Origin: Hyphococcus sp.
Lineage (GTDB): Bacteria; Pseudomonadota; Alphaproteobacteria; Caulobacterales; Parvularculaceae
DNA length: 64,000 nt
NCBI GenBank assembly: GCA_021776335.1
Contig: JAJFGB010000007.1
Span: 1-64,000 of the forward strand
Direction: 5' to 3'
Position 1 is the first letter of the stretch. Each line of letters begins with the position of its first letter. The position numbers were made by a program, and so were the translations under genes. The notes under the pieces were generated by a model, which had not been told where the DNA came from, searched no databases, and worked only from the letters and a program-made list of their open reading frames with translations. This document shows positions 1 to 64,000 of the stretch, piece after piece.

Positions 1-240
1 CGAGTTACTCAGCTACGTTAAGCAGCAAGAGCGAACTCTTCCGAATTGTTGTCATTAGCAACTATTCAGTTTAGCCAAATAACGGAGGCAAACCGGGCAA
101 AAACATCGTCTTTACACGCTCGTCGATCCTATTTCGGCCCCTTCGAAGCCTCCCGATCAGCATTGCTGAGGAGAGGATTTGGTGGAGCCGCCGGGTACCG
201 CCCCCGGGTCCGAACCGCTTATTACACGCGTCATTTATCG
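1..240 (-). ncRNA. ssrA: tmRNA, circularly permuted two-piece form (partial at left edge)
   Basis: tmRNA rescues stalled ribosomes by adding a degradation tag. On the minus strand the codons at 59-18 spell ANDNNSEEFALAA followed by TAA, a typical tag ending in ALAA. The halves are permuted as in alphaproteobacteria: the acceptor piece comes first and ends with GGCTCCACCA at 189-180. A 38-nt spacer (179-142) follows, then the coding piece starts GGGGCCGAAATAG at 141. GGGGCCG (141-135) pairs with CGGCTCC across the two pieces, with one G-U pair, to form the acceptor stem. The 3' end of the coding piece lies beyond position 1, so the gene is cut. The 5' end near 240 is an estimate. The 66-codon plus-strand reading frame over this gene is spurious. 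Confidence 0.93.
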
Positions 241-267
241 CCATAGCTCACTTGCGCGAGCCTCATG

Positions 268-296
268 AATATAGGCGATAAGGGTAAAGAATTGAA
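268..296 (-). promoter_or_regulatory. Candidate sigma-70 promoter of ssrA
   Basis: On the minus strand a TATATT -10 element (273-268) stands 17 bases after a weak -35 element TTCAAT (296-291). Transcription would begin near 261, about 20-30 bases before the acceptor piece of the tmRNA. The -10 is good and the -35 poor; the assignment rests on spacing and position only. Confidence 0.4.
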
Positions 297-408
297 GCCC
301 CCGTGAAAAACCCGAGCTTGGTGGTTTTTGTCAAATTTCTGTGACAACAATGCACTATGTACGCGCAGGATCAGAATAAAAATCAGTGTTCGGGACGGGG
401 CAAAAACG

Positions 409-639
409 ATGGAATCCAGCGATTTCAAAAAATGGCGTAAATCGCTCCGCTTGTCTCAAAAAGACGCGGCGAACCGGCTCGGGCTAAAGCGCCGCATGAT
501 TCAGTATTATGAAAAAGGCGAACGTGATGGCGAGAAGGTTTCGATCCCGCTATCGGTTCGTCTGGCCTGCTTTGCGATCAGCGAAGGGATCGCTGACTAC
601 AATGGGCCGCACCGCAAGGTGCTGAAATCTCCGGAGTAA
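409..639 (+). CDS. Small XRE-family helix-turn-helix regulator
   Basis: A 76-residue protein that is almost entirely one Cro/C1-type helix-turn-helix: FKKWRKSLRLSQKDAANRLG forms the first helices and LKRRMIQYYEKGERDG the recognition helix and following turn. It should bind DNA as a dimer; its target is unknown. The ATG at 409 is preferred over an upstream start at 328 because GGGACGGGG lies just before it and the longer N-terminus has no domain character. It sits alone between ssrA and a convergent membrane protein gene, and no phage genes accompany it. Confidence 0.75.
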   Translation: MESSDFKKWRKSLRLSQKDAANRLGLKRRMIQYYEKGERDGEKVSIPLSVRLACFAISEGIADYNGPHRKVLKSPE

Positions 640-651
640 GAGAATTGAACC

Positions 652-2163
652 TTATTCGCCGCCTGGCAGCGGCGCGTCTGGGTCATCAGGGCCGGTATCG
701 GCGCCTTCAGGGTTGAGTTTGAGCGCCATCGGCCCCTCAGTCGCAGTGTCGTTGGCGTCTTCGCTGGCTGAGAAAATATCCGGATTGTTGTATTCCCAAT
801 AACTCTTTGCAGCGCGTGCGCGCTCCACGCCGGCCTGGATCGCATCGGCCTTTGGGTGACCATCGAGAGCGAGCATGTTTTCGAGTGCCTGCTCGCCATA
901 GATACCAAGTTTAAATCGCAGATAGCCAAAGTCGAATTTTTCGGGTGTGACGCGCCCTTCAGCGATGCGATCATACTGGCTTTGAGCGCTTAGCGCCCAC
1001 GGGTTAAACATTGGCGTTGCCAAAGCGACAAGAACGATAATCCAAATGCCCGCCAGCAATGTATTAAGCGGCGCCACCAATGGCATCCACCTTTTTCCTC
1101 GCCAGTTTAGTTCGGTCAAAAGCCCCGCCAGGCAAACGACTGAATAGGCGGCAGCAAGGCCGCCAAACGAAAGCCCTGCAATCCGCGCAGGGGTTAATCC
1201 ATAATCGTCAATGCGCACCGTGAAGGCGTAAAGAGCGAGGCCCGCGTAAACCGGAAACCCGATCAATGCGACAAGTGTTGACAGACGCAGCCATGTGGGT
1301 GGCGGCGCGGCTTCGCCATTTTGATATACGCCGTTAAAAATCAGCATGCCGGCGAATGCCAAACCAATCATCCACATACTCGGAAAGGGTAAGTCAAAAA
1401 CCACGCCCGTTCCTTTGGCCGCAAGTACGAATAATATTGTAACCGTAAAGCCTGCGGTTATCGGCATAGCGATCCGGCAAAATAGTAACAAAATAAAACG
1501 CAAAGCGCCGAGCACTGCCTGTTGTCCGCGCATCATGGCGATGGATAAGCCGCCGATGGCGCCAAGAAACGGGAATATGAACCATGGTTCCTGAAACAAC
1601 CGATTGAAGAATCCCACATCCATCGTCTTCAGGAGCGCGGCCCAGGCGAACAACAAAATGAGCGCGAGTGCAGCAAAGAGTTTAGCGCCCGCCGCGATTA
1701 GCGGAATCGTGATGCCGTGGAAAAATACCTCCCGGTAGGGCGGTGGCGCGCCGGTCTCGAGGCTGGCCTTGACCAGGGTTACGAGCAGATATGCGGCAAG
1801 GCTTCGACTCACGCCAAACCAGAAAAAAGCAGGGAAGGGCGTCAGTTTGGTTGTGTCATCGCCGGCGGCGCCCGCCATGAAGTAGTCGGGAATGGCCAAT
1901 ATTCCGGCGATTGCAATCGCTGCAAGCAAAGCTTTTAGCAGCCGATTGGATTCGGCGAGCAAAAGATAGGCAGCCGCCCCGGTAACAACAAAAAACAAGA
2001 CGGCAATAGGGAGCGCCTGGGCATCGGTATCGTCGATCCAGTATTCGACAATGCCATAGATGGCCGCGCCGGTCAGAAGGCCAACAATCAGGCCTGGCAG
2101 CGCCAGTCCTTTGCCTGAGTTTGGGTCGCCATTCTCTCCGCTCGCCGCCATATTGCTCCCCAC
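652..2163 (-). CDS. DUF4153 family multi-spanning membrane protein
   Basis: A 503-residue inner-membrane protein with about eleven hydrophobic segments between residues 20 and 400 and a soluble acidic C-terminal tail. The tail carries the family signature around YDRIAEGRV and DFGYLRFKLGIYGEQAL. DUF4153 proteins are widespread and uncharacterised, so no reaction can be assigned. The C-terminus is rich in Asp, Glu and Pro, and the N-terminal 15 residues are hydrophilic. The gene faces the XRE regulator across a 12-base gap and is divergent from thyA, so it is probably transcribed alone. Confidence 0.75.
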   Translation of the reverse strand: MGSNMAASGENGDPNSGKGLALPGLIVGLLTGAAIYGIVEYWIDDTDAQALPIAVLFFVVTGAAAYLLLAESNRLLKALLAAIAIAGILAIPDYFMAGAAGDDTTKLTPFPAFFWFGVSRSLAAYLLVTLVKASLETGAPPPYREVFFHGITIPLIAAGAKLFAALALILLFAWAALLKTMDVGFFNRLFQEPWFIFPFLGAIGGLSIAMMRGQQAVLGALRFILLLFCRIAMPITAGFTVTILFVLAAKGTGVVFDLPFPSMWMIGLAFAGMLIFNGVYQNGEAAPPPTWLRLSTLVALIGFPVYAGLALYAFTVRIDDYGLTPARIAGLSFGGLAAAYSVVCLAGLLTELNWRGKRWMPLVAPLNTLLAGIWIIVLVALATPMFNPWALSAQSQYDRIAEGRVTPEKFDFGYLRFKLGIYGEQALENMLALDGHPKADAIQAGVERARAAKSYWEYNNPDIFSASEDANDTATEGPMALKLNPEGADTGPDDPDAPLPGGE

Positions 2164-2283
2164 GCTATTTTGACTATCGATCGAAAAGTCAGCCTAGCAG
2201 CTCCGAGGTCGGGGAAAAAGCTTTGGGTGACGACGCTGGCGAGATCGTTAAACTTGGGGCGTTAGAGGAGATTCGCGAGGCAT

Positions 2284-3078
2284 ATGCGGCAGTATTTGGA
2301 GCTATTAGAACGCGCCCTCAGGGAGGGTGACGAACGCATTGAACGCACGGGTGTTGGCACGCGCGCTGTTTTTGGTCATCAGATGCGGTTTGACCTTTCC
2401 GTTGGGTTTCCGCTCCTGACCACAAAAAAGCTACACACAAAATCTATTGTACACGAACTTTTATGGTTCCTCACGGGCGATACGAATGTCAGATATCTAA
2501 AGGAGAACGGCGTATCGATCTGGGATGAGTGGGCGGACGAGAATGGAGATCTTGGTCCGGTATATGGCCGGCAGTGGCGGTCATGGGCGGCGCCTGACGG
2601 ACGCGCAATTGATCAAATCACGCAAATTGCCAAGGAGATCAAAACGAATCCATATTCGCGGCGGCTTGTTGTTAGCGCCTGGAACCCGGCAGAACTGGAT
2701 CAAATGGCGTTAGCGCCGTGTCACTGCCTGTTTCAGTTTTTCGTCGCTGATGATCGTTTGTCCTGTCAGCTCTATCAGCGCTCTGGTGATATCTTTTTGG
2801 GCGTTCCATTCAATATCGCCTCATATGCCTTGTTGACAGAAATGATGGCGCAAGCTTGTGGTTTGAAACCCGGAGACTTCGTGCTCACACTGGGAGACGC
2901 GCATTTATATTCAAATCACGAGGAGCAAGCGCGTGAGCAGCTCAGCCGTCAGCCCGGGTCATTGCCAACACTGACACTCAATCCCGACATTAAAAGCATT
3001 TTTGATTTCCGGTATGAGGATATCGCCTTCACTGACTATCAGGCGCAGGCGCATATCAAGGCGCGTGTGGCGGTATGA
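2284..3078 (+). CDS. thyA: Thymidylate synthase
   Basis: Converts dUMP to dTMP using methylene-tetrahydrofolate, yielding dihydrofolate. The 264-residue length equals that of the E. coli enzyme. The catalytic cysteine is C146 in ALAPCHC, the folate and phosphate loop RTGVGT is at 21-26, and the dUMP-binding segment [20 protein letters not shown] is intact. The ATG at 2284 follows GAGGAGATTCGCGAGG. It overlaps the next gene by 4 bases (ATGA), and folA, which recycles the dihydrofolate made here, is third in the operon. Confidence 0.97.
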
Positions 3079-3569
3079 GTATTGAAATTCGACATGCGAC
3101 GCCGGGTGATGAAGCGACGATACTGGCGTTCATTAACGAGCTGGCGGCTTATGAAAAGCTTGCTCATGAGGTTGTTGCGACAGAGAGCAAGCTGCGCCAA
3201 TCACTCTTTTGTCAGGGCCCGAAAGTTTTTGCGCTGATTGCGGAAATCGACGGTGAGCCCTGCGGCTTCGCGCTCTATTTTTTCAACTACTCAACGTTTC
3301 TCGGTCAGCACGGGCTCTATCTTGAAGATCTCTATGTTCGAGAAAATCATCGCGGCGCGGGGACCGGTAAGGCGCTGCTTGCGCGACTGGCGCGGATCGC
3401 AAAAGAAAATGATTGCGGCCGGATGGAGTGGTGGGTCCTTGACTGGAATGCGCCGTCTATCGCGTTCTACAAATCACTGGGCGCGGAGGCGATGGATGAT
3501 TGGACGGTCTACCGGCTGGCCGGAGAGGCTTTGAAAAATCTGGCAGCGCATAGGGGCGAGGACACATGA
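3075..3569 (+). CDS. GNAT-family N-acetyltransferase (diamine acetyltransferase-like)
   Basis: A 164-residue acetyl-CoA-dependent acetyltransferase. The core is [20 protein letters not shown], in which R-G-A-G-T-G-K is the acetyl-CoA pyrophosphate loop, followed by [19 protein letters not shown], typical of the spermidine/diamine (SSAT-like) branch. The substrate is probably a small amine, but this cannot be read from sequence. It is translationally coupled on both sides, overlapping thyA and folA by 4 bases each. It seems a passenger in a folate operon rather than part of that pathway. Confidence 0.85.
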
Positions 3570-4075
3570 AGATCGCGCTCGTGGTTGCAGTGGCGCGAAA
3601 TCTCGTTATTGGCGCTGACGGCGATCTGGCCTGGCGGATTTCCGATGATTTGAAATGGTTCAAAAAAGTAACGATGGGCAAACCCATCATTATGGGGCGC
3701 AAGACCTATGGCTCGATCAATCGGCCGCTCCCTGGCAGGGACAACATTGTGCTCACACGCGCAGCGGATTTCTTCGCGGAGGGCATATTAACGGCTCACT
3801 CCGTCGACACGGCAATCGAACTCGCGCGGGCGTGCGCCGAGCGGCGCGAGGTCGATGAAATTTGCGTCATTGGCGGCGGCGATATTTATGCCCAGATGCT
3901 TCCCGCTGCTGACCGGATTTACCTGACGCGTGTTAACGCAGAGATCGAAGGCGATACGCTCTTTCCGGAGATTGATTCGGCTCAATGGGAGGAAAAGCAC
4001 CAGTTTTCGTGCGAGAAAAACCATCGAAATGACCATGCTTGCGAATTTTTCATTCTCGACCGGCAGGGCGAATAA
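3566..4075 (+). CDS. folA: Dihydrofolate reductase
   Basis: Reduces dihydrofolate to tetrahydrofolate with NADPH, closing the cycle opened by ThyA. The protein has 169 residues, a normal length for a chromosomal DHFR. Recognisable parts are the N-terminal strand ALVVAVARNLVIG, the acidic active-site residue D28 in WRISDDLKWFK, the MGRKTYGSI segment and the NADPH-binding CVIGGGDIYAQML. It overlaps the acetyltransferase gene by 4 bases and is the last gene of the thyA operon, with a terminator hairpin at its stop codon. Confidence 0.97.
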   Translation: MKIALVVAVARNLVIGADGDLAWRISDDLKWFKKVTMGKPIIMGRKTYGSINRPLPGRDNIVLTRAADFFAEGILTAHSVDTAIELARACAERREVDEICVIGGGDIYAQMLPAADRIYLTRVNAEIEGDTLFPEIDSAQWEEKHQFSCEKNHRNDHACEFFILDRQGE

Positions 4076-4095
4076 GGCCGAAAGGCCTTAATTTT
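4074..4095 (+). terminator. Intrinsic terminator of the thyA-folA operon
   Basis: A perfect 6-bp stem AAGGCC / GGCCTT (4074-4079, 4084-4089) with a GAAA tetraloop is followed by AATTTT. The folA stop codon TAA (4073-4075) enters the stem. The T-run is short, so strength is uncertain. Confidence 0.6.
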
Positions 4096-4246
4096 ACTAC
4101 CTTTTATGACGGACGATTCACCAGTTTTAAGATACCGTATCGTTGATAATGATTTTGGCTCCAATTGCCGTCTGCGCTGCGCTAGATTAGAGGCGTCGGC
4201 GCCGCGGATGCGCGCACCGCGAAAATGACCTTTGAGGAGGGGTGCG

Positions 4247-5431
4247 ATGAAACGTCTGGTTTCCATGATAACCATTGCTGCTGTTATGAGCGGTGCGGCA
4301 AGTGCTGCTGACTTTAAGACTGCCTGCACGCGCGGCAATGATGAGCGGATCATAGAAGTGGTTGCGCCGGGAGAAGTGGGCGCGGCGTGTGATGTACGCT
4401 ATTTTCGGGGATCGAGCCGGGCGGCGACTGTTCCCTTTCATGCGGACAATTCTGAAAACTTCTGTCTGCAAAAAGCAAATGAACTCATAAACACGCTGGC
4501 GACGTCGGGCTACAGCTGCGCAGCCGCAGACAGCGTGGATGTCGCGCAGGCGCCGCCAGCGCCGCAACCAGACACCGCTGAACTTGCCGCCGAAACGCAA
4601 ATTGCAGCTCGCGATGTTACAGAGACGGTTGCGCCAGCCCCCGAGATTGATACGAGCCCTGTTGTCGCGCCTGAGGCAATGGAACTCGAAGACAAAATGA
4701 ACGAGATTCTGTCACAGCCGGAACAGCAGGCAGCTGTTCGAGGGCCAGCCGATTTAACCGATCAGGTAGTGGATACAATCGACGCTGGGTCGACATCTCC
4801 TGTTGTAGGGCGAATTGTTGGCGCCACGCCGGATGCGCCGGTCGTGGTTGCGGGAATTGTGACACCCGTGGCTCAGGCTGCGCTCCGCGAAGACGCCGTT
4901 GAGGCCAAGCCCGCTGTCGCCGCGCCAGTTGAAACAAATGACGAGGCAACGTTTGTAAAAGGGCCAGAGCGGACAGCGTCGTCCACACCTGCTTCTTTGC
5001 CGACGCCGACAGCTGAAAAGCTTACTGCCGCTAACGCGTTGCGAAGTTCTGAAGACGTGGTGCGAGCAACCTTAAAAGCTCAGGCCGCAGCGTGGAATGA
5101 AGGCAATCTCGATGCTTTTATGGAAACCTATTGGAAGGATGATGACCTTAAATTTGTGTCCGGTGCAGAAATTACCAAGGGCTGGTCATCGACTTCGAAA
5201 CGGTATCGGGAGCTTTATTCGGACGGCAATGGTTTGGGCCAATTAGGGCTTGAAGAAATGGACGTGGAACTTGTGACTGACGACGTTGCAGTTGTTACCG
5301 GCCGTTTTGATCACAGCAAAGTTGGTGAAGCGTCCACCAGTGGTATTTTTTCCCTGGTGATGAAGCGAGATAGCGGCGTCTGGCGAATCGTTCATGACCA
5401 TACGGTGGCGGACGCTAAGCCTTCCGAATAG
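4247..5431 (+). CDS. Secreted protein with C-terminal SnoaL/DUF4440-like domain
   Basis: A 394-residue exported protein. The signal peptide (residues 1-20, cleavage after GAASA) is followed by a small domain with four Cys, then about 170 residues of low-complexity Ala/Pro/Val/Glu linker, then an NTF2-like domain (about 265-390). That domain contains AQAAAWNEGNLDAFMETYWKD and ends VMKRDSGVWRIVHDHTV, the hallmark of DUF4440/SnoaL-like proteins. The ATG at 4247 follows GAGGAGGGG, so the upstream in-frame TTG at 4232 is not the start. Its function is unknown; the fold binds small ligands or has acquired varied enzymatic roles. Its 3' end overlaps the convergent mrp gene by 17 bases. Confidence 0.75.
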   Translation: MKRLVSMITIAAVMSGAASAADFKTACTRGNDERIIEVVAPGEVGAACDVRYFRGSSRAATVPFHADNSENFCLQKANELINTLATSGYSCAAADSVDVAQAPPAPQPDTAELAAETQIAARDVTETVAPAPEIDTSPVVAPEAMELEDKMNEILSQPEQQAAVRGPADLTDQVVDTIDAGSTSPVVGRIVGATPDAPVVVAGIVTPVAQAALREDAVEAKPAVAAPVETNDEATFVKGPERTASSTPASLPTPTAEKLTAANALRSSEDVVRATLKAQAAAWNEGNLDAFMETYWKDDDLKFVSGAEITKGWSSTSKRYRELYSDGNGLGQLGLEEMDVELVTDDVAVVTGRFDHSKVGEASTSGIFSLVMKRDSGVWRIVHDHTVADAKPSE

Positions 5432-6503
5432 TTGGTGCTATTTTTTCAGCAATTTGTTTAAAAACACACGCCACCCGGTGATCCTGGCTTAGCAGCGGTT
5501 GGCCGTCATCCGATGCTTCGCGTAGCTCGGGATATAGGGGCACAGCGCCAAGAAAGGGCGCTTCGAGTTCGTGCGCCGCGCGCTCAGCGCCGCCCTCGCC
5601 AAAAAGATATTGGCGCTTACCCGGTTCATTTTCCAACCACGCCATGTTTTCGATGACGCCAATGATCGGCGTATCGGTTTTGCGAAACAGCGATACGCCG
5701 CGCCTGACGTCAGCAAGCGCCATCTCTTGCGGTGTCGAGACAATGACCGCACCGGACAGCCGTTTTGTTTGGATGAGCGAAAGATGCGCGTCACCTGTGC
5801 CGGGCGGCGTATCAATCAGCAGGACATCAAGCACCCCCCAGTCAACATCAGATATCAATTGCCTGATCGCGCCCATGACCATCGGCCCGCGCCAGGCCAG
5901 GGCCTGGTCTTCATCGACCAAGAGGCCGATCGACATGGCGCGGACGCCGTGAGCGTCGATGGGGATAATCTTTCCGTCGCGCATGCTGGCTTTGCCGGCC
6001 AGGCCAAACAGCGTTGGCAGGGAGGGTCCATAAATGTCGGCATCCATCAGACCTGTTGCAAACCCCTGCTGTGCAAGCGCAATGGCGAGATTAGCCGCTA
6101 CCGTTGATTTTCCGACCCCTCCTTTGCCCGAGGCGATGGCGATCACACATTTAACGTCCGTCAGCGTTTCAGCAGCTTCCTCGACACGGGGCTTTTTCCT
6201 TTTGAGGCCGAACGGGTTGTCGTGGCCGCCAGCAGGTGACTTGGGCGCCGAGCCATGCGCTGTCGCCACGGCGGACACCGAGGCGACACCCTCGACATTT
6301 GCGGCAGCGGCTTTTGCTGCCTCCAGGATCGATTCGCTTTGCTCACGGCTCGTTCCAGGCAAATCGAGTGCGAATCGAACATGGCCCTGATCGTCTGCAA
6401 CAAGGCCCTGGATGCCCCCTTCAGCGATGATGTTTCGACCCGTTGATGGATTTGTCACAAGGCCGAGGGCCTCACGGACCCGGAGGATGAGCGGTTCAGC
6501 CAC
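5415..6503 (-). CDS. apbC: Mrp/ApbC-type iron-sulfur cluster carrier ATPase lacking the CxxC motif
   Basis: A 362-residue P-loop NTPase of the Mrp/NBP35 family, which carries and transfers Fe-S clusters. An N-terminal MIP18-like (DUF59) domain spans 1-85, a linker follows, and the deviant Walker A ASGKGGVGKST is at 124-134. Other motifs are DADIYGPS (154-161) and the switch IDTPPGTGD (230-238). The usual cluster-binding CxxC after IENM is absent: residues 285-305 read ENMAWLENEPGKRQYLFGEGG, and the whole protein has only two cysteines, C119 and C346. It may form an atypical site or depend on a partner. It is a single gene, divergent from hflK. Confidence 0.9.
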   Translation of the reverse strand: MAEPLILRVREALGLVTNPSTGRNIIAEGGIQGLVADDQGHVRFALDLPGTSREQSESILEAAKAAAANVEGVASVSAVATAHGSAPKSPAGGHDNPFGLKRKKPRVEEAAETLTDVKCVIAIASGKGGVGKSTVAANLAIALAQQGFATGLMDADIYGPSLPTLFGLAGKASMRDGKIIPIDAHGVRAMSIGLLVDEDQALAWRGPMVMGAIRQLISDVDWGVLDVLLIDTPPGTGDAHLSLIQTKRLSGAVIVSTPQEMALADVRRGVSLFRKTDTPIIGVIENMAWLENEPGKRQYLFGEGGAERAAHELEAPFLGAVPLYPELREASDDGQPLLSQDHRVACVFKQIAEKIAPTIRKA

Positions 6504-6649
6504 GTTTACTCCTTGTTATTCTTGAAAAAGCAGTTTGCGCGCGTTGCACGCGGCGAGATCATTGACATATATACGGTCGCGCGCCCGGTCGTGCTACCGG
6601 CGATAATCGCCGTAAAGCAAAAGCGGTGCAAAACACGAAGTGAGGCTGA

Positions 6650-7795
6650 ATGCCCTGGCAAGACAATTCTGGAAATCGCGGCCCTTGGGGCCAACCCCCC
6701 CGCGGGTCCAATGGCGGGTCGAACAATGGTGGTAGAGGCGGCGGCGAGCCGCCGGATTTAGAAGATATTCTTCAGGCCTCGCGCGAACGTTTGAAAAAAG
6801 TGTTTCCGCGCGGCGGCCGTAATGGCGGCGGCGGACCACAGCTCAACCGAACAACCGCGGGCCTTGTGGGCGCTGGATTGCTGTTGCTTTGGGGATTTAG
6901 CGGCATTTATCAGGTCGCGCCCGCCGAGCTGGCTGTCGTTACGACTTTTGGCAGCTATGAAACAGTCACTGGCCCAGGCCTGCACTGGCGCATTCCGTCA
7001 CCGGTGCAAAATGTCAGTAAACAGCAGGCGCTTAAAGTTCAGGAAATGCAGGTTCCAGTTCTTGAACGGCGAGCCGGCGTGCTGTCGCCGGGACTGATGC
7101 TCACGGGCGATAAGAATATCGTAGACGTGGTCTTCACGGTGCAGTGGAAAATCAAATCAAGCCTCATTCCGGAACAAGGCGAAACCAAGCCTGGGGTCGC
7201 GCAGTTTGTATTCAATATTGATGGCCCGCAGGAATTAGTGCGCATGATCGCTGAAGCCTCCATGCGTGAGATTGTCGGCCGTAACACTCTCGATTTCGTA
7301 CAGACCGAAGGACGCCTTGAGGTCCAGGAACAAACGCAAACGCTGATGCAGACGACGCTGGATGAATATAGAGCGGGCATCCAGGTTGAAGGCGTATTGT
7401 TGACGTCAACCGAGCCACCGACCGAAGAGGTGAATGAAGCGTTTCGTGATGTTCAGGCCGCCGAACAAAACCAGGCGACGGCGATCCAAAATGCGCGTCA
7501 ATATACCAACAGGGTTGTGCCTGAAGCGCGAGGCCAGGCCCAGCGCATATTAGAAGAAGCAGGTGCATACTCAGCGCGCGTGACCGCTGACGCCCGCGGT
7601 CAAGCCGCGCGGTTTGATGAAATATACACAGAATATGCAAAGGCGCCGGACGTCACGCGTCAGCGCATGTATCTGGAAACAGTGGAGCGCGTTTTGGGTG
7701 ATATGGATAAGATTATTATCGACGAAGAGGCGGGATCGGGTGTTGTGCCTTACCTGCCGCTGAACGAACTTCGTAGCCAGCAGGGAGGAAACTAA
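6650..7795 (+). CDS. hflK: HflK, SPFH subunit of the FtsH-modulating complex
   Basis: HflK and HflC form a large membrane-anchored cage that encloses and modulates the AAA protease FtsH. The 381-residue protein has a Gly/Asn/Pro-rich cytoplasmic head (1-65), one membrane anchor (about 70-88), then the SPFH/band 7 domain starting QVAPAELAVVTTFGSYETV. A long helical region follows, with AEQNQATAIQNARQYTNRVVPEARGQAQRI. The start MPWQDNSGNRGPWGQPP is typical. hflC follows one base after the stop codon, so the two are co-transcribed and probably translated in step. Confidence 0.96.
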   Translation: MPWQDNSGNRGPWGQPPRGSNGGSNNGGRGGGEPPDLEDILQASRERLKKVFPRGGRNGGGGPQLNRTTAGLVGAGLLLLWGFSGIYQVAPAELAVVTTFGSYETVTGPGLHWRIPSPVQNVSKQQALKVQEMQVPVLERRAGVLSPGLMLTGDKNIVDVVFTVQWKIKSSLIPEQGETKPGVAQFVFNIDGPQELVRMIAEASMREIVGRNTLDFVQTEGRLEVQEQTQTLMQTTLDEYRAGIQVEGVLLTSTEPPTEEVNEAFRDVQAAEQNQATAIQNARQYTNRVVPEARGQAQRILEEAGAYSARVTADARGQAARFDEIYTEYAKAPDVTRQRMYLETVERVLGDMDKIIIDEEAGSGVVPYLPLNELRSQQGGN

Positions 7796-7796
7796 G

Positions 7797-8672
7797 ATGA
7801 ATAAGTTACCTTTACCTCTCATCGGCGCTGCCGTTTTTGTGGTGTTGTTTGTTGTCGTGAACGCAGCCTTTATCGTGCCAGAGACAAGCTCGGCGCTTGT
7901 GTTTCGTTTTGGCGAACCAAAAAGTCAGTATCCCGATGCCGGACTGAAGTTCAAAATGCCGTTTGCGGAAAGCGTCAATTTTATCGATAAGCGCAACCGT
8001 AATCTTGAACAGGGGCAAACTGAAATCATCGCGCGCAACCAGGAACGACTGATTGTGGATGCGTTTGCTCGTTATCGGATTATCGACCCGCTATTGTTCT
8101 ATCAATCAGCGCGAGACGAACGGAATGGCGAACAGCTTTTAGGGCGCCAGTTTGACCGCTCTATTAAAGCCGTGCTCGGTGAGGTTACGGTCGATGAAAT
8201 CATTTCGACGCAGCGCGCTGAACTGATGCGTCGTATCCGCGATCTTTTGAGTCAAAGTGCGCGCCCCCTTGGCGTCGAAATCATCGATGTGAAAATTCGG
8301 CGTGCCGACCTGCCGCAAACGAACTCCGTGGCTGTGTTTCAACGCATGATCGCCGAACGTAATCAGCTGGCTCAGCAATATCGTTCTGAAGGCAATGAGC
8401 GTGCGAACCAGATCCAGGCCCAGGCAGACCGCCAGGTAATCGAAATCAAGGCGGAGGCTGAAGAGGCTGCGCAAAAGATTCGCGGCGCGGCGGACGGGGA
8501 ACGAAATGCAGTGTTTGCTGCGGCCTATGGGAAGGACGCAGAATTTTTTGCCTTCTATCGCTCCCTACTGGCCTATGAGGAGGCCCTGCAAAAAGGTGAT
8601 ACCACAATCCTGCTGTCGCCAAATAGTGAATTCTTCAGGTATTTCAATAACTTGGAAGGGCGACGACAATAA
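7797..8672 (+). CDS. hflC: HflC, SPFH subunit of the FtsH-modulating complex
   Basis: Partner of HflK in the periplasm-exposed cage around FtsH. The 291 residues begin with a membrane anchor (about 6-24) and the SPFH domain follows: VPETSSALVFRFGEPK, the conserved IIDVKIRRADLP and a helical stretch rich in Ala, Glu and Gln (YRSEGNERANQIQAQADRQV). The C-terminus DTTILLSPNSEFFRYF is the usual family end. The start at 7797 is preceded by GGGAGGAAACTAAG. It is followed after about 100 bases by a DegP-type protease, extending the membrane quality-control theme. Confidence 0.96.
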   Translation: MNKLPLPLIGAAVFVVLFVVVNAAFIVPETSSALVFRFGEPKSQYPDAGLKFKMPFAESVNFIDKRNRNLEQGQTEIIARNQERLIVDAFARYRIIDPLLFYQSARDERNGEQLLGRQFDRSIKAVLGEVTVDEIISTQRAELMRRIRDLLSQSARPLGVEIIDVKIRRADLPQTNSVAVFQRMIAERNQLAQQYRSEGNERANQIQAQADRQVIEIKAEAEEAAQKIRGAADGERNAVFAAAYGKDAEFFAFYRSLLAYEEALQKGDTTILLSPNSEFFRYFNNLEGRRQ

Positions 8673-8769
8673 TCCCAAAGCGCGTGATTGTGACCCGGGC
8701 GCAGCTTGCCGTTCGGCTGCGTTGCGTTAACCTGTGGCGGCTAGATTTAGCCGAAACGAAGAGGCCGTC

Positions 8770-10158
8770 ATGGGTGGAGTGGGTTTGACGCGGATATTTG
8801 CATCGATAGCAGTGGCGAGCGCGCTGCTTTTCGCAGGCGCCGGGGTTGTTGAAGCTGCAGGACGCGGCGCTCCCGATAGTTTTGCCGACCTGGCCGAAAA
8901 GCTGACGCCAGCGGTTGTCAATATTTCGTCGGCGCAACGCGTCAATGGCGGACGTGCAACGGGCGAGTTGGAGCAGTATCAGCGAAAACTCGGCCGGCCG
9001 TCTGTATCATTGGGGTCGGGTTTTATTATTGATTCAACGGGAATTGTCGTGACCAATAATCACGTCATTGATAATGCCGATGAGATAACCGTCACTTTAA
9101 GCGATGGCCGTGATTTCAAGGCGACCGTGCGCGGCCGCGACCGCGAAACGGATCTTGCAGTTTTGCAGCTTGATGGCGGTTCAACAGTCTTCCCATCTGT
9201 TAAATTTGGTTCGCTTGACCGCGCTCGCGTTGGCGATTGGGTGATTGCAATTGGCAACCCGTTCGGTCTGGGCGGATCAGTGACGGTCGGTATCGTGTCA
9301 GCGCGTCATCGCGATATACAGTCCGGTCAGTATGATGATTTTATTCAAACTGACGCTGCCATCAATCGGGGCAATTCAGGCGGCCCACTTTTTGACCTGG
9401 CGGGCAATGTTGTTGGCGTCAATACTGCAATCTACTCACCGACAAGCGGTTCCGTTGGTGTCGGATTTTCCGTACCTTCGGATCTTGCGCAGACGGTTGT
9501 CGAACAACTGCTGGAATATGGCGAAACACGTCGTGGCTGGCTCGGCGTTTCCATAGATGATTTAACGTCAGAAGTGGCAACAAGTCTTGGTTTGCGGAAT
9601 TCAGACGGCGCCCTTGTCACGGTTGTTCGGTCGAACAGCCCGGCCGAGGAAGCTGGCGTAGAGCCCAACGATATTATTGTGGAATTCAACCGCCGCCCGG
9701 TGTCGAGCGTTCGTGATCTGACCCGCGCAGTCGCTGATACGGCGATCGGTACACGTGTGCAGATGGTGGTTTTGCGGAACAATAAACGTGTATCGCTAAG
9801 TGTCACTGTCGATCGTCGTGAAACGCGACTTCTGGCGGCAAGCCCTTCTGCGCCTCTGGCGGCGAATGCAGCGCGGGGTTCCGGGCTGACGCTGCAGGAG
9901 CCAACCGAAGATATAAAGCAGGCCTATGGTTTGCCGCGAGATGTGGAAGGTGTCGTCGTCACAGCAATCGATCCGGACAGCCCGGCGGCGCTTGTCTTGC
10001 AACCCGGCGATATCATTCTCGAAATCGGATGGGAGCGGGTAACCCGCCCGTCAACAGCGATCGATAAACTTGGCAAGCTGCGAAATCTAAATAGCGGGCC
10101 AGTGCAAATTTATATTCAACGCGGTGATCTGTTGTCCTACAAGTTGCTGCGGCCATAG
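8770..10158 (+). CDS. Periplasmic DegP/Do-like serine protease with two PDZ domains
   Basis: A 462-residue HtrA-family protease that degrades or refolds damaged envelope proteins. The signal peptide (about 1-30, ending VVEAAG) precedes a trypsin-like domain with catalytic triad H98 (TNNHVID), D128 (RETDLAVL) and S203 (GNSGGPLF). PDZ1 follows (about 250-345, RGWLGVSIDDLTSEVA) and then PDZ2 (about 365-460). I choose the ATG at 8770 because GAAGAGG precedes it and it begins the signal peptide directly; a GTG at 8734 is the longer alternative. The hflKC-protease order fits a stress-response neighbourhood, but I see no sigma-E-type promoter. Confidence 0.9.
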   Translation: MGGVGLTRIFASIAVASALLFAGAGVVEAAGRGAPDSFADLAEKLTPAVVNISSAQRVNGGRATGELEQYQRKLGRPSVSLGSGFIIDSTGIVVTNNHVIDNADEITVTLSDGRDFKATVRGRDRETDLAVLQLDGGSTVFPSVKFGSLDRARVGDWVIAIGNPFGLGGSVTVGIVSARHRDIQSGQYDDFIQTDAAINRGNSGGPLFDLAGNVVGVNTAIYSPTSGSVGVGFSVPSDLAQTVVEQLLEYGETRRGWLGVSIDDLTSEVATSLGLRNSDGALVTVVRSNSPAEEAGVEPNDIIVEFNRRPVSSVRDLTRAVADTAIGTRVQMVVLRNNKRVSLSVTVDRRETRLLAASPSAPLAANAARGSGLTLQEPTEDIKQAYGLPRDVEGVVVTAIDPDSPAALVLQPGDIILEIGWERVTRPSTAIDKLGKLRNLNSGPVQIYIQRGDLLSYKLLRP

Positions 10159-10237
10159 GCGACTTGCGCTCTGGGATTTGACACAGAGGAATGTTGCTAG
10201 ATCCGGCAATGGCGCGTGGCGTTACCAAACGGCGCCT

Positions 10238-10363
10238 CTAATCTCCGTCGATCGCATCATCGATCGCCTCGCCGGTATTTTCAATGTCTCGGCCGACGCC
10301 CTTGATCGTTTCACACGCCGATAAAAAGAATAACGCTGATAAAACCAGAAAAAGCGTGCGCAT
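10238..10363 (-). CDS. Entericidin A/B-family small lipoprotein
   Basis: A 41-residue lipoprotein on the minus strand. A hydrophobic signal (residues 1-16) ends in the lipobox LSAC with the lipidated C17, followed by ETIKGVGRDIENTGEAIDDA, which closely matches the mature entericidin sequence. The start codon at 10363 is preceded by AGGAG. In E. coli the EcnA/EcnB pair are small envelope lipoproteins with antidote/toxin roles. Here there is only one copy and no partner, so a toxin-antitoxin function should not be assumed. It lies downstream of serB on the same strand with a 62-base gap. Confidence 0.85.
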   Translation of the reverse strand: MRTLFLVLSALFFLSACETIKGVGRDIENTGEAIDDAIDGD

Positions 10364-10425
10364 AAAATTCTCCTATGTGTCCAAGAGCTCGGAAAAATGT
10401 TGGTTCCCTGTCTCGAAATTGGCTC

Positions 10426-11304
10426 CTAGTTTAGTGTAAATTCCGACTTCTTGACACCCTGCAAATATAAAAGTGCTGTCAGGTCGCCATGATCAATCCG
10501 CGCTTGGGCGGCTTCAGCGACAGCTGGTTTGGCATGATAGGCAACGCCAAGGCCGGCGCTCTCAAGCATCGACAAATCATTTGCGCCGTCGCCGACGGCG
10601 AGCGTCAGGTCAAGTGGAATACCCCTGTCACTGGCGTTGCGCTGGAGCGCCTCCCGCTTTGCCGCGCGTCCAAGAATGGGCTCAGTTACCACACCGCTGA
10701 GGGCGCCGTCTTTTGTCTGCAACTCATTTGCCTGCGCTGTTTGAAAGCCCGTCGCTATTGCGACCCGGCCGGTAAAAAACGTGAATCCGCCGGATACAAG
10801 CGCCGTCACCGCGCCCAGCTTATTCATGGTTCGCACAAGTGTAATTGCGCCAGGCGTGAGTGAGATCTGGCGGTCAAATGTCTCGGCAAGCGCGCTTTCG
10901 GGGACGCCCTTTAGCATGGCGACACGCTCCTTCAGCGCCGCTTCGAAATCCAGCTCGCCGCGCATGGCGCGTTCGGTAATCGCTGATATTTCCGCTCTCT
11001 TGCCGGCATATTCAGCCAGCTCGTCGATGCATTCCTGCTCTATAATCGTAGAATCCATATCGGCGACGAGCAGTTTTTTGCGGCGATTGACGGGCGGTAA
11101 GATATTAATATCGATTGGAACATCCGAGAAGGCTTGTCGCGCAATATGCACCGCGTCATCGCTCGCGACGGTTAAGTCATAGGCGGTTCCAGCGGCCAGC
11201 TCCCTGATTTCGCTTTTCGGGAATAAACCGCTAAGGCGTTTCTTAAAGGATTTATCAATCACCGTATCCGCTGGATCGGCAATCATGGACAGAATATAGG
11301 CCAT
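10426..11304 (-). CDS. serB: Phosphoserine phosphatase
   Basis: Last step of serine synthesis: hydrolyses 3-phosphoserine to L-serine. The protein has 292 residues from the chosen start. A short N-terminal domain precedes the HAD core: the nucleophile motif DMDST is at 82-86 (D82, D84), the Ser motif is VSGGFTFF, and the late acidic motif is GDGANDLSM. An in-frame start 34 codons upstream would reach into miaA on the other strand, so the ATG at 11304 is preferred; the ATG at 11286 is also possible. The gene is divergent from miaA with a 19-base gap, and the two must share promoter space. Confidence 0.94.
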   Translation of the reverse strand: MAYILSMIADPADTVIDKSFKKRLSGLFPKSEIRELAAGTAYDLTVASDDAVHIARQAFSDVPIDINILPPVNRRKKLLVADMDSTIIEQECIDELAEYAGKRAEISAITERAMRGELDFEAALKERVAMLKGVPESALAETFDRQISLTPGAITLVRTMNKLGAVTALVSGGFTFFTGRVAIATGFQTAQANELQTKDGALSGVVTEPILGRAAKREALQRNASDRGIPLDLTLAVGDGANDLSMLESAGLGVAYHAKPAVAEAAQARIDHGDLTALLYLQGVKKSEFTLN

Positions 11305-11323
11305 TCGGGTACGGAAGACTCCT

Positions 11324-12226
11324 ATGAGCGACGCACGCGTCATCTTTATCGCAGGACCAACGGCCAGCGGCAAGTCAGCTGCGGCGCTGTCGCTTGCAAA
11401 ATCCATAGGCGGTCAGATCGTCAACGCTGATGCTATGCAGGTCTATCGTGACTTGCGCGTTTTGACGGCTCGGCCGACATTGGACGACGAAGCGCATGTC
11501 CCCCATCATCTTTACGGTTTTATTGACGGCGAGGAGCCTTATTCCGCCGGCCGCTGGGCACGGGCGGCGTCGGAGGCGATTGCTGAAATCCAGAAACGCA
11601 ATGTGCCCTCTATTGTGACTGGCGGCACTGGTCTCTATTTTCGGGCGCTGGAGCAAGGCCTTTCGCCGATCCCGGAAACGCCGCCTGACATTCGTGACAT
11701 GGCTCTGGCGCGCAGAGTTTCGATCGGCGCTGACGCTTTTTACAAAGAGGTGGTCTTGCGTGACCCGGCGATGGCGCATCTGCCGAAGGGTGACGCGCAG
11801 CGCTTGTTGCGCGTTTGGGAGGTATTTGAAGCGACGGGTCAGCCGCTTTCTTTTTTTCAACAGCTACCGCGTCAACCTCTGATCGAGACAGCGCCGGAAA
11901 AGGTCGTTATCGCGCCGCCCCGCGATACGCTTTATGCGCGTTGTGATGCACGTGCGGCGGCAATGATGGCGGCGGGCGCTCCTCAGGAAGTGCAGGCGCT
12001 GATCAAGCGCAATCTAGATTCTTCGTTGCCCGTCATGAAGGCGCTCGGCGTGCCGGAAATTAGTTCATTGTTGCGCGGCGAATCCACGCGCGAAGAGACT
12101 CTGGCGGCGCTGCAGCAAAATACGCGGCGCTTCGCCAAGCGCCAGATGACATGGTTCCGTAATCAGGCGCGCGACTGGCCAGTTGTAGAAACGGTACAGG
12201 ATGCACTCGCTCTTTTGACGCGGTAG
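11324..12226 (+). CDS. miaA: tRNA dimethylallyltransferase
   Basis: Adds a dimethylallyl group to A37 of tRNAs that read codons starting with U. The 300-residue protein has the P-loop AGPTASGKS (10-18), the substrate-binding NADAMQVYRDL and TARP segments, VTGGTGLYFRAL in the core, and the C-terminal RFAKRQMTWFRNQ tRNA-binding helix. The length is normal, so the gene appears intact although a decayed gene fragment begins a few bases after its stop codon. It is divergent from serB. Confidence 0.96.
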   Translation: MSDARVIFIAGPTASGKSAAALSLAKSIGGQIVNADAMQVYRDLRVLTARPTLDDEAHVPHHLYGFIDGEEPYSAGRWARAASEAIAEIQKRNVPSIVTGGTGLYFRALEQGLSPIPETPPDIRDMALARRVSIGADAFYKEVVLRDPAMAHLPKGDAQRLLRVWEVFEATGQPLSFFQQLPRQPLIETAPEKVVIAPPRDTLYARCDARAAAMMAAGAPQEVQALIKRNLDSSLPVMKALGVPEISSLLRGESTREETLAALQQNTRRFAKRQMTWFRNQARDWPVVETVQDALALLTR

Positions 12227-12227
12227 T

Positions 12228-12503
12228 CAGCCCTATGTCGGTCGTGACGAAATGATCGAGCGCTATGCCGGTTGGTCGGAGAGAACGACGCTTGAATGGT
12301 CGCCAGTTGAAGCCGTTGCAGCGCAAGGCGGCGATTTCGGGTTTACATGGGGCCGCTATGTCTTGACGCGTTTGGATGACAGCGGTGAAAAAAACACCAG
12401 CCACGGAAAATATGTGTCGATCTGGCGGAAGGAACCGGACGGCGCCTGGAAGTTTGTTGCTGACATTGGCAATTCCAATCCTGACCCGGCGGCAGCAGAG
12501 TAA
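12228..12503 (+). pseudogene. C-terminal remnant of a SnoaL/DUF4440-like gene
   Basis: A reading frame open from 12219 gives QPYVGRDEMIERYAGWSE, continues through FGFTWGRYVLTRLDD, and ends KYVSIWRKEPDGAWKFVADIG. This is the second half of a DUF4440-type NTF2-like domain. The first half is missing: the frame closes at a TGA (12216-12218) inside miaA, and the first ATG (12252) falls in mid-domain with no good ribosome site. The likeliest reading is a deletion that joined the 3' half of an old gene to the end of miaA. A short expressed protein from 12252 (83 residues) cannot be excluded. It resembles the C-terminal domain encoded at 4247-5431 in type only. Confidence 0.55.
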
Positions 12504-12839
12504 AAGCATTGCGAAACATAGTAATCTGGCAAGCGGCGCTGGATGGCTGAGTCTAAAAACCTCACTGGATTCAATAATTTCTAGGGGCCGCAAGCAGCCG
12601 ATATTCATTGCGGCTCGCCGGAAACAGGGTTCGGATCCCGGCTGCGGACATCGGGCTTCTTGTTGCAATGGAAGCTGGCTGGCGTTATGAAGTAACGCTT
12701 CTAGGCAGGACCGGCGGGGGGCTGCAAAATTCGGTCTGGGTATGGGGTCGTAACGGTGTAGGGTTGTCGCCCTGCGCTTGCGGGTATTGCCGTCCGGGGA
12801 GATGGCGCCCGTGCAAATGAGTCGGGACCGGTTCAGAGT
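12504..12839. other. 336-base gap without a recognisable gene
   Basis: No reading frame here, on either strand, shows coherent protein character or a supported start. A segment near 12627-12645 resembles a tRNA T-arm (GGGTTCGGATCCCGG), but no matching acceptor or D-arm exists. Together with the gene remnant just upstream, the stretch is best read as decaying sequence, though a small RNA cannot be ruled out. Confidence 0.5.
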
Positions 12840-13607
12840 ATGGTCGAATTCCTGCGCCAACTTGGGCGCTTCCTCAATTCCATGGACGCAAAGGCGATTA
12901 CATCACTCGCCGTTTCTCTGACCCTCCTGATATTCGTCGTCCTGATGTTCTTGTTTGGCCAGCAATGGTTGCACCTCAATGATGATGGCGCCGTATTGAC
13001 GCTGTTAGCGCGTGCAGCGGATTCGCCTTGGGCGATTCTGGGCGTGATCTCGGTATTTTCTCTGCTGGCGCTGACAGGTTTTCCCCAGATTTTGCTTTTT
13101 ACCGTAACGGTCATCGTATTCGGCCCTAAAACCGGCGCGATCTATTCCTGGGTCGCTACGATGGTGAGCGCCACGCTGACATTTGGTCTCGGTCATTTTC
13201 TTGGTGGTCGATGGATTCGCCGATTTGGCGGCGACCGCGTGCAACGCACCATCGATTTTATCGGCGGGCATGGTATTTTGGCGAGCGGATTGGTGCGTGT
13301 GGTGCCATCTGCGCCCTTCATCGTCGTCAATGCGGCGGCTGGAGCGGCACATATTCCTATGTGGAAATTCTGGGCTGGCACCGGGATCGGCATCATACCG
13401 AAAATTTTGCTGGTGGCGGTGCTTGGGATTATGGCCCCGGACGCTGCTGTCCTGAAAGATGGCGTCAGCGGTATTGTCGATTTCTTCACGAGCCGTAAGC
13501 CCGCCGATCTTGCCCTGGTGGCGGTTATTGTAGCCGGCTGGGTCGGGTTTTTGCTGGCAATGCGCTGGATCTACAGGCGCTTGCGGCGGCGCGAGGGCGC
13601 CTATTGA
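12840..13607 (+). CDS. DedA/TVP38/TMEM64 (VTT domain) membrane protein
   Basis: A 255-residue inner-membrane protein with about six hydrophobic segments. The SNARE-associated/VTT core contains TGFPQILLFTVTVIVFGPKTGAIYS-type sequence, GHFLGGRWIRRFGG, and the conserved VRVVPSAPFIVVNAAAGA. Members of this superfamily act as lipid scramblases or flippases and support membrane homeostasis; a role in recycling undecaprenyl phosphate is known for some DedA proteins. The substrate cannot be stated here. The gene precedes the mreB operon by about 160 bases and is probably transcribed separately. Confidence 0.85.
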   Translation: MVEFLRQLGRFLNSMDAKAITSLAVSLTLLIFVVLMFLFGQQWLHLNDDGAVLTLLARAADSPWAILGVISVFSLLALTGFPQILLFTVTVIVFGPKTGAIYSWVATMVSATLTFGLGHFLGGRWIRRFGGDRVQRTIDFIGGHGILASGLVRVVPSAPFIVVNAAAGAAHIPMWKFWAGTGIGIIPKILLVAVLGIMAPDAAVLKDGVSGIVDFFTSRKPADLALVAVIVAGWVGFLLAMRWIYRRLRRREGAY

Positions 13608-13698
13608 AGAAAGATCGTCGACATCGCGAGAATCTTGTTAAGGAATTAAACGGAATGTCAGGCGCCGCCTGCGAATAAGCCTAGTCTTCATAGCTTTG

Positions 13699-13728
13699 TT
13701 GACGATTTAGGAACGCATTAAGGATAAA
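13699..13728 (+). promoter_or_regulatory. Candidate promoter of the mreB operon
   Basis: TTGACG at 13699-13704 and GATAAA at 13723-13728 are separated by 18 bases and lie about 40 bases upstream of mreB. The -35 matches the sigma-70 consensus at five of six positions; the -10 is weaker. This is a pattern match only. Confidence 0.35.
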
Positions 13729-13739
13729 AACGCGGGTAA

Positions 13740-14810
<1,071 letters not shown>

Positions 14811-14829
14811 CAGGTTTACTTCGTGAGGC

Positions 14830-15735
14830 ATGGAATTTTTAGGACAGGACAGGCGGGAAGGACTCGGACGTAAGGCGAATTCCCGTTTTGTTTTATTCCT
14901 TCTTATCGTCGTTTCCGTTCTGTTGCTGCTTTCAAGCCTTTATTCGGCACAGGCTTCAGTTTTCAAAAAAGCACGCGAGGGCGTTATCGACGCTGCCTCG
15001 CCGGTGCTTGAGCTTTTTTCTGGTCCAATCGCTTATTTCAACGATGTGACCGGCTCGGTCTCGGACTATTTCAACATTCTCGAGCAAAATAAGGCGCTGC
15101 GTCAGGAAAATGCCGAACTCCGTCAGTGGATGGATGAAGCGCTTGACCTGCGTGAGGTCGTCGCCGCCTATCGGGGATTGCAAACCTATGAGGCGCCGCC
15201 GGAAGCCCAACCAATTGACGCCTATGTCATTGGTGAGGCGAATGATGCTTTCGCGAGATCGATGATTGTGAATGCTGGAAGGACGCGCAACGTCGAATCC
15301 GGCCAGGCAGTGGTGGACGAAAAAGGGCTTGTCGGGCGCATCGTCGATACCGGCGCTCACGCCTCACGCGTGTTATTGCTGACCGATATTCAAAGCCGTG
15401 TGCCGGTCTATATTGAGGGCGCGGACATTGAGGGCATTCTGGTTGGAAAAACCAGAGACGACCCGACGATCAGTTTTACGGAAAGTTCTGCGCCAATTGA
15501 GCTTATACCCGGACAGCGCGTGTTAACGTCGGGGGCGGGGGGCGTCATGCCGCGTGGTTTGCCGGTCGGGGTTGTCGAGGGCATGGTGCGCGATGATATC
15601 ATCGTTGATCTTTATACAAATTACGTGCGTACGCGCATGGTGCGCATCATTAATTACGAATTCCCGGCGATCAACGCCGATGCCGCTGATGAGCCAGCCG
15701 ACAGTGTCGATGAGCCGTCGCCGGCGGAAGGTTGA
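14830..15735 (+). CDS. mreC: Rod-shape-determining protein MreC
   Basis: Bitopic scaffold that links MreB and MreD to PBP2 and activates it. The 301-residue protein has one membrane segment (about 20-37, FVLFLLIVVSVLLLLSSLYS). A periplasmic coiled coil (about 75-110, around LEQNKALRQENAELRQWMDE) and paired beta-barrel domains with VVDEKGLVGRIVDTG and LLLTDIQSRVPV follow. The acidic tail, rich in Asp, Glu and Pro, is probably disordered. It lies 19 bases after mreB and 3 bases before mreD. Confidence 0.96.
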   Translation: MEFLGQDRREGLGRKANSRFVLFLLIVVSVLLLLSSLYSAQASVFKKAREGVIDAASPVLELFSGPIAYFNDVTGSVSDYFNILEQNKALRQENAELRQWMDEALDLREVVAAYRGLQTYEAPPEAQPIDAYVIGEANDAFARSMIVNAGRTRNVESGQAVVDEKGLVGRIVDTGAHASRVLLLTDIQSRVPVYIEGADIEGILVGKTRDDPTISFTESSAPIELIPGQRVLTSGAGGVMPRGLPVGVVEGMVRDDIIVDLYTNYVRTRMVRIINYEFPAINADAADEPADSVDEPSPAEG

Positions 15736-15738
15736 GGC

Positions 15739-16251
15739 ATGGGGTATCGCGCTGAAAATTTGTTTCGGCTTTTTAAGGCGGCGGCGCCGACATTATTGGG
15801 GCTATTTGGCGTCATCATTCTTGCTTTGCCGGTTAGGTTTTTTGAGGGTGTTGTGCCGACACCCATCATCCCGCTCGTTATCGTTTTTTTCTGGTCCATA
15901 TATGGACCGAGCTATCTTCCAGCGCTCAGCGTTTTTCTGATCGGCCTTTTACAGGATCTGTTAACCGGCGGCCCGCTTGGCTTGTACGCGGGCGTTTACC
16001 TTGTGACGCAATTTGTTGTGATGTCTCAACGGTCATATTTTCTGGGCCGTGAACAAAAGGTCGTCTGGCTCGGATTTTCCTTGGTGGCGGTGGGCGCAAG
16101 CGTTATTCTATGGCTTGTCATGAGTTTGATGTCCGGTGTTTTATTGTCGCCCGCTGCGCTGCTTTTGCAGATGCTCGCCACTGTTATGATTTATCCGGTG
16201 TTCGGTATCGTATTTGGCGAACTGCATCGCCGGGTATTGGTGGAGGTCTGA
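15739..16251 (+). CDS. mreD: Rod-shape-determining protein MreD
   Basis: Integral membrane component of the elongasome. It is 170 residues long with about five or six hydrophobic segments, and the family's loop FFWSIYGPSYLPALSVFLIG is followed by LLQDLLTGGPLGLYA-type sequence. The start ATG lies just after GGTTGAGGC, overlapping the end of mreC, and the TGA stop is one base before the ATG of mrdA. This strongly suggests translational coupling. MreD interacts with MreC and PBP2 and has no enzymatic activity. Confidence 0.94.
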   Translation: MGYRAENLFRLFKAAAPTLLGLFGVIILALPVRFFEGVVPTPIIPLVIVFFWSIYGPSYLPALSVFLIGLLQDLLTGGPLGLYAGVYLVTQFVVMSQRSYFLGREQKVVWLGFSLVAVGASVILWLVMSLMSGVLLSPAALLLQMLATVMIYPVFGIVFGELHRRVLVEV

Positions 16252-16252
16252 G

Positions 16253-18175
16253 ATGGTGCGTTTCAATACTCACGATCCGGAACGCCAGGAAGTTGTCACC
16301 CGGCGGACCATGCTGCTCGGCGGTGGCGTTAGTGTGCTAATGGCCGGAATTGCCGGGCGGCTTTATCAGCTTCAAATACTCGATCACAAGAAGTATCTCG
16401 ATCTCGCCCAGGAAAATCAGTTTAACCGGAGAATTCTGACGCCGTTGCGCGGTGAAATTATTGACCGCTTCGGCAATGTGCTGGCGTCCAATCGGAAGAA
16501 TTTTCGGGTTCTTTTTATTCCTGAACAGGCGCGTGATGTTGAGGCGGCGCTCGACAAAATATCGCAGATTGTGCCGCTTAACGAAGAAAAGCGCGCGCGC
16601 ATCCTGCGTGAAATTCGTCGGCGTGGCGCGTTCACGCCAATTGAGATTGAAGACAACCTGTCATGGCAGGAATTTTCCAAGCTTAATTTCGAGCTGCCCA
16701 ATATTTCGGGTATCTTGCCTGATGTGGGAGAGACGCGCGATTATCCGTTTCTTGAGGCCTCTGCTTTTGTGATCGGTTATGTTGGCGCGGTCACAGAAGC
16801 CGACCTGCGCGCCGAGGAGCAGGATTCAAACCGGGTTTTGCTGCGTCAACCGGGCTTTAAAGTTGGTCGCGACGGGCTTGAGCGCACATACGAAAAAGAA
16901 TTGCGCGGCGCGGCAGGCGAAATGAGTATCAAAATCAATGCTCATGGCCGCGTCATTGAGGAAATTCAAAACAATTCCAAGCCGCCGGTTCAGGGCAAAA
17001 CATTAGCGCTCACGATCGACGCAGAGCTGCAGGAAGCGGCGACGAACGAACTCAAAGATGAGAGCGCCGCTGCCGTCGTGATGGACGCCGTCACAGGCGA
17101 TATATTGGTATTGGCATCAACACCGGCTTTTAACCCCAACGATTTCAATGTCGGCATCAATCCGGAGCTTTGGAAATCGCTCAACGAAAGTCCGTATAAG
17201 CCGCTTTTAAACAAACCGATTTCGGGCGTTTATCCGCCGGGCTCTACATTCAAGGTTATCAGCGCGATCGCCGCACAGCAATCGGGCGTACGGCCGACGC
17301 ATACGCAGCATTGCAGCGGTAAAGTGTGGTACGGCAATCGCTTTTTCCATTGCTGGAAGCGCGGTGGCCACGGAACCCTCAATATGAAGGGCGCCCTTAA
17401 ACACTCCTGTGACGTTTACTTTTACGAGCTCGCCAAGCAGTTAGAGATCGATATTCTCGCAGAGGTTGCACGAAAATTTGGTTTAGGTCAGACCTATGAG
17501 CTGGGAATTTCCGGACAGCAGCGCGGCGTTGTGCCGGACCGGGCCTGGAAGCGTGATTATTTTTCCCGCTCGCCCGAAAACCAGTCCTGGTTTCAGGGAG
17601 AAACGCTCTCCTGCATCATTGGTCAGGGTTACGTCAGCTCTACGCCGCTGCAATTAGCCGTGATGACCGCACGTGTCGCGACAGGCCGAGCGGTGCGGCC
17701 GCGTTTAGTGCGCGCTGTGGGCGACGTTGTGTCGCCAGCGCCGGAGGCGCCACTGATTGATATCGACGAAAAATATCTCAGCGTTGTGCGTGCTGGCATG
17801 AATGCGGTTACCAATGAGGGTGGAACAGCGGCGCGGTCGCGGCTTCAAGATCCCGCATGGCAGCTTGCCGGTAAAACAGGGACCAGTCAGGTTTATCGGA
17901 TCACCGCGGAGGACCGGGCGCGTGGCCTTGCGGATCCCGAGGATCTTCCATGGGAACGCCGCGATCACGCGCTGTTTGTCAGTTACATGCCTTATGAAAA
18001 TCCGCGTTACGTTTGTGCGGTTGTCATTGAACACGGCATCGGCGGAGCGCGTGTTGCAGGCCCCAAAGCGCGCGAAATCATGCGGGCGGTTGCCGCAAAA
18101 GATCCGGCGTCAAAGCCTGCTATTGATCCGCGCAGCCTTGTTCAACGGCCGCTTTCAGGCATTCAAGGAGGGTAG
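16253..18175 (+). CDS. mrdA: Penicillin-binding protein 2 (elongation transpeptidase)
   Basis: Class B PBP that cross-links peptidoglycan during cell elongation, partnered with RodA. The protein has 640 residues. A membrane anchor is at about 20-40, the pedestal/dimerisation domain contains LTPLRGEIIDRFGNVLASN, and the transpeptidase domain follows from about 250. The catalytic serine is S331 in PPGSTFK, the second motif is SCD (385-387), and KTG occurs in AGKTGTSQV. The ATG at 16253 is chosen because it directly follows the mreD stop; a longer in-frame start at 16214 would run inside mreD. Confidence 0.97.
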   Translation: MVRFNTHDPERQEVVTRRTMLLGGGVSVLMAGIAGRLYQLQILDHKKYLDLAQENQFNRRILTPLRGEIIDRFGNVLASNRKNFRVLFIPEQARDVEAALDKISQIVPLNEEKRARILREIRRRGAFTPIEIEDNLSWQEFSKLNFELPNISGILPDVGETRDYPFLEASAFVIGYVGAVTEADLRAEEQDSNRVLLRQPGFKVGRDGLERTYEKELRGAAGEMSIKINAHGRVIEEIQNNSKPPVQGKTLALTIDAELQEAATNELKDESAAAVVMDAVTGDILVLASTPAFNPNDFNVGINPELWKSLNESPYKPLLNKPISGVYPPGSTFKVISAIAAQQSGVRPTHTQHCSGKVWYGNRFFHCWKRGGHGTLNMKGALKHSCDVYFYELAKQLEIDILAEVARKFGLGQTYELGISGQQRGVVPDRAWKRDYFSRSPENQSWFQGETLSCIIGQGYVSSTPLQLAVMTARVATGRAVRPRLVRAVGDVVSPAPEAPLIDIDEKYLSVVRAGMNAVTNEGGTAARSRLQDPAWQLAGKTGTSQVYRITAEDRARGLADPEDLPWERRDHALFVSYMPYENPRYVCAVVIEHGIGGARVAGPKAREIMRAVAAKDPASKPAIDPRSLVQRPLSGIQGG

Positions 18176-18178
18176 CCT

Positions 18179-19327
18179 ATGTCATCGCTCATCCTTCCCG
18201 GACGCCAGCGCGGTGTTCGCGACCGCTTTGCGCGTCTTCATTGGCCATTAATCCTTCTGCTGACGATGATTGCTGGCGCCGGCGTGATAACACTTTATTC
18301 GGTCGCGGAGGGCAGTTGGCAGCCCTGGGCGTTGCGCCACGGCATGCGCTATCTCGTAGCGCTGACAATCCTGATGGTCATGGGGCTTGTGGCAATGAGA
18401 TATTGGATGGCGTTGGCCTATCCCATTTATTTCGTTGCGTTGGTTGCTTTAATTGTTGTGCCGTTCTTTGGTGAATCCCATATGGGCGCCCGGCGATGGA
18501 TTGAATTTGCGAGCGTGCAGTTTCAGCCGTCTGAAGCGATGAAAATTGGTCTCGTTTTAGCCTTGGCGCGCTACTATCATGGATTGCGCGCCGAACAGGT
18601 CTCGCACTTACTCTATCTTATTCCGCCTGCCTTGATGATTGGCGCGCCCGTAGGCCTGGTCTTTATCCAGCCCGATCTTGGTACAGCCTTATTGCTCGCC
18701 GCGACCGGGGTTATTGTTATTTTCGTCGCTGGACTGAGTTGGCGGATTGGCTTTGCCGGCATTGTGGCGGGCATTTCTGCGGGCTATGGCGCTTATCGTT
18801 TTGATCTTCTCCACGATTATCAAATCCGGCGGATAACGAATTTTCTGGATCCGGATCGTGATCCCACGGGCCAAGGCTATCATTTGTTGCAGTCAAAAAT
18901 CGCTCTTGGTTCGGGTGGACTTGACGGCCAGGGCTATATGCAAGGCGCGCAAAGCCAGCTGGAATTTTTGCCGGAAATGCAAACCGATTTTATCTTCACA
19001 ATATTCGGAGAGGAGTTTGGTTTTGTCGGCGCTGTCGGGTTGTTGCTGCTTTATCTCGCGGTGATCTTGACGGGGCTGTCGATCGCCATGGCGTCGAAAT
19101 CGCATTTTTCCCGGTTGGCGGTGATCGGGATTGTCGTGACTTTTGCGCTTTATGTATTGATCAACACTGGCATGGTGATGGGGTTGGCGCCTGTTGTTGG
19201 GGTGCCGCTGCCATTGGTCTCGTATGGAGGCACGGTGATGCTAACAATCATGGCGGGTTTTGGCATTGTTATGAGTGCGCATGTTCATCGCGACCAGGAC
19301 GCCTATCGCTCAGGCGACAGTTTGTAG
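18179..19327 (+). CDS. rodA: RodA, SEDS-family peptidoglycan glycosyltransferase
   Basis: Polymerises lipid II into glycan strands in complex with PBP2. The 382-residue protein has about ten membrane segments. Conserved SEDS landmarks are FGESHMGARRWIEFASVQFQ, the PSEAMKIGLVLALARY helix, the catalytic-loop region with FLPEMQTDFIFTIFGEEFGF, and the late VPLPLVSYGGTVMLT. A strong ribosome site, AAGGAGGG, precedes the ATG at 18179, 4 bases after mrdA. It is the last gene of the operon and converges with the Hpt gene 5 bases downstream. Confidence 0.97.
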   Translation: MSSLILPGRQRGVRDRFARLHWPLILLLTMIAGAGVITLYSVAEGSWQPWALRHGMRYLVALTILMVMGLVAMRYWMALAYPIYFVALVALIVVPFFGESHMGARRWIEFASVQFQPSEAMKIGLVLALARYYHGLRAEQVSHLLYLIPPALMIGAPVGLVFIQPDLGTALLLAATGVIVIFVAGLSWRIGFAGIVAGISAGYGAYRFDLLHDYQIRRITNFLDPDRDPTGQGYHLLQSKIALGSGGLDGQGYMQGAQSQLEFLPEMQTDFIFTIFGEEFGFVGAVGLLLLYLAVILTGLSIAMASKSHFSRLAVIGIVVTFALYVLINTGMVMGLAPVVGVPLPLVSYGGTVMLTIMAGFGIVMSAHVHRDQDAYRSGDSL

Positions 19328-19332
19328 AGCGA

Positions 19333-19713
19333 TTACTCTTTCGAGAGATGCTGATTAAAACAGGTCCTGACCATTTCATAATCACCCTGTATTTCTTGCA
19401 ACTGTTCCGCAAGGCGATCATGGTTTCCGTTTTTACAGGCTTGTTCAATCGCGGTGGCTGTCCCGGCAAGCTTGTGGGCGCCGATATTTGCAGCGGATCC
19501 TTTAACGGCATGTGCGGTCTGGGCTGCGGTCTCCAGATCACCTTGATTGATCTGCGATGAAAGAGTTTCCAGCAAGGATGTGGTTGATCGCCAAAAGGCG
19601 TCCAGGATCTCCAGCGTGCCGTCGACGCCGGCAGCAGCAACCAACCCGTCCACCTGATCAATGAACAGGTGCGCCTCCAGGTTATCCTGGGGTTGGTTCA
19701 ATTCGCTCTCCAC
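19333..19713 (-). CDS. Histidine phosphotransfer (Hpt) domain protein
   Basis: A 126-residue stand-alone Hpt protein, a four-helix relay that passes phosphoryl groups between response-regulator receivers. The phosphorylated histidine should be H68 in AAQTAHAVKGSAANIGA, which matches the HxxKGxxxxxG pattern. No histidine kinase or receiver is adjacent, so its partners are encoded elsewhere. It is distinct from ChpT at 58912, which belongs to a different fold family. The gene is divergent from the SNF transporter. Confidence 0.88.
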   Translation of the reverse strand: MESELNQPQDNLEAHLFIDQVDGLVAAAGVDGTLEILDAFWRSTTSLLETLSSQINQGDLETAAQTAHAVKGSAANIGAHKLAGTATAIEQACKNGNHDRLAEQLQEIQGDYEMVRTCFNQHLSKE

Positions 19714-19864
19714 TTTTCACACAGCAAATTTGCCGGGTTTCAGGGCCGGTTCGCCGGATATGAACTACCCCGGCAAACAATATTTGCTAATAAATGTAAA
19801 AATTTGTCTAAAATGCCGGTAAGGTCGGCGAGAAAATCTGGCGGAAATAAAGGGGTTTCTATTT

Positions 19865-21355
19865 ATGCAGGGTACAGCAGGCGAAAATATCCAGTGGTCG
19901 TCGCGGGCGGCGTTTATTCTGGCCGCAATTGGCTCGGCCGTAGGGCTCGGCAATTTGTGGCGATTTCCCTATGTCGCGGGTGAAAATGGCGGCGGCGCCT
20001 TTGTTCTGTTTTACGTCGTTTGCGTCCTCCTGATTGGCCTTCCGGTGCTTGTCGCCGAGCTGTTCATCGGCCGGCGCGGCGGCATGTCAGCCGTCGGCAG
20101 CGTGGTTAAAATTGCCAGGGCCGAGGGACGGTCGTCCTGGTGGTCGCTCCAATCCTGGTTTGGGATGATCGGTTCCTTTATCATCCTCACTTTTTACTCG
20201 GTGATTGCGGGATGGGTGCTTGCTTATGTGGTGATGATCGCTGGCGACCTGTTTGCATCGGTAAGTCGCGATGGGCTTGCCGGTCTGACCGCGGGCGCCT
20301 TTGCGGGGCAAACCCAGGAGCAGGTGAGCGCCAAGCTGACTGAGTTGTTGAGTGATCCGGGGCGCATGATTTTCTATCATGGGTTTTTTATGATTCTCAC
20401 CGTCGCTATTGTCGCCCGTGGCGTCAAAGGCGGGATCGAAATAGCCGTCACATTTCTAATGCCGGCGTTTTTTGTATTGCTGATCGTCCTTCTGGGTTTT
20501 GCTTTGGTCGAAGGGGATGCGGTTAAGGGCGTAAACTTTCTGATGGGCGTTCGCTTTGACGAGCTTTGGGCGGGGGCCCAGAATGGCTCTGTAATTTCGG
20601 CGGCGCTCGGCCAGGCGTTTTTCTCCATCGGGCTCGGTTCTGCACTAATGGCAACCTACGGCGCCTATATGCGCACCGATCAAGATCTGCCGCGGTCGGC
20701 GCGGTTGGTTGCGCTCGCGGATACGGGCGTTGGCATCGTCGCGGGGCTGGCGATCTTCCCGATCGTTTTCGCTATGGGCCTTGCTGCGGGTTCTGGACCT
20801 ACGTTGATGTTCCAGACTTTGCCGCTGGCATTTTACGGAATGCCGGGCGGTGGATTATTTGGCGCATTGTTTTTCATTCTCGCCTTTTTTGCCGCGATTA
20901 CGTCCTCGATTGCCCTGCTTGAGACCTCTACGAAATGGGTTGATGAGCAAACCAAGGCCGATCGTCGGTTCTTGTCTGCAGCGATCATTGGTGTAGTGAT
21001 TTTCGTAATTGGCGTTTTGAACGCGCTGTCACAGGTGCCAACAGAAATAAATGGCGTGGCCAATGAGACGTTCTGGAACACATGGACGCCTCTGGGCGGC
21101 ATCGCGCTTTTCGAAGGAATGGTGCTGCTCGATTTCCTGAGCGCCACAACAGATATCATCCTGCCGATGGCCGGTTTTGTCACGGCGGTTTTTGCGGGCT
21201 GGGTGGTGTCAACATCGACGGCGCGCGAAGCCATTGGCTTTAAATCGGAGAAGTGGTTTACGCGCTGGCGATTCCTGATCCGCTATGTATGTCCCACAGG
21301 GATTTTCATTGTGATTATCTATTCAACCATTATTGCGCCATTTTTCTTGAATTAG
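19865..21355 (+). CDS. Sodium-dependent neurotransmitter:sodium symporter (SNF) family transporter
   Basis: A 496-residue transporter with about twelve membrane segments that couples Na+ entry to uptake of an amino acid or related amine. The family signature is at the N-terminus: FILAAIGSAVGLGNLWRFPY (TM1) then ENGGGAFVLFYVV. Later landmarks are GQAFFSIGLGSALMATYGAY (TM6) and ITSSIALLETSTKWV. The substrate is not deducible, although bacterial homologues include LeuT and tryptophan or tyrosine carriers. It is a single gene between the divergent Hpt gene and the convergent pip gene. Confidence 0.93.
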   Translation: MQGTAGENIQWSSRAAFILAAIGSAVGLGNLWRFPYVAGENGGGAFVLFYVVCVLLIGLPVLVAELFIGRRGGMSAVGSVVKIARAEGRSSWWSLQSWFGMIGSFIILTFYSVIAGWVLAYVVMIAGDLFASVSRDGLAGLTAGAFAGQTQEQVSAKLTELLSDPGRMIFYHGFFMILTVAIVARGVKGGIEIAVTFLMPAFFVLLIVLLGFALVEGDAVKGVNFLMGVRFDELWAGAQNGSVISAALGQAFFSIGLGSALMATYGAYMRTDQDLPRSARLVALADTGVGIVAGLAIFPIVFAMGLAAGSGPTLMFQTLPLAFYGMPGGGLFGALFFILAFFAAITSSIALLETSTKWVDEQTKADRRFLSAAIIGVVIFVIGVLNALSQVPTEINGVANETFWNTWTPLGGIALFEGMVLLDFLSATTDIILPMAGFVTAVFAGWVVSTSTAREAIGFKSEKWFTRWRFLIRYVCPTGIFIVIIYSTIIAPFFLN

Positions 21356-21362
21356 AGGCGCT

Positions 21363-22319
21363 CTAGCTGCGCGCAAATCTATTGGTTGCGCGCAGCAACG
21401 CATCAATAATGCCGGGCTCGCTAGCAGCGTGTCCGGCGTCTTGAATAAGTTTGAAATCTGCCTCCGGCCAGCGCTGATGCATTTCCCATGCGGTTTTCAT
21501 GGGTGTGCAGACGTCATAGCGTCCCTGCACAATAACAGTGGGGATCGCGCGCACCTTGTCGATATTGGCAAGGATCTGATCATCGCGCTCGAAGAAGCCG
21601 CCATTGATGAAATAATGGCATTCGATGCGTGCAAAAGCGATCGCAAAGGCGTCGCTTGAAAAGCTTTGCATACGCTCTTCTGAAGGAATGAGGCTGACGG
21701 TGCCGCCCTCCCAGATGCTCCAGGCTTTCGCCGCGCGCAATTGTGCGCTCCTGTCATCTCCAGTGAGGCGCTTATAATAGGCGCTGATCATATCGCCGCG
21801 CTCGGTTTCGGGGATTGGCGCAAGATAATCCTGCCAGGCGTCGGGATAGATCCAGCTGGCGCCTCCCTGATAAAACCACAAAAGCTCGTCGCGCCGCAGC
21901 GTGAATATCCCACGCAAAACCAGCTCTGAAACGCGTTCCGGATGATTTTGGGCATAAGCAAGGGCGAGCGTGGAGCCCCAGGAACCGCCAAAAACCTGCC
22001 AGCGTTCAACACCAAGGTGACAGCGCAGCTTCTCCATATCCTCGATCAACGCCCACGTCGTGTTGTCTGTGAGCTCCGCATGGGGCTTGGATTTGCCGCA
22101 ACCGCGCTGGTCGAAAATGATGATTTTGTATCGTTCTGGGTCGAAATAACGGCGCATGGACGGGGTTGAGCCGCCGCCTGGGCCGCCATGGCACACCACC
22201 ACTGGTTTACCGTCAATTGCGCCGGAAACCTCATAATAAAGTTCATGAATGTCTGATACCCGCAGCATTCCGGCGTCATGAGGTTCTATTGGAGAGAATA
22301 AATTGAGGCGATCAGTCAT
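21363..22319 (-). CDS. pip: Proline iminopeptidase
   Basis: A cytoplasmic alpha/beta-hydrolase that releases N-terminal proline from peptides. The 318-residue protein has the oxyanion-hole motif HGGPGGGSTP, the nucleophile elbow GGSWGSTLALAYA, the acid in GRYDVCTP and the histidine in DAGHAASEPG. The helical cap and FDQRGCGKSKPHA segment are characteristic of Pip (peptidase S33). The ATG at 22319 is chosen as giving the usual N-terminus MTDRLNLFSPIEPHDAG; an upstream start at 22382 adds residues with no counterpart expected in the family. It is divergent from the lipoprotein gene. Confidence 0.92.
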   Translation of the reverse strand: MTDRLNLFSPIEPHDAGMLRVSDIHELYYEVSGAIDGKPVVVCHGGPGGGSTPSMRRYFDPERYKIIIFDQRGCGKSKPHAELTDNTTWALIEDMEKLRCHLGVERWQVFGGSWGSTLALAYAQNHPERVSELVLRGIFTLRRDELLWFYQGGASWIYPDAWQDYLAPIPETERGDMISAYYKRLTGDDRSAQLRAAKAWSIWEGGTVSLIPSEERMQSFSSDAFAIAFARIECHYFINGGFFERDDQILANIDKVRAIPTVIVQGRYDVCTPMKTAWEMHQRWPEADFKLIQDAGHAASEPGIIDALLRATNRFARS

Positions 22320-22406
22320 TTCACGGCTGACTCTCTGTGGCTTTTCGCGTATGGAAGTAAAGGGTGGGAGCGTGCGTAACAAGGTTTTGTTGGGAGTCGG
22401 CGTTCA

Positions 22407-23048
22407 GTGAAACGGGGTCTGCAAATTGGCCGCAGCTTGGCTGTGGTGTACTTATTTTTGTTTGGCGGCTGTGCTGTCATCCCTCTCAAATCCGAAGCAA
22501 ACCTCAGAGCGCCTGCGGAGCGTGATATGCTCGCTGATGCGGCGCTGGCGGTCGAAACCGCACCCTGGCCGAAACAGGCGTCGCTTTCTTTTGTCTCCAG
22601 AATTGCCGGCGCTGCCGATGACACTCGGTTGACGCGCTCGGAAGCAATAGCGATTTATGTTGAAGATTTGCAGCCACATGGCGCACGCTTTCGCCAACTT
22701 GTGGTTGATGCACGTGCGAATTTACATGCGGCTGACCGCCTAAATCGGGTTGCGCGGACAGCCGTTTTCTCGCCGCGCCTTTCCATGAATGATGTCGTCG
22801 CCGTCGAGGGAGCCATCAAATCCTTGCGCCAAAACCGACAGATCTATGTCGCTGCTGCCAAACAATTGGCAAAAGCAGGTGAACCCGTTGATGCGGTGCA
22901 ATTGCGGGCTATTCGCGACGGGTTTAAGGTTGCGATTAAAGAGCTGGGCCAAACGGCTGACGCCCTTGCCGATCAGATTGAACGTGATCGATCGGAAACC
23001 TACGCTGCGCCGAAACGCCCCTATGTGAATAATTATTCCGGCACTTAA
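22407..23048 (+). CDS. Predicted lipoprotein of unknown function
   Basis: A 213-residue protein starting with GTG. The N-terminal hydrophobic signal ends in the lipobox LFGGC, giving a lipidated cysteine at 22, so the mature protein is probably attached to a membrane on the periplasmic side. The rest is mainly helical with many Ala, Arg and Asp residues and no catalytic motif I can identify; EAIAIYVEDLQPHGARFRQL and LADQIERDRSETYAAPKRPY are typical stretches. It lies before, and on the same strand as, an MFS carrier with a 68-base gap. No family is recognised. Confidence 0.6.
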   Translation: MKRGLQIGRSLAVVYLFLFGGCAVIPLKSEANLRAPAERDMLADAALAVETAPWPKQASLSFVSRIAGAADDTRLTRSEAIAIYVEDLQPHGARFRQLVVDARANLHAADRLNRVARTAVFSPRLSMNDVVAVEGAIKSLRQNRQIYVAAAKQLAKAGEPVDAVQLRAIRDGFKVAIKELGQTADALADQIERDRSETYAAPKRPYVNNYSGT

Positions 23049-23116
23049 AGCGGCTTTTTTATATTGACGGAGCTGTAAGGCTCGACCGTGAAGCTGCGCC
23101 GCGCTAGACCGCGGCG

Positions 23117-24298
23117 ATGACTGGCGGGTATTCAAAGCATAGAACAGGTGCGCTTTATGCGCTGTTTTATGGCGGACAGTTTGTGCTGCTCGGTGTTCAG
23201 CTGCCGTTTTTCGCAGGCTGGCTTGATCTTCGTGGCTATACAACGCCTGAAATAGGTTTGATTACGGGCGCGGCGCTGATTGCGCGGCTTGTCTTTGGTC
23301 CGGTATTCGCGTTCTGGGCCGATCATCAGAGCGATGAACGTCGTGCGCTGCGGATTATTACGTTGTTGTTTGCGGCCAGCGCTATTTCGCTGATTTTCGC
23401 GCCTGGGAAAATCTTCATTACATCTGCCGCCATCATTGTGATGTGGACGTTCGGGCTGTTGGTGCCGCTGACCGATACTGCGGTGTTGCGTGCGGATCGA
23501 AATGGATATTTGCATTACGGTCAGACCAGAGCGACAGGCTCTTTGTTTTTTTTGGCGACAACGATCATTGGCGGCTTCTTGCTCACGCGTCTGGGGGTGG
23601 GCGCCGTTGTGTGGACGATGGCCGGGGCTGCGAGTTTCGCGTTTTTTATGTCGCTTGTTTTGCCAAGCGGCGCTGGCGGCCGGGGAGGGGTCAAACCAGT
23701 TTCCTGGCGCGAGGCGCCGAAGCTGGTTGCCAATCCTGTTTTCATTGCAGTTTTGATATCAGCCGGTCTCACGCAGGGCGCGCACGCGGTTTATTATGCC
23801 TTTTCATTTTTGCGTTGGCAGGAGATAGGCTATTCGGCGCAAACCATAGGCTTTCTCTGGGCAACAGGCGTCATTGCGGAAATCTTTCTGTTGACGCGTG
23901 CGCGTGGTTTGGCGGGCAAATTCGGGCCAGCAACATTGCTGGCCATCGGCGGCGGCGCTGCTGCTTTGCGTTGGGCAATTACGGCAATGGAGCCGCCACT
24001 GTGGTTATTGTTTGTTGTACAGACGTTACACGCTTTTACCTTTGCCGCAGCTTATCTCGCCAGTGTTGAGTTTCTTGATCGCGCTGCGCCGCTGCGGCTG
24101 GTCAATACCGGCATGACGTTGATGTCCACAACCGGCGTCGGCGCTATAACAGGACTAGCGACGGTTATTGCGGGCTTTGTGTGGCATGCATTCGGATCGT
24201 CCGCCGCCTATTTGATGATGTCCGGAATGGGCGTCGGTGCATTTTTCGCGGCGATCGCGGTTGGGCGATTGTGGCAGGGCGGAAAGTTGTTTGAGTGA
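23117..24298 (+). CDS. Major facilitator superfamily transporter (HcaT/MFS_1-like)
   Basis: A 393-residue carrier with about twelve membrane segments in two homologous halves. The N-terminus, LYALFYGGQFVLLGVQLPFF, and the loop FAFWADHQSDERRALRI between TM2 and TM3 fit the MFS_1-like subgroup that includes the E. coli 3-phenylpropionate permease HcaT. TM7 begins with TQGAHAVYYAFSFLRWQEIG, also typical of this group. The substrate is unknown, and no aromatic-degradation genes lie nearby. It converges with the CHASE2 gene 8 bases downstream. Confidence 0.82.
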   Translation: MTGGYSKHRTGALYALFYGGQFVLLGVQLPFFAGWLDLRGYTTPEIGLITGAALIARLVFGPVFAFWADHQSDERRALRIITLLFAASAISLIFAPGKIFITSAAIIVMWTFGLLVPLTDTAVLRADRNGYLHYGQTRATGSLFFLATTIIGGFLLTRLGVGAVVWTMAGAASFAFFMSLVLPSGAGGRGGVKPVSWREAPKLVANPVFIAVLISAGLTQGAHAVYYAFSFLRWQEIGYSAQTIGFLWATGVIAEIFLLTRARGLAGKFGPATLLAIGGGAAALRWAITAMEPPLWLLFVVQTLHAFTFAAAYLASVEFLDRAAPLRLVNTGMTLMSTTGVGAITGLATVIAGFVWHAFGSSAAYLMMSGMGVGAFFAAIAVGRLWQGGKLFE

Positions 24299-24305
24299 GG
24301 GCGCG

Positions 24306-26558
24306 TCAAGTTCCGGCAGAGTGCGCGCCATCCCAGCCATGAGGAACGCCGGTTTCCGACATTTTCTTGATGCGTTCATCATAGATATCAAATAGCGCTA
24401 TGGTCGCACCTGGGGACTGCTTGGCTTTATCAAGCATTTTTCTGGCGGTAACGAGATCACCGGACCGATAAGAAACAAGAAGTTGTCGGTGTGTATCGTC
24501 GAGCGCGCGAAAACTCTTTGATGACTTGATAAAAGGATTGCCGACCAGGGCGTAAATGCTGAATGGCCGATCTGCGTGATATGTACGGAGCTTGTCGAGT
24601 TCGAGAAAAGCAAAATGATGATGCGTTTCCTTGTACACAGCTTCGTCGACGATCATGGCCGGGCCATAGATTTCCGATTGCGCGCGCAGGAAGGCGGCGC
24701 GATCAACAGCGGGCCCGATGGCAGAATACCGATTATTGCGGCCGTGGCCCATTGGGCCTGTAAAACAAGGGCCCGTTGCTATGCCGACAGCCAGGTGCAC
24801 TTGCATGCCCCGTGTGCGACTGGAGTTTTCCAGGTCTGCATTTATTTTGTCCATGCTTTCAATAAAACGCAGAGCTGCAGCACAGCCGGCCTGGATATGG
24901 TCAGCCAGCTCCATGGGTGCGTTGTAATAGGCGAAAATTCGTCCGCCGTCGGCCTGATCTGCCACACCGCCCGTTTCAATAATCGATTGACGTAGATCCA
25001 GGCTGGCAGCAGCAAGCAGTTTGGTCACGTCATCAGGCAAGTTCTCCATCTTATGAAGATCGTCATCGGCGAGGCGGAGTTCGCATGAAAGCACTGTGAT
25101 GTCGCGATGGATGCCGTTCAGGACTTGTTCTGCGCCATCGTCGCGCAATTTCTTCATTGCGATTTCAGGAAGCGTGTCGTGAAACGAGCCGCGTACTGAA
25201 TCATCGCGTAAAACGCCGCCAATTGATTTGCCGCCTGCAACAGACAGCGCCCCGATAAACATTGCCGCCGTTGAGGGGATCGGGTTGATGAGCAAGCCAG
25301 ATACTGAAAAAGCAGCAAATGCGATGGCGAGAATTGCCAATGAAACGAACGCTGCAAATCCGACTGCGTGCCAGAACTGCAATCGCTGCGCGGTCATGAT
25401 TGCAGCGGCGCCGAACAGCATTACGGCAATGGCTTCGGCATACCCTGTCCATCCGGGCCGGCGCGGCGCCTCTCCAGCGATGATTTGCGCAGCAGCAAGT
25501 GCGTGCAGCGCTGCAGGCGCTATCGGCCCCCGCGCTGTCGCGACGGTCGCGCCAATTTCCATATCCAACCCAATTAAAATAATGGCGTTGCTGAGCTGAC
25601 GGTTCGACCCGGCGCCGGCAAGGACCCGAGCAGCGGAGGTTGAGGGAATGGTAAGGCTTTTTGGCAAATAGAGCCGAAGGGCGCTTGTTTCGGACACTGG
25701 AATGAGGCCTCGTCCGATTGATACACTTTGAAGCGTTCGGCCTTGAGAATTGGCGGCGGACAATTTGATAGTTGTATTGACGCTCTCCACTCCAGCGGCG
25801 AGGCGGGCAGCCTCAAGACCGATTGCGGGGGCGGGGACGCCGTCGAGAGACCAGAGCAGAGGCGTACGCCTGACGATACCGTCTGGATCCGGCGCCAGCG
25901 CAGCAATGGCAGGCGGTGCAGCACGGGCGAGATCAGCATTAAGGCCATATAGATATCGCGCCGCCGGCAACGCCAGAAAATCGCCGCTGTATTGATCGAT
26001 ACGGAGCCATGCGGCGGATTTGATATCGGTTCTTTGCAAGGCGCTTGTCCGGTTCGGGTTAAGAGGCGGCGTTGCGGAAACGCCAACCGCGCCGGTGATT
26101 TCGCCGAAAGCAGCAGCAAGCCGTTCGTCGGTTCGGGGTAATAGCGCCAATTGTTGCGCTAAAACGGCGTCCCGCGCCCCCGAGAGCCAAAATTCCCCAA
26201 TGATCTCTGGTGATAACGGGTCAGGTGCATCGACCGGCTCAGTCAGGATGACGGCTTTGGCACCCGCTGTCGAAGCAGTTTCCACAAGCTCGGCCAGAAC
26301 AGTGCGGGGCCAGGGCCATGGGCCGACCTGATCAATGCTTTCGCGATCAATCAAAATAAGGTGAAAATCCGCGGAGGGGTCACTCGCTGCAGGAGAAATT
26401 CTTTGGAAATAGTCGAAAAGAAGCTCGCGTGAGCGCGCATCGGGCGATTGGGCGCCGGTCAGCGCCCCAAGGGCGATGACGGCCAGCGCGCCTGTGACCA
26501 ACAGGAGCGGCAGTGCTGAAAGCCACTGAAACTGCGCCGTAAACACCTTTTTCGTCAC
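24306..26558 (-). CDS. CHASE2 sensor protein with degenerate class III cyclase domain
   Basis: A 750-residue membrane protein. A membrane anchor (about 12-33) precedes an extracytoplasmic CHASE2 domain (about 40-360, with LLFDYFQRISPA, LILIDRESIDQVGPWPWPR). Three closely spaced membrane segments (about 372-443) and a nucleotide-cyclase homology domain (about 487-650) follow. All expected catalytic positions are changed: metal Asp to E493, purine-selecting Lys to Q535, second metal Asp to G539, then R610, P616, D619 and F623 where Asp, Asp, Asn and Arg are usual. It is probably a sensor or binding protein, not an enzyme. I choose GTG 26558 because AGGAGA precedes it; ATG 26615 is the longer alternative. 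Confidence 0.82.
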   Translation of the reverse strand: MTKKVFTAQFQWLSALPLLLVTGALAVIALGALTGAQSPDARSRELLFDYFQRISPAASDPSADFHLILIDRESIDQVGPWPWPRTVLAELVETASTAGAKAVILTEPVDAPDPLSPEIIGEFWLSGARDAVLAQQLALLPRTDERLAAAFGEITGAVGVSATPPLNPNRTSALQRTDIKSAAWLRIDQYSGDFLALPAARYLYGLNADLARAAPPAIAALAPDPDGIVRRTPLLWSLDGVPAPAIGLEAARLAAGVESVNTTIKLSAANSQGRTLQSVSIGRGLIPVSETSALRLYLPKSLTIPSTSAARVLAGAGSNRQLSNAIILIGLDMEIGATVATARGPIAPAALHALAAAQIIAGEAPRRPGWTGYAEAIAVMLFGAAAIMTAQRLQFWHAVGFAAFVSLAILAIAFAAFSVSGLLINPIPSTAAMFIGALSVAGGKSIGGVLRDDSVRGSFHDTLPEIAMKKLRDDGAEQVLNGIHRDITVLSCELRLADDDLHKMENLPDDVTKLLAAASLDLRQSIIETGGVADQADGGRIFAYYNAPMELADHIQAGCAAALRFIESMDKINADLENSSRTRGMQVHLAVGIATGPCFTGPMGHGRNNRYSAIGPAVDRAAFLRAQSEIYGPAMIVDEAVYKETHHHFAFLELDKLRTYHADRPFSIYALVGNPFIKSSKSFRALDDTHRQLLVSYRSGDLVTARKMLDKAKQSPGATIALFDIYDERIKKMSETGVPHGWDGAHSAGT

Positions 26559-26704
26559 AAATGCCGTCTCCTGCCCCTTCGGGGCCAACCGTCTATTACG
26601 CGACGAATGATCCAATTTTGCACAGATCGCCGCAAATTCAGGATCATTTTAACATCCTGCGTTAAATCGTAATACTGCAAGCGGTGCGCCGGGGGCCGCG
26701 ACCG

Positions 26705-26720
26705 TTAAGGAAGTATTAAC
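26705..26720 (+). promoter_or_regulatory. Candidate CtrA box overlapping the ribosome site of the MCE operon
   Basis: TTAAGGAAGTATTAAC fits the alphaproteobacterial CtrA consensus TTAA-N7-TTAA(C) exactly, with arms at 26705-26708 and 26716-26719. It ends one base before the ATG at 26722, and its AGGAAG is also the Shine-Dalgarno sequence, so part of the match may be forced by translation signals. ChpT, which phosphorylates CtrA, is encoded in this window. A site here would favour repression. Confidence 0.35.
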
Positions 26721-26721
26721 T

Positions 26722-27858
26722 ATGGCGGATTCGGCCGCACAATTCGATACCGATATTCAAAAAGGTATCTTGCGATTGATCGCTCATGGCGACTGGCGGG
26801 CCAGGAGCGTGGGCCCGATCGATTCGCGTCTGCGTGACTTTTCTGATGATTCGGTTGGCCGCGATCTGGTGATCGATATGACCGGCATTGAACGTCTCGA
26901 CACCACAGGCGCCATGCTGTTGCAGCGAACATTCTTCGCCTGCGACAGCCGGACCAGCGCATCAAAGATTGTCGGCGCCACCGATCCCCAGCGCGCGCTG
27001 ATGGAGCAGATACAACATCACCTCGCGCCATGTCACATCGCTCCATATCATGGCAACGCCTTTGTTGTTGTATTGGAGCGTCTCGGCCAGGCCGTAGCGA
27101 ACACCTATTATTCTGCGCTGGAGCTAATGAGCTTTATTGGTGCGGTGCTGGCGACATTTTGGAAAGTAGTGCGGCAGCCGTCGCATTTCCGATGGACATC
27201 AACCGTTCATCACATGGAAGAGGCCGGGCTCGACGCCATCCCAATTGTCGGGTTGATGTCGTTCCTGATCGGCGCCGTTGTCGCTTTCATGGGCGCGAAG
27301 ATTTTGAGCCTTTTCAACGCCGATATTTTTACCGTTGAATTGGTCGGCATATCGGTCCTGCGTGAATTTGGTGTGTTGTTGTCCGCCATCCTGATCGCCG
27401 GCCGGTCGGGCAGCGCATTTACTGCGCAAATCGGCTCGATGAAAATCAGGGAAGAGATCGACGCGATGCGGGTGTTGGGCCTCGATCCCATGGAGGTTCT
27501 GGTGCTGCCGCGCGTCATCGCGCTGGTCGTTATGTTGCCGATTATCGCTTTCATAGCAGCATTTTTAGGTGTGGTTGGCGGCGCCCTTGTTGCTGCGTCA
27601 GCCATGGACATTTCGATTGCGCTGTTTGTCGCACGGTTTGAAGAGACGATAATCCTCAACCATTTCTGGGCAGGAATGATAAAGGCGCCCTTCTTTGCCT
27701 TTGTGATCGCCGTGATTGGGTGTTTTCAGGGTATGGAAGTGGAAGGAAGCGCAGAGTCGCTTGGTCAGCGCACGACGCTTTCCGTCGTGCAGGCGCTGTT
27801 TCTGGTAATTGTGATCGACGCTTTTTTTGCAATGTTCTATCTGGAGATAGACTTTTGA
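26722..27858 (+). CDS. MlaE-type ABC permease with N-terminal STAS domain
   Basis: Permease of an MCE (Mla-like) lipid transporter in the inner membrane. The 378-residue protein starts with a STAS-like domain (about 1-115, with VIDMTGIERLDTTGAMLLQR). The MlaE fold follows: an amphipathic interface helix, AGLDAIPIVGLMSFLIGAVV, then VGISVLREFGVLLSAILIAGRSGSAF and the EIDAMRVLGLDPMEVLVLPR coupling segment. A fused STAS domain is a known variant, replacing the separate MlaB protein. It starts a four-gene operon with ATPase, MCE protein and lipoprotein, each overlapping or close to the next. Confidence 0.93.
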   Translation: MADSAAQFDTDIQKGILRLIAHGDWRARSVGPIDSRLRDFSDDSVGRDLVIDMTGIERLDTTGAMLLQRTFFACDSRTSASKIVGATDPQRALMEQIQHHLAPCHIAPYHGNAFVVVLERLGQAVANTYYSALELMSFIGAVLATFWKVVRQPSHFRWTSTVHHMEEAGLDAIPIVGLMSFLIGAVVAFMGAKILSLFNADIFTVELVGISVLREFGVLLSAILIAGRSGSAFTAQIGSMKIREEIDAMRVLGLDPMEVLVLPRVIALVVMLPIIAFIAAFLGVVGGALVAASAMDISIALFVARFEETIILNHFWAGMIKAPFFAFVIAVIGCFQGMEVEGSAESLGQRTTLSVVQALFLVIVIDAFFAMFYLEIDF

Positions 27859-28643
27859 CCCGCGCCGCACACGCCATAAATCACGTAATCGAAGTGCGGG
27901 GATTGAGTACGCAGTTCGGCGAGGCCATCGTTCACGATGATCTCGACCTCGATGTTTGCGCGGGTGAAATTCTTGGCGTTGTTGGCGGCTCAGGCACCGG
28001 TAAATCAGTGCTGATGCGTGCGATTATCGGCCTCAAGCGCCCCAGCCTGGGCGTGGTGCGCGTCTTCGGCGAAGATTTTTACGGCGTCAGCGGTAAAGTG
28101 CGATTGTCGATCGAGCGCCGCTGGGGCGTCTTGTTTCAGGGCGGTGCGTTGTTTTCATCTCTGACGGTTGCGCAAAATATCATGGCGCCCATCCGGGAAC
28201 ATTTAAAAATTGAGGGCGAACTGGCCAAGGATATGGCGGCGCTCAAAATATCCATGGTTGGGCTGCCGGCTGAGGCGGGCGCAAAATATCCGTCGGAGTT
28301 ATCGGGCGGCATGAGAAAACGGGCCGGCTTGGCGAGGGCGCTGGCGCTCGATCCCGAATTGGTTTTTCTCGATGAGCCAACGGCAGGTCTCGACCCAATA
28401 GGGGCCGCGAGATTTGATGATTTGATCAGTAATCTCAAGGAATCCTTAGGGTTAACGGTGTTTATGGTAACCCATGATCTCGATACGCTGCACGCCACTT
28501 GCGACCGTGTTGCGGTGCTGGCTGAAAAACGGGTGATTGCATGCGGGCCGCTGGATGAAGTGCGGCAGACTGACCATCCCTGGGTGCGGGAGTATTTCTC
28601 AGGGCCTCGAGGACGAGCGGCGCTGGCTGCGAAAGCTGGCTAG
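27855..28643 (+). CDS. MlaF-type ABC ATPase of MCE lipid transporter
   Basis: Energises the lipid transporter. From a TTG start that overlaps the permease stop (TTGA, 27855-27858) the protein has 262 residues. Walker A is GGSGTGKS (44-51), the Q-loop is Q95, the signature is LSGGMRKR (149-156), Walker B is LVFLDE (169-174) and the switch histidine lies in VTHDLD. LSGGMRKR is the form found in MlaF-family ATPases. A reading frame extending upstream to 27720 lies inside the permease gene and is not expected to be translated. TTG is the only plausible coupled start. Confidence 0.93.
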   Translation: MTRAAHAINHVIEVRGLSTQFGEAIVHDDLDLDVCAGEILGVVGGSGTGKSVLMRAIIGLKRPSLGVVRVFGEDFYGVSGKVRLSIERRWGVLFQGGALFSSLTVAQNIMAPIREHLKIEGELAKDMAALKISMVGLPAEAGAKYPSELSGGMRKRAGLARALALDPELVFLDEPTAGLDPIGAARFDDLISNLKESLGLTVFMVTHDLDTLHATCDRVAVLAEKRVIACGPLDEVRQTDHPWVREYFSGPRGRAALAAKAG

Positions 28644-28666
28644 GGAAACGGCGAGAGTAGTTCTGA

Positions 28667-29551
28667 ATGGAAACGCGTGCACATTTCGTAGTGATCGGTG
28701 GTGTCGTCATGGCCGTCGTTGCTGCGGCGTTTCTGGCCATTTTGTGGCTTGGTCAGGCCCAACGCGAGTTTGACGAATATGACATCATTTTCAGGGAGCG
28801 GGTTTCTGGATTGTCGGTTGGCGCTGCAGTGCGCTTTAACGGGATTCAGAAAGGTGAAGTCGACACGCTATCGATCGATCCTGATAACCCATCGATTGTG
28901 ATTGCGCGTGTTCGCGTTGATAAAGATACGCCAGTAAAAATGGACACCAAAGCTGAACTGGAGCTTGTGGGTTTTACCGGGCTGGCGATCATTCAATTTG
29001 TTGGCGGTACGCGCGACGCGCCTCTGTTGAAGGATGTCAGTGAGGATGATGTTCCGAAAATTGAGGCAGATTCTTCGGGGTTTGCTGCTTTTCTCGAAGG
29101 CTCTGGTGATGTGTTGGCGCAAGCCAACCGGTTGCTCTCTGACGAAAACATAAACAACATCGCAGGCATTATAAAAAACCTTGAGACGATGACCGGCGTT
29201 ATTGCTGAAAATGAAGACGATATAGCAGCACTGCTTGATAATGCGCGATCGATCAGTGCTGATCTCGCTGCGATGACTGCGAAGCTGGAAGCGGCCGGGA
29301 CGCCTGAAGAGATCGAGGCTCTCTTGAAAGAGTCGCGCTCATTGGTCGTTGATCTGCGCGGCGTTGTTGACGAAAACCGAGCTTCTATTCGCGTATTTGC
29401 AGACCAAGGTCTGGGTCAGGTTGCGCCTGCCTTGGCCGAAGTGAGGCGGTTGATGCGAACCCTTGATTATATGCTGCGAGAGATTGATCGTGATCCGCAG
29501 GCATATTTCCTGGGTGAAAATGCGCCAGAATACGGAGCAGTTGAAGAATGA
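28667..29551 (+). CDS. MCE-domain (MlaD-type) substrate-binding protein
   Basis: A 294-residue periplasmic lipid-binding protein anchored by one N-terminal membrane segment (about 7-29). The MCE domain (about 38-120) contains FRERVSGLSVGAAVRFNGIQ and KAELELVGFTGLAIIQFVGG. A helical region of about 170 residues follows, with heptad-like repeats (NINNIAGIIKNLETMTGVIA), likely forming the hexameric needle. It is longer than E. coli MlaD and resembles the single-MCE proteins paired with a STAS-fused permease. It lies 23 bases after the ATPase and overlaps the lipoprotein gene by 4 bases. Confidence 0.92.
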   Translation: METRAHFVVIGGVVMAVVAAAFLAILWLGQAQREFDEYDIIFRERVSGLSVGAAVRFNGIQKGEVDTLSIDPDNPSIVIARVRVDKDTPVKMDTKAELELVGFTGLAIIQFVGGTRDAPLLKDVSEDDVPKIEADSSGFAAFLEGSGDVLAQANRLLSDENINNIAGIIKNLETMTGVIAENEDDIAALLDNARSISADLAAMTAKLEAAGTPEEIEALLKESRSLVVDLRGVVDENRASIRVFADQGLGQVAPALAEVRRLMRTLDYMLREIDRDPQAYFLGENAPEYGAVEE

Positions 29552-30174
29552 TGAAAGCGGCAATTCGTTGGACATTGTTGGCTGCTGTTTATTCCGTTGC
29601 GGGATGCGTGTCGCTCCTGCCGGAAACTGCACCGCCAAAACCGCGCTACCACATTAGCGCTGACGACGCGGCAACGCTTCATGGGCCGCCTGTTGACTGG
29701 TCTCTGGTTATCGAAGATCCACGCACCACGCGCATTTATGACAGCGTCCGGATCGCCGTTTCTACGGCGCCGGAGAAGATTGAATATTTTGCGGGGGGCG
29801 AATGGGCTGATCGTGCGCCGCGTCTTTTTCAAACGGCGTTGGCGCAAACATTTGAAAATTCTGGACGCATTCTGGCGGTTGGAGACCGAACAGCGCTGCC
29901 CGTTGGCGATGTCGTTTTGCAGATGGATATTCGCGCGCTGCATCTTGATGTGCGGTCAGGCAGTCCTGCTTCGAATGTGACCATATATGCCCGCCTTACC
30001 GATGGAAAAGGGATGGTTCATGCGGCGCGCCGGTTTAGCGCATCAGAGGCTGCGCGTTCTGAGCGTGCAGACGACGTTGTTGCGGCGATGAATGCTGCCA
30101 TGAACAGCGTCATCACTGAAATCGTTTCATGGACCTTTGAAGAAGGCGAGAAAGCCGTCGACGCTCAGTCTTAA
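29548..30174 (+). CDS. ABC-type transport auxiliary lipoprotein (PqiC-like)
   Basis: A 208-residue outer-membrane-type lipoprotein. The signal peptide ends in the lipobox VAGC with lipidated C20. The mature part begins with PPKPRYHI, a strand pattern typical of the PqiC/DUF330-like family (ABC-type transport auxiliary lipoprotein), and contains VQ-type strands such as DVVLQMDIRALHLDVR and the conserved RRFSASEAA. Such proteins receive or guide lipid delivered by the MCE complex at the outer membrane. It is the last gene of the operon. Confidence 0.85.
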   Translation: MMKAAIRWTLLAAVYSVAGCVSLLPETAPPKPRYHISADDAATLHGPPVDWSLVIEDPRTTRIYDSVRIAVSTAPEKIEYFAGGEWADRAPRLFQTALAQTFENSGRILAVGDRTALPVGDVVLQMDIRALHLDVRSGSPASNVTIYARLTDGKGMVHAARRFSASEAARSERADDVVAAMNAAMNSVITEIVSWTFEEGEKAVDAQS

Positions 30175-30233
30175 GTCGTACGATTTCAATACGTAAGACC
30201 TGATGCTGTCAGCTTCGTATCGAAGCGCCGGGT

Positions 30234-32645
30234 TTACGCAAAATATCCGACTGTGGCCCCGATCAGCAAATAAACCCGGCCCAAGGGTGAGCTTAAATAT
30301 TCCTCCAGCTCTTCATCGGCTGTCTCAGAGGTGGTGGCGTCCTCCAGCAGCTTTTCAAACCCCTGCAGGTAGTCGTGAATGCCGCGCTCGAACTCTTTGT
30401 TTCGACCTGATTCCGTCCGTATGCGCCGTTTGACGTCTGCCTCATTGAGCCTCAGCAGCCGATTGGCAAATACATTGCGATCGCCGCGTTCGAACCGTTC
30501 CTTCAGCGCTGGCGGTGGGGCGCCATAAAGCTTGATTTCAAGATCATGCGTAAAAAGTTGAAGTCGCGAAATGACCTTGATTGCATTTTCCTCGGCGGTT
30601 CGCGCCTCGGTCTGCGTCTTCTTGGCGGCAGTGCCGAGCTCAAGCGGCTCAGCGTCATCTGCCGCATCGAGAATTTCGCGCCACGAGATATCGCCCTTGT
30701 TGCGGCGATTTTCATCATTTCCGGTTGTGGGCCGTGTTACGGGCGGTTCTTTGCGTTGCTGCGTATTGCGTCGAGGACGGCGTTCGGCGATGTCGCGCGC
30801 CAATTCATCAAGGCGTTCACCGCCGTTGGCAGCAGGAGGCGCGGTGTTTTTCGCCGGCGCCGGTTTCGTTCGACTTGCCTTGGCAAGGTCGAGTGTGGCT
30901 TGGGGCGCTGTCTGCACATCTGGCGGTTGCTTTTTTGCTTCTTCTTCACCAGCAGATTCTTTTGTTGAAGCGTTGTTCTTATTGGGCGCAACTTCTGCGT
31001 TGGGAGCGGATTCTTTGACCGCTGTTGGCGCAGGCGTGCGGTTGCGTTCTGCAGCTTGTCGGTCCGCTTCTGCCTGCATGTTGATTTGTGCTTGCGTCAA
31101 ACGCGAAGCAGCTTCTTGCTCACTTAATTGCGCTTCGGCGAGGCGTGACAAGCGTTCCGTCTGTGACGAAATGGCATCTGCGAGACGGTCAGCGCGGTTT
31201 CGCTGTTCTTCAATCAGGGTTTCCAGACGCGCATTTTCCTTTTCCAGCGCGGCGCGCGCCTCGGCCAGCGCTTGCGTACGCTGTTCGACCTGTCCGGCAT
31301 GGGCCCTGGAATATTTGATGGCGTCGCTTGCGGATTTGCGCGTGCTTTCGGTTGCTGCGGCAATATCCGCAGAAGCTTTAGAAGCTGCTTCGCCGGTAAG
31401 GCGAGCGGCGTCGGAGACATCGCTCGCCGCTTGGGTGGCTTTGGCCGCTTCAGCAACAGCGCCGTCGACAACTTGTTTCGTCGCCTCTTGAACTTTTGTC
31501 GTTTCTTGCATCGTTGTTTCGATCGCAGCGTTTGACGCTCGTGCGGCTTCTTCTTTAGTTTTTTCGATAGCGGCGTCAGTGGCTTCACGAGCCGATTGTG
31601 TGATGTGATCTATTGATGCAGCGACATTGGCTGCTTCACGTTTGGCCAATTCAGCCGCGGATTCTGCTGACATACCGACCCGTTCTGTCGCCTCCATTGT
31701 TTGCGCGGCAGCTTCATTAATCGATCCGGTTGAAACGCGGATGGTTTCGTCTGTTTCACGCAACGCATCGCGAAGAGATTCAAAACTCGCGAGTGCATTG
31801 GCTGCAGCGCCTTCCAACCGTGTCAGGCGTTCGTCAAATTCTTGCTCTGCGTGCAGTGACACGGCATCGGCTGACTGGATGGCTTCGATGCTGTTTTTTG
31901 CTTTCTCGGCGATAGCAATGGCAAATGAATCCGCATGGGTATTGAGATTTTCGGTCAACTCCATCAGCCGTGCGCGTTCATCGGCAACGCGCGTTACCGC
32001 CCCGGTGGCTTTTTGTTCGATGGCTTCGCCGGCAACCTCGATTGCTTCAACATGCTGGCGGATCATTGCCTCGACTGTTGCGAGGCGCGTCAAGGCGCCG
32101 TCAAGGCCTTCGTTCAGGTCATGCAAATGGCCCTGGACGACGGCCCCAACGGTGTCAGCGTTCTGCGCTGCCAAGAGATCCGGCGTGACAAAGCGCTGTG
32201 CCGCCGCAGCAATCGATTCCGCAGCGTTTAGCATCGTTAGGGAACGCGACAGCATATAGCCCATCAATATGACGAGAACGGGAACAATGAAGGCAAAAAT
32301 CAAAAAGCTGAATTCATAGGCTGCCAACAAGCTCCAGCCATTTGATGATCCGTAGAGCTGGAGGTGAGCAAGCCAATTGCCGAGAGGCAGACCAATGACG
32401 AACGAAAAGAACACGAAAACCGCCGTGAGGCGGGAGACCAGCCAAACTTGGCGGCTCGTTGCATTCCAGCGCTGTGTATTTTGAATGGCCGGCCCGACGC
32501 CATAGTCGCCGCCGGCATAGGCGGCGGTGCGCGCATCCGCTTCGACAATGCCCTTAAACCGCACGCGCGGCGCATCATCGGCATCTTTGGCGCCAGCCCG
32601 GCTTTCGCCGGCGGCAGCATCATATTGGTCGCGATCTTCGTTCAC
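30234..32645 (-). CDS. Large coiled-coil inner-membrane protein with TipN-like architecture
   Basis: An 803-residue protein: hydrophilic head (1-68), two membrane segments (about 70-92 and 110-133), a very long Ala/Glu-rich coiled coil (about 140-540), a disordered Pro/Lys/Thr-rich stretch (about 540-640) and a compact C-terminal domain (about 645-803) with GDRNVFANRLLRLNEADVKR and YLSSPLGRVY. Caulobacter TipN, a pole-marking protein, has the same two-membrane-segment plus coiled-coil plan, and the C-terminal domain recalls a family found with it. Identity with TipN is inference from architecture, not proven. The start is GTG with AGGAAAG upstream. It converges with the MCE operon. Confidence 0.55.
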   Translation of the reverse strand: MNEDRDQYDAAAGESRAGAKDADDAPRVRFKGIVEADARTAAYAGGDYGVGPAIQNTQRWNATSRQVWLVSRLTAVFVFFSFVIGLPLGNWLAHLQLYGSSNGWSLLAAYEFSFLIFAFIVPVLVILMGYMLSRSLTMLNAAESIAAAAQRFVTPDLLAAQNADTVGAVVQGHLHDLNEGLDGALTRLATVEAMIRQHVEAIEVAGEAIEQKATGAVTRVADERARLMELTENLNTHADSFAIAIAEKAKNSIEAIQSADAVSLHAEQEFDERLTRLEGAAANALASFESLRDALRETDETIRVSTGSINEAAAQTMEATERVGMSAESAAELAKREAANVAASIDHITQSAREATDAAIEKTKEEAARASNAAIETTMQETTKVQEATKQVVDGAVAEAAKATQAASDVSDAARLTGEAASKASADIAAATESTRKSASDAIKYSRAHAGQVEQRTQALAEARAALEKENARLETLIEEQRNRADRLADAISSQTERLSRLAEAQLSEQEAASRLTQAQINMQAEADRQAAERNRTPAPTAVKESAPNAEVAPNKNNASTKESAGEEEAKKQPPDVQTAPQATLDLAKASRTKPAPAKNTAPPAANGGERLDELARDIAERRPRRNTQQRKEPPVTRPTTGNDENRRNKGDISWREILDAADDAEPLELGTAAKKTQTEARTAEENAIKVISRLQLFTHDLEIKLYGAPPPALKERFERGDRNVFANRLLRLNEADVKRRIRTESGRNKEFERGIHDYLQGFEKLLEDATTSETADEELEEYLSSPLGRVYLLIGATVGYFA

Positions 32646-32847
32646 GCAGGCTTTCCTGTCCCGAAAGGCTTTCGCATAGCGGATTTTGACCGACCCGCCA
32701 ATCGATTCGACGGCGTCAATCCGATGGGGCCAGTTCGGCGTTTGGGCTATGAACTGGCAGGAAGAACAGGGCTGCGCCGTTCTTTCTCACTGAGAATCCG
32801 TCTAGCGGAGATCCGATAGAAGTTTTCTGAGCGGCGAAGCGCATCGT

Positions 32848-33654
32848 ATGACGATCGAACCACCAGCTGGAGGCCAGACCGGCCTGCAACGATTTGTCGA
32901 AAACCCGTGGTTTCAGGGCCTGGTGCTTGGGTTAATTATTGCCAATGCGGTGATTTTGGGCGCGGAAACCTTTGAAGCGGTGAATGCTGCGATAGGGCCG
33001 GTTTTAAGGATTGCCGATCGCTTGATTGTCTACTTTTTTTTGGTGGAGATCGGGTTGCGCATCATCGCTTATCGCGCAGAATTCTTCAAAAATGGCTGGA
33101 ATCTGTTTGATTTCCTGGTGATCGCGATATCGCTGTTAGCGGCGACGTCGGGGTTGGCGGCGCTCCGCGCTTTCCGGGTTTTGCGCGTTTTGCGTGTTAT
33201 AACAGTCATTCCACGCATGCGGGTTGTCGTATCAGCCCTGCTTGACGCGATTCCCGGTATCGCCTCGGTCGGCGTAGTGCTGGCATTGATCATCTACGTT
33301 TTTGCGGTGATCGGCGCCAGTTTTTACGGTCAACTGCATCCGGCGCTGTTTGGCGACGTCTTTCAGGCCATGTATACGCTGTTTCAAGTGATGACGCTGG
33401 AGGGTTGGCCCGACATTGCCGCGCAGGTGGCGAAAACCCACCCGCGATCTTGGGTCTTCTTTCTATCCTTTGTGCTGATTGCAACTTTTACGATGCTGAA
33501 CCTCTTTGTCGCGATCGTCGTGCGCGTGGTGGAGGAGGATTCTGAGACTCTCATTGAAGGCATTTTGAAAAACCAGGAAGCGCTGCGCGATGATATGTCC
33601 GGATTAAAGCGCGATGTCGCCGAAATTGCCCGAAATCTCAGCGGCAAAAGCTAG
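32848..33654 (+). CDS. NavBac-type voltage-gated cation channel with TLEGWPD filter
   Basis: A 268-residue single-repeat six-transmembrane channel that would assemble as a tetramer. S4 carries arginines every third residue (R107, R110, R113, R116 in ALRAFRVLRVLRVI). The pore helix and filter are FQVMTLEGWPD, with TLEGWPD at 183-189. S6 contains FTMLNLFVAIVVRVVEE, and a short C-terminal coiled coil (about 235-262) fits the tetramerisation domain of NavBac channels. Classical Na+ channels read TLESW; Gly at the fourth position plus a late Asp is known from a calcium-selective relative (CavMr), so ion preference is open. It is a single gene. Confidence 0.9.
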   Translation: MTIEPPAGGQTGLQRFVENPWFQGLVLGLIIANAVILGAETFEAVNAAIGPVLRIADRLIVYFFLVEIGLRIIAYRAEFFKNGWNLFDFLVIAISLLAATSGLAALRAFRVLRVLRVITVIPRMRVVVSALLDAIPGIASVGVVLALIIYVFAVIGASFYGQLHPALFGDVFQAMYTLFQVMTLEGWPDIAAQVAKTHPRSWVFFLSFVLIATFTMLNLFVAIVVRVVEEDSETLIEGILKNQEALRDDMSGLKRDVAEIARNLSGKS

Positions 33655-33735
33655 AAAAGAGCGTTCCTTGCCGTCGCCCTGGCGGCGGCGTATTTGAATC
33701 GCAGACGCACTATAACCAGCGCCGGGAGGCGACCT

Positions 33736-34908
33736 ATGCGGTCCAACAGTCATGCTTTTATGAAATTCGATCTCGATCCGATGATTGAGGAAATGCGTGA
33801 TGTGGTCGCGCGCTGGGTTGCGGACCGCTTGGCGCCGCGTGCGGCGGAAATCGACGAGAAGAATCTTTTTCCCCGCGATTTGTGGCCGGAGCTCGGTGCG
33901 CTGGGCGTATTGGGGATTACAGCTGACGAGGAATTTGGCGGCGCCGGTCTTGGTTATGTCGCCCATTGCGTTGTGATGGAGGAAATCTCACGCGGCTCCG
34001 GCGCCGTGGGTTTGTCATACGGCGCACATTCCAATCTTTGCATCAACCAGATTAATTTGAATGGGAGCAAAGAACAAAAAGCGAAATATCTGCCGAAACT
34101 GATTTCCGGCGAACATCTTGGCGCTCTTGCGATGTCCGAACCGGGTTCGGGCTCCGATGTCGTATCAATGAAATTGCGGGCGGAAAAAAAAGGCGATCGC
34201 TACGTTCTCAATGGCAGCAAGATGTGGATCACCAATGGACCCGGCGCCGACACCGTCGCGGTTTATGCCAAGACGGATCCGGATGCCGGTTCGCGCGGCA
34301 TCTCCGCTTTTATTGTTGAAAAGGGGATGAAGGGATATTCGACCGCGCAAAAACTCGACAAGCTTGGCATGCGCGGGTCCGATACGTCGGAACTTGTATT
34401 TGAAGACTGCGAAGTGCCGGAAGAAAATATTCTTGGCGAGCTAAACAATGGCGTGCGCGTGCTGATGTCCGGGCTCGACTACGAGCGTACTGTGCTTTCG
34501 GCCGGTTCGCTTGGCATCATGCAGGCGTGTCTCGACGTTGTAATTCCATATATTCATGATCGCGAGCAATTCGGCAAACCGATCGGCTCGTTTCAGCTTG
34601 TACAAGGCAAACTCGCCGACATGTACACAACCACAAATGCCTGCAAGTCTTACGTTTATCAGGTAGCAAAAGCTTGTGATCGCGGCGAGACGACACGCCA
34701 GGATGCGGCCGGCTGCATCCTTTATGCATCGGAAAAAGCAACGCAGGTTGCGCTGGATGCAATCCAGCTTTTGGGTGGCAATGGATACATTAATGAATAC
34801 CCCACAGGCCGGCTTTTGCGTGACGCCAAGCTTTATGAGATTGGCGCCGGAACGTCCGAAATCCGCCGCATGCTCATCGGTCGCGAGCTGTTTGAAAAAA
34901 CAGCGTGA
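33736..34908 (+). CDS. ivd: Isovaleryl-CoA dehydrogenase
   Basis: Flavin-dependent acyl-CoA dehydrogenase of leucine degradation, oxidising isovaleryl-CoA to 3-methylcrotonyl-CoA. The 390-residue protein shows [15 protein letters not shown], the FAD-contacting [14 protein letters not shown] and [17 protein letters not shown], the catalytic-glutamate segment [11 protein letters not shown], and [19 protein letters not shown] near the end. [10 protein letters not shown] and LDYER support the IVD subtype. GGGAGG (33724-33729) selects the ATG at 33736; an in-frame start at 33694 is less likely. The usual methylcrotonyl-CoA carboxylase genes are not next to it here. Confidence 0.9.
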
Positions 34909-34917
34909 GGCAGCAAC

Positions 34918-35244
34918 GTGTCCCATTATCACGGCTATCTTGAGCGCGCTCAAAGCTTGCTCGCCGGCCATGGGGGAAAAGTTACGTTCAAACCAGTGTT
35001 CGGTGCTGCAGCGGCCTATATTGACGGCGCTATTTTCCTGACCAGCGGCAAGTTTGGTGTCGCGCTCAAGCTTCCCGCGGAGCAATGCGAGCATCTGATC
35101 GAGAAAAAAGGCGGCGCGGCGCTGAAATATTTTGAAAAAGGCCACGTCAAAAAGGGGTATGTGGTGTTGCCGGAAGCGATGCTGGCTGACGCCAAAATCG
35201 TTCAGACATTGATTGTGCGAAGTATGGAATATTGCAGGGGTTAG
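34918..35244 (+). CDS. TfoX/Sxy N-terminal domain protein
   Basis: A 108-residue protein starting with GTG, matching the TfoX N-terminal domain: FKPVFGAAAAYIDGAIFLTS corresponds to the family's MFGGxGxYxDGxxFA motif, followed by VALKLPAEQCEHLIEKKGGA and ending in KGYVVLPE. Full-length TfoX/Sxy regulates competence; stand-alone N-terminal domain proteins are common in alphaproteobacteria and uncharacterised. It lies 9 bases after ivd and is probably co-transcribed. No competence genes are visible. Confidence 0.8.
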   Translation: MSHYHGYLERAQSLLAGHGGKVTFKPVFGAAAAYIDGAIFLTSGKFGVALKLPAEQCEHLIEKKGGAALKYFEKGHVKKGYVVLPEAMLADAKIVQTLIVRSMEYCRG

Positions 35245-35246
35245 TT

Positions 35247-36455
35247 TTAACCGGCAAACAGCGCGCGTTTTTTCGCCAGGGCGGTTTCTTTCAGGAAAGT
35301 TCTGACGAGTGGCCGAGCGGTGAGGCGCGCAGCGATGACACCGAACGCGACAGCAAGCGCGCCGACCGTGAGGATTGCATCCTGTGCGACGACCGATGCT
35401 GCATCGAACAGCGAAATCAAAAACAAAGCTGACGCGGCGCCCGGTGCGCCACCGAACCAGGCCAGAAACATCTGGCTTTCTTTCGGGAGTGTAGTTTTCT
35501 TCAATGAGGCAAGCCTTGGGCCCGCACGCATCACAGTGACGGCGGCGAGGGCAAAGACAATTGATAAGAGGTCGGCCTGGAGAATCCTGGGCGCCAGTAA
35601 CACGCCAAAGGCAAAATACGCGATCGGCGCGACATTGTGCTCGACCAGCCTGCGCAGCCGAACTCGCGTGGTCACGAGCGCAGTGGACTGTTCGCCCCAG
35701 AGAAGGCCTGCAGCGGCGGCGGCAATCACCGAGTGGGCGCCAAGAAGCGGCGCCAACATAAAGGCTGCGCCGCCGGCCAAAATTGGCAACCATCCGGTTC
35801 TCTTTCCCGGTTTAAGCCGATTGCCGACCATCGCAGTGGCAAGACCGAGGCTTCCGCCGAGGGCAAAACCGATCAATAGCATGCGGCTTGCCTCCAGCAG
35901 CGGTGTGACCAGGGGCATACCCTGAGGCGCTGCGCTGGCGGTCGCCTCAAGTAATACAGCAATTGGGAGGCCGAGCGCGAGGATTGCCGCGCTTTCCAGC
36001 CGTACCGCGGCTTTGATAGTGGCGTGCGCTGGCGCATCAGTGACCGCCCGCCGATCAAAAGCCGCACCGTTGAGGGTGAGCGTTCCAGCGAGCAACATCG
36101 CAGCGCTCAGCGGAAGCTGCGGGACCAGGATAAAGGCCGCGAGGCCGCAAATGATCAAAAACAAAGGGGCGCCGCCCAAGGTCAGCCGGAATGAGGCGGG
36201 ACAGACAGTGGCCAAACGTGAGACACGGAATTGACACGCTGCGGCGAATGCCAGGGCTGCCAGGAGAATATCTGCGCCGCCGGCAACCCATTCTGAAGGC
36301 ATAAACGGCCCACCGGCGACCCGATAAAATAGTGATGCGCCGGCGCCGGCAACCAACATCATCGCAGGCGCGCGTGCTGCGACACCGACGATTCTCGTCT
36401 TGTTCAGAATCCAGAATGTGACGACACATAAAGTCGCCGCGATTACCAAAGTCAT
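35247..36455 (-). CDS. Monovalent cation:proton antiporter family membrane protein
   Basis: A 402-residue integral membrane protein with about eleven to twelve hydrophobic segments. The arrangement resembles Na+/H+ exchangers: LAALAFAAACQFRVSRL in an early helix, GAAFDRRAV and AAVRLESAAILALGLPIAVL midway (ES replacing the usual ESL/ND pattern), and LAWFGGAPGAASALFLI near the end, matching the WGGLRGA-type segment of CPA1 exchangers. The exact ion and direction are unknown. Its 3' end stops 3 bases from the TfoX-like gene, and the 5' region lacks an obvious ribosome site. Confidence 0.75.
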   Translation of the reverse strand: MTLVIAATLCVVTFWILNKTRIVGVAARAPAMMLVAGAGASLFYRVAGGPFMPSEWVAGGADILLAALAFAAACQFRVSRLATVCPASFRLTLGGAPLFLIICGLAAFILVPQLPLSAAMLLAGTLTLNGAAFDRRAVTDAPAHATIKAAVRLESAAILALGLPIAVLLEATASAAPQGMPLVTPLLEASRMLLIGFALGGSLGLATAMVGNRLKPGKRTGWLPILAGGAAFMLAPLLGAHSVIAAAAAGLLWGEQSTALVTTRVRLRRLVEHNVAPIAYFAFGVLLAPRILQADLLSIVFALAAVTVMRAGPRLASLKKTTLPKESQMFLAWFGGAPGAASALFLISLFDAASVVAQDAILTVGALAVAFGVIAARLTARPLVRTFLKETALAKKRALFAG

Positions 36456-36919
36456 ATAATTATTATTTTAACCGCTATTGCAGGTCAGCGCTTTTCAATG
36501 GCGCCGAATCACTCATTCGCAACCGTGAGTTGATCCGCTGTTAATTGCAAATTGATTTTTGGAGAGGGATTGACCGCATGCGGCATATTCTTTGGCTTTA
36601 AGCCTCCCATGCGTGGCGCCGAACATCGCTGCGAGGCTTGGCTCCAAACAAAACCATAAAAATACGAATGATCTGTCGGTTGTGTTATATTAGAACGGCC
36701 CGCATATGGTGTCGCCGATGCAGCGCCGATTTCTTCGACACATTCTGAGAAAGCCAAATTGATCATGGCGGCTTGAGCAATATCGAATTGGCTCTACGCG
36801 GCTGATAGCCGTGACGAGCATGTTGCGGAAAAGCAAGATTGGCTCCATCAACGCGGGAAATTGATGGGGCAGGCTGTATTCGCTAGTGCAGGCGCCATTC
36901 TATCGCGATTTTGTTGAGA
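36456..36919. other. 464-base AT-richer gap without a supported gene
   Basis: Between the divergent antiporter and thiO genes I find no convincing coding region; an 85-codon minus-strand frame at 36766-36509 lacks domain character. The stretch holds imperfect inverted segments AGCCAAATT (36753 region) and AATTGGCT (36788 region), and CGGCTGATAGCCG. No THI-box (TPP riboswitch) core with CTGAGA is visible upstream of thiO. It probably carries promoters for both genes and possibly a small RNA. Confidence 0.5.
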
Positions 36920-38062
36920 GTGAAAAAATTGAGCGCGAAAGTTTTTGACATCGCAATTATTGGCGGCGGGATCATTGGTCTGACGCTTGCGCGGGCATTG
37001 CAGCGATATAAAGCGCAAGTCGTTATTATCGATGCAGGGGCGAAGATTCCACCTGCAACGAATGCTGCGGCGGGAATGCTGGCGCCGTCTTTTGAAGAGG
37101 CGATTGCGGCCGATGAAGCGCTCTATGCTTTTGGCGCCTACAGTCTCGGCATGTGGTCCGATTTCGCCATTGCTCTGCAAGAGGAGACCGGCCAGTCAAT
37201 CGATTATCGCGCCGACGGTATACTCGGCATTGCTTTTGATGAGGGCGGGGCGCGACGCCTCAACAGTGAAGCTGAGGCGCTTTTCGATCGCGGCGCCGAC
37301 ATTGAGGTATTAAGCGGGGGAGACGCGCGTGAGCTGGAACCGGCCCTGTCAGAAAAAGTTGCCGGCGCAATCTATGCTAAAAAAGATGCGCAAGTTGATC
37401 CGCGCAAAACGCTCGCGGCTTTGCATCTCGCTTTCACCAAAAATGGCGGAACGCTTTTTTCCCACCTAGTTGATGTTGTAACGCAAAGTAATTCTGCTTT
37501 CGAAATTGTTCTTGGCAATGGCGACCGGATTGCAGCGGGGCGCCTTGTGATCGCCAGCGGCGCCGCTGCTCGCTCATTGATAGATGATTTGCCGCCGCCG
37601 CCCATCCGGTCGGTGAAGGGCGAGGCAGTCGCGGTCGCGGCGCCTGACGTCGCCTTCCGGCGTGTTATCCGGGCGCCAGGCGCCTATCTTTGTCCGAAAG
37701 CCGGTGGGCGCGTCATCATTGGAGCCACCGAGATTGAACATCTTGATGACTATGATGTTGATGACGAAGCCATAGCCGCTCTTGTCGCCCATGGCGCTCG
37801 GGCAGTGCCGACTATCGCCAGGTTCCCTGAGGTTGAGCGATGGGCGGGGTTAAGGCCGGCGACACCCGATGGAGCGCCAATCCTTGGCCACGATCTTCGC
37901 GGGCCAGAGGGCGTATTTCTGGCGCTCGGCCATCATCGCAACGGCATTTTGCTTGCGCCCGCGAGCGCCGAAGCGCTGGCGCCTGAGATTTTAGGTGGTG
38001 GCGAAGCCATTGAAACAGCGGCATTTCGGCCTTCCCGGTTTTCCGGGGCGAAATATGGTTAG
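36920..38062 (+). CDS. thiO: Glycine oxidase ThiO
   Basis: FAD enzyme that oxidises glycine to the imine used to build the thiazole ring of thiamine. The 380-residue protein has the dinucleotide-binding motif IAIIGGGIIGLTLARAL near the N-terminus, NAAAGMLAPSFEE typical of ThiO, GEAVAV in the substrate domain, and C-terminal RPATPDGAPILG and LALGHHRNGILLAPASAEAL. The start is uncertain: GTG 36920 is used here, with TTG 36929 and TTG 36911 as alternatives, because only a weak GAGAG precedes them. It is separate from thiS-thiG, which lie about 12 kb away. Confidence 0.9.
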   Translation: MKKLSAKVFDIAIIGGGIIGLTLARALQRYKAQVVIIDAGAKIPPATNAAAGMLAPSFEEAIAADEALYAFGAYSLGMWSDFAIALQEETGQSIDYRADGILGIAFDEGGARRLNSEAEALFDRGADIEVLSGGDARELEPALSEKVAGAIYAKKDAQVDPRKTLAALHLAFTKNGGTLFSHLVDVVTQSNSAFEIVLGNGDRIAAGRLVIASGAAARSLIDDLPPPPIRSVKGEAVAVAAPDVAFRRVIRAPGAYLCPKAGGRVIIGATEIEHLDDYDVDDEAIAALVAHGARAVPTIARFPEVERWAGLRPATPDGAPILGHDLRGPEGVFLALGHHRNGILLAPASAEALAPEILGGGEAIETAAFRPSRFSGAKYG

Positions 38063-38122
38063 CGCTTTATTGACCTCTGGGACGCAGGATGGGTCCGAAA
38101 AGGCTATTTCGAAGGCAAAATC

Positions 38123-38968
38123 ATGGTTTCTGAAGTTACTGCTGCCCATGGAACCACCCAGGTAGTGTCTGCGTTGAAGCGTGCCAGCGCATCAACCGGC
38201 GCCGGCTTTGATTTTCTGATGAAGATGGCGGTGCGCGAAAGCAGCCTCGATCCCTCTGCTACCGCCGGGACCTCCAGCGCCGCCGGCCTGTTTCAGTTTA
38301 TCGAGCAGACCTGGCTCGGCGCTGTCAAACAATATGGCGGGCAGCACGGCCTTGCCGATTTCTCGGCGGATATTGTCCGCGATGCTTCGGGGCGATTTGC
38401 CGTTGGAAATACAGCGCGCCGAGAGGAAATTTTAGGTCTCCGATTTGATGCGGATATTTCCAGCGCTATGGCTGGTGAGCTTTCAAATGCGAATGCAAAA
38501 TATCTTCAGTCCAGGATTGGTCGAGCCGCTAGTTCTGCGGATCTTTATACCGCTCATTTTTTGGGACCAGCAGGCGCGGTGAAGCTGTTATCTGCTGCGG
38601 CTAACACAAAAGCCGCAGATATTCTGCCACAGGCCGCACGCGCCAACGCCAATGTGTTTTACGATGGTGAGCGTGCGAAAACCGTCAGCGAAGTTATTGG
38701 TTCAATCGCTCAGTCGATGACCTCTGCCACGCGTGACGAGCGTATCGCGCCGCCAAACGAAAAAATACAGCATTCTGATCGAAGAATTGACTCTGTTGCA
38801 AGGTTAGCGATTGAGCCATCATACCAGAACTCGGCATCAACGCGCACCCAACCGGCGTCGGCATTTTCACCTTCTCGGTTCGCGACGATGGCCTATTCAA
38901 TTATGCAGGCGCTCGACCCGACACATCTGGCATCGCGCCGTGATGAAAATTCCTCCAACGAGCGATAG
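38123..38968 (+). CDS. Lytic transglycosylase (SLT domain) protein
   Basis: A 281-residue protein with an SLT-like lysozyme domain in its first half. The catalytic glutamate is E39 in AVRESSLDPSA, followed by the substrate-groove motif SSAAGLFQFIEQTWLG and later YTAHFLGPAGAVKLL, all typical of peptidoglycan lytic transglycosylases. The C-terminal 100 residues are low-complexity and probably disordered. No signal peptide is visible, which is unusual; export by another route, such as a flagellar or other secretion channel, is possible but unproven. Tandem hairpin repeats follow the gene directly. Confidence 0.82.
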   Translation: MVSEVTAAHGTTQVVSALKRASASTGAGFDFLMKMAVRESSLDPSATAGTSSAAGLFQFIEQTWLGAVKQYGGQHGLADFSADIVRDASGRFAVGNTARREEILGLRFDADISSAMAGELSNANAKYLQSRIGRAASSADLYTAHFLGPAGAVKLLSAAANTKAADILPQAARANANVFYDGERAKTVSEVIGSIAQSMTSATRDERIAPPNEKIQHSDRRIDSVARLAIEPSYQNSASTRTQPASAFSPSRFATMAYSIMQALDPTHLASRRDENSSNER

Positions 38969-38970
38969 CG

Positions 38971-39087
38971 CGCGACCGCGAAGGCGGTCAAGATTTTAGC
39001 AAGCGCGCCTTTGCGCGCGACCGCGAAGGCGGTCAAGATTTTAGCAAGCGGGCCTTCGCGCGCGACCGCGAAAGCGCCCGGTCAGGT
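38971..39087. repeat. Tandem 45-bp repeats, each containing a terminator-like hairpin
   Basis: Two full 45-bp units (38971-39015 and 39016-39060) differ at only two positions, and a third, diverged unit begins at 39061. Each full unit holds the perfect 6-bp stem GACCGC-GAAG-GCGGTC followed by AAGATTTT, which looks like a weak intrinsic terminator for the plus strand. They lie between the lytic transglycosylase gene and the end of the convergent pentapeptide gene. Confidence 0.85.
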
Positions 39088-39113
39088 CGTCATCTTAGAC
39101 ACGAGTTTTTGCT

Positions 39114-39965
39114 TTAGCAGCGAGGCGCCGCAACCCCCGTCGGGAGTTTGGTGCCGTCATTGGCGCAGGCCTCGGCCAGTTGCTCGCTGGTGAGATTGAG
39201 CGCGCCAGAAAGATCCGCGCCTTGAAGACGGGTTCCGATAAATTTTGCGGCCTGCAAGTCTGCGCCGCCGAATGCAGCGCCTTTCAACACAGCCTTGTCA
39301 AATCTTACGCCGGTCAAATCCGCACCTTCGAAGGTGGTGTTGGTCAGATCAGAACCGACAAATACGGCGCCGGCTCCATAAGTTTCCGTCAAATTCGCGC
39401 CGCGCAGATTGGCCCCGGAAAAGGAAGCGAACGAGATATCGCCACCGGTAAAATTTGAACCGCTGAAATCGCTTGCCCGGGCGACGGCTTCGCGCAATTC
39501 GGCGTCGGTGAAGTCACTGTCGGGAAACATTGCGGCGTTGAGGTTTGCTTTGGCCATGCGCGCGCCGTTGAAGTTTACCTGTTTGCCGCTCGCGCCTTCG
39601 AGGATCGCGTCGTCGAGGAGCGCGCCGTTAAACTGCGCCGCAGAGACATTGGATCCCGCAAAATTGGTGCGCGGCAGATCCAAATTGGAAAACACTGAGC
39701 CTGTATGGTCAGCGAGCATGTGACCAGGATCGATCAGTTCGGCTTCTTTTTTTTGTGATAGAGAGGGCAATTTCATGCCCGTGCGCTCAAGCGCCTGGGA
39801 AAGTTCCGGCCCTAAATCCTCAACCTGCTTTAGCGGTTTTACGATTTCCTTGCCAATCTCAGCGACCGGGTTGGGTTTATTATACCCTCTCGATCCCGGC
39901 GTAATCGATGTTACGAGCGAGAACAAAATGATCATCATTAAAATAAGGAGCGCGACAATCTTCAT
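39114..39965 (-). CDS. Pentapeptide-repeat protein with N-terminal membrane anchor
   Basis: A 283-residue protein with one hydrophobic N-terminal segment (about 3-20) and, from about residue 90 to 260, tandem A(D/N)LXX-type pentapeptide repeats (for example NFAGSNVSAAQFNGALLDDA and FSGANLRGANLTETYGAG). These fold into a right-handed quadrilateral beta-helix. The C-terminus PRC contains one of two cysteines that could form a disulfide, which suggests a periplasmic location. Function is unknown; some relatives mimic DNA, but the membrane anchor argues against gyrase protection. GGAGAA precedes the ATG. Confidence 0.8.
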   Translation of the reverse strand: MKIVALLILMMIILFSLVTSITPGSRGYNKPNPVAEIGKEIVKPLKQVEDLGPELSQALERTGMKLPSLSQKKEAELIDPGHMLADHTGSVFSNLDLPRTNFAGSNVSAAQFNGALLDDAILEGASGKQVNFNGARMAKANLNAAMFPDSDFTDAELREAVARASDFSGSNFTGGDISFASFSGANLRGANLTETYGAGAVFVGSDLTNTTFEGADLTGVRFDKAVLKGAAFGGADLQAAKFIGTRLQGADLSGALNLTSEQLAEACANDGTKLPTGVAAPRC

Positions 39966-40099
39966 CGCAGGTATTCTCCAGGTTTTTCTGGCTGTAAGTG
40001 TCGCTCAGGGACGTCAAGGTTTGATTAAGCTTAGAACTAGAATTTTTTCACAATTGGATTGAGCTCGCATTAGCGATGCCAATAAAGCTTAATGAAAAA

Positions 40100-43000
40100 T
40101 TAAGAGCAGCCCGTGGAGGCGCCGCAACTGTCGCATTTCAAGCAGGTGCCATTGCGCACCAGCGTGAATTGTCCACAATCTGGACAGGCATCGCCCTCAT
40201 AACCCTTAATGCGTGCATCGCGCTGTGCGCCGCCAGGCGTCGCCAGAACCCCTCGGGGGGCTTTCTGGTTGACGGCGTCCGCGAGTTTGGCGATCTGGGC
40301 TTCGATTTCCGGCGGGCTTTCAGCGCTCTCAACGGGCTCAGCCTCAACATCGATAGCTTCATTTTCCTCGTCGGGTTTGATTACGTCTTCATTGGCGGAT
40401 TGCCGAAGCCTGTCGAAATCACCGCCGCGCAATATCACAAGATTGTCGGTTACGGTCGACCGGCTAAATCCTTTTGAAATCAGATTTGTGGCGTCGGCTT
40501 GCGTTTTTTCTTCACTAACGCCGCGCCCGATTGCGTCCACTGCCGACTCGGCGGGATTAACTTGTGCAAGGTCGCTGCGGCCAAGATAGGAAATAGCGAG
40601 CTCTCGGAAAATATAATCGAGAATAGACGTCGCATGCTTGATCTGGTCGTTGCCCTTGACCGGCCCCGCTGGATCGAACCGTGTAAACACATAAGCGTCG
40701 ACATATTCATCAAGAGGGACGCCATATTGAAGGCCAAGTGATACGGCGATCGCAAAATTATTCATCAGGCTACGGAACGCAGCGCCTTCCTTGTGCATGT
40801 CGATAAAAATTTCACCGACCTCACCCTCGTCAAATTCGCCTGTATGAAGATAGACCTTGTGGCCGCCGACAATAGCTTTCTGGATATAGCCCTTGCGGCG
40901 ATCGGGCAGGCGACGACGACCAGGCGTTCGCTCGATTATGCGCTCAACAATACGCTCGGCGACTATTTGTGATTTCTGCGCCGATGGGGCGGCGCCAAGC
41001 GCATCCGCCAAATCGTCGTCTTCCTCGCTATCAGCACGGATCAACGCCGAAGCAAGCGGCTGCGACAATTTTGAGCCATCGCGATAGAGTGCGATTGACT
41101 TAAGGCCAAGTTGCCAGGCGAGCATGTAACTTTTGGCGCAATCGTTGATGCTTGCCGCCGCCGGCAGATTTACTGTCTTCGAGATGGCGCCGGAAATAAA
41201 CGGCTGGCTTGCCGCCATGATATTGAGATGCGCCTCGACTGGAAGGGCGCGCGTTCCTATGCGTCCGCAAGGCGTTGCGCAATCAAAGACTGCGTAATGT
41301 TCTTCTTTCAGATGCGGCGCGCCTTCGACGGTCATGGCGCCGCAACAAAACAAATTGGCTTGATGAATTTCTTCATCGCCAAAACCGAGATCGCGAAGCA
41401 CTTCATAACCCGTGTCGCTCATCTGGCTTTCTCTCATGCCGAGGACATGCCGGCAAAAATCTTCGCCCAGGGCTTGCGGCGTAAAAGCGTATGTCATGTC
41501 GAATGCCGTTTTCAGGCGTTCTTCCAGTGCTTTGAGGTGACGATCCTCAAACCCTTCGCCGCGAAGGTCATCGAGGCAAACACCCGGCGCGTCTTTCAAT
41601 GTCGACCGCCCGATCGCGTAATTGACAATATCGTCAACCTCACCAGCCTCATAGCCAAGCGCTTGCAATGCCGCCGGCACGGCGCGATTGATGATTTTTA
41701 AATTCCCGCCACCGGCCAGTTTTTTGAACTTGACCAGAGCGAAGTCCGGTTCGATCCCTGTCGTATCGCAATCCATGACAAGGCCGATCGTTCCGGTTGG
41801 CGCGACCACGCTCACTTGGGCGTTACGAAAGCCATTGATTGCGCCAAGCTCGTAGGCTTCATTCCAAACCCTGCGAGCGCCGTCAGTCAGCGTGGTCCAT
41901 GGGCAGGCAGAAGCGTCGAATTGTGCAGGCTCGCTGTTGAGGTCTTCGAAATCGCCGCCCAGTGCAACACCAACGCAAGCCCTGCGATGATTGCGCAGCA
42001 CCCGCAGCATTGCGTTGCGATTGTTGCTGAATTCGGTGAACGGGCCGACTGCCGACGCCATTTCCGCAGATGCCCGATAGGCCGCCCCGGTCATTAACGC
42101 GGAAACGCCTGCTGCAACAGCGCGGCCTTCGTCGCTGTCATAGGCGATGCCGGATGCCATCAGCAATCCACCAAGGTTAGCAAATCCAAGCCCAAGCGTG
42201 CGGTAGTCAAACGAACGGCGTGCGATCTTTGCTGACGGATATTGCGCCATCAGCACTGATATATCGAGCGTCAAAGTCCACAACCGGCATGCATGTTCGA
42301 ATGCGTTCGCATCGAACTCGTCGTCGGTTTTAAACTTCAGCAAATTGAGCGACGCTAAATTGCAGGCGGTGTCGTCAAGAAACATATATTCGGAGCACGG
42401 ATTTGAGGCCCTGATGTCGCCGCCTTCGGGGCAGGTGTGCCAGGCATTGATGGTGTCGTGAAACTGAAGTCCCGGGTCAGCGCAAGCCCATGCGGTCGCG
42501 CAAATATCTTGCCACAACTCGCGTGCATTGATGGTTTTTACGGTTGCGCCGTCGACACGCCGCGTCAGCGCCCAGTCATCATTGTCTGCAACGGCGTTCA
42601 AAAAACTGTCGGTGATACGAACGGAATTATTGGAATTCTGACCGGCGATGGTGCGATAGCTTTCTGAGTCCCAATCAAGGTCATAAGTGTCAATCGTGAT
42701 CGATCGATAACCTTGTTTTGCGTAGTCGAGAATGCGGTTGATGGAGCCGTCCGGAATGAACGATTTTCGGGCGCTGCGGATAGCTGATTTCAGTGTGGTG
42801 TTTTTGCCCGGATCGACCTGCGCCTCGTCATTGCCGAGAACCCAGCACGCCGAAAGCACGAGGGGGAGGTGCTTTGCCAGAGCGTGCGATCCCGCGACCA
42901 GAGCTGCAACTTTTTCTTCTTCACGGGCTTTCCACGTCACAAATTGTTCGATGTCGGGATGATCAACATCGACGATCACCATCTTTGCCGCGCGACGTGT

Positions 43001-43819
43001 CGTGCCGCCGGATTTTACAGCGCCTGCGGCTGCGTCGCCGACTTTGAGAAAGCTCAACAGGCCGGAACTTTTTCCGCCGCTCGACAATGGCTCGTCAGCG
43101 GCGCGAATGTTTGAAAAATTTGTGCCTGACCCGGAGCCGTATTTGAACAACAAAGCTTCGCGTTTCCAAAGATCCATGACGCCGTTCTCGCCAGCAAGGC
43201 TGTCGTCGACTGACTGGATAAAACAGGCGTGCGGTTGCGGGCGTTCATAGGCGCTGTCCGACGTGGTCAGCTGCCCATTTTCGTGATCGACGTAAAAATG
43301 CCCCTGGCCGGCGCCGTCAATGCCATAGGCCCAGTGAAGGCCGGTATTGAACCATTGCGGGCTGTTGGGCGCCGCAATTTGCATGGCCAGCATGGCGCGC
43401 ATTTCATCGAAATAAACCTGCGCAGCATCCTCATTGTCAAAATAGCCGCCCTTCCAGCCCCAATAGGTCCAGGCGCCCGCCATGCGGTCAAATATCTGTT
43501 TCGCCGACTTTTCCGCGCCATAACGCTCTTCGGCCGGCAATTTCGCGAGCGCTGCCACATTCGGCATGGATCGCTGCAGGAATTTCGGAACGCCTTTTTC
43601 CGGTACCTTTCGCGTGGCTGCCGGTACGCCCGCTTTGCGGAGGTATTTTTGCGCCAGAATGTCGATCGCCGTCTGGCTCCAGCCCTTCGGGACCTCCAGA
43701 TCGCGCATCTCAAATATTATCTCACCCGTGATTGAGCGTATTTCAGAATCAGCGCGCCGAAATGCAATCGCCCCATAGGGCGTGCCGGTTTGTTGTGAAA
43801 ATCTGCGGTCAATACGCAT
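40100..43819 (-). CDS. nrdJ: Vitamin B12-dependent ribonucleoside-diphosphate reductase (class II)
   Basis: Reduces ribonucleotides to deoxyribonucleotides using adenosylcobalamin as radical source. The 1,239-residue length is normal for NrdJ. Landmarks are [48 protein letters not shown] (active-site region), [20 protein letters not shown], and a C-terminal zinc-ribbon-like tail with CPDCGQF and [11 protein letters not shown], which carries the redox-active cysteines. It is a single gene, divergent from the NDUFA12-like gene. I see no cobalamin riboswitch in the 202-base upstream gap. Confidence 0.97.
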
Positions 43820-44021
43820 GTTTCGGGTCCCGCCGGGCGCGCCCGGGTTTGTTGATCAGCCCATAAATATAGTCGTTTGAGAGCCCTCGCTCTAGCAATT
43901 TCGTGGTAAATTCAAGGGAAAACAGCCGCAGAAAGCTCTATTGCCCGACCTCACGACGGGCGCCATATTCCCGCCGCTGGCCTAGGCTAGTGGTATTGCC
44001 GATTTAACAGCCTGGAAATCC

Positions 44022-44438
44022 ATGTTTTCACAACTATTCACCTGGTGGAACTCCAAGACCATGGGCACGTCCTTTACGCTTTGGCGGCGGCGGGCGCGCC
44101 TTGTTGGTAAGGACGAGCAAGGTAATCGCTATTTCGAAGAGAAACAGTCGGCCATCGCCGATCGGCCCCGCCGACGCTGGGTGGTTTATCATGGCGTCGC
44201 TGAAGCTTCGCGTGTGACGCCGGATTGGCATGGCTGGATGCATCACACATTTGATGAACCGCCGACCGTTGCGCCCTTGACGCGCCGGGCCTGGGAGAGG
44301 GACCATCTGCCAAACATGACCGGAACACCGCTGGCCTATCATCCGCCTGGTAGCCTGTCGCGTGCGGGCGGGCCGACGGATGTCAATGACGATTATGAGG
44401 CCTGGACGCCTGACGGCGTTGAAGGCGCGGGAGAGTAA
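44022..44438 (+). CDS. NADH:ubiquinone oxidoreductase accessory subunit, NDUFA12 family
   Basis: A 138-residue homologue of mitochondrial complex I subunit NDUFA12 (B17.2), which is found in alphaproteobacteria. It shows the family pattern VGKDEQGNRYFEEK, RRRWVVYHGVAEASRVTPDW and WHGWMHHTFDEPP, ending with YEAWTPDG. It would sit at the peripheral arm of complex I near the membrane. No nuo operon is in the window. It starts a three-gene operon: mlaD begins 2 bases after its stop codon. Confidence 0.93.
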   Translation: MFSQLFTWWNSKTMGTSFTLWRRRARLVGKDEQGNRYFEEKQSAIADRPRRRWVVYHGVAEASRVTPDWHGWMHHTFDEPPTVAPLTRRAWERDHLPNMTGTPLAYHPPGSLSRAGGPTDVNDDYEAWTPDGVEGAGE

Positions 44439-44440
44439 CG

Positions 44441-44947
44441 ATGGATCGTTCGGGAATATTCGAAACCATTATCGGCATGGTCGTGATCGCGGTGGCGGCA
44501 GCGTTTATGGTTTATGCCTATGGCGTTAGCGGTAGAAACATCGGCGCCGACCACTATCGGCTGGAAGCGGTTTTCGGTCGTGTCGACGGCGTCACAGTGG
44601 GGTCAGAGGTGCGCATTGCGGGAGTGAAGATTGGGTCGGTCGCTGCAAATCGTCTCAATTCCGATACATATGAAGCGGACGTCGAATTATCGATCGTCGC
44701 CGATGTACAAATTCCTGATGATTCGGTGGCGAAGATTGTTTCTGATGGCTTTCTCGGCGGCGCCCATGTGGCAATCGAGCCTGGCGCATCGGAAGAGATG
44801 ATGCGCGAAGGAGAGAAAATCACAATCACTCAAGGCTCGGTCGATCTTCTGGGGCTTGCGGTGCAATCCTTTACGAACCAGTCGGGTGGCGGTGGCAACA
44901 CCAGCGACGCGGGTGAAACCGAACTCGATCCGCTTGGAGAATTGTGA
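44441..44947 (+). CDS. mlaD: Outer membrane lipid asymmetry protein MlaD
   Basis: A 168-residue MCE protein with one membrane anchor (about 7-27) and a single MCE domain (about 38-115: FGRVDGVTVGSEVRIAGVKI, KIVSDGFLGGAHVAIEPG). A short hydrophobic pore-helix segment around DLLGLAVQSF follows. Its length and sequence fit classical MlaD, the hexameric phospholipid carrier of the retrograde Mla pathway. Its ATPase and permease partners are not adjacent. They may be the genes at 26722-28643 or others elsewhere. It overlaps the DUF2155 gene by one base. Confidence 0.9.
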   Translation: MDRSGIFETIIGMVVIAVAAAFMVYAYGVSGRNIGADHYRLEAVFGRVDGVTVGSEVRIAGVKIGSVAANRLNSDTYEADVELSIVADVQIPDDSVAKIVSDGFLGGAHVAIEPGASEEMMREGEKITITQGSVDLLGLAVQSFTNQSGGGGNTSDAGETELDPLGEL

Positions 44948-45561
44948 TGCGTATTGCCTTTGGCCTTCTCGCCGCCGCCGCGGCTATTTACGCGACGACA
45001 GCGGCGCAGGATTTGCCGCCAGAAAGCGAGCTGACGGAACTTGAGCGATTGTCACGAAATGCCGATGATCCTTTTGCGGGCGTGATAGAGGCGCAAGAGC
45101 GTGAGCCGGTTTCGGTGACTTTGCGTGCTCTTGACAAAATTACTGCCCGTTACACCGATATTGAAATTGCAATGAATGAGATTGCACATTTCGGCGCCTT
45201 GGAGATGCAACCGCGCACCTGTGACAAGCGGCCGCCCGAAGAGTTTCCAGAGACAACTGTTTTTCTCGAAATATTCGATACTGCATTCAACAGTCGAAAA
45301 AGCGATCTTAGACCGCAAGAGGGCGAAGCTGTCGAAAGCGATATCTTGGCCGCGGATTTGAGGGTTTTGCCCGTAGAGGCGGTCGGTGAGTTGCCAGCCA
45401 TCGAGGAACCGGTCATTGCAGCGCCGGCAGGACCAATAGCAGAGGGCGTCAGCATATTTCGCGGCTGGATGTTTGCGTCAAGCCCGGCGCTAAACCCGTT
45501 GGAGCATCCGGTTTACGACGTATGGGTAATCGACTGCACAACGCGGGTCGTTGCTAATTGA
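44947..45561 (+). CDS. DUF2155 domain periplasmic protein
   Basis: A 204-residue protein with a short signal-like N-terminus (MRIAFGLLAAAAAIYATTAA). The DUF2155 features are LRALDKITARYTDIEIAMNE, FGALEMQPRTCDKRPPEE, and after an acidic insert ISIFRGWMFASSPALNPLEH-type sequence ending with VYDVWVIDC. The insert (about 105-150) is not typical core sequence. Members are alphaproteobacterial and often adjacent to NDUFA12-like and MlaD genes, as here. Function is not established. A GTG at 44944 is an alternative start. Its 3' end overlaps the convergent aat gene by 49 bases. Confidence 0.82.
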   Translation: MRIAFGLLAAAAAIYATTAAQDLPPESELTELERLSRNADDPFAGVIEAQEREPVSVTLRALDKITARYTDIEIAMNEIAHFGALEMQPRTCDKRPPEEFPETTVFLEIFDTAFNSRKSDLRPQEGEAVESDILAADLRVLPVEAVGELPAIEEPVIAAPAGPIAEGVSIFRGWMFASSPALNPLEHPVYDVWVIDCTTRVVAN

Positions 45562-46178
45562 TCCGGCGCTGAAAAGAAATCGGCGTTTGAATGCAGTGCT
45601 TTTTCAAGAACTATTTGATAATCGGCGTCGGGCATAGCGACCTGCCCGAATTGCACAAGATGTTCATTAAAAAATTGCGCGTCGACAAAATGAAATCCAC
45701 CGATTTTTAACCGCGCGACGAGATGCAGCAATGCAACCTTACTGGCGTTCGTCTCGTGGGAAAACATGCTTTCTCCGCAAAAGGCGGCGCCCAGTGCAAT
45801 GCCGTAAAGTCCGCCCACAAGCATGTCGCCGCGCCAGCACTCCACAGAATGGGCGCGACCTTCAAAGTGAAGCTCCGTGTAGGCTTCAATAATAGCATCA
45901 TTGATCCAGGTGTCAGGCCGACGCGCCGTTGCTTCTGCGCAGGCGGCAATTACCTTTGCGAACGCTGTGTTGATGCGAATTTCAAAAGGGTCGGTTTTTA
46001 GGTGCCGCAGCAAACGTTTTGGCGCACGCGCATCATCAAGCATCAAGACACCGCGCTCGTCAGGCAGAACCCACACAACTTCGTCGGCATCGCGTGAGCG
46101 GGCCATGGGAAAATAGCCAAGCGCATAGGCCTTTAAAAGCTCATCTGTTGGGATCGCAGTCGCCGAATCGCGGGGCAT
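45513..46178 (-). CDS. aat: Leucyl/phenylalanyl-tRNA--protein transferase
   Basis: Adds Leu or Phe from tRNA to N-terminal Arg or Lys of proteins, marking them for ClpAP degradation by the N-end rule. The 221-residue protein has the N-terminal LLKAYALGYFPMARS, WINDAIIEAYTELHFEGRAH, SVECWRGDMLVGGLYGIALG and the conserved FCGESMFSHETNASKVALLHLV. All family motifs are present and length is normal. It is encoded with accC and accB on the minus strand, 93 bases after accC. Confidence 0.95.
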   Translation of the reverse strand: MPRDSATAIPTDELLKAYALGYFPMARSRDADEVVWVLPDERGVLMLDDARAPKRLLRHLKTDPFEIRINTAFAKVIAACAEATARRPDTWINDAIIEAYTELHFEGRAHSVECWRGDMLVGGLYGIALGAAFCGESMFSHETNASKVALLHLVARLKIGGFHFVDAQFFNEHLVQFGQVAMPDADYQIVLEKALHSNADFFSAPDQLATTRVVQSITHTS

Positions 46179-46271
46179 GGGATGACAATACCTGAACTTT
46201 CTAAGGTTCGGAATGGAGTGTCGGAACTGTTCTGGTTAATCGCGCCGGTTTTTCAACCGTCTGAAAAGGCT

Positions 46272-47618
46272 CTAGTCGACCTTTGCCGCCAGCCATTCTT
46301 CCAGCCAGTGAATGTGATAATCGCCCTTCTGGAAATCAGGATCTTCGATGAGATCCACAAAAAGAGGGACGGTGGTGTCAATGCCGACGAAAACCATTTC
46401 GGAGAGCGCGCGGCGCAGACGTGCGATGCAATGGGTGCGATCGTCGCCATAGACGATTAGCTTGCCAATCATCGAGTCGTAATAGGGCGGGATCGTATAG
46501 CCGGAATAAACAGCAGAATCGAAGCGAACGCCGGGCCCGCCAGCCGAATGGAAATGTGTTATCTCGCCGGGTGACGGTCGGAAGGTGCGCGGATCTTCTG
46601 CATTTACCCGGCACTCGATTGCATGGCCCTTAAAGTTGATGTCTTCCTGTCGAAAACTCAATTTGGCGCCAGTGGCGACGGAAATCTGTTCACGCACCAA
46701 ATCAACACGCGTTACCTGCTCGGTAATCGGGTGTTCGACCTGGAGGCGCGTGTTCATCTCGATGAAATAGAATTCACCGTTCTCATAGAGAAATTCGATC
46801 GTGCCGGCGCCAAGATAGCCGAGCGTTTCGATCGCTTTGCGGACCGTTTCGCCGATTTGGATGCGTTGCTCGTCGGTCAACACAGGAGACAAGGCTTCTT
46901 CGAGAATTTTTTGGTTGCGACGCTGCAGCGAACAATCACGCTCGCCCAGCTGCACGACATTGCCGTGACTATCGGCAATGATCTGGATTTCGATATGGCG
47001 AGGTAACTCCAGGTATTTTTCGAGGTAAACCGTATCATCGCCAAAAGACGATCCGGATTCGGCTTTTGCGGTTGCGAGCGCTTCGGCAAGGTCGCCTGCG
47101 GTTTTTGCGAGCTTCATGCCGCGCCCGCCGCCGCCCGCCGCCGCTTTGACCAGCACGGGATAACCAATCTTGTCCGCTTCGGCCCTGGCGTGTTCCAGCG
47201 ACGTGACTTCGCCGTCTGAGCCCGGCACCAGGGGGATGCCGGCTCGGCCGACTGCTTCTTTTGCCGCGATCTTATCGCCCATGACGCGAATATGTTCCGG
47301 CGTGGGGCCAATAAAAGTGATGTGATGTGCGCCGACAATTTCGGCAAAGCGCGCATTTTCCGACAGGAACCCATAGCCTGGATGAATGGCGTCGGCGCCA
47401 GTAATTTCCGCTGCTGAGATAATCGCTGGAATATTTAGATAGCTGTCTTTCGGCGCTGGTGGGCCGACACAGACGCTCTCATCAGCAAGGCGCACATGCA
47501 TCGCATTGGCGTCGGCCGTTGAATGAACGGCGACAGTTGAGATGCCCATCTCCTTGCACGCGCGGTGGATGCGAAGGGCGATCTCACCGCGATTAGCGAT
47601 CAGGACTTTGTTGAACAT
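46272..47618 (-). CDS. accC: Biotin carboxylase subunit of acetyl-CoA carboxylase
   Basis: Carboxylates biotin carried on AccB using ATP and bicarbonate, the first half-reaction of malonyl-CoA synthesis. The 448-residue protein is the stand-alone form. It starts [17 protein letters not shown] and has the ATP-grasp glycine-rich loop [46 protein letters not shown] and the C-terminal RVNAEDP region. It lies 37 bases downstream of accB in the usual accB-accC order. The carboxyltransferase genes accA and accD are not in the window. Confidence 0.98.
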
Positions 47619-47655
47619 GTCTTATCCATCGATTGGACCGGGTTAAAGGCCGGCT

Positions 47656-48123
47656 TTATTCGATGATGAGCATCGGCTCATCAAATTCTACGGCTTGGGC
47701 ATCGGTTACAAATATTTTTGTAACTGTGCCCGATTTCGGCGCTGCGATCGGGTTCATGGTTTTCATGGCTTCGACAATAACGACCGTTTGGCCCTCTTTC
47801 ACTTCGGCGCCCTCGCGGATGAACGGGTCGGCGCCAGGGGAGGGAGAGAGATAGGCAGTGCCGACCATTGGCGATTTCACGGCGCCGGGGTGATCGCCGC
47901 CTGCGGCTGCGGCAGGGGCCGGCTGGGCTTGCACCGGCGCTAGCGCGGGTGCCGGCGCCGCCGCCATTATTGGCGCGGCCCCTCCCTGGCGCGATACGCG
48001 CAGACGTAGATTATTTTTCTCGATTTCGACTTCGGTCAGCCCGGTTTCCTCAAGAATGCCAGCAAGCTCGCGAATCCACTCAGATTCCAGTTCGTGGCCA
48101 TTCTTTCCGTTTTTTCCTGACAT
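47656..48123 (-). CDS. accB: Biotin carboxyl carrier protein
   Basis: Carries the biotin of acetyl-CoA carboxylase. The 155 residues comprise an N-terminal helical segment (about 10-45), an Ala/Pro-rich flexible linker (about 50-78), and a biotinyl domain with the modified lysine K121 in VEAMKTMNPI. The thumb loop SPSPGADPF marks it as a true AccB. It is upstream of accC and 43 bases after aroQ, so aroQ-accB-accC may form one transcript. Confidence 0.97.
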   Translation of the reverse strand: MSGKNGKNGHELESEWIRELAGILEETGLTEVEIEKNNLRLRVSRQGGAAPIMAAAPAPALAPVQAQPAPAAAAGGDHPGAVKSPMVGTAYLSPSPGADPFIREGAEVKEGQTVVIVEAMKTMNPIAAPKSGTVTKIFVTDAQAVEFDEPMLIIE

Positions 48124-48166
48124 GCGTTACCCGCTTTTCCTTGCCCAAGATTGATCGCGCCTCTTA

Positions 48167-48619
48167 TCAGGCGGACCGCTTTTCCAACAGGCTTTTAAGC
48201 GCATCCAGCGCCAAGATATAGCCCGCCGCGCCAAAGCCCATAATGACCCCATCTGCGGCGGATGCTGTAACTGAATGCTTTCGAAACTCTTCCCTGGCGT
48301 GGATATTTGATAAATGAAGCTCGATTTTCGCGATAGTAGCGGCGGTCAGGGCGTCCAGAAGCGCGATGGATGTATGGGTATAGGCCCCCGGATTAATGAT
48401 CAGGCCGGCAGCCTTGGTATCGGCTTCCTGCACCCAGTCAACCAGCGTTCCTTCAGTATTTGACTGGCGAAAGTCGATCTCAAAGCCCGATGCTTTGGCG
48501 GCGGCGGCGCACGCCGCTTCAATGTCAGCAAGGGTGTCGCGGCCATAGATTTCCGGCTCGCGGGCGCCTAACAGGTTCAGATTCGGCCCATTGAGGATAA
48601 AAATCGTCTTCGCCGTCAT
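48167..48619 (-). CDS. aroQ: 3-dehydroquinate dehydratase, type II
   Basis: Third step of the shikimate pathway: dehydrates 3-dehydroquinate. The 150-residue protein has the type II signature [20 protein letters not shown], the catalytic Tyr in that segment, [17 protein letters not shown], and [14 protein letters not shown] with the active-site histidine. The ATG at 48619 gives the normal N-terminus; a start 16 codons upstream adds unrelated residues. It is divergent from thiS. Confidence 0.96.
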
Positions 48620-48728
48620 AATCTTTCCGCTGCGCCTTCTTGCGAGCCCCAAAATCCCTAAATACAAGTGCGCCTATCTATACGAGACGTTCGAGACCTG
48701 CGGCAATAAGGGAACAGATTGAATTTCC

Positions 48729-48929
48729 ATGGAAATTACCATCAATGGTGAACAAAAGCGTTTCCATACGCCGATCAATGTCGCGGACCTTTTGGCGGCG
48801 CTGGAGCTTGAACCAAAAAAAATCGCTGTCGAGCGAAATCTGGAGATCGTGCCAAAGTCGCTCTATGGCGAGACGGCGCTCGCTGACGGGGATCGCATTG
48901 AGATTGTACAATTTGTTGGAGGCGGGTGA
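48729..48929 (+). CDS. thiS: Sulfur carrier protein ThiS
   Basis: A 66-residue ubiquitin-like protein that carries sulfur as a C-terminal thiocarboxylate for thiazole formation. It begins MEITINGEQKRF, contains the PINVADLLAALEL helix and ends in IEIVQFVGGG, with the required terminal Gly-Gly. thiG follows after 3 bases. The expected activating enzyme ThiF is not in the window. A clear Shine-Dalgarno sequence is lacking: AAGGGAACAG is about 16 bases upstream. Confidence 0.94.
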   Translation: MEITINGEQKRFHTPINVADLLAALELEPKKIAVERNLEIVPKSLYGETALADGDRIEIVQFVGGG

Positions 48930-48932
48930 TCG

Positions 48933-49703
48933 ATGGGTGAGATGTTGGAAGTTGCAGGACGGAAGCTGTCTTCCCGCCTGATCATCGGCACCGGAAAATA
49001 CGAGACCTATGAACAAAATGCACAAGCGGCTGAGGCCGCTGGCGCTGAAATGGTCACTGTTGCAGTGCGCAGGGTAAACCTGACGGACAAAGACAAGCCA
49101 ATGCTCGTCGATTATCTTGATCCGGAAAAATATATCTATCTGCCCAACACAGCGGGTTGTTTTACTGCTGATGATGCAATTCGGACATTGCGGCTTGCAC
49201 GCGAAGCCGGTGGCTGGGAACTCGTTAAGCTCGAAGTTTTGTCTGATCAGAAAACGCTCTATCCGGATATGGAAGAAACGCTGCGCGCGGCAAAGCTTCT
49301 GATCAAGGATGGCTTTGAGGTGATGGTTTATTGCTCTGACGATCCGGTCTATGCGCGCAAGCTCGAAGATGCCGGCTGTTGCGCGATCATGCCGCTGGGG
49401 TCGCTGATCGGTTCCGGGCTGGGCATCGTCAACCCTGTCAATATCAGGCTGATTGTTGAACAGTCTTCCGTACCCGTTATTGTCGATGCAGGCGTCGGCA
49501 CGGCGTCTGATGCGGCGGCGGCGATGGAACTCGGTTGTGACGGCGTTTTGATGAACACTGCTATTGCCGAAGCCAAAGATCCAATCCGCATGGCAGGCGC
49601 CATGAAACACGCGGTGATCGCCGGGCGCGAGGCCTATCTTGCGGGGCGCATGGCCAAGAAACTCTATGCGGATCCGTCTTCGCCGCTTGCGGGCTTGATT
49701 TAG
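48933..49703 (+). CDS. thiG: Thiazole synthase ThiG
   Basis: Builds the thiazole phosphate moiety of thiamine from deoxyxylulose 5-phosphate, dehydroglycine (from ThiO) and ThiS-thiocarboxylate. The 256-residue TIM-barrel protein has [13 protein letters not shown], the Schiff-base lysine K99 in [25 protein letters not shown] and [20 protein letters not shown]. The length is normal. GGAGGCGGG of the thiS end provides the ribosome site, indicating coupled translation. ThiO at 36920 supplies its imine substrate, so all three genes in the window serve one reaction. Confidence 0.97.
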
Positions 49704-49816
49704 GTTTAGTGCTTTAGCGGTTCTTGACGACCTATTAATGCATGTCGTTGATTTAGGCGGCGGCTCCACTTAATATTTACCGAACAAAGATTCGAAATAT
49801 TTTAGGGGCGATTTAA

Positions 49817-50224
49817 ATGAGCGATGCAAGCGCAGCTATTCCGCAAAATCGTATTGTTAGTTTTAAAGACTCCATCAGTCTTGGATTCAATAACTATTTC
49901 CAGTTTGAGGGCAGATCGTCACGCGGCGCTTATTGGTTTTTTTCGCTTTTCCTACTGATCGTGTCGATCATTACCGCTATTTTTGACGTGCTGTTTTTTC
50001 CGGGAAATGAACTGACTCCGCTGAGTTCAATATTTTCATTGGCAACGTTAGTCCCAAGCGTCTCGATCTCCGTACGTCGCCTTCATGACATCGGCCGATC
50101 CGGTTGGTGGAATCTATTGGCGTTTACAATCATCGGCATTATCCCGCTGATCTATTGGGTTCTTCAACCAGGAAACCGAGCTGAAAATGGTTTCGGTCCA
50201 GATCAGGAAGCGGGCCGTAGGTGA
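49817..50224 (+). CDS. DUF805 family membrane protein
   Basis: A 135-residue membrane protein with about three to four hydrophobic segments. The DUF805 pattern is clear: GFNNYFQFEGRSSRGAYWFF at the first segment, VSISVRRLHDIGRSGWWNLL in the loop before the last segments, and QPGNRAENGFGPD at the C-terminus. The family (E. coli YhaH-like) has no established function. AGGGGCG precedes the start. It is a single gene with its own upstream region. Confidence 0.9.
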   Translation: MSDASAAIPQNRIVSFKDSISLGFNNYFQFEGRSSRGAYWFFSLFLLIVSIITAIFDVLFFPGNELTPLSSIFSLATLVPSVSISVRRLHDIGRSGWWNLLAFTIIGIIPLIYWVLQPGNRAENGFGPDQEAGRR

Positions 50225-50348
50225 CGAACGCTTTTGACTTGCATTGCGCGCGTTGATTTCTTGGGCGCCGGATATGGCATCTCAGAATTATTGGCGTTTC
50301 AGCGCTAAAAAAACTGGCCGGCGCGGCGGTGAGAATGGGTTGCAAAAC

Positions 50349-50376
50349 CTTGCATTGATTGTTTGAGACCCCATCT
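50349..50376 (+). promoter_or_regulatory. Heat-shock (RpoH, sigma-32) promoter of clpB
   Basis: CTTGCAT (50349-50355) and CCCCATCT (50369-50376) are separated by 13 bases. The -10 element matches the sigma-32 consensus CCCCATNT completely and the -35 matches CTTGAAA at five of seven positions. It lies about 70 bases upstream of the clpB start codon, a classical RpoH target. Confidence 0.75.
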
Positions 50377-50444
50377 AAAACCGGAATTCAGCGCTGCCGC
50401 GAAGCGGGGCGCTTTATACCGATGACGCTCAAATGAGGTCGACT

Positions 50445-53099
50445 ATGCAATTTGAAAACTACACAGACCGCGCTCGCGGTCTGGTGCAGGCGGCACAAAC
50501 GATTGCTCTGCGCGAAAATCATCAGCAATTTACGCCAGAACATGTGCTCAAAGCGCTCCTGGATGACCAGGAAGGTCTGGCGGCCAATCTCATACGCGCC
50601 GCCGGCGGCAAACCGGAAATAGCCCTGCAGCTTACCGACGAAGCGCTCTCCAAAGTTCCACAGGTTCAAGGCGCTGCCGGCCAGATTTACATGGCGCCGC
50701 CCACAGCAAAGGTGTTCGCGACAGCCGAAGAGATCGGCAAGAAAGCGGGCGACAAGTTTGTCACGGCGGAACGCCTGTTGACGGCGCTTGCCGTGGAGGC
50801 TGATGCAGGTACGTCGAAAATTCTTAAGAAAGCCGATGTCACTGCCGTTAAGCTCAATGAAGCGATCAATGATATTCGTAAAGGTCGCACAGCCGATACA
50901 GCGTCGGCGGAGCAGGCTTATGACGCGCTGAAACGCTATGCGCGCGACCTCACGGAAGCGGCGCGCGACGGAAAGCTTGACCCCGTGATCGGGCGCGACG
51001 AAGAAATTCGTCGCACCATGCAGGTGCTGTCACGGCGGACAAAAAACAATCCAGTGCTGATCGGCGAGCCGGGCGTTGGCAAGACTGCGATCGCCGAAGG
51101 CCTCGCGCTGCGCATCATCAATGGCGATGTGCCGGAAAGCCTCAAAGATAAAAGCCTTCTCTCGCTTGATATGGGCTCGCTGATTGCCGGCGCGAAGTAT
51201 CGCGGCGAGTTTGAAGAGCGCTTGAAAGCGGTATTGCAGGAAGTCACCGGCGCCGACGGCCAGATCATCCTTTTCATCGATGAGATGCACACCCTTATAG
51301 GGGCTGGCAAAGCAGATGGCGCCATGGATGCGTCAAACCTCTTAAAGCCTGCGCTCGCACGCGGCGAACTTCATTGCGTCGGCGCAACGACGCTCGATGA
51401 ATACAGAAAACACGTGGAAAAAGATGCGGCGCTCGCGCGCCGCTTCCAATCGGTCTTCGTAGATGAGCCGACAGTTGAAGACACGGTTTCCATTTTGCGC
51501 GGGCTTAAAGAAAAATACGAACTCCATCACGGGGTGCGGATTTCCGACAGCGCCATTGTTGCAGCCGCGACACTTTCAAATCGCTATATCACAGATCGTT
51601 TTCTGCCCGACAAAGCGATCGACCTCATTGATGAGGCGGCGTCGCGCCTGCGTATGGAAGTTGATTCCAAACCGGAAGAGCTTGACGAACTTGATCGCCG
51701 CGTCATCCAGATGAAAATCGAACGCGAGGCGTTGAAAAAAGAAGACGATAGTGCGTCGAAAGACCGGCTGGAAAAACTCGATAAGGAACTAAGCGAGCTT
51801 GAACAGCGATCTGCTGAGCTGACCTCTCGCTGGCGCGCGGAAAAAGATAGCCTCGCCTCTGCGACGAAAGTGAAGGAGGCGCTTGATCAAGCGCGCCAAC
51901 AGCTTGCTGATGCCGAGCGCCGGGGCGATCTTGGGGTCGCCTCCGAGCTAAAATATGGGGAGATCCCGGCGCTCGAAAAGCAACTTGCCGATGCAGAAGA
52001 AAAAAGTGCGAATGACACCAAGGCGCTTGTTAACGAAGTCGTCGACACAGAAAATATCGCCAGCATCGTGTCGCGATGGACCGGCGTGCCGGTGGATAAA
52101 ATGCTCGAAGGCGAGCGTGAAAAACTGCTGCAAATGGAAGACGCGTTGGGTCGCCGGGTCGTTGGCCAGCGAGAAGCAGTTGAGGCTGTGTCCGCCGCGG
52201 TGCGCCGCGCGCGCGCGGGCCTCCAGGATCCCAATCGGCCGATGGGATCGTTCCTGTTTCTCGGACCAACCGGCGTTGGAAAGACGGAGCTTACAAAAGC
52301 GCTGGCGGAATTTTTGTTTGACGATGACACCGCGATCGCGCGCATTGATATGTCGGAATTCATGGAGAAGCATTCTGTCTCGCGGCTGATTGGCGCGCCG
52401 CCGGGCTATGTCGGCTATGAGGAGGGCGGCGTCCTCACCGAGCGCGTACGCCGTCGACCTTATCAGGTGGTGTTGTTTGACGAGATTGAAAAAGCGCACC
52501 CGGATGTTTTCAATGTACTGTTGCAGGTGCTTGACGATGGCCGCCTGACAGACGGGCAGGGCCACACGGTTGATTTCAAAAACACGCTCATCATTATGAC
52601 ATCAAATCTCGGCTCGGAATATTTAGCCGCCCAACCAGACGGTCAGGATTCCGAGGCGGTTCGACCCCAGGTGATGGAAGCGGTGCGCGCGAAATTCAGG
52701 CCGGAATTTTTAAACCGCCTTGACGAGCTCATCCTTTTCCATCGGCTGTCACGCGGCAATATGGATCTGATTGTCGATATTCAAATCGCACGGCTTCAAA
52801 AACTGCTCGCCGATCGCAAGATCATGCTGTCGCTCGACGAGAAAGCGACAAACTGGCTGGGTGATGCGGGATATGATCCCGTCTATGGTGCGCGGCCGCT
52901 GAAGCGCGTGATCCAGAAAAAACTGCAGGATCCGCTTGCAGAACTATTGCTTGCTGGTGAGATCGGCGATGGCGTGGCGCTGGAAATTTCATCAGATGGC
53001 GATACGCTGACGATCAACGGCAAGCCGGTAAGCGGCCGTAATGTTCATTCGGTTGGCGGCGAAGCATCTTCGCCGCCGCCGGGCGCGCTGCTGAATTAA
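50445..53099 (+). CDS. clpB: ATP-dependent disaggregase ClpB
   Basis: Hsp100 chaperone that extracts polypeptides from aggregates together with DnaK. The 884-residue protein has an N-terminal Clp domain (1-145) starting [18 protein letters not shown], and NBD1 with Walker [16 protein letters not shown]. The M-domain coiled coil follows (roughly 405-525, [20 protein letters not shown]), then NBD2 with [18 protein letters not shown] and the arginine-finger region. The presence of the M-domain distinguishes it from ClpA and ClpC. The ATG at 50445, not 50433, is chosen because it gives the usual N-terminus. It is preceded by an RpoH promoter. Confidence 0.98.
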
Positions 53100-53110
53100 G
53101 GGAAGAGTTG

Positions 53111-53317
53111 ATGGCCGATCAGAAACCAGACTGGAAGCCCAAAGACGAAGATGCAGTGAAAGCGCTGATCCGTGCGACGATTGCGGCTGCTGGTCCAATG
53201 GACCCAGCGGCCATTCCGTCGCGCGTGAAAGAACGGCTCAAAGATCAGGCAACAGGCGATCTTGATGTGGATGCGTATATTAAAGAGCTGATTACAGAGA
53301 TCGGAAAGAAAAGTTAG
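53111..53317 (+). CDS. Small uncharacterised protein downstream of clpB
   Basis: A 68-residue soluble protein, MADQKPDWKPKDEDAVKALI at the start, with a predicted helix-rich fold and the pattern IPSRVKERLKDQATGDLDVD in the second half. The ATG at 53111 is preceded by GGGAAGAG and lies 11 bases after the clpB stop, so it is probably co-transcribed with clpB under heat-shock control. No known domain is recognised. A role as a small stress protein is inference from position only. Confidence 0.65.
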   Translation: MADQKPDWKPKDEDAVKALIRATIAAAGPMDPAAIPSRVKERLKDQATGDLDVDAYIKELITEIGKKS

Positions 53318-53326
53318 CGCGACTTA

Positions 53327-55129
53327 TTAAAGCGCGTTTTCTTTGCCCGCCTCGTCTTTGGCGTAAAGCGCCGCAGCTTCGTCATCGGGCACGCGCATCG
53401 CGTTGATATAATCACGCCGTGCTTTGAACTGGTCCAGATCGCTGCCCTTGAGTTTTTTGGTCGTGGCGATTTTCAGTCGTTGGGGATTCACCGCTTTGCC
53501 CTTCAGGTGAACTTCGTAATGCAAATGCGGGCCGGTCGATCTTCCCGTTGTCCCTACATAGCCGATAATGTCGCCCTGGCGCACCCGCCTGCCGGCGCGC
53601 GCCGAGCGCGAAAACCCCTTGAGGTGCGCATAGGCTGTCTTGTAGCCATTGGCATGGCGAATGCGGACATAGTTTCCAAAACTGCCATAACGATCAGCGC
53701 GCTCGATAACACCATCACCCGCAGCTTTGATTGGCGTGCCGCGCCGTGCAGCAAAATCAACGCCTTTGTGAGCCCGCCGGTATCCGAGGATCGGGTGTTT
53801 GCGTGAGCCAAAACCCGATGATAGTCGCGCGCCGTCAATAGGCGTTTTCATCAATAGGCGCTTGGCGCCTTGACCGCTGGCATCGTAATAATCCGCTCTT
53901 GTGCCATCGATGCTGGCAGCGAAGCGATAATATCCTTTTTCTTTCTGGCGCCCGCGCCAGTTAAGCCGCGCATATAAAATCTCGCCAGTGGAAACCAATT
54001 GCCCCTGATCATCAAATCGGACTTCGAAAATGGCTTCGAATTCATCACCGCCAAATATTTCTCGTTGGAAATCTACATCATAGGAAAATGCATCGGCGAG
54101 ATCGGCAATTATTTGGTCGGGCGCCCCGACGGCTTTTGCCGACTCGTAAAGACTGCCATTGATGCGTCCAGCGATCGCCATCGTGCGGGTTGTGAGGGCG
54201 ACCGCAGTTTTTTCGGCTGTTAAGGCGCCGGATTTGTCACGGCGCATAACAATCCGGTTTTCCGGGTCAATGCGAAACTCAAGTCCTTGTAGGTGCGCTT
54301 CCGGCTCGGCGCCCTCTGCAGTCAGTTGGTACAGCGTTTGGTTGGGCCAACCAAGGGTCAGCGCAAATTCCTGTCCCGGGCGAAGGCGGCGCAGATTATA
54401 ATGTTTGCCAAAAGCATAGGCGGCTTCATTTCGATCTGAATTGCGTATGCCAGCGCGTTTCAGTGCGTCGACGAAATTCTCACCCTTGCTGATGCGGATG
54501 CGTACATCATCCAACGGCCGATCTAAATCGAGCGCGAGTGCAACCGCTGCCGGTTCGCGTATTGTGGCGTTGCGCTTCAAATCATCTTCAAAAAATATTG
54601 GCGGCGGCGCGTCGTCGACAGAAGCCAGCTGTAATGATCCCATGCGCATCGGTCGCGCTGCGATGACCGGGGCCGCAATAATTGATCGTATAAAGGGCGG
54701 TTTCAAACGCGGCCCAAATGCCACTTCATCGGTTTTATCCGTCTGAGCGGGGGCGGCTGGACTTGCTTGTGCTTTCTCAGCGTTGATATCTTCGCGGGGG
54801 GCCGGCATGGCGTTGGGTGCGGCAATGCCCGCGCGTGCCGCGCGCGATTCGGCAAGGGCTTCTTCAATGGACAGGGTTGCTACAGCGGGCGGTTTTTCAG
54901 CGATGCTGGCTGCTGAAGGAACCACAGCCGGCAGGGCCATATCAGGGGCAGGGATGGCGACAGGGCTGGGCGTCGACATGACCGAATAGGTTAAGAACCC
55001 GGCGCCAGCCAGGAGGATGCTGATCGACACGGCAAGGGCAGCAGGTCCACGCCGGCGGCGTTCAACGGGGCAAAATGCTGCCCCGCTGTCCGAAAAGGTC
55101 TGGCCCGTTTCAATGAACTCTGAGGTCAT
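53327..55129 (-). CDS. M23-family metallopeptidase (murein endopeptidase-like)
   Basis: A 600-residue envelope protein: cytoplasmic start, one membrane anchor (about 31-52), a Pro/Ala-rich linker (to about 200), a LysM/OapA-like region (about 205-275, RISKGENFVDALKRAGI) and a C-terminal LytM/M23 domain. Zinc ligands are visible: H454 and D458 in AHKGVDFA and H537 in HLHYEVH, with H535 as catalytic. All are conserved, so it should cleave peptidoglycan cross-links, as in MepM-type proteins. It is a single gene converging on the small clpB-linked gene 10 bases away. Confidence 0.9.
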   Translation of the reverse strand: MTSEFIETGQTFSDSGAAFCPVERRRRGPAALAVSISILLAGAGFLTYSVMSTPSPVAIPAPDMALPAVVPSAASIAEKPPAVATLSIEEALAESRAARAGIAAPNAMPAPREDINAEKAQASPAAPAQTDKTDEVAFGPRLKPPFIRSIIAAPVIAARPMRMGSLQLASVDDAPPPIFFEDDLKRNATIREPAAVALALDLDRPLDDVRIRISKGENFVDALKRAGIRNSDRNEAAYAFGKHYNLRRLRPGQEFALTLGWPNQTLYQLTAEGAEPEAHLQGLEFRIDPENRIVMRRDKSGALTAEKTAVALTTRTMAIAGRINGSLYESAKAVGAPDQIIADLADAFSYDVDFQREIFGGDEFEAIFEVRFDDQGQLVSTGEILYARLNWRGRQKEKGYYRFAASIDGTRADYYDASGQGAKRLLMKTPIDGARLSSGFGSRKHPILGYRRAHKGVDFAARRGTPIKAAGDGVIERADRYGSFGNYVRIRHANGYKTAYAHLKGFSRSARAGRRVRQGDIIGYVGTTGRSTGPHLHYEVHLKGKAVNPQRLKIATTKKLKGSDLDQFKARRDYINAMRVPDDEAAALYAKDEAGKENAL

Positions 55130-55348
55130 TGTGCTTTTATCGCTTCAATCAAATCCCGCCAATTCGGCGAATTACCAGTGTTTTGGCGGTATGATGCAAT
55201 AAATCGACCACCACCCGCTGCTTCATGACATGCCTCGCCAAATCCCGCAATTTTCTGCATTCTGGGTATCGCGACCGCAGTGGATTAGACAAAATTGGGC
55301 TTAACCAAAAGCGAAAAACGGCGGCGGGGTTTGAGGGATAGAGGTAAC

Positions 55349-58153
55349 ATGCGGGCGCGGCGCATTCTGTTGGGATTGGCTCTCTTTTTCGCGATTTTGG
55401 CGACGGCTTTCCTGTTGCGCTTGCCGATCGCAGGATATGCGGTGCGGACGGCCCTTGCTGGCGCGGGGCTCAAAGAAGCGCAGCTGCACGTCACAGCGCT
55501 GTCGTTTTCGGGTGCGCGCGTCGAAAATCTTTCCGCTGGGCCACAGGGTGATAAAACGATTCGCTTCGATTTCATTGAAGCGGATTTTGACTGGCTTAGT
55601 CTTCTAAAGCGCCGTGAGATTGACGCGTTGCGGCTAGGCCCAGGCGCTGTTCGCATATCTGTTTCACAGGACGGAAAAGTTTCGCTTCCCGGAATTTCCA
55701 TGGCCGGAGGAAATGGCGGTGGCGGGGCGCCGTTTAATACGCTTGCGCTCAGTGACGTCGCGTTGCGTATCGATACGCCGGAGGGCGCCGCGACAGGCAA
55801 GGTCACCGCTGATTTTGATGTTCAAAAAGGCGGCCGCGCAACAGTTTCCATGTCGACGCCGAAAGCCGGGTACACAGGCATCGTGTTTGAGAACTCATCC
55901 GTCAGTGCTGAGATAATTCTTGACCGAGATGGTGGTGCGCAACTCGACGGTTCATTTATCGGCAATGTCAGCACCGATGCTGTTGCAGTGCGTGACGCGA
56001 ATGTTTCGGTGAGCGCAAATAAACTGTTGTGGCGCGCCGCTGGCGCCGGAAAGCGGCCCATAGTTACCGGCGATGTTCTGGTTAATGTTGATAATGCCGA
56101 TATTCCAGTTGATCACGTCCCCGCGCTTGCTGGCATTAAGGCGCCACAGGTCGCGGCGATGATCGGTGATCCGGTTGCCTCACTTTCTATTTCCGGTGCG
56201 CTGATGGTGAAGTCTTTGGAAAATGGCTTTGCTATAGACACCGCCTCAGCTGATGACCCCGCCATTATTCGGAGCGACACCGGGCTTGCGCTGATGATTA
56301 CGGGTCTGGGCGAAGCGCCGCTCTACAGGCGTGGAAATGAAGGGGGACGCGCCGCATTCAACTTTGACCTCTCGGGCGCAGCAATCGATGCGCGGGGGGC
56401 AATTGAGGCGGAAAATATTGGTTCGACTTTGATGGTCGCCGCACCGCTGCATTTTGGCGCGTACCAGTCTGACCGTCTCTCATTTGACAGCGCAGCGGTG
56501 ACGATCAACGCGACCGCCAAGTCGACCGAGATCGAAGCCGATATTTCCGTCGCCTCATATCTCCGATCCGGCAAAATCGGGCGATTAAATATCTTTGATG
56601 CGCCCCTGGAAATGTCTTTTGGCGTTGCCGTCGACAATGTGGCTGGCCGCGCCGTCGTTACGCCCGCAAAGGAATGTCTTGCGCTCGACAATATTCGTGC
56701 AACGATTGATCGGCAGGATACGGAAATACTTCTGTCGGGCGCCAAATTTTGTGCCAACGGTGAACCTGTCGCCGTCATCGACTGGAACGATGTTCTGCAA
56801 ACCACCATTACCGGCCGATTGTCGGCATCTCATGCACGCTACCGTCTTGGCAATACGCGTCTGATCGGCCGACCGCCGCAAATTGAATCGACGGCTGTTT
56901 ACACGCCGTCGCTCAACCAGACATTGATCAATGGGAAGGTCGATGGCGGGCGCATGGCGCTGAACGATCTTTTGACTCTGGCGTCGACAAGCGGTCAATT
57001 CACATTGTCTCTCGACAAGGAGACGATGCGTGCAGAACTCAATGCGAACCAAACGCGTGTGTCCCAACAGCGCGAGCCGCCACTGGTCGGGCCGGTGCTT
57101 GCTTCTGTCGACCTCTCTCTTCTGAATAAAAGCGCAACATTCGATTATGTGCTGACGACGCTATCAGGTGCTCGTATCGGCGCGGGCGCAGGCAATCATG
57201 ATGTTGCAACGTCAAGCGGTCAGTCGCGGCTTGTTCTCGATGAGATCGAGTTTACACCCGAGGGACTGCAACCAGCTGCGATATTGCCTGTCATGAAGGG
57301 CTTTGTTCGAGAAGCAAGCGGTACAGCAACGGGCATCGCAGATTTTTCATGGGTGCGATCCGGCGGCATTGCATCGTCAGCGGATATTCAAATCATCGAC
57401 ATGACCTTTTCCGGTCCGTCGCGCATCGTAAATAAAACAAAAGGACTGAACGGAACCATTCAGTTTGAAGATCTTTGGCCACTAACAACAGCGGGCGCTC
57501 AATCAATTACTGTCGAGGGCGCAGATCTCGATGCTTTGCAACTGCAAAGTGGTGAGATTACCTTTGAGATGCGCGGAGACGAAAAGCTGCGCGTTGAGCG
57601 CGCTGTGTTTCCATGGTTCGGTGGTGCGCTCGGCGTCGATAGCGCGACAATGGCGCTATCAGGCGGCGAAGCCGTCGCGCCGCTGCGCGCCGACAGGGTC
57701 GATCTCAAACAGATATTGGAATTTGCCGACATCGACGGGCTTTCCGGCGAGGGTGTTCTCAGTGGCGTCCTGCCGCTGGTTGTCAGAGACGGCAGAGCGC
57801 ATATCGAAAACGGTGTTTTGAATTCGGATGGCGCCGGCGCTATTCGCTATCGTGGGAATGTCGGTGATGCGGCTGCATCGGCTGGCGGACAAGCGCAGAT
57901 GGCGTTTGATTTGCTGCGCGACCTTCGCTTCGAAACATTTGCAGTGAGGATCAATGGACCGCTGGACGGCAGGCTGCAGTTCCAGATAGATTTGCAGGGA
58001 ACCGGCGAAATTGATTTTGCCGAGAAAGATGTCCGTGTGCCGGTGAATTACCACATCAATCTCGATGCAGCGCTTTTGGAGCTGTTGAATCAAGCGGCGC
58101 TGACTCGCAAAATCGAATCACAGATTGAAATGGGCAGCAGAAGCGAAGATTAG
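55349..58153 (+). CDS. ydbH: YdbH-like AsmA-family intermembrane phospholipid transport protein
   Basis: A 934-residue periplasm-spanning protein with one N-terminal membrane anchor (about 5-25). A very long beta-rich body follows with AsmA/VPS13-like repeats (LSFSGARVENLSAGPQGDK, FDWLSLLKRREIDALRLGPG). The C-terminal region ends with INLDAALLELLNQAALTRKI, typical of YdbH. In E. coli YdbH works with YhdP and TamB to carry phospholipids from inner to outer membrane. The ATG at 55349 is chosen because GATAGAGG precedes it; a start at 55295 is less likely. YnbE- and YdbL-like genes follow in the E. coli order. Confidence 0.87.
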   Translation: MRARRILLGLALFFAILATAFLLRLPIAGYAVRTALAGAGLKEAQLHVTALSFSGARVENLSAGPQGDKTIRFDFIEADFDWLSLLKRREIDALRLGPGAVRISVSQDGKVSLPGISMAGGNGGGGAPFNTLALSDVALRIDTPEGAATGKVTADFDVQKGGRATVSMSTPKAGYTGIVFENSSVSAEIILDRDGGAQLDGSFIGNVSTDAVAVRDANVSVSANKLLWRAAGAGKRPIVTGDVLVNVDNADIPVDHVPALAGIKAPQVAAMIGDPVASLSISGALMVKSLENGFAIDTASADDPAIIRSDTGLALMITGLGEAPLYRRGNEGGRAAFNFDLSGAAIDARGAIEAENIGSTLMVAAPLHFGAYQSDRLSFDSAAVTINATAKSTEIEADISVASYLRSGKIGRLNIFDAPLEMSFGVAVDNVAGRAVVTPAKECLALDNIRATIDRQDTEILLSGAKFCANGEPVAVIDWNDVLQTTITGRLSASHARYRLGNTRLIGRPPQIESTAVYTPSLNQTLINGKVDGGRMALNDLLTLASTSGQFTLSLDKETMRAELNANQTRVSQQREPPLVGPVLASVDLSLLNKSATFDYVLTTLSGARIGAGAGNHDVATSSGQSRLVLDEIEFTPEGLQPAAILPVMKGFVREASGTATGIADFSWVRSGGIASSADIQIIDMTFSGPSRIVNKTKGLNGTIQFEDLWPLTTAGAQSITVEGADLDALQLQSGEITFEMRGDEKLRVERAVFPWFGGALGVDSATMALSGGEAVAPLRADRVDLKQILEFADIDGLSGEGVLSGVLPLVVRDGRAHIENGVLNSDGAGAIRYRGNVGDAAASAGGQAQMAFDLLRDLRFETFAVRINGPLDGRLQFQIDLQGTGEIDFAEKDVRVPVNYHINLDAALLELLNQAALTRKIESQIEMGSRSED

Positions 58154-58264
58154 GCGAAAACATGTCCGAGGTCGCAATATTCCGCCTATTTTTCGCCGCA
58201 ACGACGAATTATGGTTAATCTCAGTGGCGTTGATGTTATTTCGATACTGCGAAAGGGCGATGTG

Positions 58265-58465
58265 ATGGAACTTCTGAATCAGGCGAGGTTTGCCGGGCTG
58301 GCCACGCTGACGGCTTTGGCGCTATCAGCTTGCGCGACAGTGAGAGTTGAAGGCGGCGACAAACCGATCGAGGTCAATCTTAACATCAAGATCGATCAGG
58401 AAGTCCGCGTCAGGCTTGATCCAGAGATCGACGATTTGATTGCCCAAAATCCTGATATATTTTAG
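58265..58465 (+). CDS. ynbE: YnbE-like lipoprotein
   Basis: A 66-residue lipoprotein with a hydrophobic signal and lipobox LSAC (lipidated C23). The mature part, ending with KPIEVNLNIKIDQEVRVRLD and LIAQNPDIF, matches YnbE. In E. coli YnbE is an outer-membrane lipoprotein that forms a beta-strand stack with the C-terminus of YdbH, completing the lipid bridge. The ATG at 58265 follows AAGGGCGATGTG and is preferred over 58211. It lies between ydbH and ydbL. Confidence 0.88.
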   Translation: MELLNQARFAGLATLTALALSACATVRVEGGDKPIEVNLNIKIDQEVRVRLDPEIDDLIAQNPDIF

Positions 58466-58476
58466 GAGAGACCGGT

Positions 58477-58839
58477 ATGGAACATTCTATGAGAAACAAG
58501 CTTTACGGTATTGCCGCCGCTGGACTGATGGCGGGTGTTGTGCTGCCTCCCGCCGTCCTGGCGGCCAGTGCAGCGGTCGAGCAGGCCAAGGATGCGTGCG
58601 TTGTTGGCGAACAGGTGGACGGATATCTCGGTATTGTTGACGGCGCTGATGCAAGCGCCGCGGTAAGGCGTGAAGTCCGTGACATCAATCAACAGCGCAA
58701 AGCCGTCTATGGTGACCTTGCGCGCCGCAATGGCGTGTCAGTTGAGGTCACGGCGGCGTTGACAGCGGAAAAATTGATCAAACAAGCAAGCTCGGGCCAG
58801 TGTTATCGGGATGCGAGCGGCAATTGGGTCGAGGTTTAG
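58477..58839 (+). CDS. ydbL: YdbL family (DUF1318) periplasmic protein
   Basis: A 120-residue secreted protein with a signal peptide (about 1-29, ending VLAAS). The DUF1318 domain follows: AKDACVVGEQVDGYLGIVDG, VRREVRDINQQRKAVYGDLA and TAEKLIKQASSGQCYRDASG. In E. coli YdbL prevents improper multimers of YnbE and so tunes YdbH function. AGGAGAG lies 7 bases before the ATG at 58477, and the gene follows ynbE by 11 bases, completing a ydbH-ynbE-ydbL operon. Confidence 0.9.
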   Translation: MEHSMRNKLYGIAAAGLMAGVVLPPAVLAASAAVEQAKDACVVGEQVDGYLGIVDGADASAAVRREVRDINQQRKAVYGDLARRNGVSVEVTAALTAEKLIKQASSGQCYRDASGNWVEV

Positions 58840-58911
58840 GCTTTTCGGTAGCATATTTTTCGAACGAATCGGCGATAAGGGAACCCTCGTAACCGAACGG
58901 TCCCTGTTGTT

Positions 58912-59586
58912 ATGTCTGAAGCCCTCGATTTAACGCCCCCTGACGATGATGATCCCGACGCTTTAGCGCTTTCAGCGCTGCTGTCCTCACGTGTATGCCA
59001 CGACCTTATTAATCCGGTCGGCGCTGTCGGCTCAGGGCTGGAAGTGCTGGATGACCCGTCAATGGACGGCGTGATGCGCGATGCAGCGATGGACCTCATC
59101 CACGCCGGGGCCAAAAAGGCAATCGCCCTCCTGTCCTATGCGCGGCTCGCTTATGGCGCTGCGGGTGGCTTTGGCGCTCAGATCAGCCTTGAAGACGCCC
59201 GCCAGGCGCTTGAGGGCGTTTATGAGACGCAAAAAGCTGATCTTGAATGGAATCTTGGCGCTGACCTCGCCCCGAAGGAAAATGTCAAAGTTCTCCTTAT
59301 TCTGGCCTATGCAGCGGCGGACTGTGTCCCTCGCGGCGGGACTGTTTCGCTGACCGGCGATATCAGCAATTTTATCATTACAGCGACCGGCAAAAAACTG
59401 TATTTGAACGATGATCTTGTTCGATCGATGAGGGGTGACGCCAGCGGCATAGCGCCAAAATTCACCCCGGCGCTGATCGCCGCGCGGATGATTGCTGCTA
59501 CTGGCGGCGCTATGTCCGTCGATATGACCGACGATGTTGTCACCTTCCGAGCTTCTTTTCTCGGCGTCACGGCAAGGAATTCTTAA
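58912..59586 (+). CDS. chpT: ChpT histidine phosphotransferase
   Basis: Relays phosphate from the kinase CckA to the cell-cycle regulator CtrA and to CpdR. The 224-residue protein has a DHp-like helical hairpin with the phosphorylated H30 in SSRVCHDLINPVGAVGSGLE, followed by a degenerate HATPase-like domain (about 90-220) that lacks nucleotide-binding motifs, as is typical of ChpT. The length is normal. Its presence shows the CckA-ChpT-CtrA circuit. A stand-alone response regulator is encoded 69 bases downstream. Confidence 0.93.
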   Translation: MSEALDLTPPDDDDPDALALSALLSSRVCHDLINPVGAVGSGLEVLDDPSMDGVMRDAAMDLIHAGAKKAIALLSYARLAYGAAGGFGAQISLEDARQALEGVYETQKADLEWNLGADLAPKENVKVLLILAYAAADCVPRGGTVSLTGDISNFIITATGKKLYLNDDLVRSMRGDASGIAPKFTPALIAARMIAATGGAMSVDMTDDVVTFRASFLGVTARNS

Positions 59587-59655
59587 CCTGCCCGTTAACG
59601 CTCGGATAACGCGCGTTTGGCAATATAGAGATTATTAAAATATTGGACCCGGTAT

Positions 59656-60066
59656 ATGAGCGTCAATAAAACCTGCCTTGTTGTCGATGATTCAGAAGTG
59701 ATCCGCGAAATTGCTGTCAGGATTATGAGCGATCTCGGCATCGAAGCTGCAGAAGCTGAGAACGCAGCGGCGGCAGTCACATATTGCCGCGAGAAAAAGC
59801 CCGGCCTGGTTTTGTTGGACTGGGATTTGCCGTCCATGGGCGCGCTTGATTTTCTGCGCGGCGCTGGTGAGCTGCAACCTGAGGATAAGCCGGAAATCAT
59901 TTTATGCTCGACCGAAAATGATCCGCAACAATTTACGCTCGCGAAAGCGGCGGGTGCGGCGCACCATATTCTGAAGCCCTTTGATAAAAACGTGATTGAA
60001 TCAAAGCTTCAGGAAATCGGCGTGCTTGCAGGCGGCAATGAAGCTCCTAAAGCTGCCGCGAATTAA
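59656..60066 (+). CDS. Single-domain response regulator
   Basis: A 136-residue receiver-only protein. The acidic pocket is D11 and D12 (VVDDSEVIREIA), the phosphorylated aspartate is D55 in LVLLDWDLPSMG, the conserved hydroxyl is the Thr in LCSTENDP, and the lysine is in HHILKPFD. There is no output domain. It is not CpdR or DivK by sequence, and more closely resembles the CheY-like regulators found next to chpT in relatives. Its position suggests it belongs to the CckA-ChpT network, but this is inference. The C-terminal ten residues are a disordered Ala-rich tail. Confidence 0.88.
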   Translation: MSVNKTCLVVDDSEVIREIAVRIMSDLGIEAAEAENAAAAVTYCREKKPGLVLLDWDLPSMGALDFLRGAGELQPEDKPEIILCSTENDPQQFTLAKAAGAAHHILKPFDKNVIESKLQEIGVLAGGNEAPKAAAN

Positions 60067-60182
60067 AAAATTCATCGTCGGCGCCAACATCTTGCGAGCG
60101 CCGCCAGTTTGCCCAAATCTTTTCCTAAACCATTCCCAGATTTATCCGCATTTCTTGCAATCGTGCAATGCGGCGCGGGCTA

Positions 60183-60229
60183 GCGCATTTCCGGAAAAGT
60201 GTGGCGCGGTTTTCTGACTAGAAATGCGC
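60183..60229. repeat. Palindromic intergenic repeat, unit A
   Basis: A 9-bp perfect inverted repeat GCGCATTTC (60183-60191) / GAAATGCGC (60221-60229) encloses CGGAAAAGTGTGGCGCGGTTTTC-like sequence. CCGGAAAAGTGTG followed by CGGTTTTC is a core seen in dispersed palindromic elements of many alphaproteobacteria. Confidence 0.75.
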
Positions 60230-60244
60230 ATAAGTGTGAATCTG

Positions 60245-60293
60245 GGGCGTTTCCGGACGATAAACCGGGAACCACTTTATCTCGGAAACGCCC
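60245..60293. repeat. Palindromic intergenic repeat, unit B
   Basis: An 11-bp perfect inverted repeat GGGCGTTTCCG (60245-60255) / CGGAAACGCCC (60283-60293) lies 15 bases after unit A. Its loop, with ACCGGGAACCACTTTA, is a reverse-orientation relative of the unit A core. The pair may form hairpins in RNA from either strand. Confidence 0.75.
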
Positions 60294-60380
60294 TAGAGCG
60301 GCAGTGTGGGCCAATCATTGCCAACCTATATGCAAAATTTGCCGTAGCGTTTTCGACTCGAACGACCGTAGTGAAGATCC

Positions 60381-61196
60381 ATGCCGATTATCCAGCTCAT
60401 CGTTTTGGCGATTATTCAGGGGATTACGGAGTTCCTCCCGATCTCCTCTTCCGCTCACCTAATTCTTGCGCCACTTGCCGTTGATGACTGGTCCGACCAG
60501 GGCCCGTTGATTGATGTTGCGGCGCATGTCGGTTCGCTCGGCGCAGTACTGATATATTTCCGTAGTGAAACAGCAATGCTTTTTCGCGGCGGTATCGATA
60601 CGCTGAGATTCAAATCCAGCGATGACCGCAAATTATTTTTGTATATTGCCGCTGCCAGTATTCCGACTTTTGCGCTGGCGTTTGTGTTTGTAACGCTGGA
60701 TATCGTGTCGGCGCTGCGTTCTCCCGTAGTGATTGGCTGGACGAGTATAATTTTCGGTGGGTTTTTGTGGCATGCAGATCGCACGTCCATGAACAAGCAG
60801 GGGCTTGACCGCATCGGTTGGCGTGAGGCGCTGACGATTGGCGCGGCGCAGATGTTGGCGCTGGTGCCCGGCGTATCGCGTTCGGGCATCACGATGACAG
60901 CGGCGCGCTATCTTGGCTGGTCCCGAAGCGAGGCGGCGCGGTTTTCCATGTTGTTGGCCATCCCGGCAATTTCTGCGCTCGGTCTGTTTGCGGGCATTGA
61001 TCTTGTCAGGGAAGGCGCCCAGGCAGATATCATCGGCGCTGCGGTGGTTGCCATATTGTCGTTTCTTTCGGCCCTGGCGGCGATTGCTTTCCTGATGCGG
61101 TTGACGCAAAAAATCAGCTTTACGCCTTTTGTCGTCTACCGCATTGTGTTTGGGATAATTCTGTTGGTTTTCGCGGGGGCGCTGGTCGAAGGGTAA
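60381..61196 (+). CDS. uppP: Undecaprenyl-diphosphatase UppP (BacA)
   Basis: Removes a phosphate from undecaprenyl diphosphate, recycling the lipid carrier for peptidoglycan synthesis. The 271-residue membrane protein has about eight hydrophobic segments, the (E/Q)xxxE motif in QGITEFLPISSSAH, and the PGVSRSGITM motif with catalytic Ser and Arg. Both motifs are intact. Over-production of such enzymes gives bacitracin resistance in other species. The next gene begins 4 bases after its stop codon, so uppP, the VOC gene and the oxygenase gene probably form one transcript. Confidence 0.96.
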   Translation: MPIIQLIVLAIIQGITEFLPISSSAHLILAPLAVDDWSDQGPLIDVAAHVGSLGAVLIYFRSETAMLFRGGIDTLRFKSSDDRKLFLYIAAASIPTFALAFVFVTLDIVSALRSPVVIGWTSIIFGGFLWHADRTSMNKQGLDRIGWREALTIGAAQMLALVPGVSRSGITMTAARYLGWSRSEAARFSMLLAIPAISALGLFAGIDLVREGAQADIIGAAVVAILSFLSALAAIAFLMRLTQKISFTPFVVYRIVFGIILLVFAGALVEG

Positions 61197-61200
61197 CGCT

Positions 61201-61572
61201 ATGACCCATGTCACTGGAATTGGCGGCGTCTTTTTTCGTGCGAAAGACCCAAGATCAGTTGCTCAATGGTACAAGGACATACTGGATCTCGACATTGGCG
61301 GTGAAGCGATGTGGCGCCAGGAAGCTGGCCCGGCGGTTTACGCGCCATTCAAAGCCGATACGGATTATTTCGGCGACCGCGGCCAACAATTCATGATCAA
61401 TCTGCGTGTAAATGATCTCGATGGATTGATAGCGATGTTGAAGAAAAAAGGCGTAGAGGTGAAAACCGATCCCGAGTGGGACGCTACGCCGGAAATCGGC
61501 AAGTTTGCGCGCATCCATGATCCTGCGGGTACGCCAATCGAATTGTGGGAACCGGGAAAGGACTGCACATAA
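61201..61572 (+). CDS. VOC (glyoxalase/bleomycin-resistance) superfamily protein
   Basis: A 123-residue protein with two beta-alpha-beta-beta-beta modules of the vicinal oxygen chelate fold. The N-terminus has GIGGVFFRAKDPRSVAQWYK, and the C-terminus has HDPAGTPIELWEPG, in which the Glu is a usual metal ligand. Members bind metal and catalyse isomerisation, epoxide opening or dioxygenation, or just bind drugs. The substrate here is unknown. The neighbouring oxygenase gene begins at the base right after its stop codon. Confidence 0.83.
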   Translation: MTHVTGIGGVFFRAKDPRSVAQWYKDILDLDIGGEAMWRQEAGPAVYAPFKADTDYFGDRGQQFMINLRVNDLDGLIAMLKKKGVEVKTDPEWDATPEIGKFARIHDPAGTPIELWEPGKDCT

Positions 61573-62226
61573 ATGAGTGGCGAACCAACGGGGCCGGTTG
61601 AAGTCCGGCAACTTTTTCCTGTGCCTGTCATGGTGACAACGGTGTTGGATGCGCCGGCGCTAAACGCGGCGCTGAAGGATGTCATTCAAACCAACCGTGC
61701 GCAGTCATCGGGCGTTGCTCGGTCGAACATATTGGGGTGGCATTCCGACACAGAAATGCTTCGCTGGGGTGGCGATCCGGCAAGGACATTGGGCATGGCG
61801 ATGCTCCAGACCTGCGGTCAGCGCACAGATGATGTTGGGATGAAAGGCGGCCAGCCGCGTTATGAAATGTCAATGGAAATGTGGGCGAACATCTCGCCCG
61901 CCAATGCATCCAATCAAATGCATTGTCATCCTGGCTGTATCTGGTCCGGCGTCTACTATGTGGACGATGGAGGCGATCCGTCGAGCGCACTGGTTTTGCT
62001 TGATCCGAACTATCCGACCAACAGAATGTATGCGCCGGATCTTCAATTTGTTGGTCAGGGCGGCGAGCGTTTCCCCGTGCGCCACGAAATAGCGCCGGAG
62101 CCCGGGCGTATGGTGATCTTCCCGTCCTGGCTAAATCATGCGGTTAAGCCGCATAAAGGTCCACGTGAACGTATTTCTATCGCCATGAACGTGATGGCGC
62201 TGCCAAACCGGGCGGCGGGTTCTTGA
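61573..62226 (+). CDS. 2OG-Fe(II) oxygenase-like protein (TIGR02466 type)
   Basis: A 217-residue protein resembling the TIGR02466 group of putative 2-oxoglutarate/Fe(II) dioxygenases. Candidate iron ligands are H117 or H119 in NASNQMHCHPGCIWSGVYYV and H189 in FPSWLNHAVKPH, and R200 in PRERISIAMN would bind 2-oxoglutarate. A WANIS segment before the first histidine motif is also typical. The substrate is unknown. The ATG directly abuts the VOC stop codon, which shows translational coupling and hints at a shared pathway. Confidence 0.75.
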   Translation: MSGEPTGPVEVRQLFPVPVMVTTVLDAPALNAALKDVIQTNRAQSSGVARSNILGWHSDTEMLRWGGDPARTLGMAMLQTCGQRTDDVGMKGGQPRYEMSMEMWANISPANASNQMHCHPGCIWSGVYYVDDGGDPSSALVLLDPNYPTNRMYAPDLQFVGQGGERFPVRHEIAPEPGRMVIFPSWLNHAVKPHKGPRERISIAMNVMALPNRAAGS

Positions 62227-62320
62227 TTGGGGCTTGGCTGCCGTTGGCGTTCGTTGATTGCGCTTTCATCCCATACTGAACACGGCAATAGTATTGCAGC
62301 GACGCGGACAGGAGGCTGGG

Positions 62321-63244
62321 ATGAAACTTCCAGTATTAAAGGCATTTTCGGCCAGTGCTGCATATTTCTCGATGCGCATAGGCGATGTGGTTCGAATAAA
62401 CTGGCTGCCAGTGCTGTTGTTGCATGGCGCTATGATGATTCTGATGCCGCGCTATATGGAACCGGTGATGCAATTTCAGGCGATGGACCCAAACGCAGAT
62501 CCAGCGGAAGCGTTGTCTGCCATGGGTCCCGCGTTTCAATGGATGGCCTTATTGTATCTGGTGATGGCGATTATTTATCCCATGTTGATTGCGGGTAACT
62601 TACGACCAATCATTCGAGGGGAAACAACGTCCTTACCGTTCCACCTTCAGTTTGGAATGGATGAACTGCGCGTACTCGCGACGTATATTTTGTGGGTCAT
62701 GCTTTTTTCTGTTGTTTGTGTTGCTGGGATTATTGCCGTTGTCGCCGTGAGCGCGACCTTGTCTCTGCTTTCCCCTTTGGTTGGCGGTGTATTTACGGCG
62801 GTCGGCGCGCTAGCCCTCATGGGGGCTGTTGTTTGGTTTTTGATGCGTATGTCCCTGATATTTCCAGCGACTATTGCGGAGCGCAAAATCGGGTTGCCCG
62901 ATTCCTGGCGCCTGACCAAGGGCAATAGTTTGCCGTTGTTTGTCTTTTGGTTGTTGTGGGTCTTGGTTTTTCTCGCCCTTGGCTTGTTGTATCTCGTTAT
63001 TGTTTTGCCGGGTTATTTTGGCGTTATCGGTGAGATGATCGCCGCCGGCCAGGATCAGGTTGCTCAGCAGGCGGCTGCAATGAAAATGAATCAAATGCAG
63101 CTCGATATGTGGGATATCTCCAAACCGGGCGCGTGGTTCAATTTCATTCTCAGTTATGTCTACACGATCATTACCATCTCGTTGTGGAACATCGCTGCTG
63201 GAACGGCATACCGATATATTACAGAGGGCGGGGCGGACGCATAA
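62321..63244 (+). CDS. Uncharacterised multi-spanning membrane protein
   Basis: A 307-residue integral membrane protein with about six hydrophobic segments (around 27-42, 70-95, 125-160, 165-185, 215-240 and 275-295). The pattern IGLPDSWRLTKGNSLPLFVF near residue 200 resembles the W-x-L-T-x-G segment of glycerophosphodiesterase membrane-domain-like and related DUF proteins, but no firm family is recognised. An excellent ribosome site, ACAGGAGG, selects the ATG at 62321 over an upstream start at 62258. The first 25 residues contain a short amphipathic region. Confidence 0.65.
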   Translation: MKLPVLKAFSASAAYFSMRIGDVVRINWLPVLLLHGAMMILMPRYMEPVMQFQAMDPNADPAEALSAMGPAFQWMALLYLVMAIIYPMLIAGNLRPIIRGETTSLPFHLQFGMDELRVLATYILWVMLFSVVCVAGIIAVVAVSATLSLLSPLVGGVFTAVGALALMGAVVWFLMRMSLIFPATIAERKIGLPDSWRLTKGNSLPLFVFWLLWVLVFLALGLLYLVIVLPGYFGVIGEMIAAGQDQVAQQAAAMKMNQMQLDMWDISKPGAWFNFILSYVYTIITISLWNIAAGTAYRYITEGGADA

Positions 63245-63336
63245 CCTTCACCTATATCCACAAATCGCCTTGATTATGACTGCTTTGCCATGCATGAGCT
63301 GCTCTATTCGGTTGGCAGTTGAGGTAAAGTTTTTCG

Positions 63337-64000
63337 ATGGATATCAATGAAAAAGTTGTTACGGCCGACGGCGTCCGCAGCGCTGCAAAACGCATCGCAG
63401 GGCATGCGCTCCGCACGCCGTTGATGGAAAACGAGTTTCTCAACGACGCTGCAGGCGGGCGTGTTTTGATTAAAGCGGAAGTGCTGCAGCATTGCGGTTC
63501 GTTTAAATATCGAGGCGCCTTTAATTTGATATCGCAGTTATCCGACGGTGAACGAAAAAAAGGCGTTCTTGCTTGGTCATCGGGCAATCACGCCCAGGGT
63601 GTTGCACGCGCGGCGCGATATTTTGATATGCCTGCGACGATTGTGATGCCGACTGATGCGCCCGCGCTAAAGGTTGAAAAGGTTCGTGCGTTTGGCGCCG
63701 AGATCATTGAGTATGACCGCTATTCAGAAGATCGGGAGGCTATCGCCCGGCCTATTCAGGAAGAGCGCGGCATGGCGTTGGCGCCCTCATATGACCATCC
63801 GCATATTATCGAAGGGCAGGGCACACTGGCGCTGGAAACCGTTGAAGATGCGAGGGCGCTCGGCGCTGACCTTGACGCCTTTGTGATTTGTTGCGGCGGC
63901 GGCGGGCTGACGTCCGGTTGCGCCACAATTCTCGATGAGGTTTCGCCCCGGACCGATGTCTGGATTTCAGAGCCGGAAGGTTTTGACGAGGCATGGGCCT
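63337..64000 (+). CDS. Threonine/serine dehydratase-like PLP enzyme (partial, cut by right edge)
   Basis: A fold-type II pyridoxal-phosphate enzyme truncated after 221 residues by the window end. The PLP lysine is K57 in CGSFKYRGAFN, followed by WSSGNHAQGVARAARYFDMP, and the glycine-rich phosphate loop is CCGGGGLTSGCA. The overall pattern suits the threonine dehydratase / serine racemase / dehydratase group, and the missing C-terminal half prevents a choice between biosynthetic IlvA (which has an ACT-like domain) and the short catabolic forms. Cys replaces the usual residue before GSFK. The start ATG follows TTGAGGTAAAG. Confidence 0.85.
   Translation, partial: MDINEKVVTADGVRSAAKRIAGHALRTPLMENEFLNDAAGGRVLIKAEVLQHCGSFKYRGAFNLISQLSDGERKKGVLAWSSGNHAQGVARAARYFDMPATIVMPTDAPALKVEKVRAFGAEIIEYDRYSEDREAIARPIQEERGMALAPSYDHPHIIEGQGTLALETVEDARALGADLDAFVICCGGGGLTSGCATILDEVSPRTDVWISEPEGFDEAWA

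Follow-up and report, generated by a model that had tools for sequence, protein, structure and literature searches.

The 64,000-nucleotide window from the marine bacterium Hyphococcus sp. analysed here carries an intact gene for a voltage-gated cation channel, which reads from an ATG start as one open frame (Table 1). Its product matches the Pfam family Ion_trans with 157 bits (4.7e-46; cut-off 25 bits), and NCBIfam returned no useful name for it. Elsewhere in the 4.18-Mb genome Ion_trans is matched just once, by a potassium-type channel with TVGYGD. The best named match is a channel of a Marinicaulis (Parvularculaceae) metagenome-assembled genome, with 83% identity. A chance reading or a pseudogene is ruled out by the open frame together with the conservation described below. 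The divergent neighbour encoding an 803-residue protein lies head-to-head with the channel gene wherever Parvularculaceae loci cover this stretch (24 of 24); it scores above cut-off for none of the Pfam or NCBIfam families, and a functional link between this protein and the channel is possible. The acyl-CoA dehydrogenase gene downstream adjoins the channel gene in only part of the genus, and many Parvularculaceae loci have a Na+/H+ exchanger-like gene a few kilobases or less from the channel.

Table 1. Genes and channel features in the window, with the basis of each assignment
Feature	Position	Strand	Basis
Divergent neighbour encoding 803 aa, with hydrophobic stretches at the N-terminus followed by a long coiled-coil-like region	30234..32645	-	Context
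Gene for the voltage-gated cation channel, 268 aa, cysteine-free	32848..33654	+	ORF; Pfam Ion_trans; AlphaFold2 model
S4 voltage-sensor helix, residues 104-120	33157..33207	+	Model helix; R107, R110, R113, R116
S5 pore helix, residues 135-160	33250..33327	+	Model secondary structure
P1 helix, residues 171-182	33358..33393	+	Model secondary structure
Selectivity filter T183 L184 E185 G186 W187 P188 D189	33394..33414	+	Sequence
P2 helix, residues 187-197	33406..33438	+	Model; spacing count and alignment
S6 into C-terminal helix, residues 201-268, heptad pattern	33448..33651	+	Model; sequence
Acyl-CoA dehydrogenase gene, downstream, same strand	33694..34908	+	Pfam; context
Na+/H+ exchanger-like gene	35247-36455	-	Context

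The protein is a single-domain Ion_trans member, with six helices, a score above the curated cut-off, and S4 arginines accompanied by their counter-charges. In the AlphaFold2 model (mean pLDDT 93), the P2 helix begins at residue 187 and is joined to S6 by a short link (residues 198-200 only), and S6 and the tail are predicted to form one continuous helix (residues 201-267), the tail sequence carrying a 3-4 repeat, L246-M250-L253-V257-I260-L264. The nearest solved structures by Foldseek are NavAb, CavAb and NavMs (Z about 20-21), and NavAb heads the VIA-align list (Z 21.0; 2.1 Å over 224 residues; 38% identity). Across an alignment of 75 relatives, F64, E67, W84, D88, R107, R110, R113, P136, L178, F179, T183 and W187 are invariant and E185 is nearly so; the invariant residues include the counter-charges E67 and D88, together with F64, and the Thr-Trp pair (T183 and W187), which in NavAb braces the filter (PMC10761118). 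A preliminary description of this DNA had reported the filter as TLEGWPD and the S4 arginine ladder and NavBac-like tail as intact, and all three are borne out: the filter occupies residues 183-189, the first three arginines of R107-R110-R113-R116 are invariant and R116 is kept in at least 90% of the 75 homologues, and the predicted helix with its repeat extends to residue 267. Judged from sequence and model, the gene would encode a homotetramer-type subunit, with a predicted tetrameric assembly and a channel anatomy that points to voltage gating.

Conservation and spread of the filter

A full orthologue is present in 21 of the 27 other genomes of the genus (E of 4e-105 or better), and TLEGWPD is found in 21 of these 21, with the proline encoded by CCG, CCC or CCT. 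Two further genomes (G015 and G023) have a TLESW channel only, one (G024) a fragment match only, and in three of the 27 genomes searched (G002, G006 and G019) no channel match was found. Two genomes, G014 and G016, each carry the TLEGWPD channel plus a TLESWSM channel, arguing that the TLEGWPD channel is not simply the sodium channel of that lineage; the coexistence of both in one genome suggests that they have different jobs. In a family set of 34 distinct sequences (at least 55% identity), TLEGW is invariant, its Gly being written with each of the four codons, position 6 is Pro in 27, Ala in 4 and Arg in 3, and position 7 is always acidic (Asp in 27, Glu in 7). By these sequences, Gly4 is invariant throughout the Parvularculaceae.

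A filter-unbiased survey took in 190 distinct proteobacterial channels from genome searches across relatives, class and phylum. Gly4 is commonplace among them, and Pro6 occurs in 40 of the 190, a count inflated by close relatives, 27 being of the window's own family type. The remaining Pro6 channels spread over several other families, and the careful tree described below requires seven changes at this position; Pro6 is neither unique nor limited to one lineage. Because a further scan used the peptide QVMTLEGW, which includes TLEGW, the loci it gave are filter-biased, and the frequencies given here come from genome-search loci only. On viral contigs, 20 pattern matches yielded no channels.

The proline at position 6 had at first been described as unfamiliar from characterised channels. 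This holds for characterised homotetrameric channels in the literature searched, where we found neither a paper mentioning TLEGWPD nor recordings from a homotetrameric bacterial channel with Pro6; however, precedents exist in the many uncharacterised proteobacterial channels above and in two-pore channels. The chains of solved two-pore channels read TTANNPDV and TTANFPDV, with Pro-Asp aligned to positions 6-7. The likeness of their filter I (TTANNPDV) lies in this Pro-Asp pair; these are two-domain eukaryotic channels without the filter Glu and without TLEGW, and close descent is not claimed.

Some channels show variants around or within the filter. Three (L115, L117 and L150) read FK(I/V)MTLEGWPD, with lysine in place of the P1 glutamine (NavAb Gln172, which contacts the filter Glu); this form occupies two separate tree positions, and its selectivity may be altered. 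Odd filters, TLSSWEQ, TLSSWET and VYDDYGT, are found in small alphaproteobacterial genomes (L263, L264 and L262).

A one-residue shortening of the P2 region

The canonical arrangement of TLESW followed by a full-length P2 region is absent from the window channel, which has TLEGWPD and a distance of 31 residues separating its filter Trp and conserved S6 Asn (W187 to Asn218), versus 32 in NavAb and NaChBac, a difference that the preliminary description overlooked. The spacing is 31 in 68 of 68 extracted proline-6 rows. Among Ser4 rows it is 32 in 83 of 89, and other Gly4 rows divide into 17 at 31, 66 at 32 and 5 at 33, all of these being row counts that take in QVMTLEGW-biased loci and in which some channels appear twice. 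In a reduced set, 20 of the 51 short rows have proline and none of the 85 long ones does. The association of proline with the shortening is without exception, among rows that are related and hold three informative independent pairs only (p 0.25).

The alignment locates the P2 deletion directly after position 6, the certain part being that the segment linking Trp to S6 is one residue shorter. Given the conserved Ile past the filter (I190; I183 in NavAb), the loss falls within Ser180-Met181-Gly182 of NavAb, and in the alignment the counterpart of Met181 is either deleted or replaced by Asp.

Spacing and filter combine differently in some other channels. An uncultured betaproteobacterium (L033) and a Rhodocyclaceae genome (L035) have TLEGWAMEVVRPVM, a natural combination of Gly4, Met7 and full P2 length; these TLEGWAM channels come close to NavAb S178G, the engineered channel selective for lithium, and are nearer to it than the window channel is. 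In four adjacent channel gene pairs (L232, L231, L230 and L227; G540:C22, G561:C135, G505:C62 and G640:C391), both members are Gly4/Pro6 and short and their filters differ, TTEGWP(T/S) lying beside T(M/S)EGWPD; the members of such a pair might assemble into a mixed tetramer, much as animal calcium channels have domains that differ from one another. Further tandem pairs occur at L226 (G342:C198), where TFDDWIE adjoins TLEGWAE, and at L213, L214 and L201.

Descent of the window channel

The careful tree was built without the filter columns; CavMr and NavPp are not in it, and proteobacterial TFEDWTD/TLEDWTD channels stand in for their group. In the best tree, the window clade joins NavAb and the TLESW channels, and the TFEDWTD/TLEDWTD channels join NaChBac (100/96). 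Forcing the window clade into one clade with the TFEDWTD channels is worse by 20 log-likelihood units with an AU p of 0.119, in a tree with long branches; the NavAb-like placement is thus favoured, short of proven. An alignment and tree of the kind that the preliminary description had called for, with these stand-ins for CavMr, make NavBac ancestry, on the NavAb side, probable and a descent from the CavMr group less so.

We consider it unlikely that the window channel belongs to the CavMr/NavPp (AnclNav) group, with the short P2 region as an old shared state. A spacing of 31 and an acidic position 7 are common to the TFEDWTD/TLEDWTD channels, and the AU test leaves a single clade unrejected; against this stand the separation of the groups in the best tree, an identity of about 40-50% to NavAb-like channels versus about 32-37% to TFEDWTD/TLEDWTD channels, and the cysteine-free sequence of the window channel, which excludes a CavMr-type L6 disulphide. 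Such a descent would be compatible with calcium selectivity, and its likelihood is not exclusive of the other readings. Possible, if still doubtful, is a convergent history independent of CavMr, in which calcium-type filters arose repeatedly within the NavAb-like clade by Ser4-to-Gly replacement and loss of one residue at the P2 start, with Pro6 as a recurrent finishing step that would remove the Glu-amide contact.

Ion selectivity and its implications

CavMr from Meiothermus ruber, an AnclNav channel whose filter is TLEGWVD as the preliminary description had stated, is Ca2+-selective with PCa/PNa > 200; its G4S mutation reduces this ratio to about 12, and NavPp carrying the CavMr filter reaches 215 (PMC7041947). 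The window channel resembles CavMr as a homotetramer-type, voltage-gated channel with TLEGW and Asp7 at identical residue numbers (183-189), yet it has Pro6 instead of Val6, lacks the long extracellular L6 loop with a disulphide reported for CavMr (PMC10120453), and has its best tree place on the NavAb side and not in AnclNav. The pairing of Gly4 with a downstream Asp, first taken as a calcium sign, is indeed found in CavMr, but Gly4 is frequent in proteobacterial relatives, and Asp7 is not the determinant, as D7M CavMr is still calcium-selective (PMC7041947). Gly4 is insufficient by itself, because NavAb S178G ("LivAb", TLEGW) is Li+/Na+-selective with PCa/PNa < 0.01 (PMC12919392), a result that contradicts, for the NavAb backbone, the assignment in a review of Gly at filter position 4 to the Ca2+-selective class (PMC10120453). 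NavAb M181A variants show an about tenfold gain in Ca2+ selectivity (PMC12919392). The NavAb-like placement of the window channel matters for this reason: in NavAb, S178G does not bring calcium selectivity, and a change at Met181 raises calcium permeability.

With NavAb-type channels, the window channel shares the fold (Z about 21, 38% identity), the voltage sensor, the C-terminal helix and the tree placement, whereas theirs are TLESWSM, Met181, one extra P2-region residue and Na+ selectivity. NavAb S178G likewise has TLEGW on a NavAb-type channel, but it is an engineered channel in which Met181 and the P2 length are unchanged, and it is Li+/Na+-selective. NavPp (TLEDWTD; Na+-permeable with Ca2+ block, PMC7041947) and the proteobacterial TLEDWTD/TFEDWTD channels share Asp7, the latter also the spacing of 31, but they have Asp4 and Thr6, and the proteobacterial ones branch with NaChBac. 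Domain I of Cav3.1 (TLEGWVD) has TLEGW-D and aligns without gaps to the window filter through the P2 region, but belongs to a four-domain eukaryotic channel with Val6 and one extra residue between P2 and S6.

Our preferred reading, to which we give a probability of roughly 0.58, is that the window channel is voltage-gated, Ca2+-permeable and probably Ca2+-selective, having gained a CavMr-like filter via Ser-to-Gly replacement and P2 deletion. The calcium channel first proposed is thus likely as regards permeability, on a different argument, namely Gly4 plus the P2 shortening with loss of Met181. In such a homotetrameric six-helix member of the NavAb-like sodium-channel clade, depolarisation would move the S4 arginines and the pore would open. 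Within the lineage, TLESWSMGI would have become TLEGWP-DI, in an order of changes that we infer: Ser4 would have been replaced by Gly, and one residue of S-M-G at the P2-helix start lost, with Met181 removed or Asp in its place. Gly would widen the outer mouth and expose the Glu ring, and loss of Met181 would remove the element by which NavAb tells monovalent and divalent ions apart; together, the two changes should favour a Ca2+-permeable pore. In NavAb, the filter Glu177 is in contact with the Ser180 backbone amide (PMC4537306, PMC10761118); Pro188 has no backbone NH, so that a contact of this type with position 6 cannot form, which may be the role of the proline. In the model it stands second in the P2 helix, presumably a proline-tolerant place, and should fit there.

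Some observations speak against a calcium channel: NavAb S178G alone is not Ca2+-selective and the tree groups the window channel with NavAb-like ones, and Val6 matters in CavMr, where V6T is less selective and proline was not among the substitutions tried (PMC7041947), and the L6 disulphide loop is missing here. It is rather unlikely, in our estimate, that the window channel is instead a monovalent channel, either Na+- (or Li+-) selective or weakly selective and possibly blocked by external Ca2+, whose filter change only retunes monovalent selectivity. The Li+/Na+-selective NavAb S178G, the Ca2+-blocked NavPp with TLEDWTD, a filter whose bearers are also short-spaced, and the tree position beside NavAb agree with such a channel, and the nearby Na+/H+ exchanger-like gene would fit a sodium role equally; however, Met181, which enforces monovalent selectivity in NavAb, is gone or Asp, the P2 region is one residue shorter, and some genomes of the genus retain a separate TLESWSM channel. 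Quite improbable is a poorly selective cation channel (Na+, K+ and Ca2+) whose filter is loosened by the proline through removal of the Glu-amide contact: CavMr-V6T and NavAb M181A show reduced selectivity, and two-pore channels, with Pro-Asp at the aligned place, are described as having no fixed single selectivity (PMC11317647), but a TLEGW invariant despite synonymous change and an acidic position 7 fit a tuned filter better.

If the short Gly4/Pro6 channels do conduct Ca2+, as the preferred reading of a calcium-permeable channel would have it, there would be many prokaryotic Cavs beyond CavMr, which a 2026 paper names as the sole prokaryotic Cav identified (PMC12919392). Some of these channels belong to culturable alphaproteobacteria, such as Marinicaulis flavus and Amphiplicatus metriothermophilus, and some share a genome with a classical TLESW channel. 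They offer matched natural sets (Ser4 with long P2, Gly4 with long P2 and Gly4 with short P2) for the question of the sodium-to-calcium switch, in which the deciding factor is predicted to be a single residue where the P2 helix begins, and not glycine by itself.
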